Shown here one piece after another: positions 1-50,716 of a DNA stretch of 50,716 nt. The notes beneath the pieces are model-generated. The model made no database searches and was not told the origin of the DNA. It saw nothing but the letters and a program-made list of their open reading frames with translations. This stretch comes from an uncultured bacterium. GTDB lineage: Bacteria > Myxococcota_A > UBA9042 > PHBI01. A program made the translations under genes and the position numbers. The stretch spans positions 1 through 50,716 of the forward strand of contig CALHXW010000108.1 in assembly GCA_938040325.1 (NCBI GenBank), written 5' to 3'. Positions within the stretch are counted from its first letter, which is position 1. Every line of letters starts with the position of its first letter.

Positions 1-167
1 GCTCGTGGACAACGTGAGGTTTGCGAACGTTATCCAGTCGGCGGTGTGGAGGTGGGTGAGGCCGGCGCGGTCTTAGAAGGCCGCAACGTGTTCGCCTCAC
101 CCAGCTGTGCACGGACGACGTCAGCGGCGGCACGTTCAAAATGGCTAAAGTCGAGGCTAGCAGCGTT
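1..167 (+). repeat. Dispersed repeat, left copy (copy L)
   Basis: Bases 1-167 match the reverse complement of 43636-43802 with two mismatches (positions 66 and 68), so the two are inverted copies 43.6 kb apart. The left edge may be cut by the window. The copy ends with CTAGCAGCGTT (157-167), and the complementary AACGCTGCTAG lies at 264-274, overlapping the pnp stop codon. A 19-nt string at 256-274 also recurs at 43628-43646. The remaining bases 168-255 show only a short dyad (CGTTC-N5-GAACG, 210-224) and no gene. The function is unknown. Confidence 0.85.
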
Positions 168-270
168 GTCGGAAAAGCAAAATCCGATGACCGTGCTGAG
201 GTTCCCTCTCGTTCATCACGAACGCGGCACGCCTCACTTCGTCCCGAAAACCGCGTTTCCCCGAACGCTG

Positions 271-2325
<2,055 letters not shown>

Positions 2326-2417
2326 GTGGTTCTCCCGGTGGACCGTGCTCATACCAGTGCGGAACGGCGGCGGGAAGTCGACTTCGAATCGCAGCGCCAT
2401 CGTGTTACCTCAGGGGC

Positions 2418-3713
2418 ATGGAGCAGCTCCTCTCACTGGTCGGTATTGGCGTGATGGTTGGCCTGTGCTGGCTGGCGAGCGTCGAGCGCAGCGCGGTCAA
2501 CTGGCGCACCGTCGCCTGGGGCGTGGGCCTGCAGCTGGCGTTCGCGGCCGCGCTCTTGCTCCCTGACGTCGGCCAAGACGTCTTCGACGCGGTCGACAGC
2601 GGGGTCCGAGGCCTGGTGAGCTTCAGCGAAGCCGGCAGCAACTTCGTCTTTCAGTCGATCGAGAGTCACCAGGTGGTGCTGGTGGCGCCCGATGGCACCC
2701 AGACCGTCACCACCATTCAGGGACAGATCGCGCCCGCCCTCAAGACCATCGCGTTTTGGGTCTTGCCAACCGTCATCTTCTTCTCCGCCATCATGGCGGT
2801 GGCCTATCACTACGGCGTCATGCAGTGGCTTGTGCGCTTGGTCGGCAACCTCATGCAGCGGTCGATGGGAACCAGCGGTGCCGAGAGCCTCTCGGCGGCG
2901 GCCAACATCTTCGTCGGTCAGACCGAGGCGCCGCTTGTTGTGCGCCCGTTCGTCCAAGACATGACCATGAGCGAGCTGAACGCCGTCATGACCGCCGGCT
3001 TCGCGACGGTCGCGGGTGGGGTCATGGCGATCTACGTTGGCGTCGTGCCGCTCGACGGCATTGCGGGGCACCTGGTCACCGCGAGCATCATGAGCGCGCC
3101 CGCTGCACTTGCCATCGCCAAGGTCCTCTATCCGGAGACCGGCACGCCCGTCACGGCAGGTGGCACCGAGCTGGTCCTCGAGCGCACCAGCGTCAACGGC
3201 CTCGACGCGCTCTCATCGGGGACGCTCGAGGGTCTGAAGCTCTTCTGGAACATCGTGGCGATGTTGCTGGTGTTCTTCGCGGTCATCACAATGATCAACT
3301 CGCTGCTTGGCTGGGTCGGTGGCTGGTTCGACATGGAGCTTTCGCTGCAGCTGATCCTCAGCTACGTGTTCGCGCCCTTCGCGCTGCTGATGGGTGTGCC
3401 ATGGGACGAGGCGCTCCAGGTTGGCATGCTGCTCGGCGAAAAACTCACGGTCACCGAGCTCATCGCCTTCATCCACTTTGGCGAGATTCAGCAGAGCGCG
3501 GCACCACTGAGCGAGCGAAGCGCGATCATCACGAGCTACGCGCTCTGCGGCTTCGCTAACTTCGCCAGCATCGGCATCCAAATCGGTGGGATCGGCGGGG
3601 TCGCCCCAGGCCGCAGGGCCGATCTGGCTCGGCTTGGGTTCCGCGCGATGATCGGTGGGACCGTGGCTGCGATGATGACGGGTGCCGTCGCGGGCATCTT
3701 CCTCGCGCCTTAG
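2418..3713 (+). CDS. Concentrative nucleoside transporter (CNT/NupC family)
   Basis: A 431-residue polytopic inner-membrane protein. CNT carriers import nucleosides using a proton or sodium gradient. The N-terminus aligns with NupC: a hydrophobic helix, then a GSNFVFQSIE segment corresponding to the GTNFVFGSL region. The core carries ANIFVGQTEAPLVVRPFV, the conserved G-x-T-E helix that forms part of the substrate site, and SYALCGFANFASIGIQIG near the C-terminus. The ATG at 2418 was chosen because homology begins there; the ribosome binding site is poor (CAGGGG almost abutting the ATG). It is divergent from pnp with 92 nt between starts. Substrate and coupling ion cannot be read from the sequence. 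Confidence 0.88.
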   Translation: MEQLLSLVGIGVMVGLCWLASVERSAVNWRTVAWGVGLQLAFAAALLLPDVGQDVFDAVDSGVRGLVSFSEAGSNFVFQSIESHQVVLVAPDGTQTVTTIQGQIAPALKTIAFWVLPTVIFFSAIMAVAYHYGVMQWLVRLVGNLMQRSMGTSGAESLSAAANIFVGQTEAPLVVRPFVQDMTMSELNAVMTAGFATVAGGVMAIYVGVVPLDGIAGHLVTASIMSAPAALAIAKVLYPETGTPVTAGGTELVLERTSVNGLDALSSGTLEGLKLFWNIVAMLLVFFAVITMINSLLGWVGGWFDMELSLQLILSYVFAPFALLMGVPWDEALQVGMLLGEKLTVTELIAFIHFGEIQQSAAPLSERSAIITSYALCGFANFASIGIQIGGIGGVAPGRRADLARLGFRAMIGGTVAAMMTGAVAGIFLAP

Positions 3714-3874
3714 CCAACTCATAGGCGTGCGACTGGCTGGGGCTGGCGCCTGCCGCAGTGCGCCGTTCTGGGCTGCGGCACGTGGTCCACTTTGTGACAT
3801 TCTCGCGACAGCGCGACTTGGTCTGTGAATCCGTGTGGTGGTTCTGGTACACCGCTGGTCTCTCGGAGGGAACC

Positions 3875-6800
3875 ATGAGAACTCGATCGGTTTTATTTGG
3901 ATGTATCGCGTCGCTTAGCCTGGTCATTGCTGGCTGCGGCGATGATGACGACAACCCTGGCGACACGGTGTCGGATGTTGACACCAGTGGAGACGCGGAC
4001 ACGGACGGCGACACCGATGACACGGGTCAGCCGGACACGACCGACACCGGCCAGCCGGACACAGGTCCGGACACGACGGATCCAACCGACACGACCCCGC
4101 CGCCGATGGGCTGCGATCAGGCGATCCCGCCGGCAACTGACGGCGTCTGCAATGTCACGCAAGGTAGCGACTCCACACTCCTCATTCGCGGCACGCTGGT
4201 GCTCCCAGAGGGCCTCCAAGAGAACGGCCAGCTGCTCATCATCGACGGCAGCATCGCCTGCGTGGGTTGCGACTGTGACCTGCGGGCTGAAGCCACGGGC
4301 GCGACGGAGCTTGCGTGTGCGGCGGGCGTCATCTCGCCGGGCCTCATCAATGCGCACGACCACATCACGTTCTCCCAGATGGCGCCCCTCGAGCATGGCG
4401 ATACCCGCTGGGACCACCGCAACGAGTGGCGTCGCGGCGCCTCCAACGGCGGACTCAGCGCGACCCAGAACAGCCACGCGCTCGGCGACGCCTGGGGCGA
4501 GCTGCGGCAGGTGATGGCCGGCACGACGAGCCTCTTTGGCTCCGGCGGCGAGGGCGGGTTCCTGCGCAACCTCGACCGTGCCAGCCTGCTTGAGCGCATC
4601 AACCACGACGATGCGACCTACTCGACCTTCCCACTGCATGCCGGCAGCGAGCGCTTGATCGTCAACGACGGCTGCGGCGACTACGACCTGCCCGGCGACA
4701 ACGTCCTGAACACGCCAGCGTACGTGCCCCACGTGGCCGAAGGCGTCTCTGACGGCGCGCACAACGAGTTCCAGTGCCTGTCCGGAACCGAGACGGACGG
4801 CACCGACGTGGTCGAGCCCAACACGGCATTCATTCACGGCATCGGCGTGACGGCCGCCGACATTGCGCTTTTCGCCGGTGAGGCCGCTTCGCTGGTGTGG
4901 TCGCCCCGAACCAACACCGACCTCTACGGCTTCACCGCTGAGGCGCAGATCTACAAGACCCTCGGCGCCAACATCGCGCTCGGCACTGACTGGACGGCCA
5001 GTGGCTCGGTCAACATGCTGCGCGAGTTTGCCTGCGCAGAAGAGTGGAACGCCCGCTGGGGCATGCCCTTCTCCGACGCCGAGATCGTCGCCATGGGCAC
5101 CCACTGGGCGGCCGCAGCCCTCGGCTTTGACGACCTGCTCGGCAGCCTCACCGAAGGCCGAATCGCTGACGTCGTGATCTGGGATGCCCGCCAGAACAAG
5201 GGCTACCGAGCCATCCTCGACGCAGGCGTCGACGATGTGGCGCTCGTCCTCCGAGGCGGTCAGGCGCTCAACAAAGACGGTCAGACCTACTTCCGCCGCG
5301 GGACCCCGCTCTACGGCGACGCAGCCATCGTCGAGGCACTGAGCGACCGAGAGCTCGACTACGCCGACTACGACCCCGCGTTCTGGAGCCCCGGCAGCAA
5401 CCCTCTCCCCGACGCCTGCGAGACCATCACGGTCTGCGGCAAGAACAAGCGCGTCTGTGTTGCCGAGCAGCTGGAGGACCGCCCCGACGGCTCGCAGTAC
5501 CTCAACACCTGGACGCTCGCAGAGTTCCAGCAAGACGTCGGTAGCATCAGCTACGATCTCTTCTTCTGTGGCGTGCCGACCGGCGAGCCGACCTGCACGC
5601 CGCTGCGTCCAGGCGAGTTCGACGGTATCCCCGGTGGTGGCGACGATGATGGCGACGGCGTCCTCGATGCTGACGACAACTGTCCCGGAGTGTTCAACGG
5701 CATCCGTCCCATGGACAACGGCGTCCAGCCTGACACCGACGGTGACGGCGCAGGCGACGCCTGCGACGTCTGCCCGTTCGACGCCAACACGTCCGCCTGC
5801 AGCTCGGTCGACCCCAACGACATCGACAACGACGGCTTCGTCAACCTGAGCGACAACTGCAAGGACATCCCCAACGAGGACCAAGCGGACGGTGACGGCG
5901 ACGGTATCGGCGACGCTTGCGACGAGTGCCCCGAGTTCGACAACGTCGGCGGACGTCCATGCCCGAAGTCGGTCTACGACGTCAAAAACGGCACCATCGA
6001 TGTCGGCGAGGGCGTGCTGCTTCAGAACATGGTCGTGACGGGCGTCGGCGGAAACTTCTTCACCGCCCAGCTCGACGCATCGGACCCAGGCTACACGGTG
6101 CCTGATTTCTCGGCGGTCTACGTCTTTTACCCCGAGGGCATGCTGCCCACCGTCGGTGAGGCCATCGACGTCAGCGGGAACGTCAACGACTTCTTCGGTC
6201 AGATCCAGCTCGAGAACGCAGCTTACGACGTGGTCGATGCCGATCGCGGTGTGCCCGCTGCGCTGACCGTCGACACCACAGAGCTGGTCCCGGGCGGCGC
6301 CAAAGAGTTTGCCTATGAGGCCCTCCTTGTTCAGGTCCTCAACGTGACGGTGCTCGACACAAGCCCGACAGGTCAGACCGGCGAGACGGTCGAGAATGAG
6401 TTCACCGTCACCGGTGGCCTCAGCGTTGACGACAACATCTACCTCATGGACCCCTACCCAAGTGAAGGCCAGGTCATCACGGCCCTCACAGGCGTGACAC
6501 GCTACACGTGGAACCGCCTGAAGCTGCTGCCGCGCTCGGCGGCAGACGTCGGCTTGGGTGCACCGAGCTTGCTCGCGCTCGGTCCAGCTCAGACCTACCT
6601 CTACGAGGGCCAGGGCGGAACGACGGCCCCGACGCTTGAGGTCCGGCTCACCAGCCCGGCTGACGGCGCGACCTTCGTCACCGTCACCTCGAGCGACTTT
6701 GATGTCGTCACTGTCGACGGTGGCGGCGTCACGGTTACTGACGGCGCGCTCACGGCTCCGGTTGAGCTGAGCTCTGTCGGCGCTGGTGGTCCGGTCACGC

Positions 6801-7675
6801 TGACTGCAAGCCTCGACGGCGACTCGCTGACCTCCGAGGTCACGGTGCTGCCGCTGTCGACGCAGCAGGCGGTGGTCTCGGTCACGCCCGACGCTCCAGC
6901 GGCGATCTACGGTCAGGTCGTACCGGTGACCATCACCATCGACCTTCCGGCCCCACCGACGGGCGCGATGATTCAGCTTGCCGCGGCCGGACCGCTCACC
7001 GCACCGGCGAGCGTGATGGTGCCCGCAGGCGCCACCGAGGTCAGCGTCGATGTGACGGCGGGCGACAGCGACGGTACCGCAACGCTGACGGCGACTGGCC
7101 CTGATGGGGCTGCTGTCGACGGTCAGATTCAAGTGTCCGGCGCCCAGCAATACGGTCTGCTCATCGTCGAGGTCGTCTACGACGTCACCGGCACCGACGA
7201 CGGCCAAGAGTGGGTCAAGCTCTACAACGGCAGCGGCGCCGCGATCGACCTCAGTGGCTGGTCCCTTGGCTACGGCGGCGCGGACTACACGTGGGGCACC
7301 TACCAGCTCTCGGGCACTGTCCCGGCTGGCGAGTGCTTTATCGTCGGCGGCTCGGTCTCGACGTCCAACAACGGCAACGTGACCTACGATCAGAGCACGG
7401 ACTTCAACCCCGCGGTGCAGAACTCGGGCTCGGCCGGTGACGGCATCGGGCTCTTCGACGTCGCCGCAGGCAGCATCAACGGGTCGTCGGTTCCGGTCGA
7501 CTCCGTCGTCTACGGCGAGAGCAACAGCGCCGGGTTTACAGGGCCAGACGGCACTGCGAAGCCTGCAGCCGATGTCGGCGACGCGATGGCCAACCAGTCG
7601 CTGCTGCGCGTCGACATCGACACCTGGACCATCAGCTCAACGCCTAACAGCGAAGGCTGCATCGTTATCCAGTAG
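3875..7675 (+). CDS. Giant lipoprotein: amidohydrolase + thrombospondin type-3 repeats + lamin-tail domain
   Basis: A 1266-residue surface or periplasmic lipoprotein. A GGAGGG site 4 nt before the ATG fixes the start. The signal peptide ends in VIAGC, followed by an Asp/Thr-rich linker (about residues 24-75). An amidohydrolase-like domain follows, with metal-ligand candidates H161-x-H163, H255, H321 and D372 in the order expected for this superfamily. About residues 587-690 hold calcium-binding thrombospondin type-3 repeats (DGDG.x.D.DNCP and [10 protein letters not shown] patterns). Beta-rich segments come next: an OB-like piece, then Ig-like pieces. A lamin-tail domain closes the protein (about 1092-1260). 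The known families suggest a secreted hydrolase tethered to the outer membrane; the substrate is unknown. Upstream is a 161-nt gap, and a hairpin terminator follows at 7701. Confidence 0.85.
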
Positions 7676-7700
7676 CCGCCTCGCTGCCAACCCACTGACG

Positions 7701-7740
7701 CGCCCGTCTCGGCTCATGGCCGAGGCGGGCGTTTCCTTTC
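7701..7740 (+). terminator. Rho-independent terminator after the giant lipoprotein gene
   Basis: A 13-bp stem (7701-7713 with 7719-7731, one G-T pair) closes a 5-nt loop and is followed by TTTCCTTTC. It lies 26 nt after the lipoprotein stop codon. On the opposite strand it could also stop read-through from the kinase gene. Confidence 0.7.
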
Positions 7741-7936
7741 GGGCAGCTTGCACAGAGCGGTCAACGAGATGCCGAGCGCCGAGCGTGGCGACCGGGCAGA
7801 CAAGGAGGACTGGCGACCCGCGGATGGCAGAGACCCTCGCTGAGAAGCCGTCGCGTGTTCCGTCCGACCGCCGTCGAAAAGGTCGCTGTCGAGCGACGCG
7901 CTCGGGACTGGCGCAGCCCACCGCACGAACGCGAGT

Positions 7937-9769
7937 TCAGGGACTGGCGAGTGTTCCTGTCGATCCGTCGTAGGTCACGTCGGTCCGGAATGACGCGCCG
8001 TCTGCGAGCTTGCCCTGCAGCGTGATGCGGTGGGCCACGGGTAGGAGCATCGGCGGCAGCTCGACGACGCCGCGCCCGTCCTGGGGACGTGCCCGGCCGG
8101 TCGCGTGGCCAACGAGCTCGGCATCCGGCATTGTCACCACGGTCGCGTGGAGCGACGCGACGCGCAGCGGTCCGCTCTTCGAGTCGATGGTCACGCGAAG
8201 TGGCAGCGGCTTATAGCTCGCGGGGCGGGCGCGTGGCAGTGCGAGACCGACAGAGAGCTCGTCGAGCGCCATCGTCGTAGCAACCACGTACGCCGGCTCT
8301 AGGGGAGGGCGCGGGTGGCCGAGCAGGGCGGTCGCCACGGCGAGCGTGTCCGCAGTCGTGTCAGTGACCGCCGCGGCCAGCGTGGCGTCCCCTGCTGGGC
8401 TGGGTGTCATGTCCGCCTCAACCGTGCCGAGCGCCACGTCCTTAGGCTCAGCGGCATGGAGCTGCTCGCTGGCGTCCGCGGCAGCCGGCTGTTGGTTAGC
8501 ATCTGCTGGTTTGGTGTCGTTGCTGCCGCTGCCTGTGATCATCAGCGTCGCTGCGAAGCCGACTCCAACGATGGCGAGGGCCCCGAGGAGCCACAGCAGC
8601 GGGCTCTTGCCCTTCGGCTTGGCGGCCGCTCTCTGAGCTGGTCCGAGCGACGCGACCGTGTTGGCGGGCAACGTCCGCTCAGACGACGCCTTGGCCGCGC
8701 CGGGATCGGCCGCGGGCGTGCCGCGCTCGTAGGCCTCGCGGAGCTTCGATGGCGAGCGAAAGGCGGGAGACGTGTGAAAAGCAGGGAAGCGGGCCAGGTC
8801 GTCGAGCAGCTCGCCGGCGTCTTGGTAGCGGTCGTTCGGCTGTCGACTCAAGAGCCGGTCGACGATGTGGAAGATGGCTTTCGGCATCCGCGGGTCGTTC
8901 ACCGCGTCGCGGAGTGACGGCGCCGGCGTGCTCACGCGCTTCATGAGCTTGTCGAGCGCTGTCTTGCCCTCAAAAGGCAAACGCCCCGTGAAGAGCTCGT
9001 ATGCGATGACGCCGAGGGCATACATATCGGCGGCTGGCCCAAGGGCTGCGTCGCCGATGGCCTGCTCGGGCGCCATGTAGTCCGGCGTTCCCGAGATGAA
9101 GCCGGTCCGGGTGAGCTTCTCGGCTGGCTCGCCCTCGCGCCGCGTCAACGCCGCGATACCGAAGTCGAGGATCTTGACGTGGGTCGCGTCGCGCGCTTGC
9201 ACCAGCATGATGTTGGACGGCTTCAGGTCACGGTGGGTGATGCCGGCCTGGTGGGCTTCGTCGAGGCCGCGTGCGGTCTGTCGCAAGATGTCGATGCCCC
9301 AGGCGAAGTCTGAGACGTCGGCGCCGCGTGCTACGATCGCTTCGTGGAGCGTGTCGCCATCGATGAGCTCCATCGCGATGAAGAAGAGCTCTCGCTCGTC
9401 GCCACCTGGGCCCGTGAGCGTAAACGAGTGGTAGTCGTAGATCCGGACGATGTGCGGATTGGTGAGCTGGCTGACGACCTCGGCCTCACGCTGAAAGCGC
9501 TTGGCGACAACCGTGCGGGCAAAGCGCGGTGCCAGGACCTTGACCGCGACGTTGCCGCCGAGTCGGCCGACCCGCGAGGCCCGAAACACCGTCGCCATCC
9601 CGCCAGCGCCGAGCCGCCCCTCGAGGCGATAGCGACCGTCGAGAATCAGGCCGACGAGGGGGTCGACTTGCCACCCGCTGTTCGGTCGGACAAAGCCACA
9701 CTCGTCACAGTCCTCGGCGTTCGCTTTGGTAACGCCGAGGCAATCGGGACAGACGAGGTGGGGCTTCAC
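7937..9769 (-). CDS. Membrane Ser/Thr protein kinase with N-terminal zinc ribbon
   Basis: A 610-residue eukaryote-like (Hanks-type) kinase. An N-terminal zinc ribbon has C7-x2-C10 and C21-x2-C24. The kinase domain (about 46-330) contains the glycine loop GAGGMA (54-59), K77 in AVKV, the catalytic loop HRDLKPSN (179-186), DFG (202-204) and APE (233-235), so it looks active. A disordered stretch leads to one membrane helix (about 390-412), and the remaining roughly 200 residues would be periplasmic. The start codon is GTG, with CTGGAG about 9 nt upstream. The PP2C phosphatase at 47001 is a possible antagonist, but it is 37 kb away and any link is speculative. Confidence 0.9.
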   Translation of the reverse strand: MKPHLVCPDCLGVTKANAEDCDECGFVRPNSGWQVDPLVGLILDGRYRLEGRLGAGGMATVFRASRVGRLGGNVAVKVLAPRFARTVVAKRFQREAEVVSQLTNPHIVRIYDYHSFTLTGPGGDERELFFIAMELIDGDTLHEAIVARGADVSDFAWGIDILRQTARGLDEAHQAGITHRDLKPSNIMLVQARDATHVKILDFGIAALTRREGEPAEKLTRTGFISGTPDYMAPEQAIGDAALGPAADMYALGVIAYELFTGRLPFEGKTALDKLMKRVSTPAPSLRDAVNDPRMPKAIFHIVDRLLSRQPNDRYQDAGELLDDLARFPAFHTSPAFRSPSKLREAYERGTPAADPGAAKASSERTLPANTVASLGPAQRAAAKPKGKSPLLWLLGALAIVGVGFAATLMITGSGSNDTKPADANQQPAAADASEQLHAAEPKDVALGTVEADMTPSPAGDATLAAAVTDTTADTLAVATALLGHPRPPLEPAYVVATTMALDELSVGLALPRARPASYKPLPLRVTIDSKSGPLRVASLHATVVTMPDAELVGHATGRARPQDGRGVVELPPMLLPVAHRITLQGKLADGASFRTDVTYDGSTGTLASP

Positions 9770-9934
9770 GCTTCGGGCTCCAGCGGATGGTCAACACGTG
9801 GTGTCTGTCGGCGAGTCGTCAGGCGCGGGTGCGTGTCCGGAGGCGCCTGGTTCGCTGACGTCGCGAGATGGTGAGGTGGTGGAGGGCGGCCGCCCCTGGT
9901 GGACAGCTCGGCTTCGCGGCCGGGGCCGCGGCGG

Positions 9935-10561
9935 CTAGAACTCTTCGACCGCCGTGCCGATCCGGTGCGTGGTGTTGTCGCGCTTTTTGAACTTCACCTC
10001 GTCGGGCTGCTCGTCATCGGGCACCACGACATGGGGCGGCAGCTCCGTGTGCTCGCGCACAAAGACTTCGGGCCGCGTGTAGAGCACGCGCTGGAGCTTG
10101 TTCTTGAAGCGGGCGTCGAACTGGTCCCAGAGCGCCCCGCGAAACTCGATGAAGAACTTGATGCGCTGGCCCTTCGCTGGGCCCCACGGTAGCGGGATCT
10201 CGCGCTTGCCGGTGCGGACGACAATCTCGCGGATGGTGTCGTAGACGCCCGTGTAGCCGCGGCGGGTGAACGCCTCGTGAGCTGTGGGGCCAGCGTCTCC
10301 GTAGATCTCGACCCACTCCTTAGCGATGGCCTCGTCGGTGGGCTTCATCACGCCGTTGGCGAGCAGGAAGTTCATCACCGACCGGGTTCCTACGTCGACC
10401 AAACCAAAGCTTCGGTTCTCGGCGACCAACAACAGGTCGTACCGCTTGATGTCGTCGGCCTTCTTGCCGTCAGCCTTTTTGGTGTCAGCCGCTGGCGTCG
10501 CTGCCTCGACAGCTGGTTTCGGTGGTGTCGCGGTGTCACTGGGGGTGTCGGCATCAGCCAT
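9935..10561 (-). CDS. Hypothetical protein, disordered N-terminus plus compact domain
   Basis: A 208-residue protein I do not recognise. Residues 1-37 are rich in Ala, Pro, Thr, Asp and Lys and look disordered. The rest looks like a folded alpha/beta domain with many charged residues and no signal peptide or membrane helix, so it is probably cytoplasmic. GGAGG lies about 10 nt before the ATG. It is upstream of, and codirectional with, the kinase gene (165-nt gap), and divergent from yceF. Codon use resembles that of its neighbours, which supports a real gene. Confidence 0.7.
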   Translation of the reverse strand: MADADTPSDTATPPKPAVEAATPAADTKKADGKKADDIKRYDLLLVAENRSFGLVDVGTRSVMNFLLANGVMKPTDEAIAKEWVEIYGDAGPTAHEAFTRRGYTGVYDTIREIVVRTGKREIPLPWGPAKGQRIKFFIEFRGALWDQFDARFKNKLQRVLYTRPEVFVREHTELPPHVVVPDDEQPDEVKFKKRDNTTHRIGTAVEEF

Positions 10562-10670
10562 AGATCGCGGTCCTCCGTCGTTCGATTCAGGCGCACCTTA
10601 CGCCACATGGAGAGAACTAGAAACCCGGCGGCCTTGACGGCACCTCACGCAGCTCGTTGACTTCACGGCT

Positions 10671-11249
10671 ATGACGCAGCTCATCCTCGCCAGCACCAGC
10701 ACCTACCGCGCCGCTGTCCTACAGCGCTTGGGCATCCCGTTCGACGCCGTGGCGCCAGACTGCGATGAAGACCGCTATCCCGACCTCGGCCCCGACGATC
10801 TGGCGCGGATCCTGGCGATCGAAAAAGCCGCGTCCCGAGCGCAGCCCGGCGCGCTCGTGATCGGAAGCGATCAGGTCGTGGATCTCGATGGTGAGGTGCT
10901 TGGCAAGCCGCACACTGTCGAAAAGGCTCAGCGGCAGCTCGAGCGCATGCAGGGGCGCACCCACCGGTTGGTCACGGCCGTTGCCGTCGCAAGCGCCGAT
11001 CGTACGGAAGTGGCCATCGATGTGCACACGATGACCATGCGCGCGCTGACGCCGGAGGTGATCGCGCGCTACATCGCCTACGACCGCCCGCTCGACTGCG
11101 CCGGTTCCTACAAGCTCGAGAGCCGCGGGATCGCACTCTTCGAGCGGATCGAAGCGGACCCGGAGACCCACGACGACACGGCGATCCAGGGCTTGCCGCT
11201 GATGAAGACGCTTCGCTTGCTCCGCGGGTTCGGCTTCGACGTCTTGTAG
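10671..11249 (+). CDS. yceF: Maf/YceF-family nucleotide pyrophosphatase
   Basis: A 192-residue cytoplasmic house-cleaning enzyme. Maf-like proteins hydrolyse non-canonical or modified nucleoside triphosphates to the monophosphate and pyrophosphate. The N-terminal LILASTSTYRAAVL loop and GSDQVVDLDGEVLGKP are family hallmarks. DCAGSYKLE followed by GIALFERIE matches the YceF subgroup, which acts on 7-methyl-GTP in E. coli, better than the dTTP/UTP-specific Maf subgroup. It is convergent with the LysR gene, with 5 nt between stops. Subgroup assignment rests on motif memory. Confidence 0.88.
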   Translation: MTQLILASTSTYRAAVLQRLGIPFDAVAPDCDEDRYPDLGPDDLARILAIEKAASRAQPGALVIGSDQVVDLDGEVLGKPHTVEKAQRQLERMQGRTHRLVTAVAVASADRTEVAIDVHTMTMRALTPEVIARYIAYDRPLDCAGSYKLESRGIALFERIEADPETHDDTAIQGLPLMKTLRLLRGFGFDVL

Positions 11250-11254
11250 GGCGC

Positions 11255-12166
11255 TCAGCCGCCGGGGGGGATCAAGCTCACGAAGTGCCGCACGGCGGGC
11301 GGCAGCTGGGGAGCGCTGCGATGGACAAGGTAGAGCGACCGCGACAGGCACCAGCCGTCGACCGGAATGCGCGTCAGCTCGCCGCGCTGGAACTCGTCGG
11401 CTACGCAGTGCTCTGGGAGAACTGCGAAGCCGAGCTCAGACTGCACCATCTTCTTGATGGTCTCGATGCTCGGGCACTCGGCCATGACGCGCGGATCCAC
11501 GTCCAGCTCGTCGAAGGCTTCGTCGGTGAACTTGCGGGTCGGCGCCGGCTGGTCGAAGGCGACCATGTCCGCGCGGTCGAGAAACTCACGGGGAAGCGCA
11601 CGCCCGTCGGCGACAGCGTCCGCCCAGGGGTGGTTTGGCGAGGTGACGACCACCATCGGTGAGTCACGGAACCGGACCGCCGTCAGGCCAGCGTCCGTCG
11701 GCTGGCCTGCGACGAAGCCGACGTCGACCCGATGCTCGCGGAGCGCCGCCAACACCTGAGCCGAACGCGTCGTCTGAACTCGGATCCGTACTTTTTCGTG
11801 GGTTGTACGAAACCGACGAAGCACGCTCGGCAGGATGTGGACGCTGATCGACGGGATCGCCCCGATCGTGACCCGGCCCGCCGATCCGCTGCGCAGGACA
11901 TCGATCGCTTCCTCGAGATCGTAGAGATGTCCAAAGACGCGCTGACAGTGGGCGTAGGCGATCTCTCCGTCGGGCGTCGGCTGGAGTCCCTTGGACGAGC
12001 GGTAGAAGAGCTGGAGGCCGATCGCGTCCTCCAGCGCCTGGATTTGCTTGGACAGCGCCGGCTGGCTGATGCCGATGCGGCTAGCGGCGCGGCGCATGTT
12101 CCCCGCACGGGCAACCTCGAAGAAGTAGCGCAGGTGATTGAGGTTGAAGGGGTAAGCCTCGTTCAT
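11255..12166 (-). CDS. LysR-family transcriptional regulator
   Basis: A 303-residue DNA-binding regulator. The winged helix-turn-helix fills roughly residues 8-66 (LNHLRYFFEVARAGNMRRAA, then ISQPALSKQIQALE). A periplasmic-binding-protein-like co-inducer domain follows from about residue 95. GGAG lies 8 nt before the ATG. It is transcribed away from fni and mvaA across a 238-nt gap that holds two dyads of the T-N11-A type. LysR proteins commonly control a divergent neighbour, so control of the mevalonate genes is a reasonable inference. The effector is unknown. Confidence 0.92.
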   Translation of the reverse strand: MNEAYPFNLNHLRYFFEVARAGNMRRAASRIGISQPALSKQIQALEDAIGLQLFYRSSKGLQPTPDGEIAYAHCQRVFGHLYDLEEAIDVLRSGSAGRVTIGAIPSISVHILPSVLRRFRTTHEKVRIRVQTTRSAQVLAALREHRVDVGFVAGQPTDAGLTAVRFRDSPMVVVTSPNHPWADAVADGRALPREFLDRADMVAFDQPAPTRKFTDEAFDELDVDPRVMAECPSIETIKKMVQSELGFAVLPEHCVADEFQRGELTRIPVDGWCLSRSLYLVHRSAPQLPPAVRHFVSLIPPGG

Positions 12167-12260
12167 CGAGCGTCTCCTCGGAGCCAGGCTGAGCCTGAGT
12201 CCGTGTTCGTCAGTGGTGCCCCGACGCTACGCTTGCGAGCCGGTGCTGTCACCCTGTTGC

Positions 12261-12304
12261 TGACGTCGCGTCACGACCGCCCGACGGTGTTTCGAGATTC
12301 GAAA
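12261..12304. promoter_or_regulatory. Candidate LysR operator pair in the lysR-fni gap
   Basis: Two perfect dyads fit the LysR T-N11-A pattern. TGACG-TCG-CGTCA lies at 12261-12273. TTTCGA-GAT-TCGAAA lies at 12290-12304, with TTCGA-GAT-TCGAA as its 13-nt core at 12291-12303. Their centres are 30 bp apart, about three helical turns, so both would face the same side of the helix. This resembles the recognition and activation site pair of LysR promoters. The half-sites differ in sequence, which weakens the case. Confidence 0.5.
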
Positions 12305-12404
12305 ACCACGCCGCCTCCTGCCGGATGCTGTTAGTCTGAACTGGTGAGTCGAGTTGTAGGGAGCGCCGATTGGCTGTCAGCAGAGACGACAAGGCGAGGG
12401 ACGA

Positions 12405-13466
12405 GTGAGCGACGGGATCACGTCTCGTAAAGCAGACCACCTGCGGCTAGCGATCGACGATGACGTCGAGGTGCGACTGCGGCATCGGGCGTCGGCTTTT
12501 GACGACGTTCGCTTGGTGCACCACGCGCTACCCGAGATCGACCGCGACGCGGTCGACCCGAGCGTGATGTTCATGGGCAAGCGTCTCGCCTTCCCCCTCA
12601 TGGTGGGCTCGATGACCGGCGGGACCCCCGAGGCGGGCGCGATCAACCGGCGCTTGGCGGAGGCTGCCCGAGCGTGTGGCGTTGGGATGTTTCTCGGTTC
12701 TCAGCGGGTGATGATCGAGCGACCGGAGGTGACCGACACCTTCCAGATCCGCGACGTCGCCCCCGAGATCCCGCTCGTTGCCAACATCGGTGCGGTGCAG
12801 CTCAACCTCGGCGTCACTGCTGGCGCGATCACCGAGATGGCCCAGGCAGTCGGTGCGGACGGTGTTGTCTTTCATCTCAACGCTGCGCAGGAGGCTGTGC
12901 AGCCTGGTGGTGACGTTGCGTTTGCCGGTCTCACCGACGCGCTCGCCGCCGCTGCCGAAGCCATTCCGTTGCCATGCGGCGTCAAAGAGGTCGGCAACGG
13001 CTTCTCCATGCGGTCGGCGAGAATGCTGGCCAAGCTTCCGCTCGCGTTTGTCGAGTCCGCTGGCCGCGGCGGCACCAGCTGGACGCTCATCGAAGGCATG
13101 CGCTCGAAGGGAACGGATGCCGAGTACCACGGGCAGCTCTTCGGCGACTGGGGGATTCCAACGGTCACAAGCCTGCTGGCCTGCGTCGAGCACGCCGGTC
13201 ACCCCGTGATCGCGTCGGGCGGCCTGCGCACGGGCCTCGACGGCGCCAAAGCGATCGCCTGCGGGGCGTCGCTCTGCGCGATGGCGCTGCCCCTGCTGCG
13301 CGCCGCCGCAGAGTCCACAGAGGCCGCCGTCGCCGAGATGCTGCGCTTTCGCGACGCCCTCGTCACCGCGATGTTCTTGGTCGGTGCTCGAAACATCGAG
13401 GCGCTTCAGATGGTGACGCCTTGGCTTGCGCCCGGTGTTCGACCCCGAGAGTACGAGGGCGCTTGA
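12405..13466 (+). CDS. fni: Type 2 isopentenyl-diphosphate delta-isomerase
   Basis: A 353-residue FMN-dependent enzyme that interconverts isopentenyl and dimethylallyl diphosphate in the cytoplasm. Family motifs are clear: RKADHL at residues 8-13, the flavin/diphosphate segment GSMTGG, NIGAVQLN, HLNAAQEAVQPGGD with the catalytic-region Gln and Glu, and SAGRGGTSW. Its length is typical. The start codon is GTG, with an AGGCGAGGG stretch upstream. The HMG-CoA reductase gene follows 113 nt downstream on the same strand, so the two probably form one mevalonate-pathway operon. Confidence 0.95.
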   Translation: MSDGITSRKADHLRLAIDDDVEVRLRHRASAFDDVRLVHHALPEIDRDAVDPSVMFMGKRLAFPLMVGSMTGGTPEAGAINRRLAEAARACGVGMFLGSQRVMIERPEVTDTFQIRDVAPEIPLVANIGAVQLNLGVTAGAITEMAQAVGADGVVFHLNAAQEAVQPGGDVAFAGLTDALAAAAEAIPLPCGVKEVGNGFSMRSARMLAKLPLAFVESAGRGGTSWTLIEGMRSKGTDAEYHGQLFGDWGIPTVTSLLACVEHAGHPVIASGGLRTGLDGAKAIACGASLCAMALPLLRAAAESTEAAVAEMLRFRDALVTAMFLVGARNIEALQMVTPWLAPGVRPREYEGA

Positions 13467-13579
13467 GCCTGCCGCACGACGGCAAGCGCGACCCCGCCGA
13501 GACCGAGCGTTAGGCGCAGCAGCTGACGCACAGACCGACAACGACGCCCGCGTGTGGGCGCTCAACCAAGGATGAGTGG

Positions 13580-14881
13580 ATGACGGACGCCGAGAAGAGC
13601 AGTCGCCTACCGGGATTTTTTCGCCTCAGCGCCGACGAGCGCCTCGATGCCGTCTCGAAGTTCTCTGGCGTGCCGCGCCGTGAGCTCGTGGCCCTCGAGA
13701 GTCCCGACGGGCTGCCACAGTCGGTGGCCTCGTGCATGAGCGAAAACGTCGTCGGGCGCTACAGCCTGCCGGTGGCGTTCGCCACCAACTTCCGCGTCAA
13801 CACCCAAGACTACATCGTGCCCATGGTCATCGAGGAGCCCTCGGTCGTCGCGGCAGCCTCGTTCGCTGCACGGCTGCTGCGGGCCGGTCCGGGCATCACG
13901 GCCACCTCGACTGCGCCGATCATGATCGGCCAGATCCACTTCCCCGAGCCACCGCCTGAGCCGGTTCTCGAGAACGTGATCGAGGAGCAGCGTGAGGTGC
14001 TCGAGCGGGTGCTCAACCGCAACCATCCGCGCCTCATCGCGGCGGGTGGTGGCTACCGCGGGGCTCGAGTCCGTCGGCTGGTCGACCCCAAGGGCCGTCC
14101 GCTTGCCGTGGTCCACATCCACGTCGATGTCCGCGACGCGATGGGCGCCAACGCGGTCAACTCGATGGCGGAGGCCGCGGCCCCCTTGCTGGAAGACTGG
14201 ACCGGCTGTCGTGTTGGCTTGCGGATTCTCTCGAACCTGCCGATCCATCGCCGCGTGAAGGTCGAGGGCCGCGTCGCGCTCAAAGAGGGCGGCGGCACCC
14301 ACGCCATTGATCCTGCGGAGGCCGCGCGAATCGTCGAGGCGTCCTGGTTTGCCGAGACCGATCCCTACCGCGCTGTCACGGCCAACAAGGGCATCATGAA
14401 CGGCATCGACGCCGTGCTGCTGGCAACCGGGCAAGACTTCCGGGCCGTTGAGGCCGCGGCTCATGCGTTCGCCGCCTACGAAGGTCGCTACACAGCACTC
14501 GCCCAGTGGCGCATCGAAGACGACCACCTGGTCGGCCGTATGGATATCCCGCTCGCGCTTGGCACGGTCGGTGGCGTCACCAAGGTCCACCCCGCGGTTC
14601 GCGCCAACTTCAAGGTGCTCGGCCTCACCGAAGCCCAGCCGTTCAGCGAGCTGGTGGCGGCCGTGGGCCTTGCTCAGAACCTCGCCGCCACGCGCGCGCT
14701 CGCCAGTGAGGGCATCCAGCGCGGCCATATGCGCCTGCATGCCCGCAACTTTGCCATGCAGGCAGGCGCCAGCGAGACCGAAGTGCCTCAGGTGGTTGCA
14801 GCCATGCTCGCTCAAGGTCGACACGATCAGGCGGCGGCGGACCTAGCGCTGCTGCAGCTGCGCGGTGAAGCGCAAGACTGA
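13580..14881 (+). CDS. mvaA: Hydroxymethylglutaryl-CoA reductase, class II
   Basis: A 433-residue enzyme that reduces HMG-CoA to mevalonate, the committed step of the mevalonate route. Catalytic residues align with the Pseudomonas mevalonii class II enzyme: E86 in IEEPSVVAA, K270 in TANKGIMNGID, D286 in GQDFRAVEA and H383 in GHMRLHARN. The cofactor-binding DAMGANAVN is at 187-195. It has no membrane anchor, as expected for the bacterial form. AAGGA lies 8 nt before the ATG. It ends 84 nt from the convergent sigma-factor gene; a 6-bp dyad (ACCCCA/TGGGGT) overlaps its stop codon but lacks a T-run. Confidence 0.96.
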   Translation: MTDAEKSSRLPGFFRLSADERLDAVSKFSGVPRRELVALESPDGLPQSVASCMSENVVGRYSLPVAFATNFRVNTQDYIVPMVIEEPSVVAAASFAARLLRAGPGITATSTAPIMIGQIHFPEPPPEPVLENVIEEQREVLERVLNRNHPRLIAAGGGYRGARVRRLVDPKGRPLAVVHIHVDVRDAMGANAVNSMAEAAAPLLEDWTGCRVGLRILSNLPIHRRVKVEGRVALKEGGGTHAIDPAEAARIVEASWFAETDPYRAVTANKGIMNGIDAVLLATGQDFRAVEAAAHAFAAYEGRYTALAQWRIEDDHLVGRMDIPLALGTVGGVTKVHPAVRANFKVLGLTEAQPFSELVAAVGLAQNLAATRALASEGIQRGHMRLHARNFAMQAGASETEVPQVVAAMLAQGRHDQAAADLALLQLRGEAQD

Positions 14882-14965
14882 CCCCAGCGTTCGGTTGGGG
14901 TGGACCTGCCTGACGGCCACTGCCGTTGGATCCGCCGTTCCGCGGCATTCCATTGACCGAGCCCG

Positions 14966-15844
14966 TCAACCCAGCGTCGGGACCCGGGCCAGCTTCGCCG
15001 GGTTTCGAACCATGTAGAGGCTGTGGATGGTGCTGCCGTCTGTCTCGACGGCGATCACCGTAACGGCGCGGTCGCCGACGTAGAGGGCAACCCCGAGCCG
15101 CCCGTTGACCTGCACGAAGCGCGGTTGCGCGTCGCGGTTTTTGCGGGCGGTCTTGATGAAGAAGTTCACCAGCTTCTTGGCGCCAACGACCGGCTTGCGA
15201 GCGGCGGTCACGGCGCCCCCGCCGTCCGAGGTCATGGTGGCATTGGTGGCGAGCAGTGCTGTCAGAGCCGTGGTGTCGCCGGACGCCACAGCCAGCGCGA
15301 AGCGCGTCACGAGCGCCTTGTGGGCTGCCGGGTCGACCTTAAAGCGCGGTGGCCCGGCGGCCGCGCGGTCACGGGCTCGCTTGGCGATCTGGCGGACAGC
15401 CGCCTCGCTGCGCTCGACGATCTCAGCAAGCTCCACGTAGTCAACGTCGAAGACCTCTCGCAAGACGAGCACGAGCCGCTCGACGGGTGAGAGGGCCTCA
15501 AGCATCACGAGGAACGCCATGCTGAGGGACTCGCCGAGGGCGGCTGCTGTCTCTGGGCTGTCTTCGACGTCAAGCGCATACACGACTGGCTCGGGCAGCC
15601 ATGGGCCGACGTAGCTCAGCCTCCGGTGGCGCGCAGAGCGGAGGTGGTCGATGCAGAGCCGGCTGACCACCGTCGTCAAGAACGCCGGAACGTTGCGAAC
15701 GGGCTCACGGGTCTCGGCGAGGCGCAGCCAGGCGTCCTGGACCAAGTCCTCGGCGTCGCCGATCGAGCCGACGGCGTGATACGCGAGCGCGGCAAGGCGC
15801 GGGCGGGCCGCTTCGAAGTCTCGCGCGTGCTGCTCGAGGCTCAC
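14966..15844 (-). CDS. ECF41-family sigma factor with SnoaL-like regulatory domain
   Basis: A 292-residue extracytoplasmic-function sigma factor. Region 2 (DAEDLVQDAWLRL) and region 4 (LAEIVERSEAAVRQIAKRAR) flank the ECF41 linker motif YVGPWLPEP. A C-terminal SnoaL-like domain follows from about residue 178 and ends in RNPAKL, matching the ECF41 NPDKL motif. In this group the fused C-terminal domain controls sigma activity in place of a separate anti-sigma factor. The GTG start overlaps the stop of the upstream oxidoreductase gene (GTGA), so the two are translationally coupled. The shared promoter at 17099-17125 has the ECF41 signature, which implies autoregulation. Confidence 0.93.
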   Translation of the reverse strand: MSLEQHARDFEAARPRLAALAYHAVGSIGDAEDLVQDAWLRLAETREPVRNVPAFLTTVVSRLCIDHLRSARHRRLSYVGPWLPEPVVYALDVEDSPETAAALGESLSMAFLVMLEALSPVERLVLVLREVFDVDYVELAEIVERSEAAVRQIAKRARDRAAAGPPRFKVDPAAHKALVTRFALAVASGDTTALTALLATNATMTSDGGGAVTAARKPVVGAKKLVNFFIKTARKNRDAQPRFVQVNGRLGVALYVGDRAVTVIAVETDGSTIHSLYMVRNPAKLARVPTLG

Positions 15845-17055
15845 CGAGGCTCCTTATGCACCAGCGCCCTGACGGAGCCCGCGTGGGCTCGACCGACGTG
15901 GGTTTCCCGCGGCTCGGGCCAGCGATAGAGCCTCAAACGAAGCCGGGCTTCCCAGCGGGGCACAGAGATCGTCATACGGCAGATGCGCTCCTTGAACCAC
16001 GCTGCAAAGCGGCCGCGCCAGACGCGGGCCGTCGGTCGATCCTGCCCGTCGACAAACTGGATGACCGCGTCGCGCCGCCCCAGGCTAATACACTGGAAGA
16101 GATAGCGAAATCGAAAGGGTCGAGCGGGCTTTCTTGCCAGCTGACGGTGAATGTTGTCGGCGACGTGACACCCCATCGGCATCGCCGTGGCGCAAGCCGC
16201 TCGGAGCGGGGCGCCGCCAGGTCCAGCAACGCGCGCCGCATCGCCAGCAACCCAGACGCTCGGATGTGACAAGGTCCTGAGCGTAGCGTCGACGTGGGCG
16301 CGCCCAGCCTCGTCGACCTCCAAGCCTAAGAGCCGGGGGAGGGCGGCCGTGGCCTGACCCGCTGTCCAGACGCAGGCGTCGGTCATCACGGTCGAGCCGT
16401 CGTCGAGCTCGACGGCATCTGCGCGCACGCGGCACACGCTACGGCCCGAGAGCACCCGCACTTCGAGTCGAGCGAAGGCACGCTCGACATGCGCTCGTGC
16501 CTTGGGGCTCAGCCCCCCGCCAAGCTGTCGGCAGACGAGCGTGACGCGCCGCCCGGTCTCCGCGAGCTCCGCAGCGGTCTCGATGGCCGTGAGCCCGCCG
16601 CCGACGACAGCGACCTCGAGTGCGTCGTGGGGGAGGTCGTCTCGCTCGATGCTCAGAGCGTGCTCGAGGGCTCCGGGGACCCCGCCGACGCCCGTCTCCA
16701 TGTGCCCACCGGTCGCCACGACGAGGTGGTCAAAGCGAAGCTCGGGCCCCTGCTCGAACGCGAGCGTCTGACGGTGCAGGTCAGCCCCCGTGACCCGCCG
16801 GTTGTCCACTCGGCTGGTGGCCCGCGCCCCTCGTGGTCCCGGCAGCAACGGGTTCAGAACGACAGGCTTAAGCGCCCTTCCGGCGACGCGCTCGTGCATG
16901 CGGATGCGCTCATAGACCGCAGGTGCGGCCTCAACCAAGACCACGGTGGCATGGGTGCGAAGCGCTCGCAGCCGCGCAACACAGCATCGGCCTGCGTAGC
17001 CTGCGCCAACGACAACGACAACAGGAAGCTGTGGGGCGGTTCGTGATGGATGCAT
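15841..17055 (-). CDS. FAD/NAD(P)-dependent oxidoreductase (NDH-2/AIF-like)
   Basis: A 404-residue pyridine-nucleotide-disulfide-type flavoprotein. An N-terminal FAD-binding Rossmann fold has VVGAGYAGR. A second nucleotide-binding fold has AVVGGGLTAIETAAELAE, and the FAD-closing motif VWVAGDAARV comes late in the chain. No CxxC redox pair is evident, so it resembles type II NADH dehydrogenase or AIF-like reductases more than thioredoxin reductase. It is the first gene of a two-gene operon with the ECF41 factor. ECF41 genes are known to sit beside oxidoreductases, which are their likely targets. GAGG lies about 10 nt before the ATG. Confidence 0.88.
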   Translation of the reverse strand: MHPSRTAPQLPVVVVVGAGYAGRCCVARLRALRTHATVVLVEAAPAVYERIRMHERVAGRALKPVVLNPLLPGPRGARATSRVDNRRVTGADLHRQTLAFEQGPELRFDHLVVATGGHMETGVGGVPGALEHALSIERDDLPHDALEVAVVGGGLTAIETAAELAETGRRVTLVCRQLGGGLSPKARAHVERAFARLEVRVLSGRSVCRVRADAVELDDGSTVMTDACVWTAGQATAALPRLLGLEVDEAGRAHVDATLRTLSHPSVWVAGDAARVAGPGGAPLRAACATAMPMGCHVADNIHRQLARKPARPFRFRYLFQCISLGRRDAVIQFVDGQDRPTARVWRGRFAAWFKERICRMTISVPRWEARLRLRLYRWPEPRETHVGRAHAGSVRALVHKEPR

Positions 17056-17098
17056 GATGACGTGACCTCGGCGAGTGGTTTGTGGGGTTCACACTCGT

Positions 17099-17125
17099 GA
17101 CGACACAGCGGTTGCTGCTGTGACA
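17099..17125 (-). promoter_or_regulatory. ECF41-type promoter of the oxidoreductase-sigma operon
   Basis: On the minus strand, TGTCACA (17125-17119), a 16-nt spacer and CGTC (17102-17099) match the reported ECF41 -35 and -10 elements. The -10 lies 44 nt before the ATG at 17055. It is the right motif in front of the right operon, so autoregulation by the ECF41 factor is the natural reading. Confidence 0.75.
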
Positions 17126-17236
17126 GCTGCCACAAAAAAAGCCGCACAATGCCAGCAGTCGGTCGCCCACGCCCAGGCTCTGCGCCTACGCGTCACGCCT
17201 ACGCCTACCCACCACCCATCACGCCCCCATACGCAC

Positions 17237-18463
17237 CTACCGCGCCAACCACGCCGGCAGGATCGTCATCGCCTTTCTGTACTTCACGCCGGGCGGCGGG
17301 CGCCTCATGAAGAAGCGGAGTCGGTCAGCGCGCGTCATCGCGAGGCCATAGAAGCGCAGAATCAGCGGGTCGGGCAGCCCATAAAAGTGCGCGAAGATTC
17401 GCCAGCGTTCCTTGGGCTTGGACGCGGTGAAGAGGAGCTCGTTGAGGAGGTGGCCGAAGTGAACCTGGCGCTCCTGGTCGGCGACGAGGGCCCGATAGGC
17501 CGGTCCGAACACGCCTTCCGAGCTCTTGAGGTGGGTCGCAAGATGGTCTGCCAGCCGCGCGGCAACGGGGACCGAGTAGCCGGTCGCAGGGTGAAACCAG
17601 CCGCCGGCGAAGCCCGCAATGAGCGGCGAGCGGGTCGAGTAGGTGAGGTTGGATCGCCAGGGCATCGGCAGCACGCCGTGCTCTTCGCGCACAACCTTCG
17701 CGACGGTCAGTCCACGTCGCTTTGCGTACGCCAGTACCCGCTCGCGAACGGGGGCGATGTCGAGGGTTGGCTCGTCGTCGAAGTAGGTGTCTTCGACGAG
17801 CACTCGCGTCGGCGTCAGAGGCAGCGTGTAGACGAAGCGGTAGCCGAACTCCTGGCTAACGGTCGCGTCGATGAGGTCGGCCGTGGTCGCAGCACGCGCG
17901 TCGAGTGGCTTCTCAAGCTCGACCTCAAGCCCAACGAACTTCTGATAGCCAGCCTGCTGCACATGCTCGCCATGAGCCGGGCCGCGAGCGTCGACGACGA
18001 GCTGCGTGTCGATGGCCCGCAGGTCGCCGCCGGCGCTTCGAACCGTCACGCTCTCCGCGTGGACCGCGGTGGCTTCCGTCTCAAGGTGCAAGGTCGCGTT
18101 CGGGGCCGCCGCGAGCCGGTCGCTGAGCACCGCGTGGAAGTGGTCCGACGGAATCGTCGCGTAGGGGTGGTCGAGCGTGCGCGAGAGTCCAGGGAACATC
18201 ACCTGGTAGCGTGGCCACTCGTGCGCAATGAGGGGGCGAACCCAGCGGTCGGCACCCTCTGGGAGGTAGCCGGAGTGCAGCGACCAGGTATGGTTGCCGC
18301 CAAGTGTGGCACCGCGCTCGACGAGCGTCAGTCGCGCATCGGGGTGTCGATCGAGCACGGCCATGGCGATGAGCCCGTTCTGTAGGCCGCCGCCGACAAG
18401 CACGAGGTCTTGGGTATCGCCCGGGCGTGAGCCGCTCAGAGCCGTGTCAGCGGAGTTGTCCAT
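17237..18463 (-). CDS. crtY: Lycopene beta-cyclase (CrtY family)
   Basis: A 408-residue flavoprotein of the proteobacterial CrtY type, which cyclises the ends of lycopene to give beta-carotene rings. The FAD-binding start DLVLVGGGLQNGLIA is followed by TLVERG and GGNHTWSLH. FVYTLPLTPTRVLVEDTYF and FAGGWFHPATGYSVP are family hallmarks. Length fits the family. It is the last gene of an operon after the ATP-grasp gene (38-nt gap). No strong ribosome binding site precedes the ATG. No other carotenoid gene is in the window. Confidence 0.93.
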   Translation of the reverse strand: MDNSADTALSGSRPGDTQDLVLVGGGLQNGLIAMAVLDRHPDARLTLVERGATLGGNHTWSLHSGYLPEGADRWVRPLIAHEWPRYQVMFPGLSRTLDHPYATIPSDHFHAVLSDRLAAAPNATLHLETEATAVHAESVTVRSAGGDLRAIDTQLVVDARGPAHGEHVQQAGYQKFVGLEVELEKPLDARAATTADLIDATVSQEFGYRFVYTLPLTPTRVLVEDTYFDDEPTLDIAPVRERVLAYAKRRGLTVAKVVREEHGVLPMPWRSNLTYSTRSPLIAGFAGGWFHPATGYSVPVAARLADHLATHLKSSEGVFGPAYRALVADQERQVHFGHLLNELLFTASKPKERWRIFAHFYGLPDPLILRFYGLAMTRADRLRFFMRRPPPGVKYRKAMTILPAWLAR

Positions 18464-18500
18464 GCGAGCGTGGTTGTCCGTCCTGAGGGAGCCGATGCGC

Positions 18501-19406
18501 CTACAGAGGGCGCGCAGCCTTCAGATAGCGCGTGACGAAGGGTGTGGCTAGATCTCGTCGGCTCGCTGCTTCGACGCCGGCGATTCCTGGGTTCGCGTTG
18601 ACCTCGAGCACGGCCCATCCGCCATCGTACTCGATGAGGTCGACGCCTGCGAAGGCCAGTCCCACCGCGGCCGCGGCGCGACATGCCCAGTCGAGGGGGG
18701 CGCGGTCGCCCGCGTACGGACGTACCGTGCCGCCTTGGTGCACGTTGGTGCGGAACTCTCCTGGCTTAGCGATCCGCCACGCCGCAGCGAGCGCCTCCCC
18801 GCCAGCGACAAGCACGCGCAGGTCCCGCTGCTGGCTCGGGGCAGAGGGGGCGTCGGGCGCGACGACGTAAGGTTGGATGATGCTCGTCTTCCGACGGGTC
18901 ATGAGCGCGTCGAGGGTGGAGTTGGCGCCGGTCGCGCTGTCGACCTGGATCACGCCACCCCCCTGGGCGCCATGGACCGGCTTGATGATCCATCGGCCAT
19001 CGGGCGCGAACGCCGCGAGCGAGGTCAGCGCCGCGTCGATGTGGGCGCGCTCTCGAATGACCGCCGTCGGGATGACCGGAATCCGCGCGCGCTGCAGCGC
19101 GACCTGGGTTCGCGCCTTGTCGTGGACGCGGGCGATGGTCTCGACGTCGACCGCGGTGGCTGCCCCGGCGCCGACGACGGCCTCCAGGAGCGACAGTCCC
19201 CAGCGATGAAGGCGGTCGCCGATGCGGGGAATGACAACATGTGGCGGTGCGATGGGGCCGCCCTCTGGCGTCGCTGGACCGCTTGGACCCAAGTAGACGC
19301 GGACCGGGTCGAGGAGCTCGGCGGCGTGGCCGAGCTTGTGGGCGGCGGAGAGCAGTCGGTTGGTCGTGTAGAAGCTCGCCGAGTGAGAAATGAGCGCCAC
19401 CCTCAT
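18501..19406 (-). CDS. ATP-grasp ligase, RimK-like
   Basis: A 301-residue ATP-grasp protein. The central domain has WIIKPVHGAQGGGVIQVD (ATP-binding lysine and flexible loop) and IIQPYV. The C-terminal part holds the metal-binding LEVNANPGIAGVE. This matches the RimK/LysX group, which joins a carboxylate to an amine through an acylphosphate. The substrate is unknown. Its ATG overlaps the stop of the upstream ABC exporter (ATGA at 19403-19406), and crtY follows 38 nt downstream. An exporter, a ligase and a carotenoid cyclase in one operon is an odd combination. Confidence 0.88.
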   Translation of the reverse strand: MRVALISHSASFYTTNRLLSAAHKLGHAAELLDPVRVYLGPSGPATPEGGPIAPPHVVIPRIGDRLHRWGLSLLEAVVGAGAATAVDVETIARVHDKARTQVALQRARIPVIPTAVIRERAHIDAALTSLAAFAPDGRWIIKPVHGAQGGGVIQVDSATGANSTLDALMTRRKTSIIQPYVVAPDAPSAPSQQRDLRVLVAGGEALAAAWRIAKPGEFRTNVHQGGTVRPYAGDRAPLDWACRAAAAVGLAFAGVDLIEYDGGWAVLEVNANPGIAGVEAASRRDLATPFVTRYLKAARPL

Positions 19407-21217
19407 GAGGGACCGTCGACGAGCTGAGCAGCAGCGAGCTTCGGGTAGACCGTGCCAGAAGCGAGAAGCTCCTCGTGGGTGCCGCGCTCGACGATGCGTC
19501 CCTGGTCGAACACCAGGATCACGGTGGCGTCTTGGACCGTGCTCAGCCGATGCGCGATCACGAGCGTCGTGCGTCCGTCCATCACGCGCTCGAGCGCAGC
19601 CTGGACCGCCGACTCGTTCTCGGTGTCGAGGTGACTTGTGGCCTCGTCGAGGATGAGGATGCGGGGATCGGCGAGGATGGCGCGGGCGATTGCGATGCGC
19701 TGGCGCTGACCACCGGAGAGCTTGACGCCGCGCTCGCCCACGAGGGTCTCGTAGCCGTCGGGAAGCCCGGTGATGAAGTCGTGAATGTGGGCGTCGCGTG
19801 CGGCCTGTTGAATCGCCTCGTCGGTGGCGTCGACGACGCCATATGCGATGTTGTCGCGGGCCGAACCTGAGAAGAGAACGGGGTCCTGGGCGACCGACGC
19901 GATCGCCCTCCGAAGGTCCTCAAGCTCGAGGGCTCGGAGGTCATGGCCGTCGACGGTGATCGCTCCGTCGTCGATGTCGAAGAAGCGCGCGAGCAGGGTC
20001 ACGACGGTGGACTTGCCGGCGCCGGAGCGGCCGACGAGGGCGATGGTGTCGCCAGGCCTGGCGCGGAAGCTGACGTCGTCGAGCACGCGCACGTCAGGCC
20101 GGCTCGGGTACGAGAACCCGACGCCTTCGAACGCGACCTCGCCTCGCGGGGAGGGCAGGGGCACTGCGTTGTCGCGGCTTCGAATGGCGGGTGTCTCATC
20201 GAGCAGCTGAAAGATCCGCTCGCTGGCGCCAACCGCCCGCTGCAGGTTGCCCCAGATGTTGGAGAGTGTCGCAAGTCCGCTGGCGATCGTGACGGTGTAG
20301 ATGAGGAAGGCGGCCAAATCGCCGGGGTCCATCGAGTCGCCCACCACGCGCCGGCCGCCGAGCCACAGGATGATGGTGACCGCCGAGAACGCCGCGATCT
20401 GCACCGCGCCCATGAACCCGCCGCGGGCCACTGCGACGTCGAGTGCGGCGTCAAAGGCCTCGATCACGCGGCCCTGGTAACGCTCAGCCTCCGCGTGCTC
20501 TGCGGTGAAGGTCTGGACAGTCTCAATGCCCTCGATCGACTCTTTCAGGCCGCTGTTGGCTGCGGCCACCAAGTCTTGCATCTTCCGGGCGGCGGCACGG
20601 ATGCGGCGTCCCACCCACACCGCAAGGAACGAGACCGGCGGGACGATCAAGAGCATCGTCACGGTGAGCTCCGCGTCCGTCGCGAGCAGGATGACGAGTG
20701 CGCCGGTTGCCATGAGCGCCGACCGAAGGGCCATCGAGAGCTCGGTGCCGACCGTGTGCTGCAGCGACTGAATGTCGCTCGTTAGCCGGCTGACCAGCTC
20801 GCCGGTCTTGCGCTCATGGAAGTAGCCGGGCGGATGCTTGAGCAGGTGGCGGAACGTCCGGTCTCTCAGATCGACGACCACCCGCTGTCCGAGCCACGTC
20901 ATGAGGTAGTGGCGTGCGAAGGTCAAGAGCCCGAGTGCGACGAATCCGACCAGGGCGAGGCCGAGCATCAGGTCGAGGCTGTCGGTGGTGCCAGAGCGTG
21001 TCGCGTCGTTGATGGCCGTGCGGACGGCCTGAGGCAGCGCGAGGTTGACAGCGCCAGCGAGCACGAGCGCCAAGGTGGCGAGCAGCCAGCGCTTCTTGTA
21101 GGGCGCGAGCAATCGCGCGATGCGTCGGAGGTGGCCGCTGGTGCTGCGCTTCGGGCGCGCTTTGGCGTCGGACGCCGTGGCGTTCGAAGAGGTCAGGGCG
21201 GGCTCACGTGCTGCCAT
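19403..21217 (-). CDS. ABC exporter half-transporter (MsbA/type IV fold)
   Basis: A 604-residue fusion of a six-helix transmembrane domain and an ATPase, expected to act as a homodimer. The membrane part starts at about residue 35. The ATPase part has Walker A GRSGAGKST (about 395), signature LSGGQRQRIA (about 498), Walker B ILILDEATSHLD and the H-loop VIAHRLST. The start at 21217 (MAAREPAL) is preferred over an in-frame ATG at 21469. The longer form adds 84 unrelated residues and would overlap the divergent dus gene. Transported substrate is unknown; lipids, peptides and drugs are all possible for this family. Confidence 0.92.
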   Translation of the reverse strand: MAAREPALTSSNATASDAKARPKRSTSGHLRRIARLLAPYKKRWLLATLALVLAGAVNLALPQAVRTAINDATRSGTTDSLDLMLGLALVGFVALGLLTFARHYLMTWLGQRVVVDLRDRTFRHLLKHPPGYFHERKTGELVSRLTSDIQSLQHTVGTELSMALRSALMATGALVILLATDAELTVTMLLIVPPVSFLAVWVGRRIRAAARKMQDLVAAANSGLKESIEGIETVQTFTAEHAEAERYQGRVIEAFDAALDVAVARGGFMGAVQIAAFSAVTIILWLGGRRVVGDSMDPGDLAAFLIYTVTIASGLATLSNIWGNLQRAVGASERIFQLLDETPAIRSRDNAVPLPSPRGEVAFEGVGFSYPSRPDVRVLDDVSFRARPGDTIALVGRSGAGKSTVVTLLARFFDIDDGAITVDGHDLRALELEDLRRAIASVAQDPVLFSGSARDNIAYGVVDATDEAIQQAARDAHIHDFITGLPDGYETLVGERGVKLSGGQRQRIAIARAILADPRILILDEATSHLDTENESAVQAALERVMDGRTTLVIAHRLSTVQDATVILVFDQGRIVERGTHEELLASGTVYPKLAAAQLVDGPS

Positions 21218-21272
21218 GGAAAACCCCGCCTGCAGCTTGACCGAAGGTGCTGTGGCGGGTATCCGCCGCGGC

Positions 21273-22304
21273 ATGTCGCTCTCTGGATTCAATATTGATG
21301 GTATCGACGTCGCGCCGGGCCTGGTGCTCGCGCCGATGAGCGGTGTGACCGACTCGCCGTTTCGCCAGCTCGTCAAGCGTGCCAGCGGCGATGCCGTCGG
21401 CATGGTGATGAGCGAGTTCATCTCGATCGAGCTCCTGACGCAACGCCAGCTCAGCAGCGTCATTCGCATGAGCTTTGCTGAGAGTGAGCGTCCAGTCGCG
21501 ATCCAGATCTATGGTGCGGATGTTGGCCGCATGGCTGAGGCCGCGCGCATCGTCGAGGACGCTGGTGCAGACAGCGTTGACATCAACTGCGGTTGCCCTG
21601 CGCCTAAGATCGTCCGTCGCGGTGGGGGGGCTGGCTTGCTCAAAGACCTGCCGAGGCTGGCGGCGATCCTGGACGCGGTGAACGCGGCCGTGTCGATCCC
21701 GGTCACGATCAAGATTCGCAACGGCTGGTGCGACGACACGCTCAACGCCCTCGAGACCCTGCGCGTGGCCGAAAACCACGGCGCGAAGGCCATCGGAATT
21801 CACGGTCGGACCCGGATGCAGCTCTACCGCGCTGAAGCCGACTGGAACGTGGTGCGTGAGATGCGCGAGGCCGCTAGCATCCCGGTGATCGGCTCGGGAG
21901 ATGTCGTCGATGCTGAGGGCGCGCTCAACCGCTTCGCGACAACCGCCTGCGACGGGATCATGATCGGACGCGGTGCGATCACCAACCCGTGGATCTTTCG
22001 GCAGATCATCGACGGCACCGAAGGGCGGGAGCGCTACCAGCCGACGTGGCGTGAGACCGTCGAGCTGCTCCACTTCTACCTGGAGAAGCTCCTCGAGATG
22101 TATCCAGCGAAGGTCTCGCCGGGACGGATGAAGATGATGCTCTCGCGGCTGCTCAAGCACTTCCCGGGTGACCCTGGCGTCCGCAAGCGCTGTCTTCGCA
22201 TGGAGGTGCCGACCGAGATGCTGGCTCACCTCGAGCAAACGTGCCTCGGACTGGGTATCTACGACTCGCCGAAAGAGACCGGCGTCGCCGAGGTCGCTGC
22301 CTAG
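21273..22304 (+). CDS. dus: tRNA-dihydrouridine synthase (DusB-like)
   Basis: A 343-residue FMN enzyme that reduces uridine to dihydrouridine in the tRNA D-loop. The barrel begins with LVLAPMSGVTDSPFR. The catalytic cysteine is C108 in DINCGCPAPKIVRRGGG. VTIKIRNGW, IGIHGRT, SGDVVD and MIGRGAITNPW follow in the usual order. The ATG at 21273 aligns with the start of homology. It is divergent from the ABC exporter with 55 nt between starts. Assignment to DusB rather than another Dus type is tentative. Confidence 0.93.
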   Translation: MSLSGFNIDGIDVAPGLVLAPMSGVTDSPFRQLVKRASGDAVGMVMSEFISIELLTQRQLSSVIRMSFAESERPVAIQIYGADVGRMAEAARIVEDAGADSVDINCGCPAPKIVRRGGGAGLLKDLPRLAAILDAVNAAVSIPVTIKIRNGWCDDTLNALETLRVAENHGAKAIGIHGRTRMQLYRAEADWNVVREMREAASIPVIGSGDVVDAEGALNRFATTACDGIMIGRGAITNPWIFRQIIDGTEGRERYQPTWRETVELLHFYLEKLLEMYPAKVSPGRMKMMLSRLLKHFPGDPGVRKRCLRMEVPTEMLAHLEQTCLGLGIYDSPKETGVAEVAA

Positions 22305-22478
22305 CGCCAGCTGGCTGCCCCCCTGCCTCCTCGAGGTATCGTGCCTGCGGTCGGCGTCGCGTCCGGAGCGGGAATCGACCGTTCGGTCCTGCCGTGCCGC
22401 CTCGTGAGGTTGCCGAGTCATCGAGTCGTCGACCTCCCGAGCGGCAAGGCGTCTTGGTGGTGCCGGGTGGGCGTTGTG

Positions 22479-23093
22479 TCAGGCTTTGGCGGGCTGGCGC
22501 TCGAGGCGCTTCTTGTTGACTAGGAATGCCGCCGCGATCCCGGCGAGGAAGCCGAAGAGGTGGCCTTCCCACGAGACGCCCGGCTGCCCCGGCATGATGC
22601 CGAAGATGATGCCGCCGTAGAGCAAGCCGACCATGATGGCGACGCCGATCGCCTTCAAGCTGCGCTCAAGCACGCCGATGGCCACAAGGAAGCCGAAGTA
22701 GCCGAAGATGAGTCCGCTCGCGCCGATGTGTGAGCTGAGGCTCTCGCCGATGAGCCACACGCAGAGGCCGCCAACCACCGTGGTGAAGAGCGTCACGAAC
22801 ATGAAGGTGTTGAAGCCACGCAGCAGGGTGAAGAAGCCCAGGATCGCAAAGGGCATTGTGTTGGACGTCAGGTGGGCGAAGTCGCCGTGCAGCAGTGGCG
22901 CGAGCGCGATTCCCCAGAGCCCGCCGGCCTCTCGAGGGTGGATGCCAAGCCCGTTCATCGACTGATTCATGATCAGTGCGTCAAAGATCTCGATGACCCA
23001 CATCACGGCGACAGCGATGCCGATGCCGATGAGGTTGATCTTGAGCCGCTCGCGAGCGGGGTTGGTCTTGGTGGTCGTGGTCGGGGTCGCCAT
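22479..23093 (-). CDS. Rhomboid-family intramembrane serine protease
   Basis: A 204-residue membrane protein that should cleave substrates within or next to their membrane helices. The catalytic dyad is S126 in GASGLIFG and H178 in WEGHLFGF. HLTSN (74-78) supplies the conserved His and Asn of the second helix. Six hydrophobic segments are visible. The start at 23093 (MATPTTTT) has GAGG 11 nt upstream; an in-frame ATG at 23147 would add an 18-residue N-terminal extension. It is convergent with dus and divergent from the tandem ATPase gene. Confidence 0.9.
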   Translation of the reverse strand: MATPTTTTKTNPARERLKINLIGIGIAVAVMWVIEIFDALIMNQSMNGLGIHPREAGGLWGIALAPLLHGDFAHLTSNTMPFAILGFFTLLRGFNTFMFVTLFTTVVGGLCVWLIGESLSSHIGASGLIFGYFGFLVAIGVLERSLKAIGVAIMVGLLYGGIIFGIMPGQPGVSWEGHLFGFLAGIAAAFLVNKKRLERQPAKA

Positions 23094-23194
23094 CGTGATG
23101 TTCGCCTCTTGGTGGAGCAACCCTGATGCATAGGGTCCGGTTCGCACGCGTCAGCCTTGCACGACCCGTCGGGGTTGGGCAAACCGGTAGGCTC

Positions 23195-24925
23195 ATGGAA
23201 GAGCGCGTCAACCATCTATTGCCGAACGTCGCACGCTGGCCGAACGATCCAGCGCAGCCTGTGATCGCTCTCAAGGACGTGGTGAAGGGCTTCGACGGGG
23301 TTCGGATCCTCGACAAGCTCAGCCTCAACATTGAGACCGGATTAACCACCGTCATCGCTGGCGAGTCTGGCACGGGCAAGTCCGTTCTGCTCAAGATGAT
23401 GAACGGACTGATGGTTCCCGACGAGGGTCAGGTGCTGCTCTTTGGCGAGGACACGCGAGAAGTGAAGCCCGACCGGCTGCTCTGGCTGCGCAAGCGCGTG
23501 ACGATGATGTTTCAGAACTATGCGCTGATGGACTCGATGCCGGTGCGCGAGAACATCGCGTTTCCGCTCTACGAGAACACGCGCATGCGCTGGCGCGACA
23601 TCATCCCGTTGGTCGACGAGCTGTTGAACGTGCTCGACTTGCCCGACGCGGGCGACAAGCTTCCGAGCGAGCTCTCAGGCGGCATGAAGAAGCGCGTCAG
23701 CTTTGCGCGGGCCGTGATCACCAACCCCGAGGTCGTGCTCTTCGACGAGCCGACGACCGGGCTTGACCCCGTCATGATCGAGTTCGTCGACAAGATGATC
23801 ATCCACGCCCGTGAGCAGTTCGGCATCACGAGCGTCATTATCTCTCACGACATGACCTCGACCCTGAACCTCGCCGATCGGCTGGCGATCCTGGAAAACG
23901 GCAAGATAACGGCCTACGGAACGGTCGACCACGTACTGAAGTCGGGGCGTGACCTCGTGCGCGTGTTCTTTGAGGATGTCGGTCGCCTGGAGGGCAGCTC
24001 TGAACCGGTGGTCGCGGAGTCGCCGGCCTCGGCCGATACCCAGCCGGAGATACGCCTGAGCTCAACGACGTCTGTCGCGCCGGCTTTCGACCTGGAAGCC
24101 TCAGACGCTGGTCCATCACCGCTCTTTGACTGCGGCGATGACGACGTGATTGCTGCCCTCGACGGGGTACACCGCTGGTTTGGTCGCCACCACGTGCTCA
24201 AGGGCGTGGACCTGCGTATCCCGAAGGGCCGCATCTCGGTGCTCATCGGGGGCTCCGGCAGCGGCAAGTCGGTCACGATGAAGCACATCATCGGCCTGCT
24301 GCAGCCCGACCAGGGCAAGGTCCAGGCCTTTGGCCAAGACCTCTCAAAGCTCAACGGCGCCCAGCTTCTGGCGCTGCGCGAGCGCTACGGCATGGTGTTT
24401 CAGGGCGCCGCGTTACTCGACGCGCTGACCATTCGCGACAACATCTCATTTCCACTGCGAGAGCGCGGCGTCGGCCGCGTGGAGGTCCGGGAGCGGACCG
24501 ATGAGACCCTCGAGAAGCTGCGTCTAACGAGCATGGCCCACCGCATGCCGTCGGACGTGTCCAACGGTCAGCGAAAGCGCGTCGGACTTGCCCGCGCCAT
24601 CATCACAAGACCCGAGATGGTGATCTACGACGAGCCGACGACAGGCCAGGACCCAGTCTTGACGCGCTACCTCGACGACATGATCGTGGAAGCCGAGGAG
24701 CTCTTTGGCATCACGTCGCTTGTGGTCAGCCACGACATGCCGAGCGCGTTCCGAATCGGACACCAAGTGGCGATGTTGTACCGAGGGCGAATCCTCGCCG
24801 CCGAGTCGCCCGAGGGGCTCACCGAGTGCCGCGACCCGCGGGTTCGTCGGTTCATCTTCGCTGGCACCGACGAGGGCGAAGCCGCTGCTGCGGAGATGGA
24901 GCGGCTCGGCCTCAGCAGCTACTGA
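23195..24925 (+). CDS. Fused tandem ABC ATPase, Mla-type
   Basis: A 576-residue cytoplasmic protein with two complete MlaF-like ATPase domains in one chain. Domain 1 (about 24-265) has Walker A GESGTGKS, signature LSGGM, Walker B VVLFDEPTTGLDPV and SHDM. Domain 2 (about 325-560) has GGSGSGKS, an altered signature VSNGQ, Walker B MVIYDEPTTGQDPV and SHDM. The linker between them is acidic and low in complexity. MlaF-type ATPases normally homodimerise beneath an MlaE permease in phospholipid transport, so the fusion could supply both halves. No mlaE or mlaD gene is in the window. The ATG at 23195 is favoured; one at 23126 would add 23 residues. Confidence 0.88.
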   Translation: MEERVNHLLPNVARWPNDPAQPVIALKDVVKGFDGVRILDKLSLNIETGLTTVIAGESGTGKSVLLKMMNGLMVPDEGQVLLFGEDTREVKPDRLLWLRKRVTMMFQNYALMDSMPVRENIAFPLYENTRMRWRDIIPLVDELLNVLDLPDAGDKLPSELSGGMKKRVSFARAVITNPEVVLFDEPTTGLDPVMIEFVDKMIIHAREQFGITSVIISHDMTSTLNLADRLAILENGKITAYGTVDHVLKSGRDLVRVFFEDVGRLEGSSEPVVAESPASADTQPEIRLSSTTSVAPAFDLEASDAGPSPLFDCGDDDVIAALDGVHRWFGRHHVLKGVDLRIPKGRISVLIGGSGSGKSVTMKHIIGLLQPDQGKVQAFGQDLSKLNGAQLLALRERYGMVFQGAALLDALTIRDNISFPLRERGVGRVEVRERTDETLEKLRLTSMAHRMPSDVSNGQRKRVGLARAIITRPEMVIYDEPTTGQDPVLTRYLDDMIVEAEELFGITSLVVSHDMPSAFRIGHQVAMLYRGRILAAESPEGLTECRDPRVRRFIFAGTDEGEAAAAEMERLGLSSY

Positions 24926-25049
24926 CGCGGCGCCCAAGCGGCTGAGCAACACCTCCGGAATGCGCCGTCGTGGCCTCGTGTTTCGGGTTTTGGCGCCGCC
25001 GAGTCCGTGCTAAGGACCGGCTCCAAGACATCCGTTGACTGGAGCATTC

Positions 25050-25919
25050 ATGCTGCCGAATCTGAACCCTGGTCCGCTCGAGATCTTTGGCATCAAGCTG
25101 CATGCCTTTGGCTTCCTCGTCGGCTGCGCCATCATCGTCGGCACCATCATTGCTGGACGTCGCGCCAAGCGCCTAGGCCTGTCCGAGCGCGTCGTGGCCG
25201 ACGTGGCGATCTGGGCGGTCGTTGGCGGCTTCGTCGGCGCCCACCTCTACAGCGCCATCTTCTACTTCCCAGAGAAGATCGTGGCCGACCCCCTCTACCT
25301 GCTGAAGCTCTGGGACGGCATCAGCTCGTTCGGTGGCTTCATTGGGGCAACGCTGGCCGTTGTCTATTATTTCCGGCGCCAGAAAGAGCTGCCGTTTTTG
25401 CCTTACGCCGATGCCATCATCTACGGGTTCGCGTTTGCGTGGATCTTCGGACGGCTCGGCTGCACCGTCGCGTTCGACCACCCCGGCCTTGAGACCGACT
25501 TCGTCCTTGGGATGGAGTACATGGGGCTCAGCAAGGACGGCGGCGGCTACCAGATCACGCCAGGCGTGCGGCACAACCTCGGCATGTACGAGGCGATGTG
25601 GGCCATGGGCATGGCGGCGTTCTTCTGGCTCAATCGTAACAAGACCCACTTCAAGGGTTGGTATCTGTCCGTGTTCGTCATCGCCTACATGCCGCTGCGT
25701 TTCCTCGGCGACAACCTCCGGGTGGCCGACATCACGCACGGCGGCCTCACGGCCGGTCAGTGGGCGTCGTTTGCGTTGCTTGGGCTTGGCGTCTTCCTCT
25801 TTGTGAAGGGCAAGCAGAAGGGTGAGCTGTTGCCGCCAGACGGTGAGATCAAGTACTGGCCGAAGGCGGATCTTGCAGCGCTCAAGGCCGGCGGTGCAAA
25901 GGGTGTAGCCCGCAAATAG
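25050..25919 (+). CDS. Lgt-family membrane protein, non-canonical prolipoprotein diacylglyceryl transferase-like
   Basis: A 289-residue protein with about seven membrane helices, resembling Lgt, which adds diacylglycerol to the lipobox cysteine of prolipoproteins. GRLG and an R-x-L-x-D-N segment near the C-terminus are family-like. Two sites differ from E. coli Lgt: the HGG motif with its essential His reads SSFGG, and GRxGNFIN reads GRLGCTVAFDHPG. I recall this variant from other Myxococcota, so it may be a paralogue with a changed role. GGAG lies 5 nt before the ATG at 25050; an in-frame TTG lies at 25035. Confidence 0.75.
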   Translation: MLPNLNPGPLEIFGIKLHAFGFLVGCAIIVGTIIAGRRAKRLGLSERVVADVAIWAVVGGFVGAHLYSAIFYFPEKIVADPLYLLKLWDGISSFGGFIGATLAVVYYFRRQKELPFLPYADAIIYGFAFAWIFGRLGCTVAFDHPGLETDFVLGMEYMGLSKDGGGYQITPGVRHNLGMYEAMWAMGMAAFFWLNRNKTHFKGWYLSVFVIAYMPLRFLGDNLRVADITHGGLTAGQWASFALLGLGVFLFVKGKQKGELLPPDGEIKYWPKADLAALKAGGAKGVARK

Positions 25920-26041
25920 CATGGACCCCGCTAGCCGCGGGCCCGTGGTTCGCTCCCAGCGACGTGTGGTAGAGAGGGCGAGGGCGGTGAGCCAAGCATC
26001 GCGCCATGTCACCGTCACCGACTCTTCTGGGAGGAACCACC

Positions 26042-26617
26042 ATGCGTTTGCTGAACCTGTCGACACTCACCTCATCCGTGGCTCTCATCGCGGCCCTGGC
26101 AATGGCGCCCGCTTGCGGCAAGAAGGACGCGAAGGCTCCTGCTGCGGCGGGCAGTGGTGCGGCGTCTGGTACCGCGGGAGACTCGCCGACCGGCACGTCG
26201 GCCGACAAGAAGGTCGAGCCCACTGGCGCGACCAAGGTGAACCCGCAGGCCGCCGCCCTCAAAGGGATGGCCGTTGGACTGCTAAAAGCGTTCAAGGCCA
26301 AAGACCTCAAGCAGATGGTCGCGTTTGCCCCGCCCGGCATGGCCGAGCAGGTCAAAAACATCAAGCCAGGCGACGACGACCACAAGCGCATGTTCGACGA
26401 GAACAACTGGCGCTGGAAGAGCGCTGCTGCATGGGATGGCAAGATCAAAGCCGTTCGCTTCAGCGGCGACAACAAGGCCTGGGTCCACTTCCACAATATC
26501 TCGGACGACGAGCTCGCCGTGGCCGCGTTCCGTAAAGCGGACGGGAAGTGGTTCTTTAACGACTTCAAGAGCCCGTCCAAGAAGCTCTGGGACGAGTGGG
26601 GCCAGCCCAAGCAGTAG
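26042..26617 (+). CDS. Small lipoprotein of unknown function
   Basis: A 191-residue predicted lipoprotein. GGGAGG lies 7 nt before the ATG. A hydrophobic signal peptide ends in MAPAC, giving Cys25 as lipidation site; Pro before Ala is an unusual lipobox. An Ala/Gly/Thr-rich linker (28-65) leads to a compact domain rich in Lys, Trp and Phe (about 70-191). The later part (WDGKIKAVRFSGDNKAWVHF) looks like a beta sheet of the SnoaL/NTF2 sort, but I cannot assign a family. A strong terminator follows. Confidence 0.8.
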   Translation: MRLLNLSTLTSSVALIAALAMAPACGKKDAKAPAAAGSGAASGTAGDSPTGTSADKKVEPTGATKVNPQAAALKGMAVGLLKAFKAKDLKQMVAFAPPGMAEQVKNIKPGDDDHKRMFDENNWRWKSAAAWDGKIKAVRFSGDNKAWVHFHNISDDELAVAAFRKADGKWFFNDFKSPSKKLWDEWGQPKQ

Positions 26618-26646
26618 CAGCTGTTCGCTGCTGACGAACCAAAAGC

Positions 26647-26675
26647 AAAAGGCGACCCGCGAGGGTCGCCTTTTT
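26647..26675 (+). terminator. Rho-independent terminator, probably bidirectional
   Basis: An 8-bp perfect GC stem (GGCGACCC 26651-26658 with GGGTCGCC 26663-26670) closes a GCGA loop. It has AAAA on the left and TTTTT on the right. It lies 30 nt after the lipoprotein stop. The flanking A-run means it could also end the convergent minus-strand gene at 26775. Confidence 0.9.
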
Positions 26676-26774
26676 GGGTTCAGCAGCATGCTAGCAGCCC
26701 GCGGGTCTCGCTGCTCGAAGTCGGCGCCGTAGCGTCGACGACATCTTGCAGGCAGAAAGAGGCTCGCTTTCGGG

Positions 26775-27083
26775 TTAATAGGCGCGGTACGCGGCTCGCT
26801 GTGCGCGCCGCTCAAGGCGTAGCTTACCGCCTTCGACGATGACCCGGTCCGTGCGTGTCGCGCGGACCTCGCCGAGGCCGGGCGCCGAGAACACACACTG
26901 GTTGGCGCAGATGACCTCGGTGAACGAGTCGACGTCGACGTCGATGGTGCGCTCTCGATCGACGGAGCGGATGTGGATGGTGTGCATCCGGTCGTCGCGG
27001 TTGTCGACCTGCACGGCTAGCGCCACCGACGCGGTGCTCAGTGTCATCAATCCGGCGATGGCCCAGCTCATCCACTTGCTCAT
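26775..27083 (-). CDS. Small secreted protein of unknown function
   Basis: A 102-residue protein with a clear signal peptide (about 1-23, ending ALA). The mature part is about 79 residues, beta-rich and charged, with two cysteines four apart (ICANQC) that could form a disulfide. The C-terminus is very basic. GGAG lies 6 nt before the ATG. It is convergent with the small lipoprotein gene. I do not recognise the family. Confidence 0.72.
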   Translation of the reverse strand: MSKWMSWAIAGLMTLSTASVALAVQVDNRDDRMHTIHIRSVDRERTIDVDVDSFTEVICANQCVFSAPGLGEVRATRTDRVIVEGGKLRLERRAQRAAYRAY

Positions 27084-27336
27084 TGTCCGCTCCGTTGCTC
27101 TAGGGTGCGTTGGCTACACCTAGGAGAGCGTCAGTTGTTCATGTTGGCTTGAGCCGATAATGCTTTTTGTTTCATGGCTTGCGGGTGGTGGTCGTAACCC
27201 TGTTTCGGCTATTGTTCGGTTGTTGCTCGTGTTTTTGAGTTGGACGCCATCGACCCGAACGAGGGCCGCAGCTTAGCGGGCTCACTTGGCCGTTGTGATA
27301 GCGTCGTTCAAGGTCACGCAGGACGCGACGCCGCGG
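27084..27336. other. Gene-free stretch with a T-rich plus strand
   Basis: This 253-nt gap precedes the small secreted-protein gene and follows the stop of the metallopeptidase gene. It is more AT-rich than its surroundings (27145-27240, many TTT and TTG runs), as a promoter region might be. I see no confident gene, hairpin terminator or operator in it. Confidence 0.4.
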
Positions 27337-28809
27337 CTACCGCGCGCGTCGCCCGAGGAGCGCTTTGCGCAACGACCGCTCGGCCGCGCCGCGGCTCTGA
27401 GTCGGGGGCTCACCGGCTAGCTCCGAGAGCCCCAGAGCGGAGTACGCCGGGCTCACGTCGGGGAATGCGGCGCTGCCCACCCACTGCTCTGCGACCGTCC
27501 GAAAGAACGGGCGGGTCGCCAGCGCATCGAGCTTGGCAACCACGTCCTTGGCTGACCAGAACTCCTTGTCACGTGCACAGCAGCGAAAGAGCCGCTGAAG
27601 CGCGGTGTCGAGGCTCTCATCACGGGTCGCTTGGCGCTGCGCGATGTCTGCGTTCAGAGCGATGGCGGCACCTGCCCAGTACACGCGGAAGTAGGCGCCG
27701 GTCTGCTGCATCTTGGCGCTCTCCTCGGCGAGCGTCGCGCCCGTGCCGGACGCGCGGCCACGACCAAAGCCGTCGTGGATCCGCTCAATGGCGTCGTCGG
27801 TACTGATGAACCCGGCGCGAGCGCGCAGCACCTCGGTGTAGTACATCGTGACGCCCTCCGACAGCCACGCGTCGCGCGAGTAAATGGGCGGCATGCCAAG
27901 GTGGAAGAACTCGTGGACTGCGACCCAGTCGCGTGTGAGGTCAGCATCGGTGGCCTCGCTGTTGAGAAAGAACAGGACCGACGGCCCGCCGCCCCGCACG
28001 ACGAACCCGAAGACGATCGGGTCCTGGCTGGCGCCCGCGGGGACAGCGATGACCTGCAGTCGCCTGACCGGAAACTCGCCGAAGAATGCGGCAACGGCGC
28101 CACCTGCGCGCTGAAACCAGTCGAGCAGCGCGTCGTCTGTCATCGCGCGCTTGCCGTCGAGCAGTGCGACCTCGAGCCTGGCGCCGAGCACGTCGACGAC
28201 CTTGGTCTCGAAGGCGCCCAGCGCGATGTGGCTGCGCCAGTGCAGGGCCGTTGCATCGAGTGCTAGACGCTGAGGATGCGTCTTGGAAGCCGGCCAGGGG
28301 GTCGAGATGGTCATGCTCGGCGCGACGATATGAAGCTCCGTCGTGGTGGAGGCGTCGGTCTCGGCGGGGCGCCACAACCAGAAATCCGTCGATATCATCA
28401 GTGCTTGCGCCGTCCGTAGCGCGTGGGTTCCGCCGTGGCTCACGAGCACGGCGTGCACATCGACGTCGTAGCGCACGCATCCGGGGCGGCCTGTGCGGTC
28501 GAAGACCAGATGGCCGCTGGCGTTGCGGGTCAGCGCGACATCGCCCTCGTCGTCGTGGGCCGCGGGGCGAGACAGAAAGCGCGCCGCCTCCGGGACGCCG
28601 GCCTTGATGCGAGCCGGCAAGCCGCCGGGAAAGCAGACCTCCACCTCAAAGCGCGACAGTGACGGGTCCGGCTTCAGAGTCGCCTGCATGGTGGGGCGTT
28701 CGCTGTGGCTCGTGGGAGCGGGGCTCGTCGACGACGACGCGCAACCCACCAGTCCAAGCGCCACGAGCGGCGCCCACCTCCAGCGGCGAGACTGCCTACT
28801 CCCGATCAA
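27337..28809 (-). CDS. Lipoprotein gluzincin metallopeptidase (M1/M61-like)
   Basis: A 490-residue predicted lipoprotein. I place the start at a TTG at 28809, preceded 4 nt away by AGGAG, because it gives a signal peptide ending in LGLVGC (Cys23). An in-frame ATG at 29019 would run deep into the upstream gene with no similarity. The catalytic region has the zinc motif H299-E300-F-F-H303 and a third ligand, E318, in WLSEG, as in M1 and M61 peptidases. It overlaps the thioredoxin-like lipoprotein gene by 14 nt, so the two are coupled. Substrate is unknown. Confidence 0.82.
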   Translation of the reverse strand: MIGSRQSRRWRWAPLVALGLVGCASSSTSPAPTSHSERPTMQATLKPDPSLSRFEVEVCFPGGLPARIKAGVPEAARFLSRPAAHDDEGDVALTRNASGHLVFDRTGRPGCVRYDVDVHAVLVSHGGTHALRTAQALMISTDFWLWRPAETDASTTTELHIVAPSMTISTPWPASKTHPQRLALDATALHWRSHIALGAFETKVVDVLGARLEVALLDGKRAMTDDALLDWFQRAGGAVAAFFGEFPVRRLQVIAVPAGASQDPIVFGFVVRGGGPSVLFFLNSEATDADLTRDWVAVHEFFHLGMPPIYSRDAWLSEGVTMYYTEVLRARAGFISTDDAIERIHDGFGRGRASGTGATLAEESAKMQQTGAYFRVYWAGAAIALNADIAQRQATRDESLDTALQRLFRCCARDKEFWSAKDVVAKLDALATRPFFRTVAEQWVGSAAFPDVSPAYSALGLSELAGEPPTQSRGAAERSLRKALLGRRAR

Positions 28810-29998
28810 GCAGCTCCTGCTGGACGCTGTAGAGGTCACCACTACCTGCGTTGCTGCTCCAGACGTACTCCATGCTTCGGCCGTCGAGGACCGCGTTCCA
28901 CGGGAGCCCGATGGAGTTCCCGCTGTAGGTGTTGACCCACTGGAAGACCTCGGGCCATGAGCGCGTCCCGTCATGGTCGACATAGACGTTGGCGGGGTCG
29001 ACCCCCTTCGCGAGTGCATAGTCCATGCAGTACTCTAGCGACGGCTGCGTGCCCGCGGTGTTCTCGCCGATGATGACCATCAGGTCGAGCCCATCGCCCT
29101 GCAGCTCGCGATACCGTTCAGCCGCGACCGGTACAAACGACTCGCAAGCGCCGCACCAGCCTGCGCTCGCGACCATCCAGACCGCTTTGGTCTTGCCGCA
29201 CCGCTCGTGGAGGTCGACGAAGTCGCCCATGCAGTTCTGGAGCGCGAAGTTGCGGATGTTGTCGCCAACGTTGTTGCCCGTCCCGTCCGCAACGCAGCTT
29301 CCTTGGGCCTGCGATAGCTCGGGCACCTCGCGGTCGAAGTTGTAGTCGCCGATGCACCAGACCTTGCCCTTGCTGAACGGGATGATGTCGCCAGTGTTGG
29401 TGTCGACTCGGACCTGCTTGAGGCGAAGGCCCTCGATCGTTCCTGTCAGCATCCCGCCGGGTGTACCAGGCGCATCGATCTTCAGCGTTCCTGCCTCGAC
29501 GACGTAGGTGAACGCGCAGTCGAAGTCATTGCAGTACGTATGGCCGCGCAGGTACAGCGGCGCACCGCGCTCTGAGGTGTCGATGCCGGTCAGGTCAAAG
29601 CTGCCGGGGCCAGGCTCGCCGTCAAAGAAGGTCTCGTGGGTGACCTCCATGAGGAGCTTGTCGAAGGGCGGCTCGATCTCGACGTTGGACGCGATGTAGC
29701 GGACCTTGGTCTGACCACCCCCAAAGCGAGCGATCGCTGCTTGATTGGTCGCCGAGAAGCCCACGATGTCGCACTCGTCAGCCGCCACGCATGCGCCAGC
29801 GCTGCAGTAGGTTCCGGCTTCGCAAGACCCGCCGCAGGGCGCTCCCGGCACGGTCGGCTCGTCCGTGGTGTTGCCGTCGCCTGGCTCGGCGCCGTCGTCG
29901 CTGCCACACGCGGCCAGCGCGCCAACAGCCAACAGCCACACGACTCGCCCGGCCATGACCCTCAAACCGCTTGCCATCGCCTGTGCTCGCGTCTTCAT
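28796..29998 (-). CDS. Lipoprotein with thioredoxin/TlpA-like domain
   Basis: A 400-residue envelope protein. GGAGG lies 6 nt before the ATG at 29998, and the signal peptide ends in LAAC (Cys31). A cysteine-rich stretch follows (CGGSCEAGTYCSAGACV), then a beta-rich middle. The last 150 residues form a thioredoxin-like fold with the active site WCGAC, as in TlpA or AhpC/TSA-like periplasmic thiol proteins. The preceding in-frame ORF up to 30169 lacks a signal and is not used. It is the first gene of an operon with the metallopeptidase lipoprotein. Confidence 0.85.
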   Translation of the reverse strand: MKTRAQAMASGLRVMAGRVVWLLAVGALAACGSDDGAEPGDGNTTDEPTVPGAPCGGSCEAGTYCSAGACVAADECDIVGFSATNQAAIARFGGGQTKVRYIASNVEIEPPFDKLLMEVTHETFFDGEPGPGSFDLTGIDTSERGAPLYLRGHTYCNDFDCAFTYVVEAGTLKIDAPGTPGGMLTGTIEGLRLKQVRVDTNTGDIIPFSKGKVWCIGDYNFDREVPELSQAQGSCVADGTGNNVGDNIRNFALQNCMGDFVDLHERCGKTKAVWMVASAGWCGACESFVPVAAERYRELQGDGLDLMVIIGENTAGTQPSLEYCMDYALAKGVDPANVYVDHDGTRSWPEVFQWVNTYSGNSIGLPWNAVLDGRSMEYVWSSNAGSGDLYSVQQELLDRE

Positions 29999-30272
29999 GT
30001 GTCCCTCCAGTGCCCCAGCACAGTAGTTCACCGAGCCCCTCGATCTCAAGCGCACAGCCTCTGCAGCGCTGCTCGGTCGCTCGGGAGCTGATCGAGACAC
30101 GGACCGAGCGGCCGGTAGCGCTCTGGGCGCACCCGCGACGCCATGCCTGGGCGGGTCGAGGACGAACACAGACGGCGCGTTGCTAGGCGTCGCCTGGCCC
30201 CATCAGCGATGAAGCGCGGACGTGGGGTGATTGGTGATTGTCGGGAGCGACCGATTTGTCGACACTGACGCC

Positions 30273-30893
30273 ATGAGAGCGCTCATTCTTGTCGACATCC
30301 AAAACGACTTCCTGCCTGGCGGCGCCCTTGCGGTCACTGACGGTGATGCAGTGATTGCAGTCGCCAACGCGCTTGCGCCAGCGTTCTCGCTGGTCGTCGC
30401 GACGCAAGACTGGCATCCAGCGGGTCACGAGTCCTTCGCCAGCCAGCACGCTGACCGGTCGCCCGGCGAGGTGATCGACCTCCACGGCCTGCCCCAGGTG
30501 CTCTGGCCCGACCACTGCGTGCAGGGCTCGTCTGGCGCCGAGTTTGCAGCCGCGCTGACCGTGACGCCCGACGCGGTCTTTCAGAAGGGCACCGACCAGC
30601 GCGTCGACAGCTACAGCGGTTTCTTCGACAACGGCCGCCGGCACGCGACAGGACTCGCCGAGTTCCTTCGTGGAAAGGGCGTCGACAGCGTCTTCGTGAT
30701 GGGGCTCGCGACCGACTACTGCGTCCGATTCACAGCCCTCGATGCCGCCTCTTGTGGATTCGACACCACGCTTGTGGAAGATGGCTGCCGAGGCGTGGAG
30801 CTCTCCGCTGGCGATGTGCAAGCCGCGGTCGACGAGATGCGCGCCGCTGGGATCGCGATCGTCACCAGCGCTCAGGTCGAGTCCCCGGGTTGA
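30273..30893 (+). CDS. pncA: Nicotinamidase / pyrazinamidase
   Basis: A 206-residue cysteine hydrolase that converts nicotinamide to nicotinate for NAD salvage. The catalytic triad is D8 in VDIQNDF, K105 in FQKGTD and C150 in GLATDYCV. The metal ligands D46 and H48 (TQDWHP) and H81 (LWPDHC) are present. The ATG at 30273 matches the family start; an upstream in-frame TTG at 30231 is unlikely. The stop overlaps a TTG that may start the next gene. Confidence 0.95.
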   Translation: MRALILVDIQNDFLPGGALAVTDGDAVIAVANALAPAFSLVVATQDWHPAGHESFASQHADRSPGEVIDLHGLPQVLWPDHCVQGSSGAEFAAALTVTPDAVFQKGTDQRVDSYSGFFDNGRRHATGLAEFLRGKGVDSVFVMGLATDYCVRFTALDAASCGFDTTLVEDGCRGVELSAGDVQAAVDEMRAAGIAIVTSAQVESPG

Positions 30894-31348
30894 TCTACCT
30901 GCTTACCTTCGTCCTCGCGCTACCGTCTGGGCTCATCTGGCTGGTCAACGGCGAGGCACTCGTGGTGCTCCAGGTCTCGCAACCGGATGTGGTCCCTTGG
31001 GTGGTCGCCCTGGCGGTGACCCTCGGTCAGTTCGTGGGCTACGCCTGCCTCTTTTTCGGCGCGTCGACCTGGCTTGCACGGGTGCCGACGGTCGCGCGCG
31101 CGGTGCGCCGGTTCGAGCTTCGGGAGGCGGGCCCGGCGAGCTACGCAGCGTTCGCGACCGGCGGGCTGGTGGGGATTCCACCGCTGCTGGCGCTCTTTGC
31201 GGTCTATGGCTCCGCCGACGTCGAGCGTCCGCGGACCCTCTTCTTAATCGCCCTGCCCACGCGCTTTTGCTGGTACCTCACGTGGGCCTACGCAGGCGGC
31301 TTCATGGTGGAGCACCTCGGCGGTTGCTTCGGCGCAGGCGGTAGCTAA
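30890..31348 (+). CDS. Small integral membrane protein
   Basis: A 152-residue protein with four hydrophobic segments and no recognised catalytic motif. I place the start at a TTG (30890) that overlaps the pncA stop in the form TTGA, because the hydrophobic sequence begins there. The upstream in-frame extension is arginine-rich antisense-like sequence. It resembles small DedA/YqaA-type membrane proteins in size and glycine pattern, but the resemblance is weak. It lies between pncA and ydiJ, with 3 nt to the latter. Confidence 0.65.
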   Translation: MIYLLTFVLALPSGLIWLVNGEALVVLQVSQPDVVPWVVALAVTLGQFVGYACLFFGASTWLARVPTVARAVRRFELREAGPASYAAFATGGLVGIPPLLALFAVYGSADVERPRTLFLIALPTRFCWYLTWAYAGGFMVEHLGGCFGAGGS

Positions 31349-31351
31349 GAC

Positions 31352-34300
31352 ATGCTCCCTCGACTGAACGCGCTGGCTCCGGTTGCGGGCCGCTATGGAG
31401 AGTTCGCCGACGCGCTGAGCGCTGCTGGCTTCGCCGGCGACATAGCGCGCGACGCTGCCACCCGCCTGGTCGCCGGCACCGACAACTCGGTCTATCAGCT
31501 CCTTCCCCAGCTTGTGATCTACCCCAAGGTCGCCAGCGACGTGGCGCTTGCAGTCTCGCTTGCCAAGCGTTCGTTCGCCGAGCTGACGTTCACCGCCCGG
31601 GGAGGCGGCACCGGCACCAACGCCCAGTCCCTCAACGTTGGCGTCATTGTCGACGTCTCGCGCTATCTCAATCGGATCGTCAGCGTCGATCTCGACGCGA
31701 TGGAAGCGGTGGTCGAGCCCGGCGTCGTGCTCGACCAGCTCAACGACCACCTCAAGCCGCATGGCGTGTTCTTTGCGCCCAACCTTTCGCCCTCCTCACG
31801 CGCGACCGTCGGCGGCATGATCGCGACCGATGCCAGCGGCAAGGGCTCGCGGGTCTACGGCAAGACCAGCGAGCACGTGCTCTCGCTCGACGTGGTGCTT
31901 GCGGACGGCAGCGCCGCAACGCTGGGGCCGTCGTTAGACACGGACGCGGCGTCGCCTGACGACACGATCGCACGCATCGCCCGAGAGGTGGCGGCGGTCC
32001 TCGATGAGGCGGGGCCTGCGATCGCGACGGAGTGGCCGAAGCTCCGGCGGTTCTTGACGGGCTATGACCTCGTCCACGCGCGGGAGCCAGATGGCGCGCT
32101 CAACCTCGCGCGTCTCGTGACAGGCTCGGAGGGCACCCTTGGGCTCGTGACGGCTGCGCGCGTGAGGCTGACGAAGATACCGACCGTTCGACGCTTGGTC
32201 GTGCTCAAGTACGGTCGCTTTGAAGACGCGCTTGCGTCGGCTGCCGAGATCGTCAAGAGCGACCCTGGTGCGATCGAGACCATCGACGAGACCGTCCTTG
32301 AGCTCGCTCGCGACGACATCATCTTCGACGCGGTCGGTCCGTACCTCGTCGATGCGCCAGATGCGGTTCCAACGCGGACGGTCAACCTGGTCGAGTTCGA
32401 GGGCGATGACGTCGGGCAAGTCGACGCCCAGGTCGCAGCCCTTGTGGCCGACGTTGAGCGCCGACAGGGGGCCGAGGGCGGGCCGACGGGGATCGTGGTT
32501 GCGCCGGATGAGACGGCCCGCATCGCGCTTTGGAGCTTGCGCAAGAAGGGCGTCGGGCTCTTGGGAAAGAAGCCTGGCCGCCGCAAGCCTGTCGCGTTTG
32601 TGGAAGACACGGTGGTGCCACCCGAGAACCTGCCTGCGTACGTGGCCGAGTTCCGCGCCATTCTCGACGCCGAGGGCGTGTTCTACGGGATGTTTGGCCA
32701 CATCGATGTGGGCTGTCTCCATGTGCGGCCCGCGCTCGATCTGACCGATCCGGAAGACGAAGCGCGTCTCCAGCGCATCTCCGACAAGGTCCATGCCGCC
32801 GTGCTGCGCCACGGCGGGGTCATCTGGGGCGAGCACGGAAAGGGCGTTCGCGCTCAGTATAGCCCCGAGATCTTCGGCCCCCGACTCTATGCGGCCGTGC
32901 GCGACATCAAGCTGGCGTTTGACCCAGACAACCGGCTCAACCCTGGCAAGGTCGCGGTACCTACTGGCAGCGACGCCGAGCTCATGTCCATCGCTAGTCC
33001 CACCCGGGGAGCACGCGACCGCGCGATTCCTGTGGCCGTGCGCGACGCGTTCCACGAGGCCATGGTCTGCAACGGCAACGGGGCCTGCTACGACTACCAC
33101 CCCGACCACGTCATGTGCCCGTCATCGAAGATCACTCGCGACCGGGTGCACTCGCCAAAGGGGCGGGCAGGGGTGATGCGCGAGTGGCTGCGGCAGCTCA
33201 CGGCCAGCGGCTACGACCCGCTCGTGCGCGCGCCGTGGGGTAGAGCGAAGTCTTGGCTCACGTCGCCAGTCCGGCTCTGGCACACGCTCGCGAAGCGCTT
33301 TGGACGCTACGACTACTCCACCGAGGTCTACGCCGCGATGGAGGGCTGTCTCTCGTGCAAAGCGTGCGCAACGCACTGCCCTGTGAAAGTCGACGTGCCC
33401 GCATTCCGCAGCGACTTCATCGACATCTATCACCGGCGCTACCTCCGCTCTCCGCGTGACCACTTCGTTGCCGCGCTTGAGCCGATGCTCCCCTGGCTCG
33501 CGCGCGCTCCACGCGTGACCAACTGGATGCTCCGGCGCGGGGTGGTCAAGTGGCTGACACGCGCGGTCGGGCGGCTCGTCGATACCCCTCCGGTGGCGAC
33601 GCGTTCGCTCAAGACGGTCCTCGCGGACGTCGGCGCCGAGGTCGGGCTCGACGGACTCCACGCGCTTGCGCCAGCGGACCAACGCCAGGCGGTGGTGATT
33701 CTGCAGGACGCGTTCACCAGCTTCTACGAGCCGCAGGTGGTCGCCAGCGCGGTCGAGGTGCTGCGCGCGTTCGGTCGGCCGGTGTTTGTGGCGCCCTTCT
33801 TCGTCAACGGCAAGGGGCTACACGTCAAAGGGTTCCGGCGACGCTTTGAGGCCCTCGCCGCCAAGAACGCGAGGACACTGAGGGCGATCGCCGAGACCGG
33901 GGCCGACATCGTCGGCATCGAGCCGGCGGTCGTGTTGACCTACCGGGACGAGTACCCGCGTGCTTTGGGGCCTGAGGCGGTCCCGCCGGTCGCGATGCTG
34001 CACGAGTGGCTCGCCGCTCACGCGTCTGAGGCGCCGACGCTGGGGCCGAGTGGTCAGCAGGCGCAGCTCTTTCCTCACTGCACCGAGCGCACCGCGTTCG
34101 CGTCGTCAGACCGCCAGTGGCGCGAGGCATTCGAAGCGCTGGGCCTCGACTGTCGCGTGGCGGCTGCTGGGTGCTGCGGCATGAGTGGCGCCTTCGGGCA
34201 TGAGGTTGCCCATGTCGACGAGTCGAAGGGGATCTTCGAGCTGAGCTGGGCGCCCAAGCTCGGGCCCGCGGCCGCGCGTGGACCGGTCGTCATGAGCGGC

Positions 34301-34483
34301 TACAGCTGCCGCAGCCAGGCGAAGCGCTTTGCAGACGTGCATGCGCGGCATCCGATCGAGGTGCTCGCCGCCCAGGTTCGGGGCGACGGCGTGGTGGCGG
34401 TCGCTGGCGAAGCGCCGAGGCTGCCTGCGCCTCAGGACGAGGCTCAGCAAGCTGCTGAGGTCGACAGCTCGGGAGGCGCATAG
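31352..34483 (+). CDS. ydiJ: YdiJ-type FAD-linked oxidase / Fe-S protein (D-2-hydroxyacid dehydrogenase)
   Basis: A 1043-residue soluble dehydrogenase closely matching E. coli YdiJ over its whole length. The FAD-binding PCMH domain has FTARGGGTGTNAQSLN. A C-terminal FAD-oxidase cap domain follows, ending near the metal-site segment MFGHIDVGCLH and the GEHGKG loop. Two Fe-S motifs come next: C573, C579 and C589, then C666-x2-C669-x2-C672-x3-C676. A CCG-type domain ends the protein (GCCGMSGAFGHE, C941-C942). YdiJ is reported to oxidise D-2-hydroxyglutarate; other D-2-hydroxyacids are possible. Electrons probably pass to the quinone pool. Confidence 0.93.
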   Translation: MLPRLNALAPVAGRYGEFADALSAAGFAGDIARDAATRLVAGTDNSVYQLLPQLVIYPKVASDVALAVSLAKRSFAELTFTARGGGTGTNAQSLNVGVIVDVSRYLNRIVSVDLDAMEAVVEPGVVLDQLNDHLKPHGVFFAPNLSPSSRATVGGMIATDASGKGSRVYGKTSEHVLSLDVVLADGSAATLGPSLDTDAASPDDTIARIAREVAAVLDEAGPAIATEWPKLRRFLTGYDLVHAREPDGALNLARLVTGSEGTLGLVTAARVRLTKIPTVRRLVVLKYGRFEDALASAAEIVKSDPGAIETIDETVLELARDDIIFDAVGPYLVDAPDAVPTRTVNLVEFEGDDVGQVDAQVAALVADVERRQGAEGGPTGIVVAPDETARIALWSLRKKGVGLLGKKPGRRKPVAFVEDTVVPPENLPAYVAEFRAILDAEGVFYGMFGHIDVGCLHVRPALDLTDPEDEARLQRISDKVHAAVLRHGGVIWGEHGKGVRAQYSPEIFGPRLYAAVRDIKLAFDPDNRLNPGKVAVPTGSDAELMSIASPTRGARDRAIPVAVRDAFHEAMVCNGNGACYDYHPDHVMCPSSKITRDRVHSPKGRAGVMREWLRQLTASGYDPLVRAPWGRAKSWLTSPVRLWHTLAKRFGRYDYSTEVYAAMEGCLSCKACATHCPVKVDVPAFRSDFIDIYHRRYLRSPRDHFVAALEPMLPWLARAPRVTNWMLRRGVVKWLTRAVGRLVDTPPVATRSLKTVLADVGAEVGLDGLHALAPADQRQAVVILQDAFTSFYEPQVVASAVEVLRAFGRPVFVAPFFVNGKGLHVKGFRRRFEALAAKNARTLRAIAETGADIVGIEPAVVLTYRDEYPRALGPEAVPPVAMLHEWLAAHASEAPTLGPSGQQAQLFPHCTERTAFASSDRQWREAFEALGLDCRVAAAGCCGMSGAFGHEVAHVDESKGIFELSWAPKLGPAAARGPVVMSGYSCRSQAKRFADVHARHPIEVLAAQVRGDGVVAVAGEAPRLPAPQDEAQQAAEVDSSGGA

Positions 34484-34502
34484 GTCGCGTCGATGTCGTG
34501 CC

Positions 34503-35678
34503 TTAGCGACCGGTCTGCATAGGCAGGGCCGCGAGGACTGACGCGACCTCGTGGAGGCCGTTACTGAGGTGTGGTGCAATCCGAATCACGCCGATCGGGC
34601 CGGTGACGGCGACTCGGTGGCTCGCGAGGTGAGCGACAACGTCGGGTGTGGTCAGCGGTGCGGGCGGTCGGTAGCTGACGATGCCCGAGCGACGCGCTGG
34701 GACGCTGTCGCGTAGCGTGGTGTAGCCGCGCTCGTGCAGACCGACGGCAAGCGCGTCGTGGTAGCTCTGGACGTGGGTCCAGATCGCGTCGATTCCGCGT
34801 TCGAGCAGCAGGGATGTGGACGTGTGGAGCGCAGCGATCCCAACGGTCGACATGGTGCCGCCCTCGACGAAGCGGATCGACTCGACGATCGGTCGATCGT
34901 AGCGGAGATCGTCTGGGCCTCCGAAGAGGAACGAGACCGGCTCGTCGTGGCTCAGCCAGCCTGCGCTCGTCCGATGGAGTGCCTCAGCGCACCGCCGGCG
35001 CGCATAGAGCCAACCCACGCCCTCGAGCGCCATCAGCCACTTGTGCGAGCCGCCGGCGGCGTAGTCGACGTCGAGCTCAACCACGTCGAAGGGCATCACA
35101 CCCACCGCCTGAATCGCGTCGACAAAGATCTCAGCTCCATGAGCGTGTGCGAGCCGCGTCATCGCCGCGATCGGCATGGCGAGTCCGGTGGCGAACTGAA
35201 CCGCTGAGACGGCGACCAGCCGCGGCCGGCCGGACCGCAAGGCGGCTTCGAGCGAGTCCAGGCCACGCTGGGCGTCGCCGGCGAAGTCTGAGGTGCGCAG
35301 CTGAACGTGGTCGAGCTCATAGCGCTCTGCGGCTTGCTGCCATGGAGTGACGTTGGTGGGAAACTCGCCCTCGAACGTGATGACCCGGTCGCCGCGCTTC
35401 CACGCGATCGACTGGGCGATCGCGACGATCGACGCGGTGGTTCCTTGGGTCAACGCGACGTCACCCGCCTCCGCGCCGATCAGCGCCGCGATGTTGCTGC
35501 GCGTGGCTTCTTTGACTGCGAGCCAATCGCCGAACGCGGCCGCTCCGCGCTGGGCAAAGTCGGCAACGCAGCGACTCACCGCGTCAGCGACCGCGGCACT
35601 CGGCGGCGAGATCGCTGAGTGAGCGAGATAAATCGGTGCACGCAGGTTGTCGCGCTCAGGCTCAGCAAGATCTTTCAT
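34503..35678 (-). CDS. Class V aminotransferase / cysteine-desulfurase-like PLP enzyme
   Basis: A 391-residue PLP enzyme. The Schiff-base lysine is K213 in GGSHKWLMA, and D187 in FVDAIQAVG should pair with the pyridine nitrogen. TQGTTASIV forms the phosphate-binding start. The cysteine-persulfide loop of true desulfurases is not evident, so isopenicillin-epimerase-like or aminotransferase activity is as likely. The ATG at 35678 has GAGGG 8 nt upstream, so I prefer it to an in-frame GTG at 35705. It is convergent with ydiJ (19-nt gap). Confidence 0.85.
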   Translation of the reverse strand: MKDLAEPERDNLRAPIYLAHSAISPPSAAVADAVSRCVADFAQRGAAAFGDWLAVKEATRSNIAALIGAEAGDVALTQGTTASIVAIAQSIAWKRGDRVITFEGEFPTNVTPWQQAAERYELDHVQLRTSDFAGDAQRGLDSLEAALRSGRPRLVAVSAVQFATGLAMPIAAMTRLAHAHGAEIFVDAIQAVGVMPFDVVELDVDYAAGGSHKWLMALEGVGWLYARRRCAEALHRTSAGWLSHDEPVSFLFGGPDDLRYDRPIVESIRFVEGGTMSTVGIAALHTSTSLLLERGIDAIWTHVQSYHDALAVGLHERGYTTLRDSVPARRSGIVSYRPPAPLTTPDVVAHLASHRVAVTGPIGVIRIAPHLSNGLHEVASVLAALPMQTGR

Positions 35679-35850
35679 CGTCGTTGCCCTCGTTCGCTCG
35701 CTCACGGGTGATTAGGTGCGCGTCGCGCTTGCGGAACTTTGCCGCATAGGTATGCTCGGCGCGTTTTTGGTGCTCGTCACCGACATACGCCGGTTTCGGC
35801 CGGACACCGCTAGGTGCGTAGCACCAAGACATGAATTCGAGGAGACTCAA

Positions 35851-36240
35851 ATGAAGACTGCCATTAAGACCGCTATCGCAATCGCCATCTCGTCCATGCT
35901 TTTCGCCTGTGGCGGAAGCAGCAACCCCATGGGCGACATGCTTGAGCACCAGGGCAAGCTCCTGGCTCTCATCGGTGACAACGAGTCGGATCCTGCCAAG
36001 GCTGGTGAGGCCGTTGACGCCTACCTCAAGGACAACGCCGACGCGATCAGCAAGATCAAGGACGCCAACAAGAAGCTCCAAGAAGAGATCAAGGCTGACC
36101 CGAGCAAGGCTGCCGACCTCATGAAGGACGCCGCTTCCTTCGCCGACAAGGCCAAGGGCGTGATGGAGAAGACCATGGGCTTCATGAAGAACGAGAAGCT
36201 CGCTCCGATCGTCGCCAAGATCAGCGCAGCCTTTAACTAG
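35851..36240 (+). CDS. Small helical lipoprotein
   Basis: A 129-residue lipoprotein. GAGGAG lies 6 nt before the ATG, and the signal peptide ends in LFAC (Cys20). The mature part is almost wholly helical, rich in Lys, Asp and Ala, with few aromatics; a coiled coil or helical bundle is likely. Codon use is strongly biased (AAG, CTC, GCC), as in well-expressed genes, and a strong terminator follows. A decayed copy of its first half lies just downstream at 36361-36513. The function is unknown. Confidence 0.85.
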   Translation: MKTAIKTAIAIAISSMLFACGGSSNPMGDMLEHQGKLLALIGDNESDPAKAGEAVDAYLKDNADAISKIKDANKKLQEEIKADPSKAADLMKDAASFADKAKGVMEKTMGFMKNEKLAPIVAKISAAFN

Positions 36241-36260
36241 GGCTCGCGCTTGCGACACGA

Positions 36261-36285
36261 AAGGCGCCCTCGGGCGCCTTTTTTT
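36261..36285 (+). terminator. Rho-independent terminator of the small lipoprotein gene
   Basis: A GGCGCC stem (36263-36268 with 36273-36278) closes a CTCG tetraloop, with AA on the left and seven T on the right. It starts 20 nt after the stop codon. Confidence 0.9.
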
Positions 36286-36360
36286 GTGGCTGCGACGCGA
36301 TTGGGGTCGTCCCAGGTAGCGAGCGGTGTCACAGCTTCGCTCCTTGTTTCAGATGACCGG

Positions 36361-36513
36361 TTTAGCGCTATCGTCGAGCATCCAAGGCAGATGTTCGATC
36401 TCGTCGACCGCTACGCCACGGATCCTGCGAAGGCAGCAGCAGCCGTCGACGGCTACATCGAGGACATCGCCGCAGCGTTGAGCACTCTCAACGCCGCCAA
36501 ACTCGAGCTCTGA
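36361..36513 (+). pseudogene. Truncated paralogue of the small helical lipoprotein
   Basis: The 50 residues encoded here align without gaps to residues 28-77 of the lipoprotein at 35851. Shared positions include the EH pair, DPAKA, AVD, Y, D and several Ala/Ser. The nucleotide stretch GATCCTGC-AAGGC is also common to both. The frame stays open to a TGA at 36511, but there is no signal peptide, lipobox or ribosome binding site ahead of it, and the second half is missing. I read it as the remnant of a tandem duplication. A short functional peptide is possible but less likely. Confidence 0.7.
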
Positions 36514-36910
36514 GGGCCGAGCCCAACATCGTTGCAGCGGTGCTTCGAGGTCGAACAGCGCTCGCTCACGACGCCGGGGTGGTGGCGGAGTATGGATGAA
36601 AGCCGGCTTCCTTGGTCGTTGACCCGCACGACTCACAAGAATTCGAGCGAGGACAAGGAGCTGCAGCACAGGTGCGGCTGGCGCGGACCACAACGCGGGT
36701 TCAGGGGCGCAGCTCCTGTCGATGTGTCGAGACCCCTTGAGTTTTCCGCAAGGAGCCCGGCCGCACAGGTGCTGCAGCACCGACGTCCGCAGCCGAATTC
36801 CTGTGAGAAGTGCGGGTTAGGGTGAGCACTCTATTCGGCGAACAACCGATGGTAGGGCGCGGTCGCCCATCGACCTGATCCCGCAGCGGTTTGAGGTGCG
36901 GGCTGCGCCG
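36514..36910. other. Gene-free region with a dyad element
   Basis: This 397-nt stretch lies between the lipoprotein remnant and the convergent stop of the M15-like gene. No ORF in it has a convincing start or recognisable product. It holds the 117-bp inverted-repeat element at 36661-36777 and a short GC dyad (GGGCG-N4-CGCCC) about 50 nt before 36911 that could help end the minus-strand gene. The rest shows nothing I can name. Confidence 0.5.
36661..36777. repeat. 117-bp element with imperfect terminal inverted repeats and an internal dispersed 29-mer
   Basis: CTGCAGCACAGGTGCGG (36661-36677) and the reverse complement of CCGCACAGGTGCTGCAG (36761-36777) agree at 15 of 17 positions, so the ends form an inverted repeat around 83 nt. 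Inside it, 36691-36719 matches the reverse complement of 43570-43598 with one mismatch, with weaker similarity running to about 36733. No transposase is nearby. A MITE-like or palindromic repeat element is the simplest reading. Confidence 0.55.
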
Positions 36911-37516
36911 TCAGCGCAGCTCAAGGTGCCAGTGGGGCGGACGGCGTTCTTCGACCACGGTCAGCCCTCCGGTCTGCTCGACGGCACGGCGAAACGCCCG
37001 CTTGTGTTTGGTGCGCATCCCGCGAACCCGGATGTCGAACGCCCCAGCCTTGAGGTGGCGCGAGATGTAGACGCCACGGTTGACCTGGCCTGCGATGATC
37101 TTGGTCATGGCGCGCACGATTCGCGCACGACTCCACCGTTTTCGCCGGCCTTTGTTGTACGCACGGCGAATGGGCGTGATCGCGTCCTGGTTCCGGTAGA
37201 CCATGAGGCGGCTCCCCGCTCGAAGCTTGGAGTACATGGCCCTCGCTTGGCGTCGTGGCGAGCGCGTGCCGCTCGTGACAACCAGCTTCCGGCGGGTCTT
37301 CTTGTAGTAGTGTTTTCCCAGGGTGTTGAGCTTGGCACGGACCTTGGGGCCGATCACAACGCCGGACTTTGCCTGCCAGTAACGTCCACGAGGCGCCCGC
37401 GCGTCGGCGTCAGGCGTCGCCAGCGACGTGAGTGCAAAGACAACCGCAGCCAGCCACGGCGTGACGGAGCGACGCCTCGGGCGTCGGGTGAGTGTGGTGT
37501 TCACGAGGGCAAGCAT
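36911..37516 (-). CDS. M15-like zinc peptidase (peptidoglycan-active candidate)
   Basis: A 201-residue exported protein. The N-terminus is basic then hydrophobic (about 19-35), as in a signal peptide with cleavage near ADA. The zinc motif of D,D-carboxypeptidase-like M15 enzymes is visible: SRHLKAGAFDIR (H154, D161) and HWHLEL (H195, H197). TSGTRSPRRQARAM matches the usual SGYRS-like strand before it. Such enzymes trim peptidoglycan stem peptides in the periplasm. The protein is very basic. No good ribosome binding site precedes the ATG; a GTG at codon 5 is an alternative start. Confidence 0.8.
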   Translation of the reverse strand: MLALVNTTLTRRPRRRSVTPWLAAVVFALTSLATPDADARAPRGRYWQAKSGVVIGPKVRAKLNTLGKHYYKKTRRKLVVTSGTRSPRRQARAMYSKLRAGSRLMVYRNQDAITPIRRAYNKGRRKRWSRARIVRAMTKIIAGQVNRGVYISRHLKAGAFDIRVRGMRTKHKRAFRRAVEQTGGLTVVEERRPPHWHLELR

Positions 37517-37548
37517 GGCGGCGCTCAGGTCTCAGGTCCAGCTGCCGC

Positions 37549-38316
37549 CTACTTCGGTGCCATGCGGATGGCGCCGTCGAGGCGAATAACCTCGCCGTTC
37601 AGCATGGCATTTTCGACGATGCTCTGGGCCAGCTGGCCATACTCGTCGGGGTCGCCGAGGCGGTTCGGGAAGGGCACGGTCGCCGCGAGCTCGTTCTGCA
37701 CCTTGTCGGGCAGACCCGCCAGCATCGGGGTCTTGAAGAGTCCTGGGGCGATGGTGCAGACGCGGATCCCGAAGCGGGCCAGGTCGCGTGCGATTGGCAG
37801 CGTCATGCCAACGACCGCACCTTTCGATGCCGCGTACGCGGCTTGGCCGATCTGGCCGTCGTAGGCAGCAACGCTCGCCGTGTTGATGATGACTCCGCGC
37901 TCGCCGCCGGCGTTCGGCTCGTTGGCGCTCATGAGCTCAGACGCTAGCCGGATGACGTTGAACGTGCCGCCCACGTTGACGTTGAGGACCCGCTCAAAGA
38001 GGTGAAGCGGGTGCGGTCCCTTGCGCGAGATCGTCTTGATGGCCACCGCAATGCCGGCGCAGTTGACGACGGCGTTGAGGCCGCCGAACGCTTCTTTCGT
38101 CTTGGCGATGGCCTCGCTGACGCCGTCCTCGCTGGTGACGTCGGTCGGGCAGAAGATGCAGCTGTCGCCAAGCTCAGCAGCGATGTCGTCGCCGGCGCTC
38201 GACGGAAGGTCGCAGATGGTGACCTTGGCCCCGTGCTTGACGAAGCGTTTTGCTGTCGCCAGGCCCAGGCCCGAGGCGCCGCCGGTGATGAGAGCGATGG
38301 TGTTGGCGAGCTGCAT
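37549..38316 (-). CDS. Short-chain dehydrogenase, HSD10 / 3-hydroxyacyl-CoA dehydrogenase type
   Basis: A 255-residue classical [11 protein letters not shown] (11-18) binds the cofactor, D36 after strand 2 indicates NAD(H), and the catalytic residues are S148, Y161 and K165. [20 protein letters not shown] and the ending [14 protein letters not shown] are typical of the HSD17B10-like group, which oxidises short-chain or branched 3-hydroxyacyl-CoA. GGGAG lies 6 nt before the ATG at 38316, which I prefer to an in-frame ATG at 38376. No beta-oxidation gene is nearby. Confidence 0.92.
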
Positions 38317-38401
38317 GAAGTCTCCCGGGTCGTGTTTTGAGGCCAGCGTCGGCGTCATCGCGCTAGCGCCGCGCACGATTACTCCGCGCGGCCTGCAGCG
38401 G

Positions 38402-39073
38402 TCAACCAGCGGCGCGCGGTAGGCTCAGCGCTTCACGCGCCAGCAATGCGCTGAGGTCGCCGGGCAGCGGCGCGGTGACGTTGTGACCGCCGTCGAGCCC
38501 AAGCCCAAGTGTCACGCAGTGTAGGGCGTGGCGCGGGTGTGCGTCGCAGGGCGTCGCGCGATGCAGCCGCTCGCCGATGAGAGGGTGGCCAAGCGCGTGG
38601 AGATGCAGCCGTATCTGATGGGTTCGGCCGGTCGTGGGTCGCGCCTCGATCAGCGTGGCCGTTGGGCTGGTGGCGAGTGGCACAAAACGCGTGTGCGCCG
38701 GCCGGCCGGCACGGCTGAGGCACGGAAACGTCCGGCCCGTGGCGTCTCTGCGGGTTCCAACCGCGGCATCGACGTCCTGCGCCTCGTCGAGTGCGCCGTG
38801 ACACACACCAAGGTAGCGCTTCTTCGCCGACGTCATGCGTCCGCTGAGCTCAGCCACCAGCGCCTTACGCAGCACAAACAGGTTGGTGCCGGTCGTGTCC
38901 TTGTCGAGCTGGTGAACCGCCCACACGCGGCGTCGCCGCAACGTGGCCATCAGCCACCCCTGCACGCAGTCAGGATCATCGAGGCTGCGACCGGTAGACG
39001 CCAGTCCGCTGGGTTTGTTGACGACCACGACGCCCCGGTCGCGATCGAGCAACAGAATCTCAGGTGCGCTCAT
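38402..39073 (-). CDS. RluA-family pseudouridine synthase
   Basis: A 223-residue RNA-modifying enzyme. The catalytic aspartate is D57 in HQLDKDTTG, where the usual HRLD reads HQLD. The later motifs [24 protein letters not shown] are typical of the family. There is no S4 domain, so it is a short RluA-like form; whether it modifies rRNA or tRNA is unclear. Its ATG shares one base with the stop of yacG (TGATG), which indicates translational coupling. Confidence 0.88.
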
Positions 39074-39243
39074 CAGTGCAGGTCGTCGACGTCATCGTCC
39101 GGCAGCGTGGCTGACCGACCGGGCACCACGTACTCGCCGCCCAGCCACTTGGACAGATCGACCCACCGGCACCGCTTCGAGCAGAACGGCAGATGCGTGC
39201 TCTCGTCTTTTTCGAACGCTTTGTCGCAAATGGGGCAGATCAT
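39073..39243 (-). CDS. yacG: YacG-type zinc-binding DNA gyrase inhibitor
   Basis: A 56-residue protein, easily missed because of its size. The zinc site is C3-x2-C6 and C21-x3-C25 in the order CPIC and PFCSKRC, followed by VDLSKWLGGEYVVP, all matching YacG. The C-terminus is acidic (LPDDDVDDLH). In E. coli YacG binds GyrB and inhibits gyrase. It overlaps the RluA-type gene by one base and is divergent from rseP across 123 nt. No strong ribosome binding site is seen. Confidence 0.88.
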   Translation of the reverse strand: MICPICDKAFEKDESTHLPFCSKRCRWVDLSKWLGGEYVVPGRSATLPDDDVDDLH

Positions 39244-39366
39244 GACGGCCACGATGGTTTTGTTTCGGCAGGCGGCGTGTCAAGCTCCGCGTCGCACGGA
39301 AGTGCTTGGTTGGCAATGGGGCCGCGCCTATGCTTGGCGTCGTTCACGACTCGCGAAAGGGTGTTC

Positions 39367-41022
39367 ATGGTCGTCTTGTACATTGCGCTGATGATCGGCG
39401 GGCTCATCTTCTTCCACGAGCTCGGTCACTATCTGGTCGCTCGCTGGATGGGCGTCCACGTCATCGAGTTCTCTGTGGGATTCGGTCCCAAGGTCTACAG
39501 CTGGAAGGGCAAGCAAGAACACCCCGATGTGCCGCCGACCGAGTACATCATCGCCGCCTTGCCGATCGGCGGCTACGTCCGCATGTACGGCCACGACCCT
39601 GCCGACGCGGTTGCCGAGAGCGCGGCGGCGATCTCGTATCGCCACAAACCTGTGTGGCGCCGCTTCCTGATCATGTTCGCGGGGCCCGCCTTCAACCTCA
39701 TCCTGCCTTTCATCCTCTTCTTTGCCGTCGGCATGGGAACGTCTGAGCTGTCGCCTAGCACCGCCGGCACCGTCGACTTCGGTGGGCCCGCCTGGGAGGC
39801 GGGGATTCGCCCAGGCGACACGATCGTTGGGATCGGCGACGACGAGATTCACCACTTCTGGGAGGTGGTCGAGGCTGTCGACGACCGTGGCGGTGACACC
39901 GTCGAGGTCAGGTATGATCGACTCGGTGAGGTGCTGACCTCCCAGATGTCGATCGCACTCGTCGAGCAGGAGGTCATCCCCGACGTGATGACGTCTGAGC
40001 GTGGCCGCATCGGCATCGGTCTGGGCTACGTCACGCCGGTCGTGGGCGTCGAGGAGGGCTCGGTCGCAGCTGAGGCTGGGCTGACGAGCTGGGACTTGGT
40101 TGTGAGCGTCGACGGCAAACCCGTGAACTACCTGGACCGACTGCTGGCGCGCGTGGACCGTGCCGATGGGCCCGTCGAGCTCGGCGTCCTGCGCTTTGAT
40201 CAGCGTGTGGAGACCGGCGGACTGACCTCCGACCTCGCACGCCCACTCAAGATCACCCTGCCGGCGGCTGAGGGAACGCGCGGGCTGTTCTCATCTGAGT
40301 GCTTGGTCCACCGCGTCGTTCCGGGCTCGCCGGCGGCACTCGCTGGGCTCAAGCGCGGCGACCGGATCAGCAAGCTCGACGAGACGCCGTGTGTGTCGTG
40401 GATCTTCGCGTCCACCTACCTCCACGAGCACCGGCAGAAGACCATCGCCATCGCCTACACGCGCGGCGGCGATGCCGGCAGCATCGACCTCAACCAGGTC
40501 GAGGTTGCCGCACCCCACGAGTTCGACGCCGAGGCGAAGGCATGGATGCACGGCATCGAGATCTACGCCCCCAGCGAGGCGCCGCTGGCGATACCGACGA
40601 CCAGCCGCTTCGACTACGCGACCAACCTCATGGTGACGGAGTGGGTCGGTGCCATCGAGCGCACCGCCGCGGTCCTTGGCGGGCTCCTCACCGGCCAGAT
40701 CGGCGTCAAAGACGGCCTGGGCGGACCGGTGATGATCGGCCAGCTGACGGCACGCGCCGCGGAAGAGGGCGTGGGCTACTTCCTCACGCTGATGGCGATG
40801 CTCTCGATCAGCCTTGGGCTCATCAACCTGCTGCCGATTCCGATGCTCGACGGCGGCCACATCCTCTTTTTGGCGATCGAAGGTATTCGCCGCAAGCCTG
40901 TGTCGATGCGCATCCGCATGATCGCGACGTACGCGGGTCTCGCCTTCATCGTGGTCTTGATGATCGTCGTCTTACGCAACGACCTGCAGCGCTGCTTCGC
41001 GCCCGCGATGTTGTGGTGGTAG
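39367..41022 (+). CDS. rseP: Site-2 protease RseP with three PDZ domains
   Basis: A 551-residue intramembrane zinc protease. HELGH (17-21) lies in the first helix and PMLDGGH in a late helix. Between them are three PDZ-like units, seen from the repeated G-x-A-x-x-A-G-L/I-x-x-x-D pattern (about residues 138-205, 222-290 and 317-385). E. coli RseP, at about 450 residues, has two. The enzyme cuts anti-sigma factors and remnant signal peptides. AAAGGG lies 5-10 nt before the ATG. It heads a run with tsaB and pyrG. Confidence 0.93.
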   Translation: MVVLYIALMIGGLIFFHELGHYLVARWMGVHVIEFSVGFGPKVYSWKGKQEHPDVPPTEYIIAALPIGGYVRMYGHDPADAVAESAAAISYRHKPVWRRFLIMFAGPAFNLILPFILFFAVGMGTSELSPSTAGTVDFGGPAWEAGIRPGDTIVGIGDDEIHHFWEVVEAVDDRGGDTVEVRYDRLGEVLTSQMSIALVEQEVIPDVMTSERGRIGIGLGYVTPVVGVEEGSVAAEAGLTSWDLVVSVDGKPVNYLDRLLARVDRADGPVELGVLRFDQRVETGGLTSDLARPLKITLPAAEGTRGLFSSECLVHRVVPGSPAALAGLKRGDRISKLDETPCVSWIFASTYLHEHRQKTIAIAYTRGGDAGSIDLNQVEVAAPHEFDAEAKAWMHGIEIYAPSEAPLAIPTTSRFDYATNLMVTEWVGAIERTAAVLGGLLTGQIGVKDGLGGPVMIGQLTARAAEEGVGYFLTLMAMLSISLGLINLLPIPMLDGGHILFLAIEGIRRKPVSMRIRMIATYAGLAFIVVLMIVVLRNDLQRCFAPAMLWW

Positions 41023-41102
41023 AGGGTCGCGACCGGCGCTCCGTTCACCGGATCGGGCGGCGCAAGCGCCTCAAGGGGCGATCGGGCCCGCAGGGGCCAG
41101 TC

Positions 41103-43486
<2,384 letters not shown>

Positions 43487-43569
43487 CGCGTGTCGCTAGA
43501 GCACCGAACGGGTGGGTAGCGTGCGGATCGGCGCGGTTTTGGGCCGTCGCTGAAGTGATCTCGAGATCA

Positions 43570-43598
43570 ACAGGAGCTGCGCCCCTGGACCCGCGTTG
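43570..43598 (-). repeat. Dispersed 29-mer, second copy
   Basis: Its reverse complement matches 36691-36719 at 28 of 29 positions. It abuts the 14-bp palindrome at 43556-43569, and weaker similarity between the two sites continues through that palindrome. Confidence 0.75.
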
Positions 43599-43607
43599 AG
43601 CGCATCA

Positions 43608-43625
43608 CGAAGTCATCAGACTTCG
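43608..43625 (+). terminator. Hairpin downstream of pyrG
   Basis: A perfect 7-bp stem (CGAAGTC with GACTTCG) closes an ATCA loop and is followed by CATTTCC, a weak T-run. It lies 122 nt after the pyrG stop and is the best hairpin candidate for ending that operon, but it could equally belong to the repeat locus. Confidence 0.35.
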
Positions 43626-43635
43626 CATTTCCCCG

Positions 43636-43802
43636 AACGCTGCTAGCCTCGACTTTAGCCATTTTGAACGTGCCGCCGCTGACGTCGTCCGTGCACAGCT
43701 GGGTGAGGCGAACACGTTGCGGCCTTCTAAGACCACTCCGGCCTCACCCACCTCCACACCGCCGACTGGATAACGTTCGCAAACCTCACGTTGTCCACGA
43801 GC
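43636..43802 (-). repeat. Dispersed repeat, copy A (inverted relative to the window start)
   Basis: The reverse complement agrees with bases 1-167 at 165 of 167 positions. Similarity then drops, though a further 20-25 nt past the end are still related. Such identity over non-coding DNA means recent duplication, gene conversion or strong selection. Confidence 0.88.
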
Positions 43803-44115
43803 GGCTTGGACAACGTTCGCAAGACTCACGTTGCCCACACGAGCCACGACGACTGCTGCAGATCACCTGATGATTCCCGGGGATCATCGTCGCCGCCGCC
43901 GCGGCTTGTGGGGATGTGGGAGCCGTGTCGGACTCCGTCCGTACCGACTTCCAAGGGCTTGTGGACAACCTCGTGCTGTCAGCGATCCTTGAGTCATCCG
44001 CTCGGTTGTCCAAGCCGGCGGTGTGCAGGTTGGTGAGGCCGCGAGAGGCGAATTGGCAGCAACATCTTCGTCTCACCAAGCTGTGCACGGACGGCGCCAG
44101 CCCGGCATGTCCACA
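43764..44115. other. Cluster of seven DnaA-box-like 9-mers
   Basis: Seven sites match TTGTCCACA / TTATCCACA at 7-9 of 9 positions. They are TTATCCAGT (minus, 43764-43772), TTGTCCACG (plus, 43791-43799), TTGTCCAAG (minus, about 43805-43813), TTGCCCACA (plus, about 43830-43838), TTGTCCACA exact (minus, 43960-43968), TTGTCCAAG (plus, 44006-44014) and ATGTCCACA (plus, 44107-44115). A T-rich patch follows at 44121-44140. No dnaA, dnaN or gyrB gene is near, so an origin is only one option; a DnaA-titration site or a chance feature of the repeats is also possible. Confidence 0.45.
43803..43844 (-). repeat. Partial tandem copy of the first 42 nt of the dispersed repeat
   Basis: In reverse complement it reads GCTCGTG, then CAACGTGAG, then TTGCGAACGTT, then TCCA, the same order as the start of copies L and A, with about ten differences. 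It directly abuts copy A, so the two form a head-to-tail partial duplication. Confidence 0.65.
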
Positions 44116-44190
44116 GACGCTTGATTTTGTGCGTTTTTCGCTTGGCGGCCTCGGATTATCAAAACGGCTAAAGTCGCCGCTAAAGCACCC
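44004..44190 (+). repeat. Diverged copy B of the dispersed repeat
   Basis: In the same orientation as the window-start copy. CGGCGGTGTG, AGGTTGGTGAGGCCG, GCTGTGCACGGACG and, after an insertion of about 50 nt, AAAACGGCTAAAGTCG match in order. By eye it is roughly three-quarters identical over the first 90 nt. With copy A it makes an inverted pair around a 200-nt centre. Confidence 0.7.
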
Positions 44191-44450
44191 TTCGGGAGGC
44201 GTGCGTCACGACGACGGTGGTGCGCTGCCGCGTCGCGATCGGTCTTGGCGGCGGTTGGACGGACTGCTCGGCGAGCGGGGCGACGCAACCGTGCTCCGCG
44301 CTGATGTGCGGCGCCCGCCGTCGCTGCGCGGCTCGGCATGCGGAGCCACTCCGCCAACGCCGCGACGCGGAGCGCGCTGGCGGTCTCGCGGCGAGACACG
44401 CTGGTTTCCTTGGGTTCTGCAATGACCGGCGCCCGCTGCCGCTCGCTTGC

Positions 44451-44487
44451 ATAGGCCCACCCTATCACAGTCATCCGAACAATCGAT
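44451..44487 (+). promoter_or_regulatory. OxyR-like operator upstream of katG
   Basis: ATAG-N7-CTAT is perfect at 44451-44465. At the exact OxyR spacing of 7 nt comes a degenerate second unit, ATCC-N7-CGAT (44473-44487). OxyR classically binds two such units and activates katG under peroxide stress. The site lies 96-132 nt before the katG ATG. No oxyR gene is in the window. Confidence 0.55.
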
Positions 44488-44546
44488 TTCGCGAATATCC
44501 ACTGAGCGGCTAGGGTCCCCCGTGCGAGCCAGCAGGAACTGGCTAG

Positions 44547-46775
<2,229 letters not shown>

Positions 46776-46794
46776 CCCCCAAGCGGGTCGCAAC

Positions 46795-46840
46795 CGACAA
46801 AGGGCATGCCTTCTCGTTGAAGGCATGCCCTTTGTCGTTT
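46795..46840 (+). terminator. Perfect 19-bp hairpin after katG
   Basis: Bases 46795-46813 pair perfectly with 46819-46837 around a TCGTT loop. It begins 19 nt after the katG stop. Only three T follow, so it is either a bidirectional terminator with a weak tail or a 3' mRNA-stabilising hairpin. Confidence 0.7.
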
Positions 46841-47000
46841 GAGCTGCGTGTATCGGCGGCGGCCAGTGGGTGGGGCCAGGTGCCCCTGTCCATCGCCAGA
46901 GTGGGGCGACATCTCCCCGCCGGGGCTCGTGATTTCAGCCACTTAGAGCGGCATGGCGCGTGCTTGAGACAGAGGTCCACCTTTTCGTTGGAGGACCCTA

Positions 47001-47750
47001 ATGAGACTCAGTGCAACAGCCCTCACCAACACCGGGCGCCGTGAGAGCAATCAAGACGCCTATCTCGTCGATGAACACGCCGGCGTCTTCGCCGTTGCTG
47101 ACGGTATGGGCGGCTATCAGGGCGGCGAGGTCGCCAGTGCGCTCGCCGTGGCGACCCTGGCCGACTTTGTCCGCGGCGTGCAGCGCGACGACGAGCAGAC
47201 CTGGCCCTTTGGCAGACGCTGCGACATCAGTGAGGGTGAGAACACGCTCGACCAGGCGATCCGCTTGGCGCATCGCTTCGTCGTTGGCGCGCGCCCGTCG
47301 CCGAACGCCAAGATGGGCACGACCATCGCCGCACTGCTCGTCGATGGGGAGACACTCTCGCTGGCACACGTGGGCGACAGTCGAATCTATCGGTGGCGCA
47401 ACGGCGAGCTGACGCAGCTGACGCGTGACCACTCGGTCGTCGAAGAGCTTCGAGCCAAGGGTGTGCTCGACGACGATGACTGCCCGGCGCGCTTCGGGCA
47501 CCTCATCACGCGGGCGCTCGGCGTCGATGGTTGGTCCTACGCGACCACCGGCGTCGACACGCCGCAGCATGGCGACCGCTACCTTCTGTGTTCCGATGGT
47601 CTGTCGGCGGTGGTCTCCGCGTCCACGATGGCAGCCCACTTGGCCTTTCCGTCACGCCTGGGAGCGGCAGAGCGTCTGGTGCATGCCGCACTCGAACACG
47701 GCTCAACCGACAACATCACCGTCGTCGTCGTGGGCGTCTCCGCGGCGTAG
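47001..47750 (+). CDS. PP2C-family Ser/Thr protein phosphatase
   Basis: A 249-residue metal-dependent phosphatase that reverses Hanks-type kinase signalling. Motifs appear in order: RRESNQDAYLVDE, ADGMGGYQGGEVAS with the metal-binding Asp, GTTIAALLVDG, HVGDSRIYRWRNGEL, LTRDHS, LCSDGLSAVV and STDNITVVVV. It has no membrane helix. GGAGG lies 6 nt before the ATG. It converges on the FHA regulator gene, and the two coding regions overlap by 48 nt at their 3' ends. FHA domains bind phosphothreonine, so a shared signalling circuit is plausible. Confidence 0.95.
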   Translation: MRLSATALTNTGRRESNQDAYLVDEHAGVFAVADGMGGYQGGEVASALAVATLADFVRGVQRDDEQTWPFGRRCDISEGENTLDQAIRLAHRFVVGARPSPNAKMGTTIAALLVDGETLSLAHVGDSRIYRWRNGELTQLTRDHSVVEELRAKGVLDDDDCPARFGHLITRALGVDGWSYATTGVDTPQHGDRYLLCSDGLSAVVSASTMAAHLAFPSRLGAAERLVHAALEHGSTDNITVVVVGVSAA

Positions 47751-49079
47751 GGAGTGGCGTGTGAGCAGCCCGCGCAAGGTCTTGCGATCGATCCCCGCAG
47801 CCCGAGCCATGGCGCTTAGGTTCGCCGGGAAGCGATCGCGGAGCTGCGTGAGATAGCTCGCCTCGAACGCCTCGACGACCAGCGCTCGGGCGCTCTTAAA
47901 GTCGAGGTCGGTGCGCACGGCGAGGGTCTCGGTGCTCTGCTCGCGGAGGCTGATGCGAAGAGCGTCGAAGCTGTCGGCGCCCGGCGACAGGACCAGCGCA
48001 CGCTCAAGGACGTTCCGCAGCTCGCGGACGTTTCCCGGCCAGGTGTGGCTGGTGAGCTTGGCAAGGTTCGCCCCACCGACCTCGCATGGGTCCAGCCCGC
48101 CTCGGCGCAGGATCGCTCGGGCGATAGGCGCGATATCCTCAGGGCGCGCGCGGAGTGGCGGGACCTCGAGCCGGACGACCGCGAGGCGATAGAAGAGGTC
48201 CGGACGAAACGACCCACCGGCGACGCGCTCTTCAAGGTTTGCGTTGGCAGCGGCGACGACACGGACGTCGACGGACGTCTGGGCGTCAGCACCAACGGGC
48301 TGGACGGTGCGACTCTCGAGCACCCGCAGCAGACGGGCCTGGGCGGCGAGCGAGAGGTTGGCGACCTCGTCGAGAAAGAGCGTTCCGCCCGACGCCTGAA
48401 CGAACGCGCCCTTGCGGGGCCGCTCAGCGCCGGTGAAGGCGCCTCGGACATGACCAAAGAGCGCGCTCTCAAGCAGAGCCTCTGGCAGCGCCCCGCAGTC
48501 GATGGCCACGAACGCTTGCTTGCGACGAGGGCTGTTGGCGTGGAGCTCGCGTGCCACGAGCTCTTTGCCTACGCCGGTCTCGCCTTCGATGAGGCAGGTG
48601 GCGTCGGACATCGCGGCCAGCTCGATCATCGTGAAGAGCCGGCGCATCGACACGCTCTCAGCGACCAGCTCGCCCACGCGTCGTGCGTCGGCTGGTCGCA
48701 CATCCACGTAGCGGCTGGTGGCCTGAATGCTCAGCGGCGTCCGGCCGATGGTGAAGGTATCGCCGAGGTTGAGGCTCGCCGAGCCTACCTGGGCGCTCCG
48801 AAAGAGGATGCCGTTGGTGCTGCTGAGGTTTCGGACCTCAAAGCCGTTGCCATCGCGGGCGACGCGGACGTGGCGGTCGGAGATGCGCGGGTCGTCGATG
48901 ACCAGGTCGCAGTCGGGGCTCGCTCCGATGACGATCGGACCGTCGCCAAGCGGCACGGTCCGACCCATCGCGGGACCCTCGACGACAACCAGCTGAACCC
49001 GTCGTTCGCGCTCGATCTCCGACACCATATGAGCAAGCTCTAAGCCGTAGGCGGTGGCGATCGTCTGTCGTTTTGTCAT
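47703..49079 (-). CDS. FHA-domain sigma54-dependent activator
   Basis: A 458-residue enhancer-binding protein. An N-terminal FHA domain (about 27-115, with IVIGASPDCDLVIDDPRISDRHVRV and LSSTNGI) replaces the usual receiver. The AAA+ domain has Walker A GETGVGKE, the sigma54-contact loop GAFTGA, Walker B GGTLFLDE and the arginine-rich FRPDLFYRL. A Fis-type helix-turn-helix ends it. The FHA domain should sense a phosphothreonine made by a Ser/Thr kinase. The ATG at 49079 has GAGGG 8 nt upstream; a GTG at 49103 is an alternative. A 13-bp dyad GGCAT-GTG-ATGCC (49115-49127) lies 36 nt before the start. Confidence 0.94.
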   Translation of the reverse strand: MTKRQTIATAYGLELAHMVSEIERERRVQLVVVEGPAMGRTVPLGDGPIVIGASPDCDLVIDDPRISDRHVRVARDGNGFEVRNLSSTNGILFRSAQVGSASLNLGDTFTIGRTPLSIQATSRYVDVRPADARRVGELVAESVSMRRLFTMIELAAMSDATCLIEGETGVGKELVARELHANSPRRKQAFVAIDCGALPEALLESALFGHVRGAFTGAERPRKGAFVQASGGTLFLDEVANLSLAAQARLLRVLESRTVQPVGADAQTSVDVRVVAAANANLEERVAGGSFRPDLFYRLAVVRLEVPPLRARPEDIAPIARAILRRGGLDPCEVGGANLAKLTSHTWPGNVRELRNVLERALVLSPGADSFDALRISLREQSTETLAVRTDLDFKSARALVVEAFEASYLTQLRDRFPANLSAMARAAGIDRKTLRGLLTRHSLRRGDAHDDDGDVVG

Positions 49080-49292
49080 GGCGGCTGCCCTCGTAGGGTG
49101 CACGGCTGCGCGCTGGCATGTGATGCCGCGGCGGCCTTGTCCTAATCACGACACCTCAGCGGCTTACTCGGAGCACGCTTGGGCTGTCGCCGGCGCAACC
49201 ATGGCGCTATCCCGTGCTCTGCCGCACTTGCGTGTCGGTCGGATGGGCAACCTGTCGGGCACGAGCTCAGTAAACCGAGCACCGACCCGATG

Positions 49293-49331
49293 GGACTCGG
49301 TGACCGACGACGGACGTCGAGCACCGAGTCC
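49293..49331 (-). other. Long imperfect hairpin between the Gly/Ser lipoprotein and the FHA activator
   Basis: GGACTCGGTG (49293-49302) pairs with CACCGAGTCC (49322-49331). Inside, CGACG pairs with CGTCG around an ACGGA loop, after a symmetric 2-by-2 internal loop. It lies 45 nt after the lipoprotein stop (minus strand) and has no T-run. It may protect the lipoprotein mRNA 3' end or belong to the activator's leader. Confidence 0.5.
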
Positions 49332-49375
49332 AGCTCCTGGGCAGGTTGGAAGCCAACCGCTCGGTGGTCTTGAGA

Positions 49376-50362
49376 CTACCAGGGGTCCGAGGAGCCGCCT
49401 GAGCCGCCTGAGCCGCCTGAGCCACCTGAGTTGCCGAACGAGCCGCCGCCGGACGCGCTGCCAAACGAGCCGCTGCTGCCTGACGAGCTACCGCCAGACG
49501 AGCCTTCAAAGGCGCCGCTGCCGGACTCGCTGCCGCTCGATGGCCCGCTTGGATCGTTGCCGCCAGGGCTCGGGTCCCCCGATCCGAAGGGGGTCGGGTC
49601 GCCACTCGGTGGCCCCCAGCCGCCCGGCCACGGATCGCCGCTGGCCTCGTCGAGGCCTTCAGGACCGGTGTCGTCACCCCTCGGCGGCCAGTCGCTCAGC
49701 CCGTCGTCTCCGCTGTCATGCGGGGTCGGGTCGAAGGGCGCGTCGTAAGGAATCGCGTCAGCTTGGAAGGTCGACATGCCCTCGTCGACCGAGTGGTTCG
49801 ACCACTTCATGAGCCAACGCCAGATCGGCTGGGCGACACAGACGCAGCGGGACCGCATCACGAGCTCATTCGGGTCAGGATTGGTGACGATGAAGGGCGA
49901 GCTGCCTTCCTCCTCGTCGTCGTCCAAGCGTGGGTCGTCATCGGTGAGGCGCGGGTCATCCTCGCGCAGCGTGTCGGCAAGCCGTGTGACTGTTCCCCGC
50001 AGCAGGTCGTAGCGCTCGCCGGCGGCAATCACGACAAACCCCTGCTGTGGGGTCGGCGGTGGCACATTGCGCGCGCGCGCCCACTCCGCGAGTGTCCACG
50101 TCACCCCGTCAGGGCACGTCAGCGTCACATGGTTGGCGTCCACCCCTGAGGCCACCAGAAAAATGCTGTTGTTCTGTCGCAAGTCGACATGCACCTCGTG
50201 CTCTGTCCCCGAGCGTTGGGGGGCCACAGGAACCACCCGAACCAGCTCGTCGTGCATGGCGATCTCGACGCCGAAGTCGTGTGCACGTTCCTCTCCATCC
50301 GCACAGCCGGCTGCTGCTGTGCCTAGCACTGCACACGCAGCCCATAGACCGATCCCTCTCAT
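49376..50362 (-). CDS. Lipoprotein with acidic stretch and Gly/Ser-rich tail
   Basis: A 328-residue predicted lipoprotein. GAGGAGGAAAGG precedes the ATG at 50362, and the signal peptide ends in AAAGC (Cys20). A globular N-terminal part (about 25-160) is followed by a highly acidic repeat (DDPRLTDDDPRLDDDEEE). A short Trp-rich segment with a CVC pair comes next. The long tail is Asp/Gly/Pro then Gly/Ser-rich (about 225-328), ending DPW. The tail looks disordered and surface-exposed. I do not recognise the family. An in-frame ATG at 50569 is unlikely, since it would bury the signal peptide. Confidence 0.8.
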   Translation of the reverse strand: MRGIGLWAACAVLGTAAAGCADGEERAHDFGVEIAMHDELVRVVPVAPQRSGTEHEVHVDLRQNNSIFLVASGVDANHVTLTCPDGVTWTLAEWARARNVPPPTPQQGFVVIAAGERYDLLRGTVTRLADTLREDDPRLTDDDPRLDDDEEEGSSPFIVTNPDPNELVMRSRCVCVAQPIWRWLMKWSNHSVDEGMSTFQADAIPYDAPFDPTPHDSGDDGLSDWPPRGDDTGPEGLDEASGDPWPGGWGPPSGDPTPFGSGDPSPGGNDPSGPSSGSESGSGAFEGSSGGSSSGSSGSFGSASGGGSFGNSGGSGGSGGSGGSSDPW

Positions 50363-50587
50363 CCTTTCCTCCTCATTGACGGCAAATTGGGGTCGGCGCC
50401 ACTCTGGCGCTGACCCATTCAACAGACTAGGTAGGATGGCAATCTCGTGCGTGCGAAATAGCGGCATGAGGAGGCGAAAAAACCTCGCAGTTTGGCAAAA
50501 GATGCCTCGGTCGAACCGAAGAACCAGCGACTGTGCGCCTGAGTTGGTCGGCGCTCTGGAGGCACGCACGCTGCAAGTGATCTGACG

Positions 50588-50716
50588 TCACCGGGCGCCG
50601 CAGGTTTCGACGCGGCCAGGGCACACTGCGGCGGTGCCGATGAAGGGCTTTCCCGCTTCGAGTGAGACTCGGCCAACGACCGTCACAAGCTCTCCGACGT
50701 GGCCCTTGAAGCTTCG
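50588..50716 (-). CDS. C-terminal fragment of a gene running off the window
   Basis: The last 42 codons read inward from the right edge end at a TGA (50588-50590). They encode RSFKGHVGELVTVVGRVSLE, continuing to a Cys-containing end (VCPGRVETCGAR). The alternating hydrophobic pattern and V-G-E-L-V-T-V-x-G-x-V spacing resemble an OB-fold strand pair. The two late cysteines could form a disulfide. The product cannot be named. The gap 50363-50587 to the lipoprotein shows no gene. Confidence 0.45.
   Translation of the reverse strand, partial: RSFKGHVGELVTVVGRVSLEAGKPFIGTAAVCPGRVETCGAR

Follow-up and report, generated by a model that had tools for sequence, protein, structure and literature searches.

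The window, that is, the whole 50,716-nucleotide stretch analyzed here, corresponds to contig C108 in full, within a draft genome of 439 contigs (7.8 Mb, 90% complete). From reading the translations, we assigned the names pnp, pyrG and katG to three of its open reading frames: a pnp-like ORF on the minus strand (271-2400), a pyrG-like ORF on the plus strand (41837-43486) and a katG-like ORF starting at 44583. The initial annotation had singled out bases 1-167, beyond the pnp-like ORF, and the reverse complement of 43636-43802, beyond the pyrG-like ORF, as a near-identical non-coding pair. Direct comparison gives 165 identical positions out of 167, with mismatches at window positions 66 and 68, and neither stretch contains coding sequence. 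We consider it highly probable (about 0.85) that each of these stretches is the left end of a different member of a multi-copy mobile element located at CTAG, hereafter family A. This figure covers the identity of the element, the enzyme that moves it being treated separately below.

The first copy is cut by the contig start. Its left end occupies positions 1 to 159 on the minus strand (reference positions 1-158 map to 159-1), with a terminal inverted repeat at 138-159 and CTAG at 157-160. This CTAG is common to A and to an unstranded copy of a second repeat, family B (CTAGCAGCGTTG...GAACGCTGCTAG; 156-274), whose far CTAG lies at 271-274. The TAG of the latter is also the stop codon of pnp, so the B insertion leaves the end of the reading frame intact. 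About 10 bp past the pyrG stop lies an end of a third repeat, family C (CTAGAGCACCGAAC...; 43496-43550, plus strand, inner limit approximate), followed by a family B fragment on the minus strand (43550-43646) ending at the CTAG at 43643-43646, where the second A copy begins. This copy, located ahead of the katG-like ORF, is complete (43644-44182, plus strand, 539 bp), longer than the stretch matched in the pair, and an internal-deletion, MITE-like derivative. Its terminal repeats are 24 nt each, the left one, TAGCCTCGACTTTAGCCATTTTGA, at 43644-43667 (plus strand) and the right one at 44159-44182 (minus strand), which is 88% complementary to the left and is closed by CTAA at 44180-44183. Between them lie sub-terminal inverted arms of about 79% identity (43671-43774 and 44005-44107, an unstranded span of 43671-44107) and two 32-nt direct repeats, TGGAYAACGTTCGCAA..CTCACGTTGYCCAC (43767-43838, plus strand).

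Since the contig starts at base 1 of the window, the repeat located there is interrupted by an assembly break. This break partly determines the length of 167 bp, which does not correspond to a unit. Similarity between the two stretches continues more weakly to about base 191 because both A copies abut family B.

Copy number and structure of family A

BLASTN of bases 1-167 against their own genome returned at least 43 matches, at least 32 of them with 90% identity or more over 135 bp or more, while the adjoining segment 43803-44003 had at least 38; these counts are lower bounds, part of the first-look candidates having been scored. The concern of the initial annotation that the pair might be an assembly artefact, or have no further copy in the genome, is thereby removed. 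Chance or artefact as its source is ruled out by copy number and by the sharpness of the ends: alignment of the flanks places a sharp A end at TAGCCTCGACTTTAGCC, preceded by C, and the inverse sequence closes the other side. A search with the terminal-repeat pattern allowing up to 3 mismatches detected 51 ends, whereas the reversed pattern, used as a control, gave none. At least 52 A ends are present in the genome, and all 52 that were sorted bound A sequence only: 27 are left ends, 24 are right ends, and one more is the right end of the complete window copy. One end, L137, had been classed as left because of a loose match, yet its interior is HNH sequence, which makes it a right end.

Copies in C230, C261, C331 and other contigs are longer than the window version. 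We assembled a composite reference of 1868 bp (left 127 bp from C230, middle from C331, consensus right end) in which the start codon of an HNH gene lies at position 718, and about 60 mapped pieces are all collinear with this single composite. The unit of family A thus comprises terminal inverted repeats of about 22 bp, a conserved fold-back left region of about 505 bp and one 396-codon HNH ORF. About 48 of 61 mapped pieces reach a contig end, so the element accounts for part of the fragmentation of this genome. In such a fragmented draft (439 contigs), copy structures are partial, and the contigs may derive from more than one strain. None of them contains an HNH-bearing copy that is both complete and undamaged, and an autonomous element may conceivably have been left out of the assembly. 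Two loci, L141 (C403) and L055 (C290), contain much older, diverged relatives with 73-82% DNA identity to A, which suggests that the family has been present in this lineage for a long time.

The HNH gene and the short derivatives of family A

The HNH gene is the only gene recognized inside any A copy. Contig C331 carries it as an uninterrupted ORF of 396 codons (396 aa), ahead of which a TATACT box and a purine-rich stretch are visible by eye; in other copies, the reading frame stops earlier, soon after the HNH motif. The product matches the Pfam HNH model PF01844 (25.4 bits for a cut-off of 21.4), and is therefore a predicted HNH endonuclease. Across 12 sampled HNH copies, mean dN is 0.056 and mean dS 0.181, corresponding to a dN/dS of about 0.31 (individual ratios mostly 0.2-0.5), and their covered parts contain no in-frame stop, showing that the gene was under purifying selection during the spread of the element. 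The AlphaFold2 model of the protein was unusable (pLDDT of 39), and neither a PDB sequence search nor PADLOC returned anything. Searches for the gene gave one weak, HNH-only match in phages, no match in plasmids and one distant Oligoflexaceae HNH gene in a GTDB scan. A small inverted-repeat element, E (ends TTGTAGATGCCGGAAGTTCGTTCC), is located at CTAG inside the HNH gene (L061, approximately 806-1000, also C293/C423), in two places at the same site of the gene.

The majority of complete A copies are MITE-like, with the middle deleted. The copy at 43644-44182 lacks reference positions of about 505-1833, including the whole HNH gene, with the junction at 44148-44149. Other deletions remove reference positions 301-1728 (C417 and C128), 620-1708 (C261), 594-1465 (C197), 499-1379 (C329) and 564-1820 (C102), the short copies measuring for instance about 444 bp (C417), 539 bp (C108) and 778 bp (C261). 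At several junctions the adjoining segments share 1-8 bp, consistent with microhomology. The junction 300/1729 is common to C417 and C128, which suggests that a short form, once generated, went on to multiply.

These observations are compatible with a model in which full-length HNH-bearing copies would be the parental form, and deletions, probably occurring in transposition or repair, would generate short non-coding derivatives such as 43644-44182. Retention of the two ends and of the structured left region would then have allowed these derivatives to be mobilized in trans. Joining would most likely be performed by an enzyme that recognizes the ends of A and cuts CTAG. The HNH nuclease would most probably be a function that the element has kept for itself, whether within the mobilizing machinery or as a helper that would cut empty sites and favor spread or retention.

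Family A is real, mobile and MITE-like, and its HNH-only parent is the unusual part. It resembles MITEs such as ERIC and Correia-type elements in being short, non-coding, dispersed and multi-copy, with terminal inverted repeats, a TA-containing target and an origin by internal deletion. It differs from them by its long one-sided fold-back, its CTAG preference and a parental form with an HNH nuclease gene instead of a transposase: the ends of A are common to an HNH-bearing element, not to a transposase-encoding one. MITEs of bacteria can usually be traced back to a transposase, and none of the papers covered by our literature search dealt with HNH elements in connection with MITEs. The suggestion of the initial annotation that the pair marks a mobile non-coding element was sound: the element in the window is MITE-like and belongs to a dispersed family whose members end in terminal inverted repeats. 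Its remark that no transposase is linked extends from the window to every copy found, with the addition that long copies encode an HNH nuclease. Dozens of A copies, many of them MITE-like, thus trace to an element whose sole recognized gene encodes an HNH nuclease, which raises a testable question: is an HNH nuclease able to mobilize DNA, or is a nuclease-bearing element the passenger of a resident transposase?

Known HNH-bearing elements resemble A in part. In IS200/IS605-type elements with IscB/IshB, an HNH protein is likewise the accessory nuclease of a small element, possibly with a structured non-coding region. The match of the A protein to the IscB model is confined to the HNH segment (23 bits for a cut-off of 175), and an identity as IscB/IshB (OMEGA nuclease) was rejected on this ground. 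Terminal inverted repeats and a CTAG border are also unlike IS200/IS605. The REP13E12/HNH endonuclease/DUF222 repetitive elements of mycobacteria, mentioned in PMC10589994, are likewise multi-copy and carry an HNH nuclease gene and no transposase, a likeness of gene content. The A protein differs from them in having no DUF222 match, a Pfam scan up to an E value of 1 returning HNH models only.

Target site and candidate mobilizing enzymes

The border 4-mer is CTAG at 39 of the 52 A ends and one change away from it at the remaining ones, TA being present at almost all. The left and right borders of the two-ended copies are CTAG/CTAA (C108), GTAG/CTAG (C230), CTAG/CTAA (C261), CTAG/CCAG (C417) and CTAG/CTAG (C197), so that the 4-mers are identical in one copy out of five and differ by one base in the other four. 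A duplication of TA with a preference for CTAG fits slightly better than a 4-bp duplication, two models that cannot be told apart at a palindromic CTAG; the differing border bases may be those of a worn CTAG duplication, which would look like a TA duplication in these five copies.

Most A ends adjoin family B (23/52) or family C (13/52), both of which are CTAG-bounded. CTAG occurs 39 times in the window for 79 expected, a rarity such that the ends of other repeats may represent a notable share of the available targets. Family B consists of palindromic, CTAG-bounded repeats of 117-200 bp and is commoner than A, a genome-wide search allowing up to 3 mismatches giving 123 ends. Family C, present from 43496 onward, is also found at L175, L185 and L187 and often abuts A or B. 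Since no clean empty site for A was found in the genome, transposition is deduced from structure. An apparent empty site in C133 relative to C230 was discarded, the two having only 93 bp of flank in common within a repeat mosaic.

Two explanations of how A moves have to be weighed. The first, to which we give roughly even odds, is that A is moved in trans by a DDE transposase with a CTAG preference, for instance an IS1380-like enzyme, with the HNH protein as cargo or helper. Two IS1380-type elements, L193 (C379) and L194 (C439), have CTAG on both borders, and their transposase genes (Pfam DDE_Tnp_1_4) are enclosed by CTAG repeats whose ends, TCCTAAAACAAGCGC, are perfect or nearly so, which suggests that a CTAG-targeting transposase is present in this genome. 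A short repeat with similar ends (TCCCAAATCAAGCGC) adjoins both. Families B, C and E are likewise located at CTAG without recognized coding content, and the short A copies need movement in trans anyway. However, IS1380 elements carry their own DDE transposase, and their ends TCCTAAAACAAGCGC are unrelated to those of A (CCTCGACTTTAGCC) and also unlike those of B, C and E; A was on this basis rejected as a non-autonomous IS1380 member. None of the 52 A ends bounds a transposase within A, and among the types searched only the two IS1380-type genes were detected, an IS630-type helper being rejected because the genome has no DDE_3 match. The HNH protein could be cargo, but a gene carried purely as a passenger should decay over time, which contrasts with its dN/dS.

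The second explanation, which we regard as possible but rather unlikely, is that the HNH protein itself mobilizes A by nicking or cutting CTAG and the element ends, repair or joining then copying the element. It accords with the absence of any other recognized gene from A copies, with purifying selection on the HNH gene and with relatives of the gene that adjoin inverted repeats in another genome, G022. Against it, the IS1380-type elements of the same genome use a CTAG target without HNH, and HNH nucleases are, to our knowledge, not known to perform transposition with terminal inverted repeats and target site duplication.

The search in relatives proposed by the initial annotation found no element A DNA in 51 other genomes of the class. 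Three weak DNA matches (88%, 87% and 90% over 30-38 bp) were noted, of which L155 and L157 were dismissed as A copies, both being in what look like ordinary coding regions. HNH-protein relatives were identified in G025, G022 and G001. In G022, which belongs to another family of the class, an inverted-repeat family (30 matches, outer limits not clean) includes at least 11 loci at which HNH-gene sequence adjoins the inverted repeats or is enclosed by them, one example being a 545-bp HNH remnant between inverted repeats on contig C65. These loci are suggestive support, not proof, for a recurring association of HNH genes with inverted repeats. In G025 and G001, terminal repeats are absent from the copies, which counts against mobilization by the HNH protein. 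It is unlikely, in our estimation, that A represents a class of transposase-less mobile elements whose insertion at CTAG and production of MITEs would be driven by an HNH nuclease, possibly acting jointly with the conserved fold-back left region (in the form of DNA or of RNA), G022 providing a second independent example.

The fold-back region and the inverted pair

The left region of about 505 bp folds back almost end to end (MFE of −267 kcal/mol, z of −11.3 relative to shuffles). Its divergence is 0.030-0.048, compared to 0.18-0.33 at HNH synonymous sites of the same copies, a difference that either constraint or homogenization by recombination or assembly would produce. Such a fold, such conservation and the position of both window copies downstream of genes could be taken to indicate a functional intergenic structured RNA, such as an attenuator or a terminator, duplicated by selection and not mobile. 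In the fold and covariation test recommended in the initial annotation, the region was much better folded than shuffled sequence, but the covariation part was uninformative because the copies are about 96% alike: both sides changed in only 1 of 38 variable pairs. Polymorphic columns are similarly frequent at paired (47/364) and unpaired (24/143) positions, and the left region has no Rfam match. An immobile RNA is in addition difficult to reconcile with sharp ends bearing terminal inverted repeats and CTAG borders, with the deletion series and with the attached HNH gene. The HNH-bearing copies and terminal repeats already disfavor this reading, which we consider very improbable.

The mobile-element interpretation also accounts for the arrangement of the pair: copies number in the dozens and occur in either orientation, so that two inverted ones on the same contig are to be expected, and it is incidental that the two window copies face opposite ways. 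The initial annotation is in this respect supported in part, its mobile element being retained and its inversion of the whole interval finding no support. That the pair, near-identical and inverted as it is, serves as an inversion switch for the 43.6-kb interval is scarcely credible given the dozens of further copies elsewhere in the genome, the lack of a recombinase linked to the copies and the lack of an element-bearing relative among the genomes compared.

Two other repeats of the window deserve mention. A direct repeat of about 112 bp with 76% identity is located at 23690-23800 and 24575-24685, and a strong imperfect palindrome, probably a terminator, lies just past the katG-like ORF at 46791-46841.
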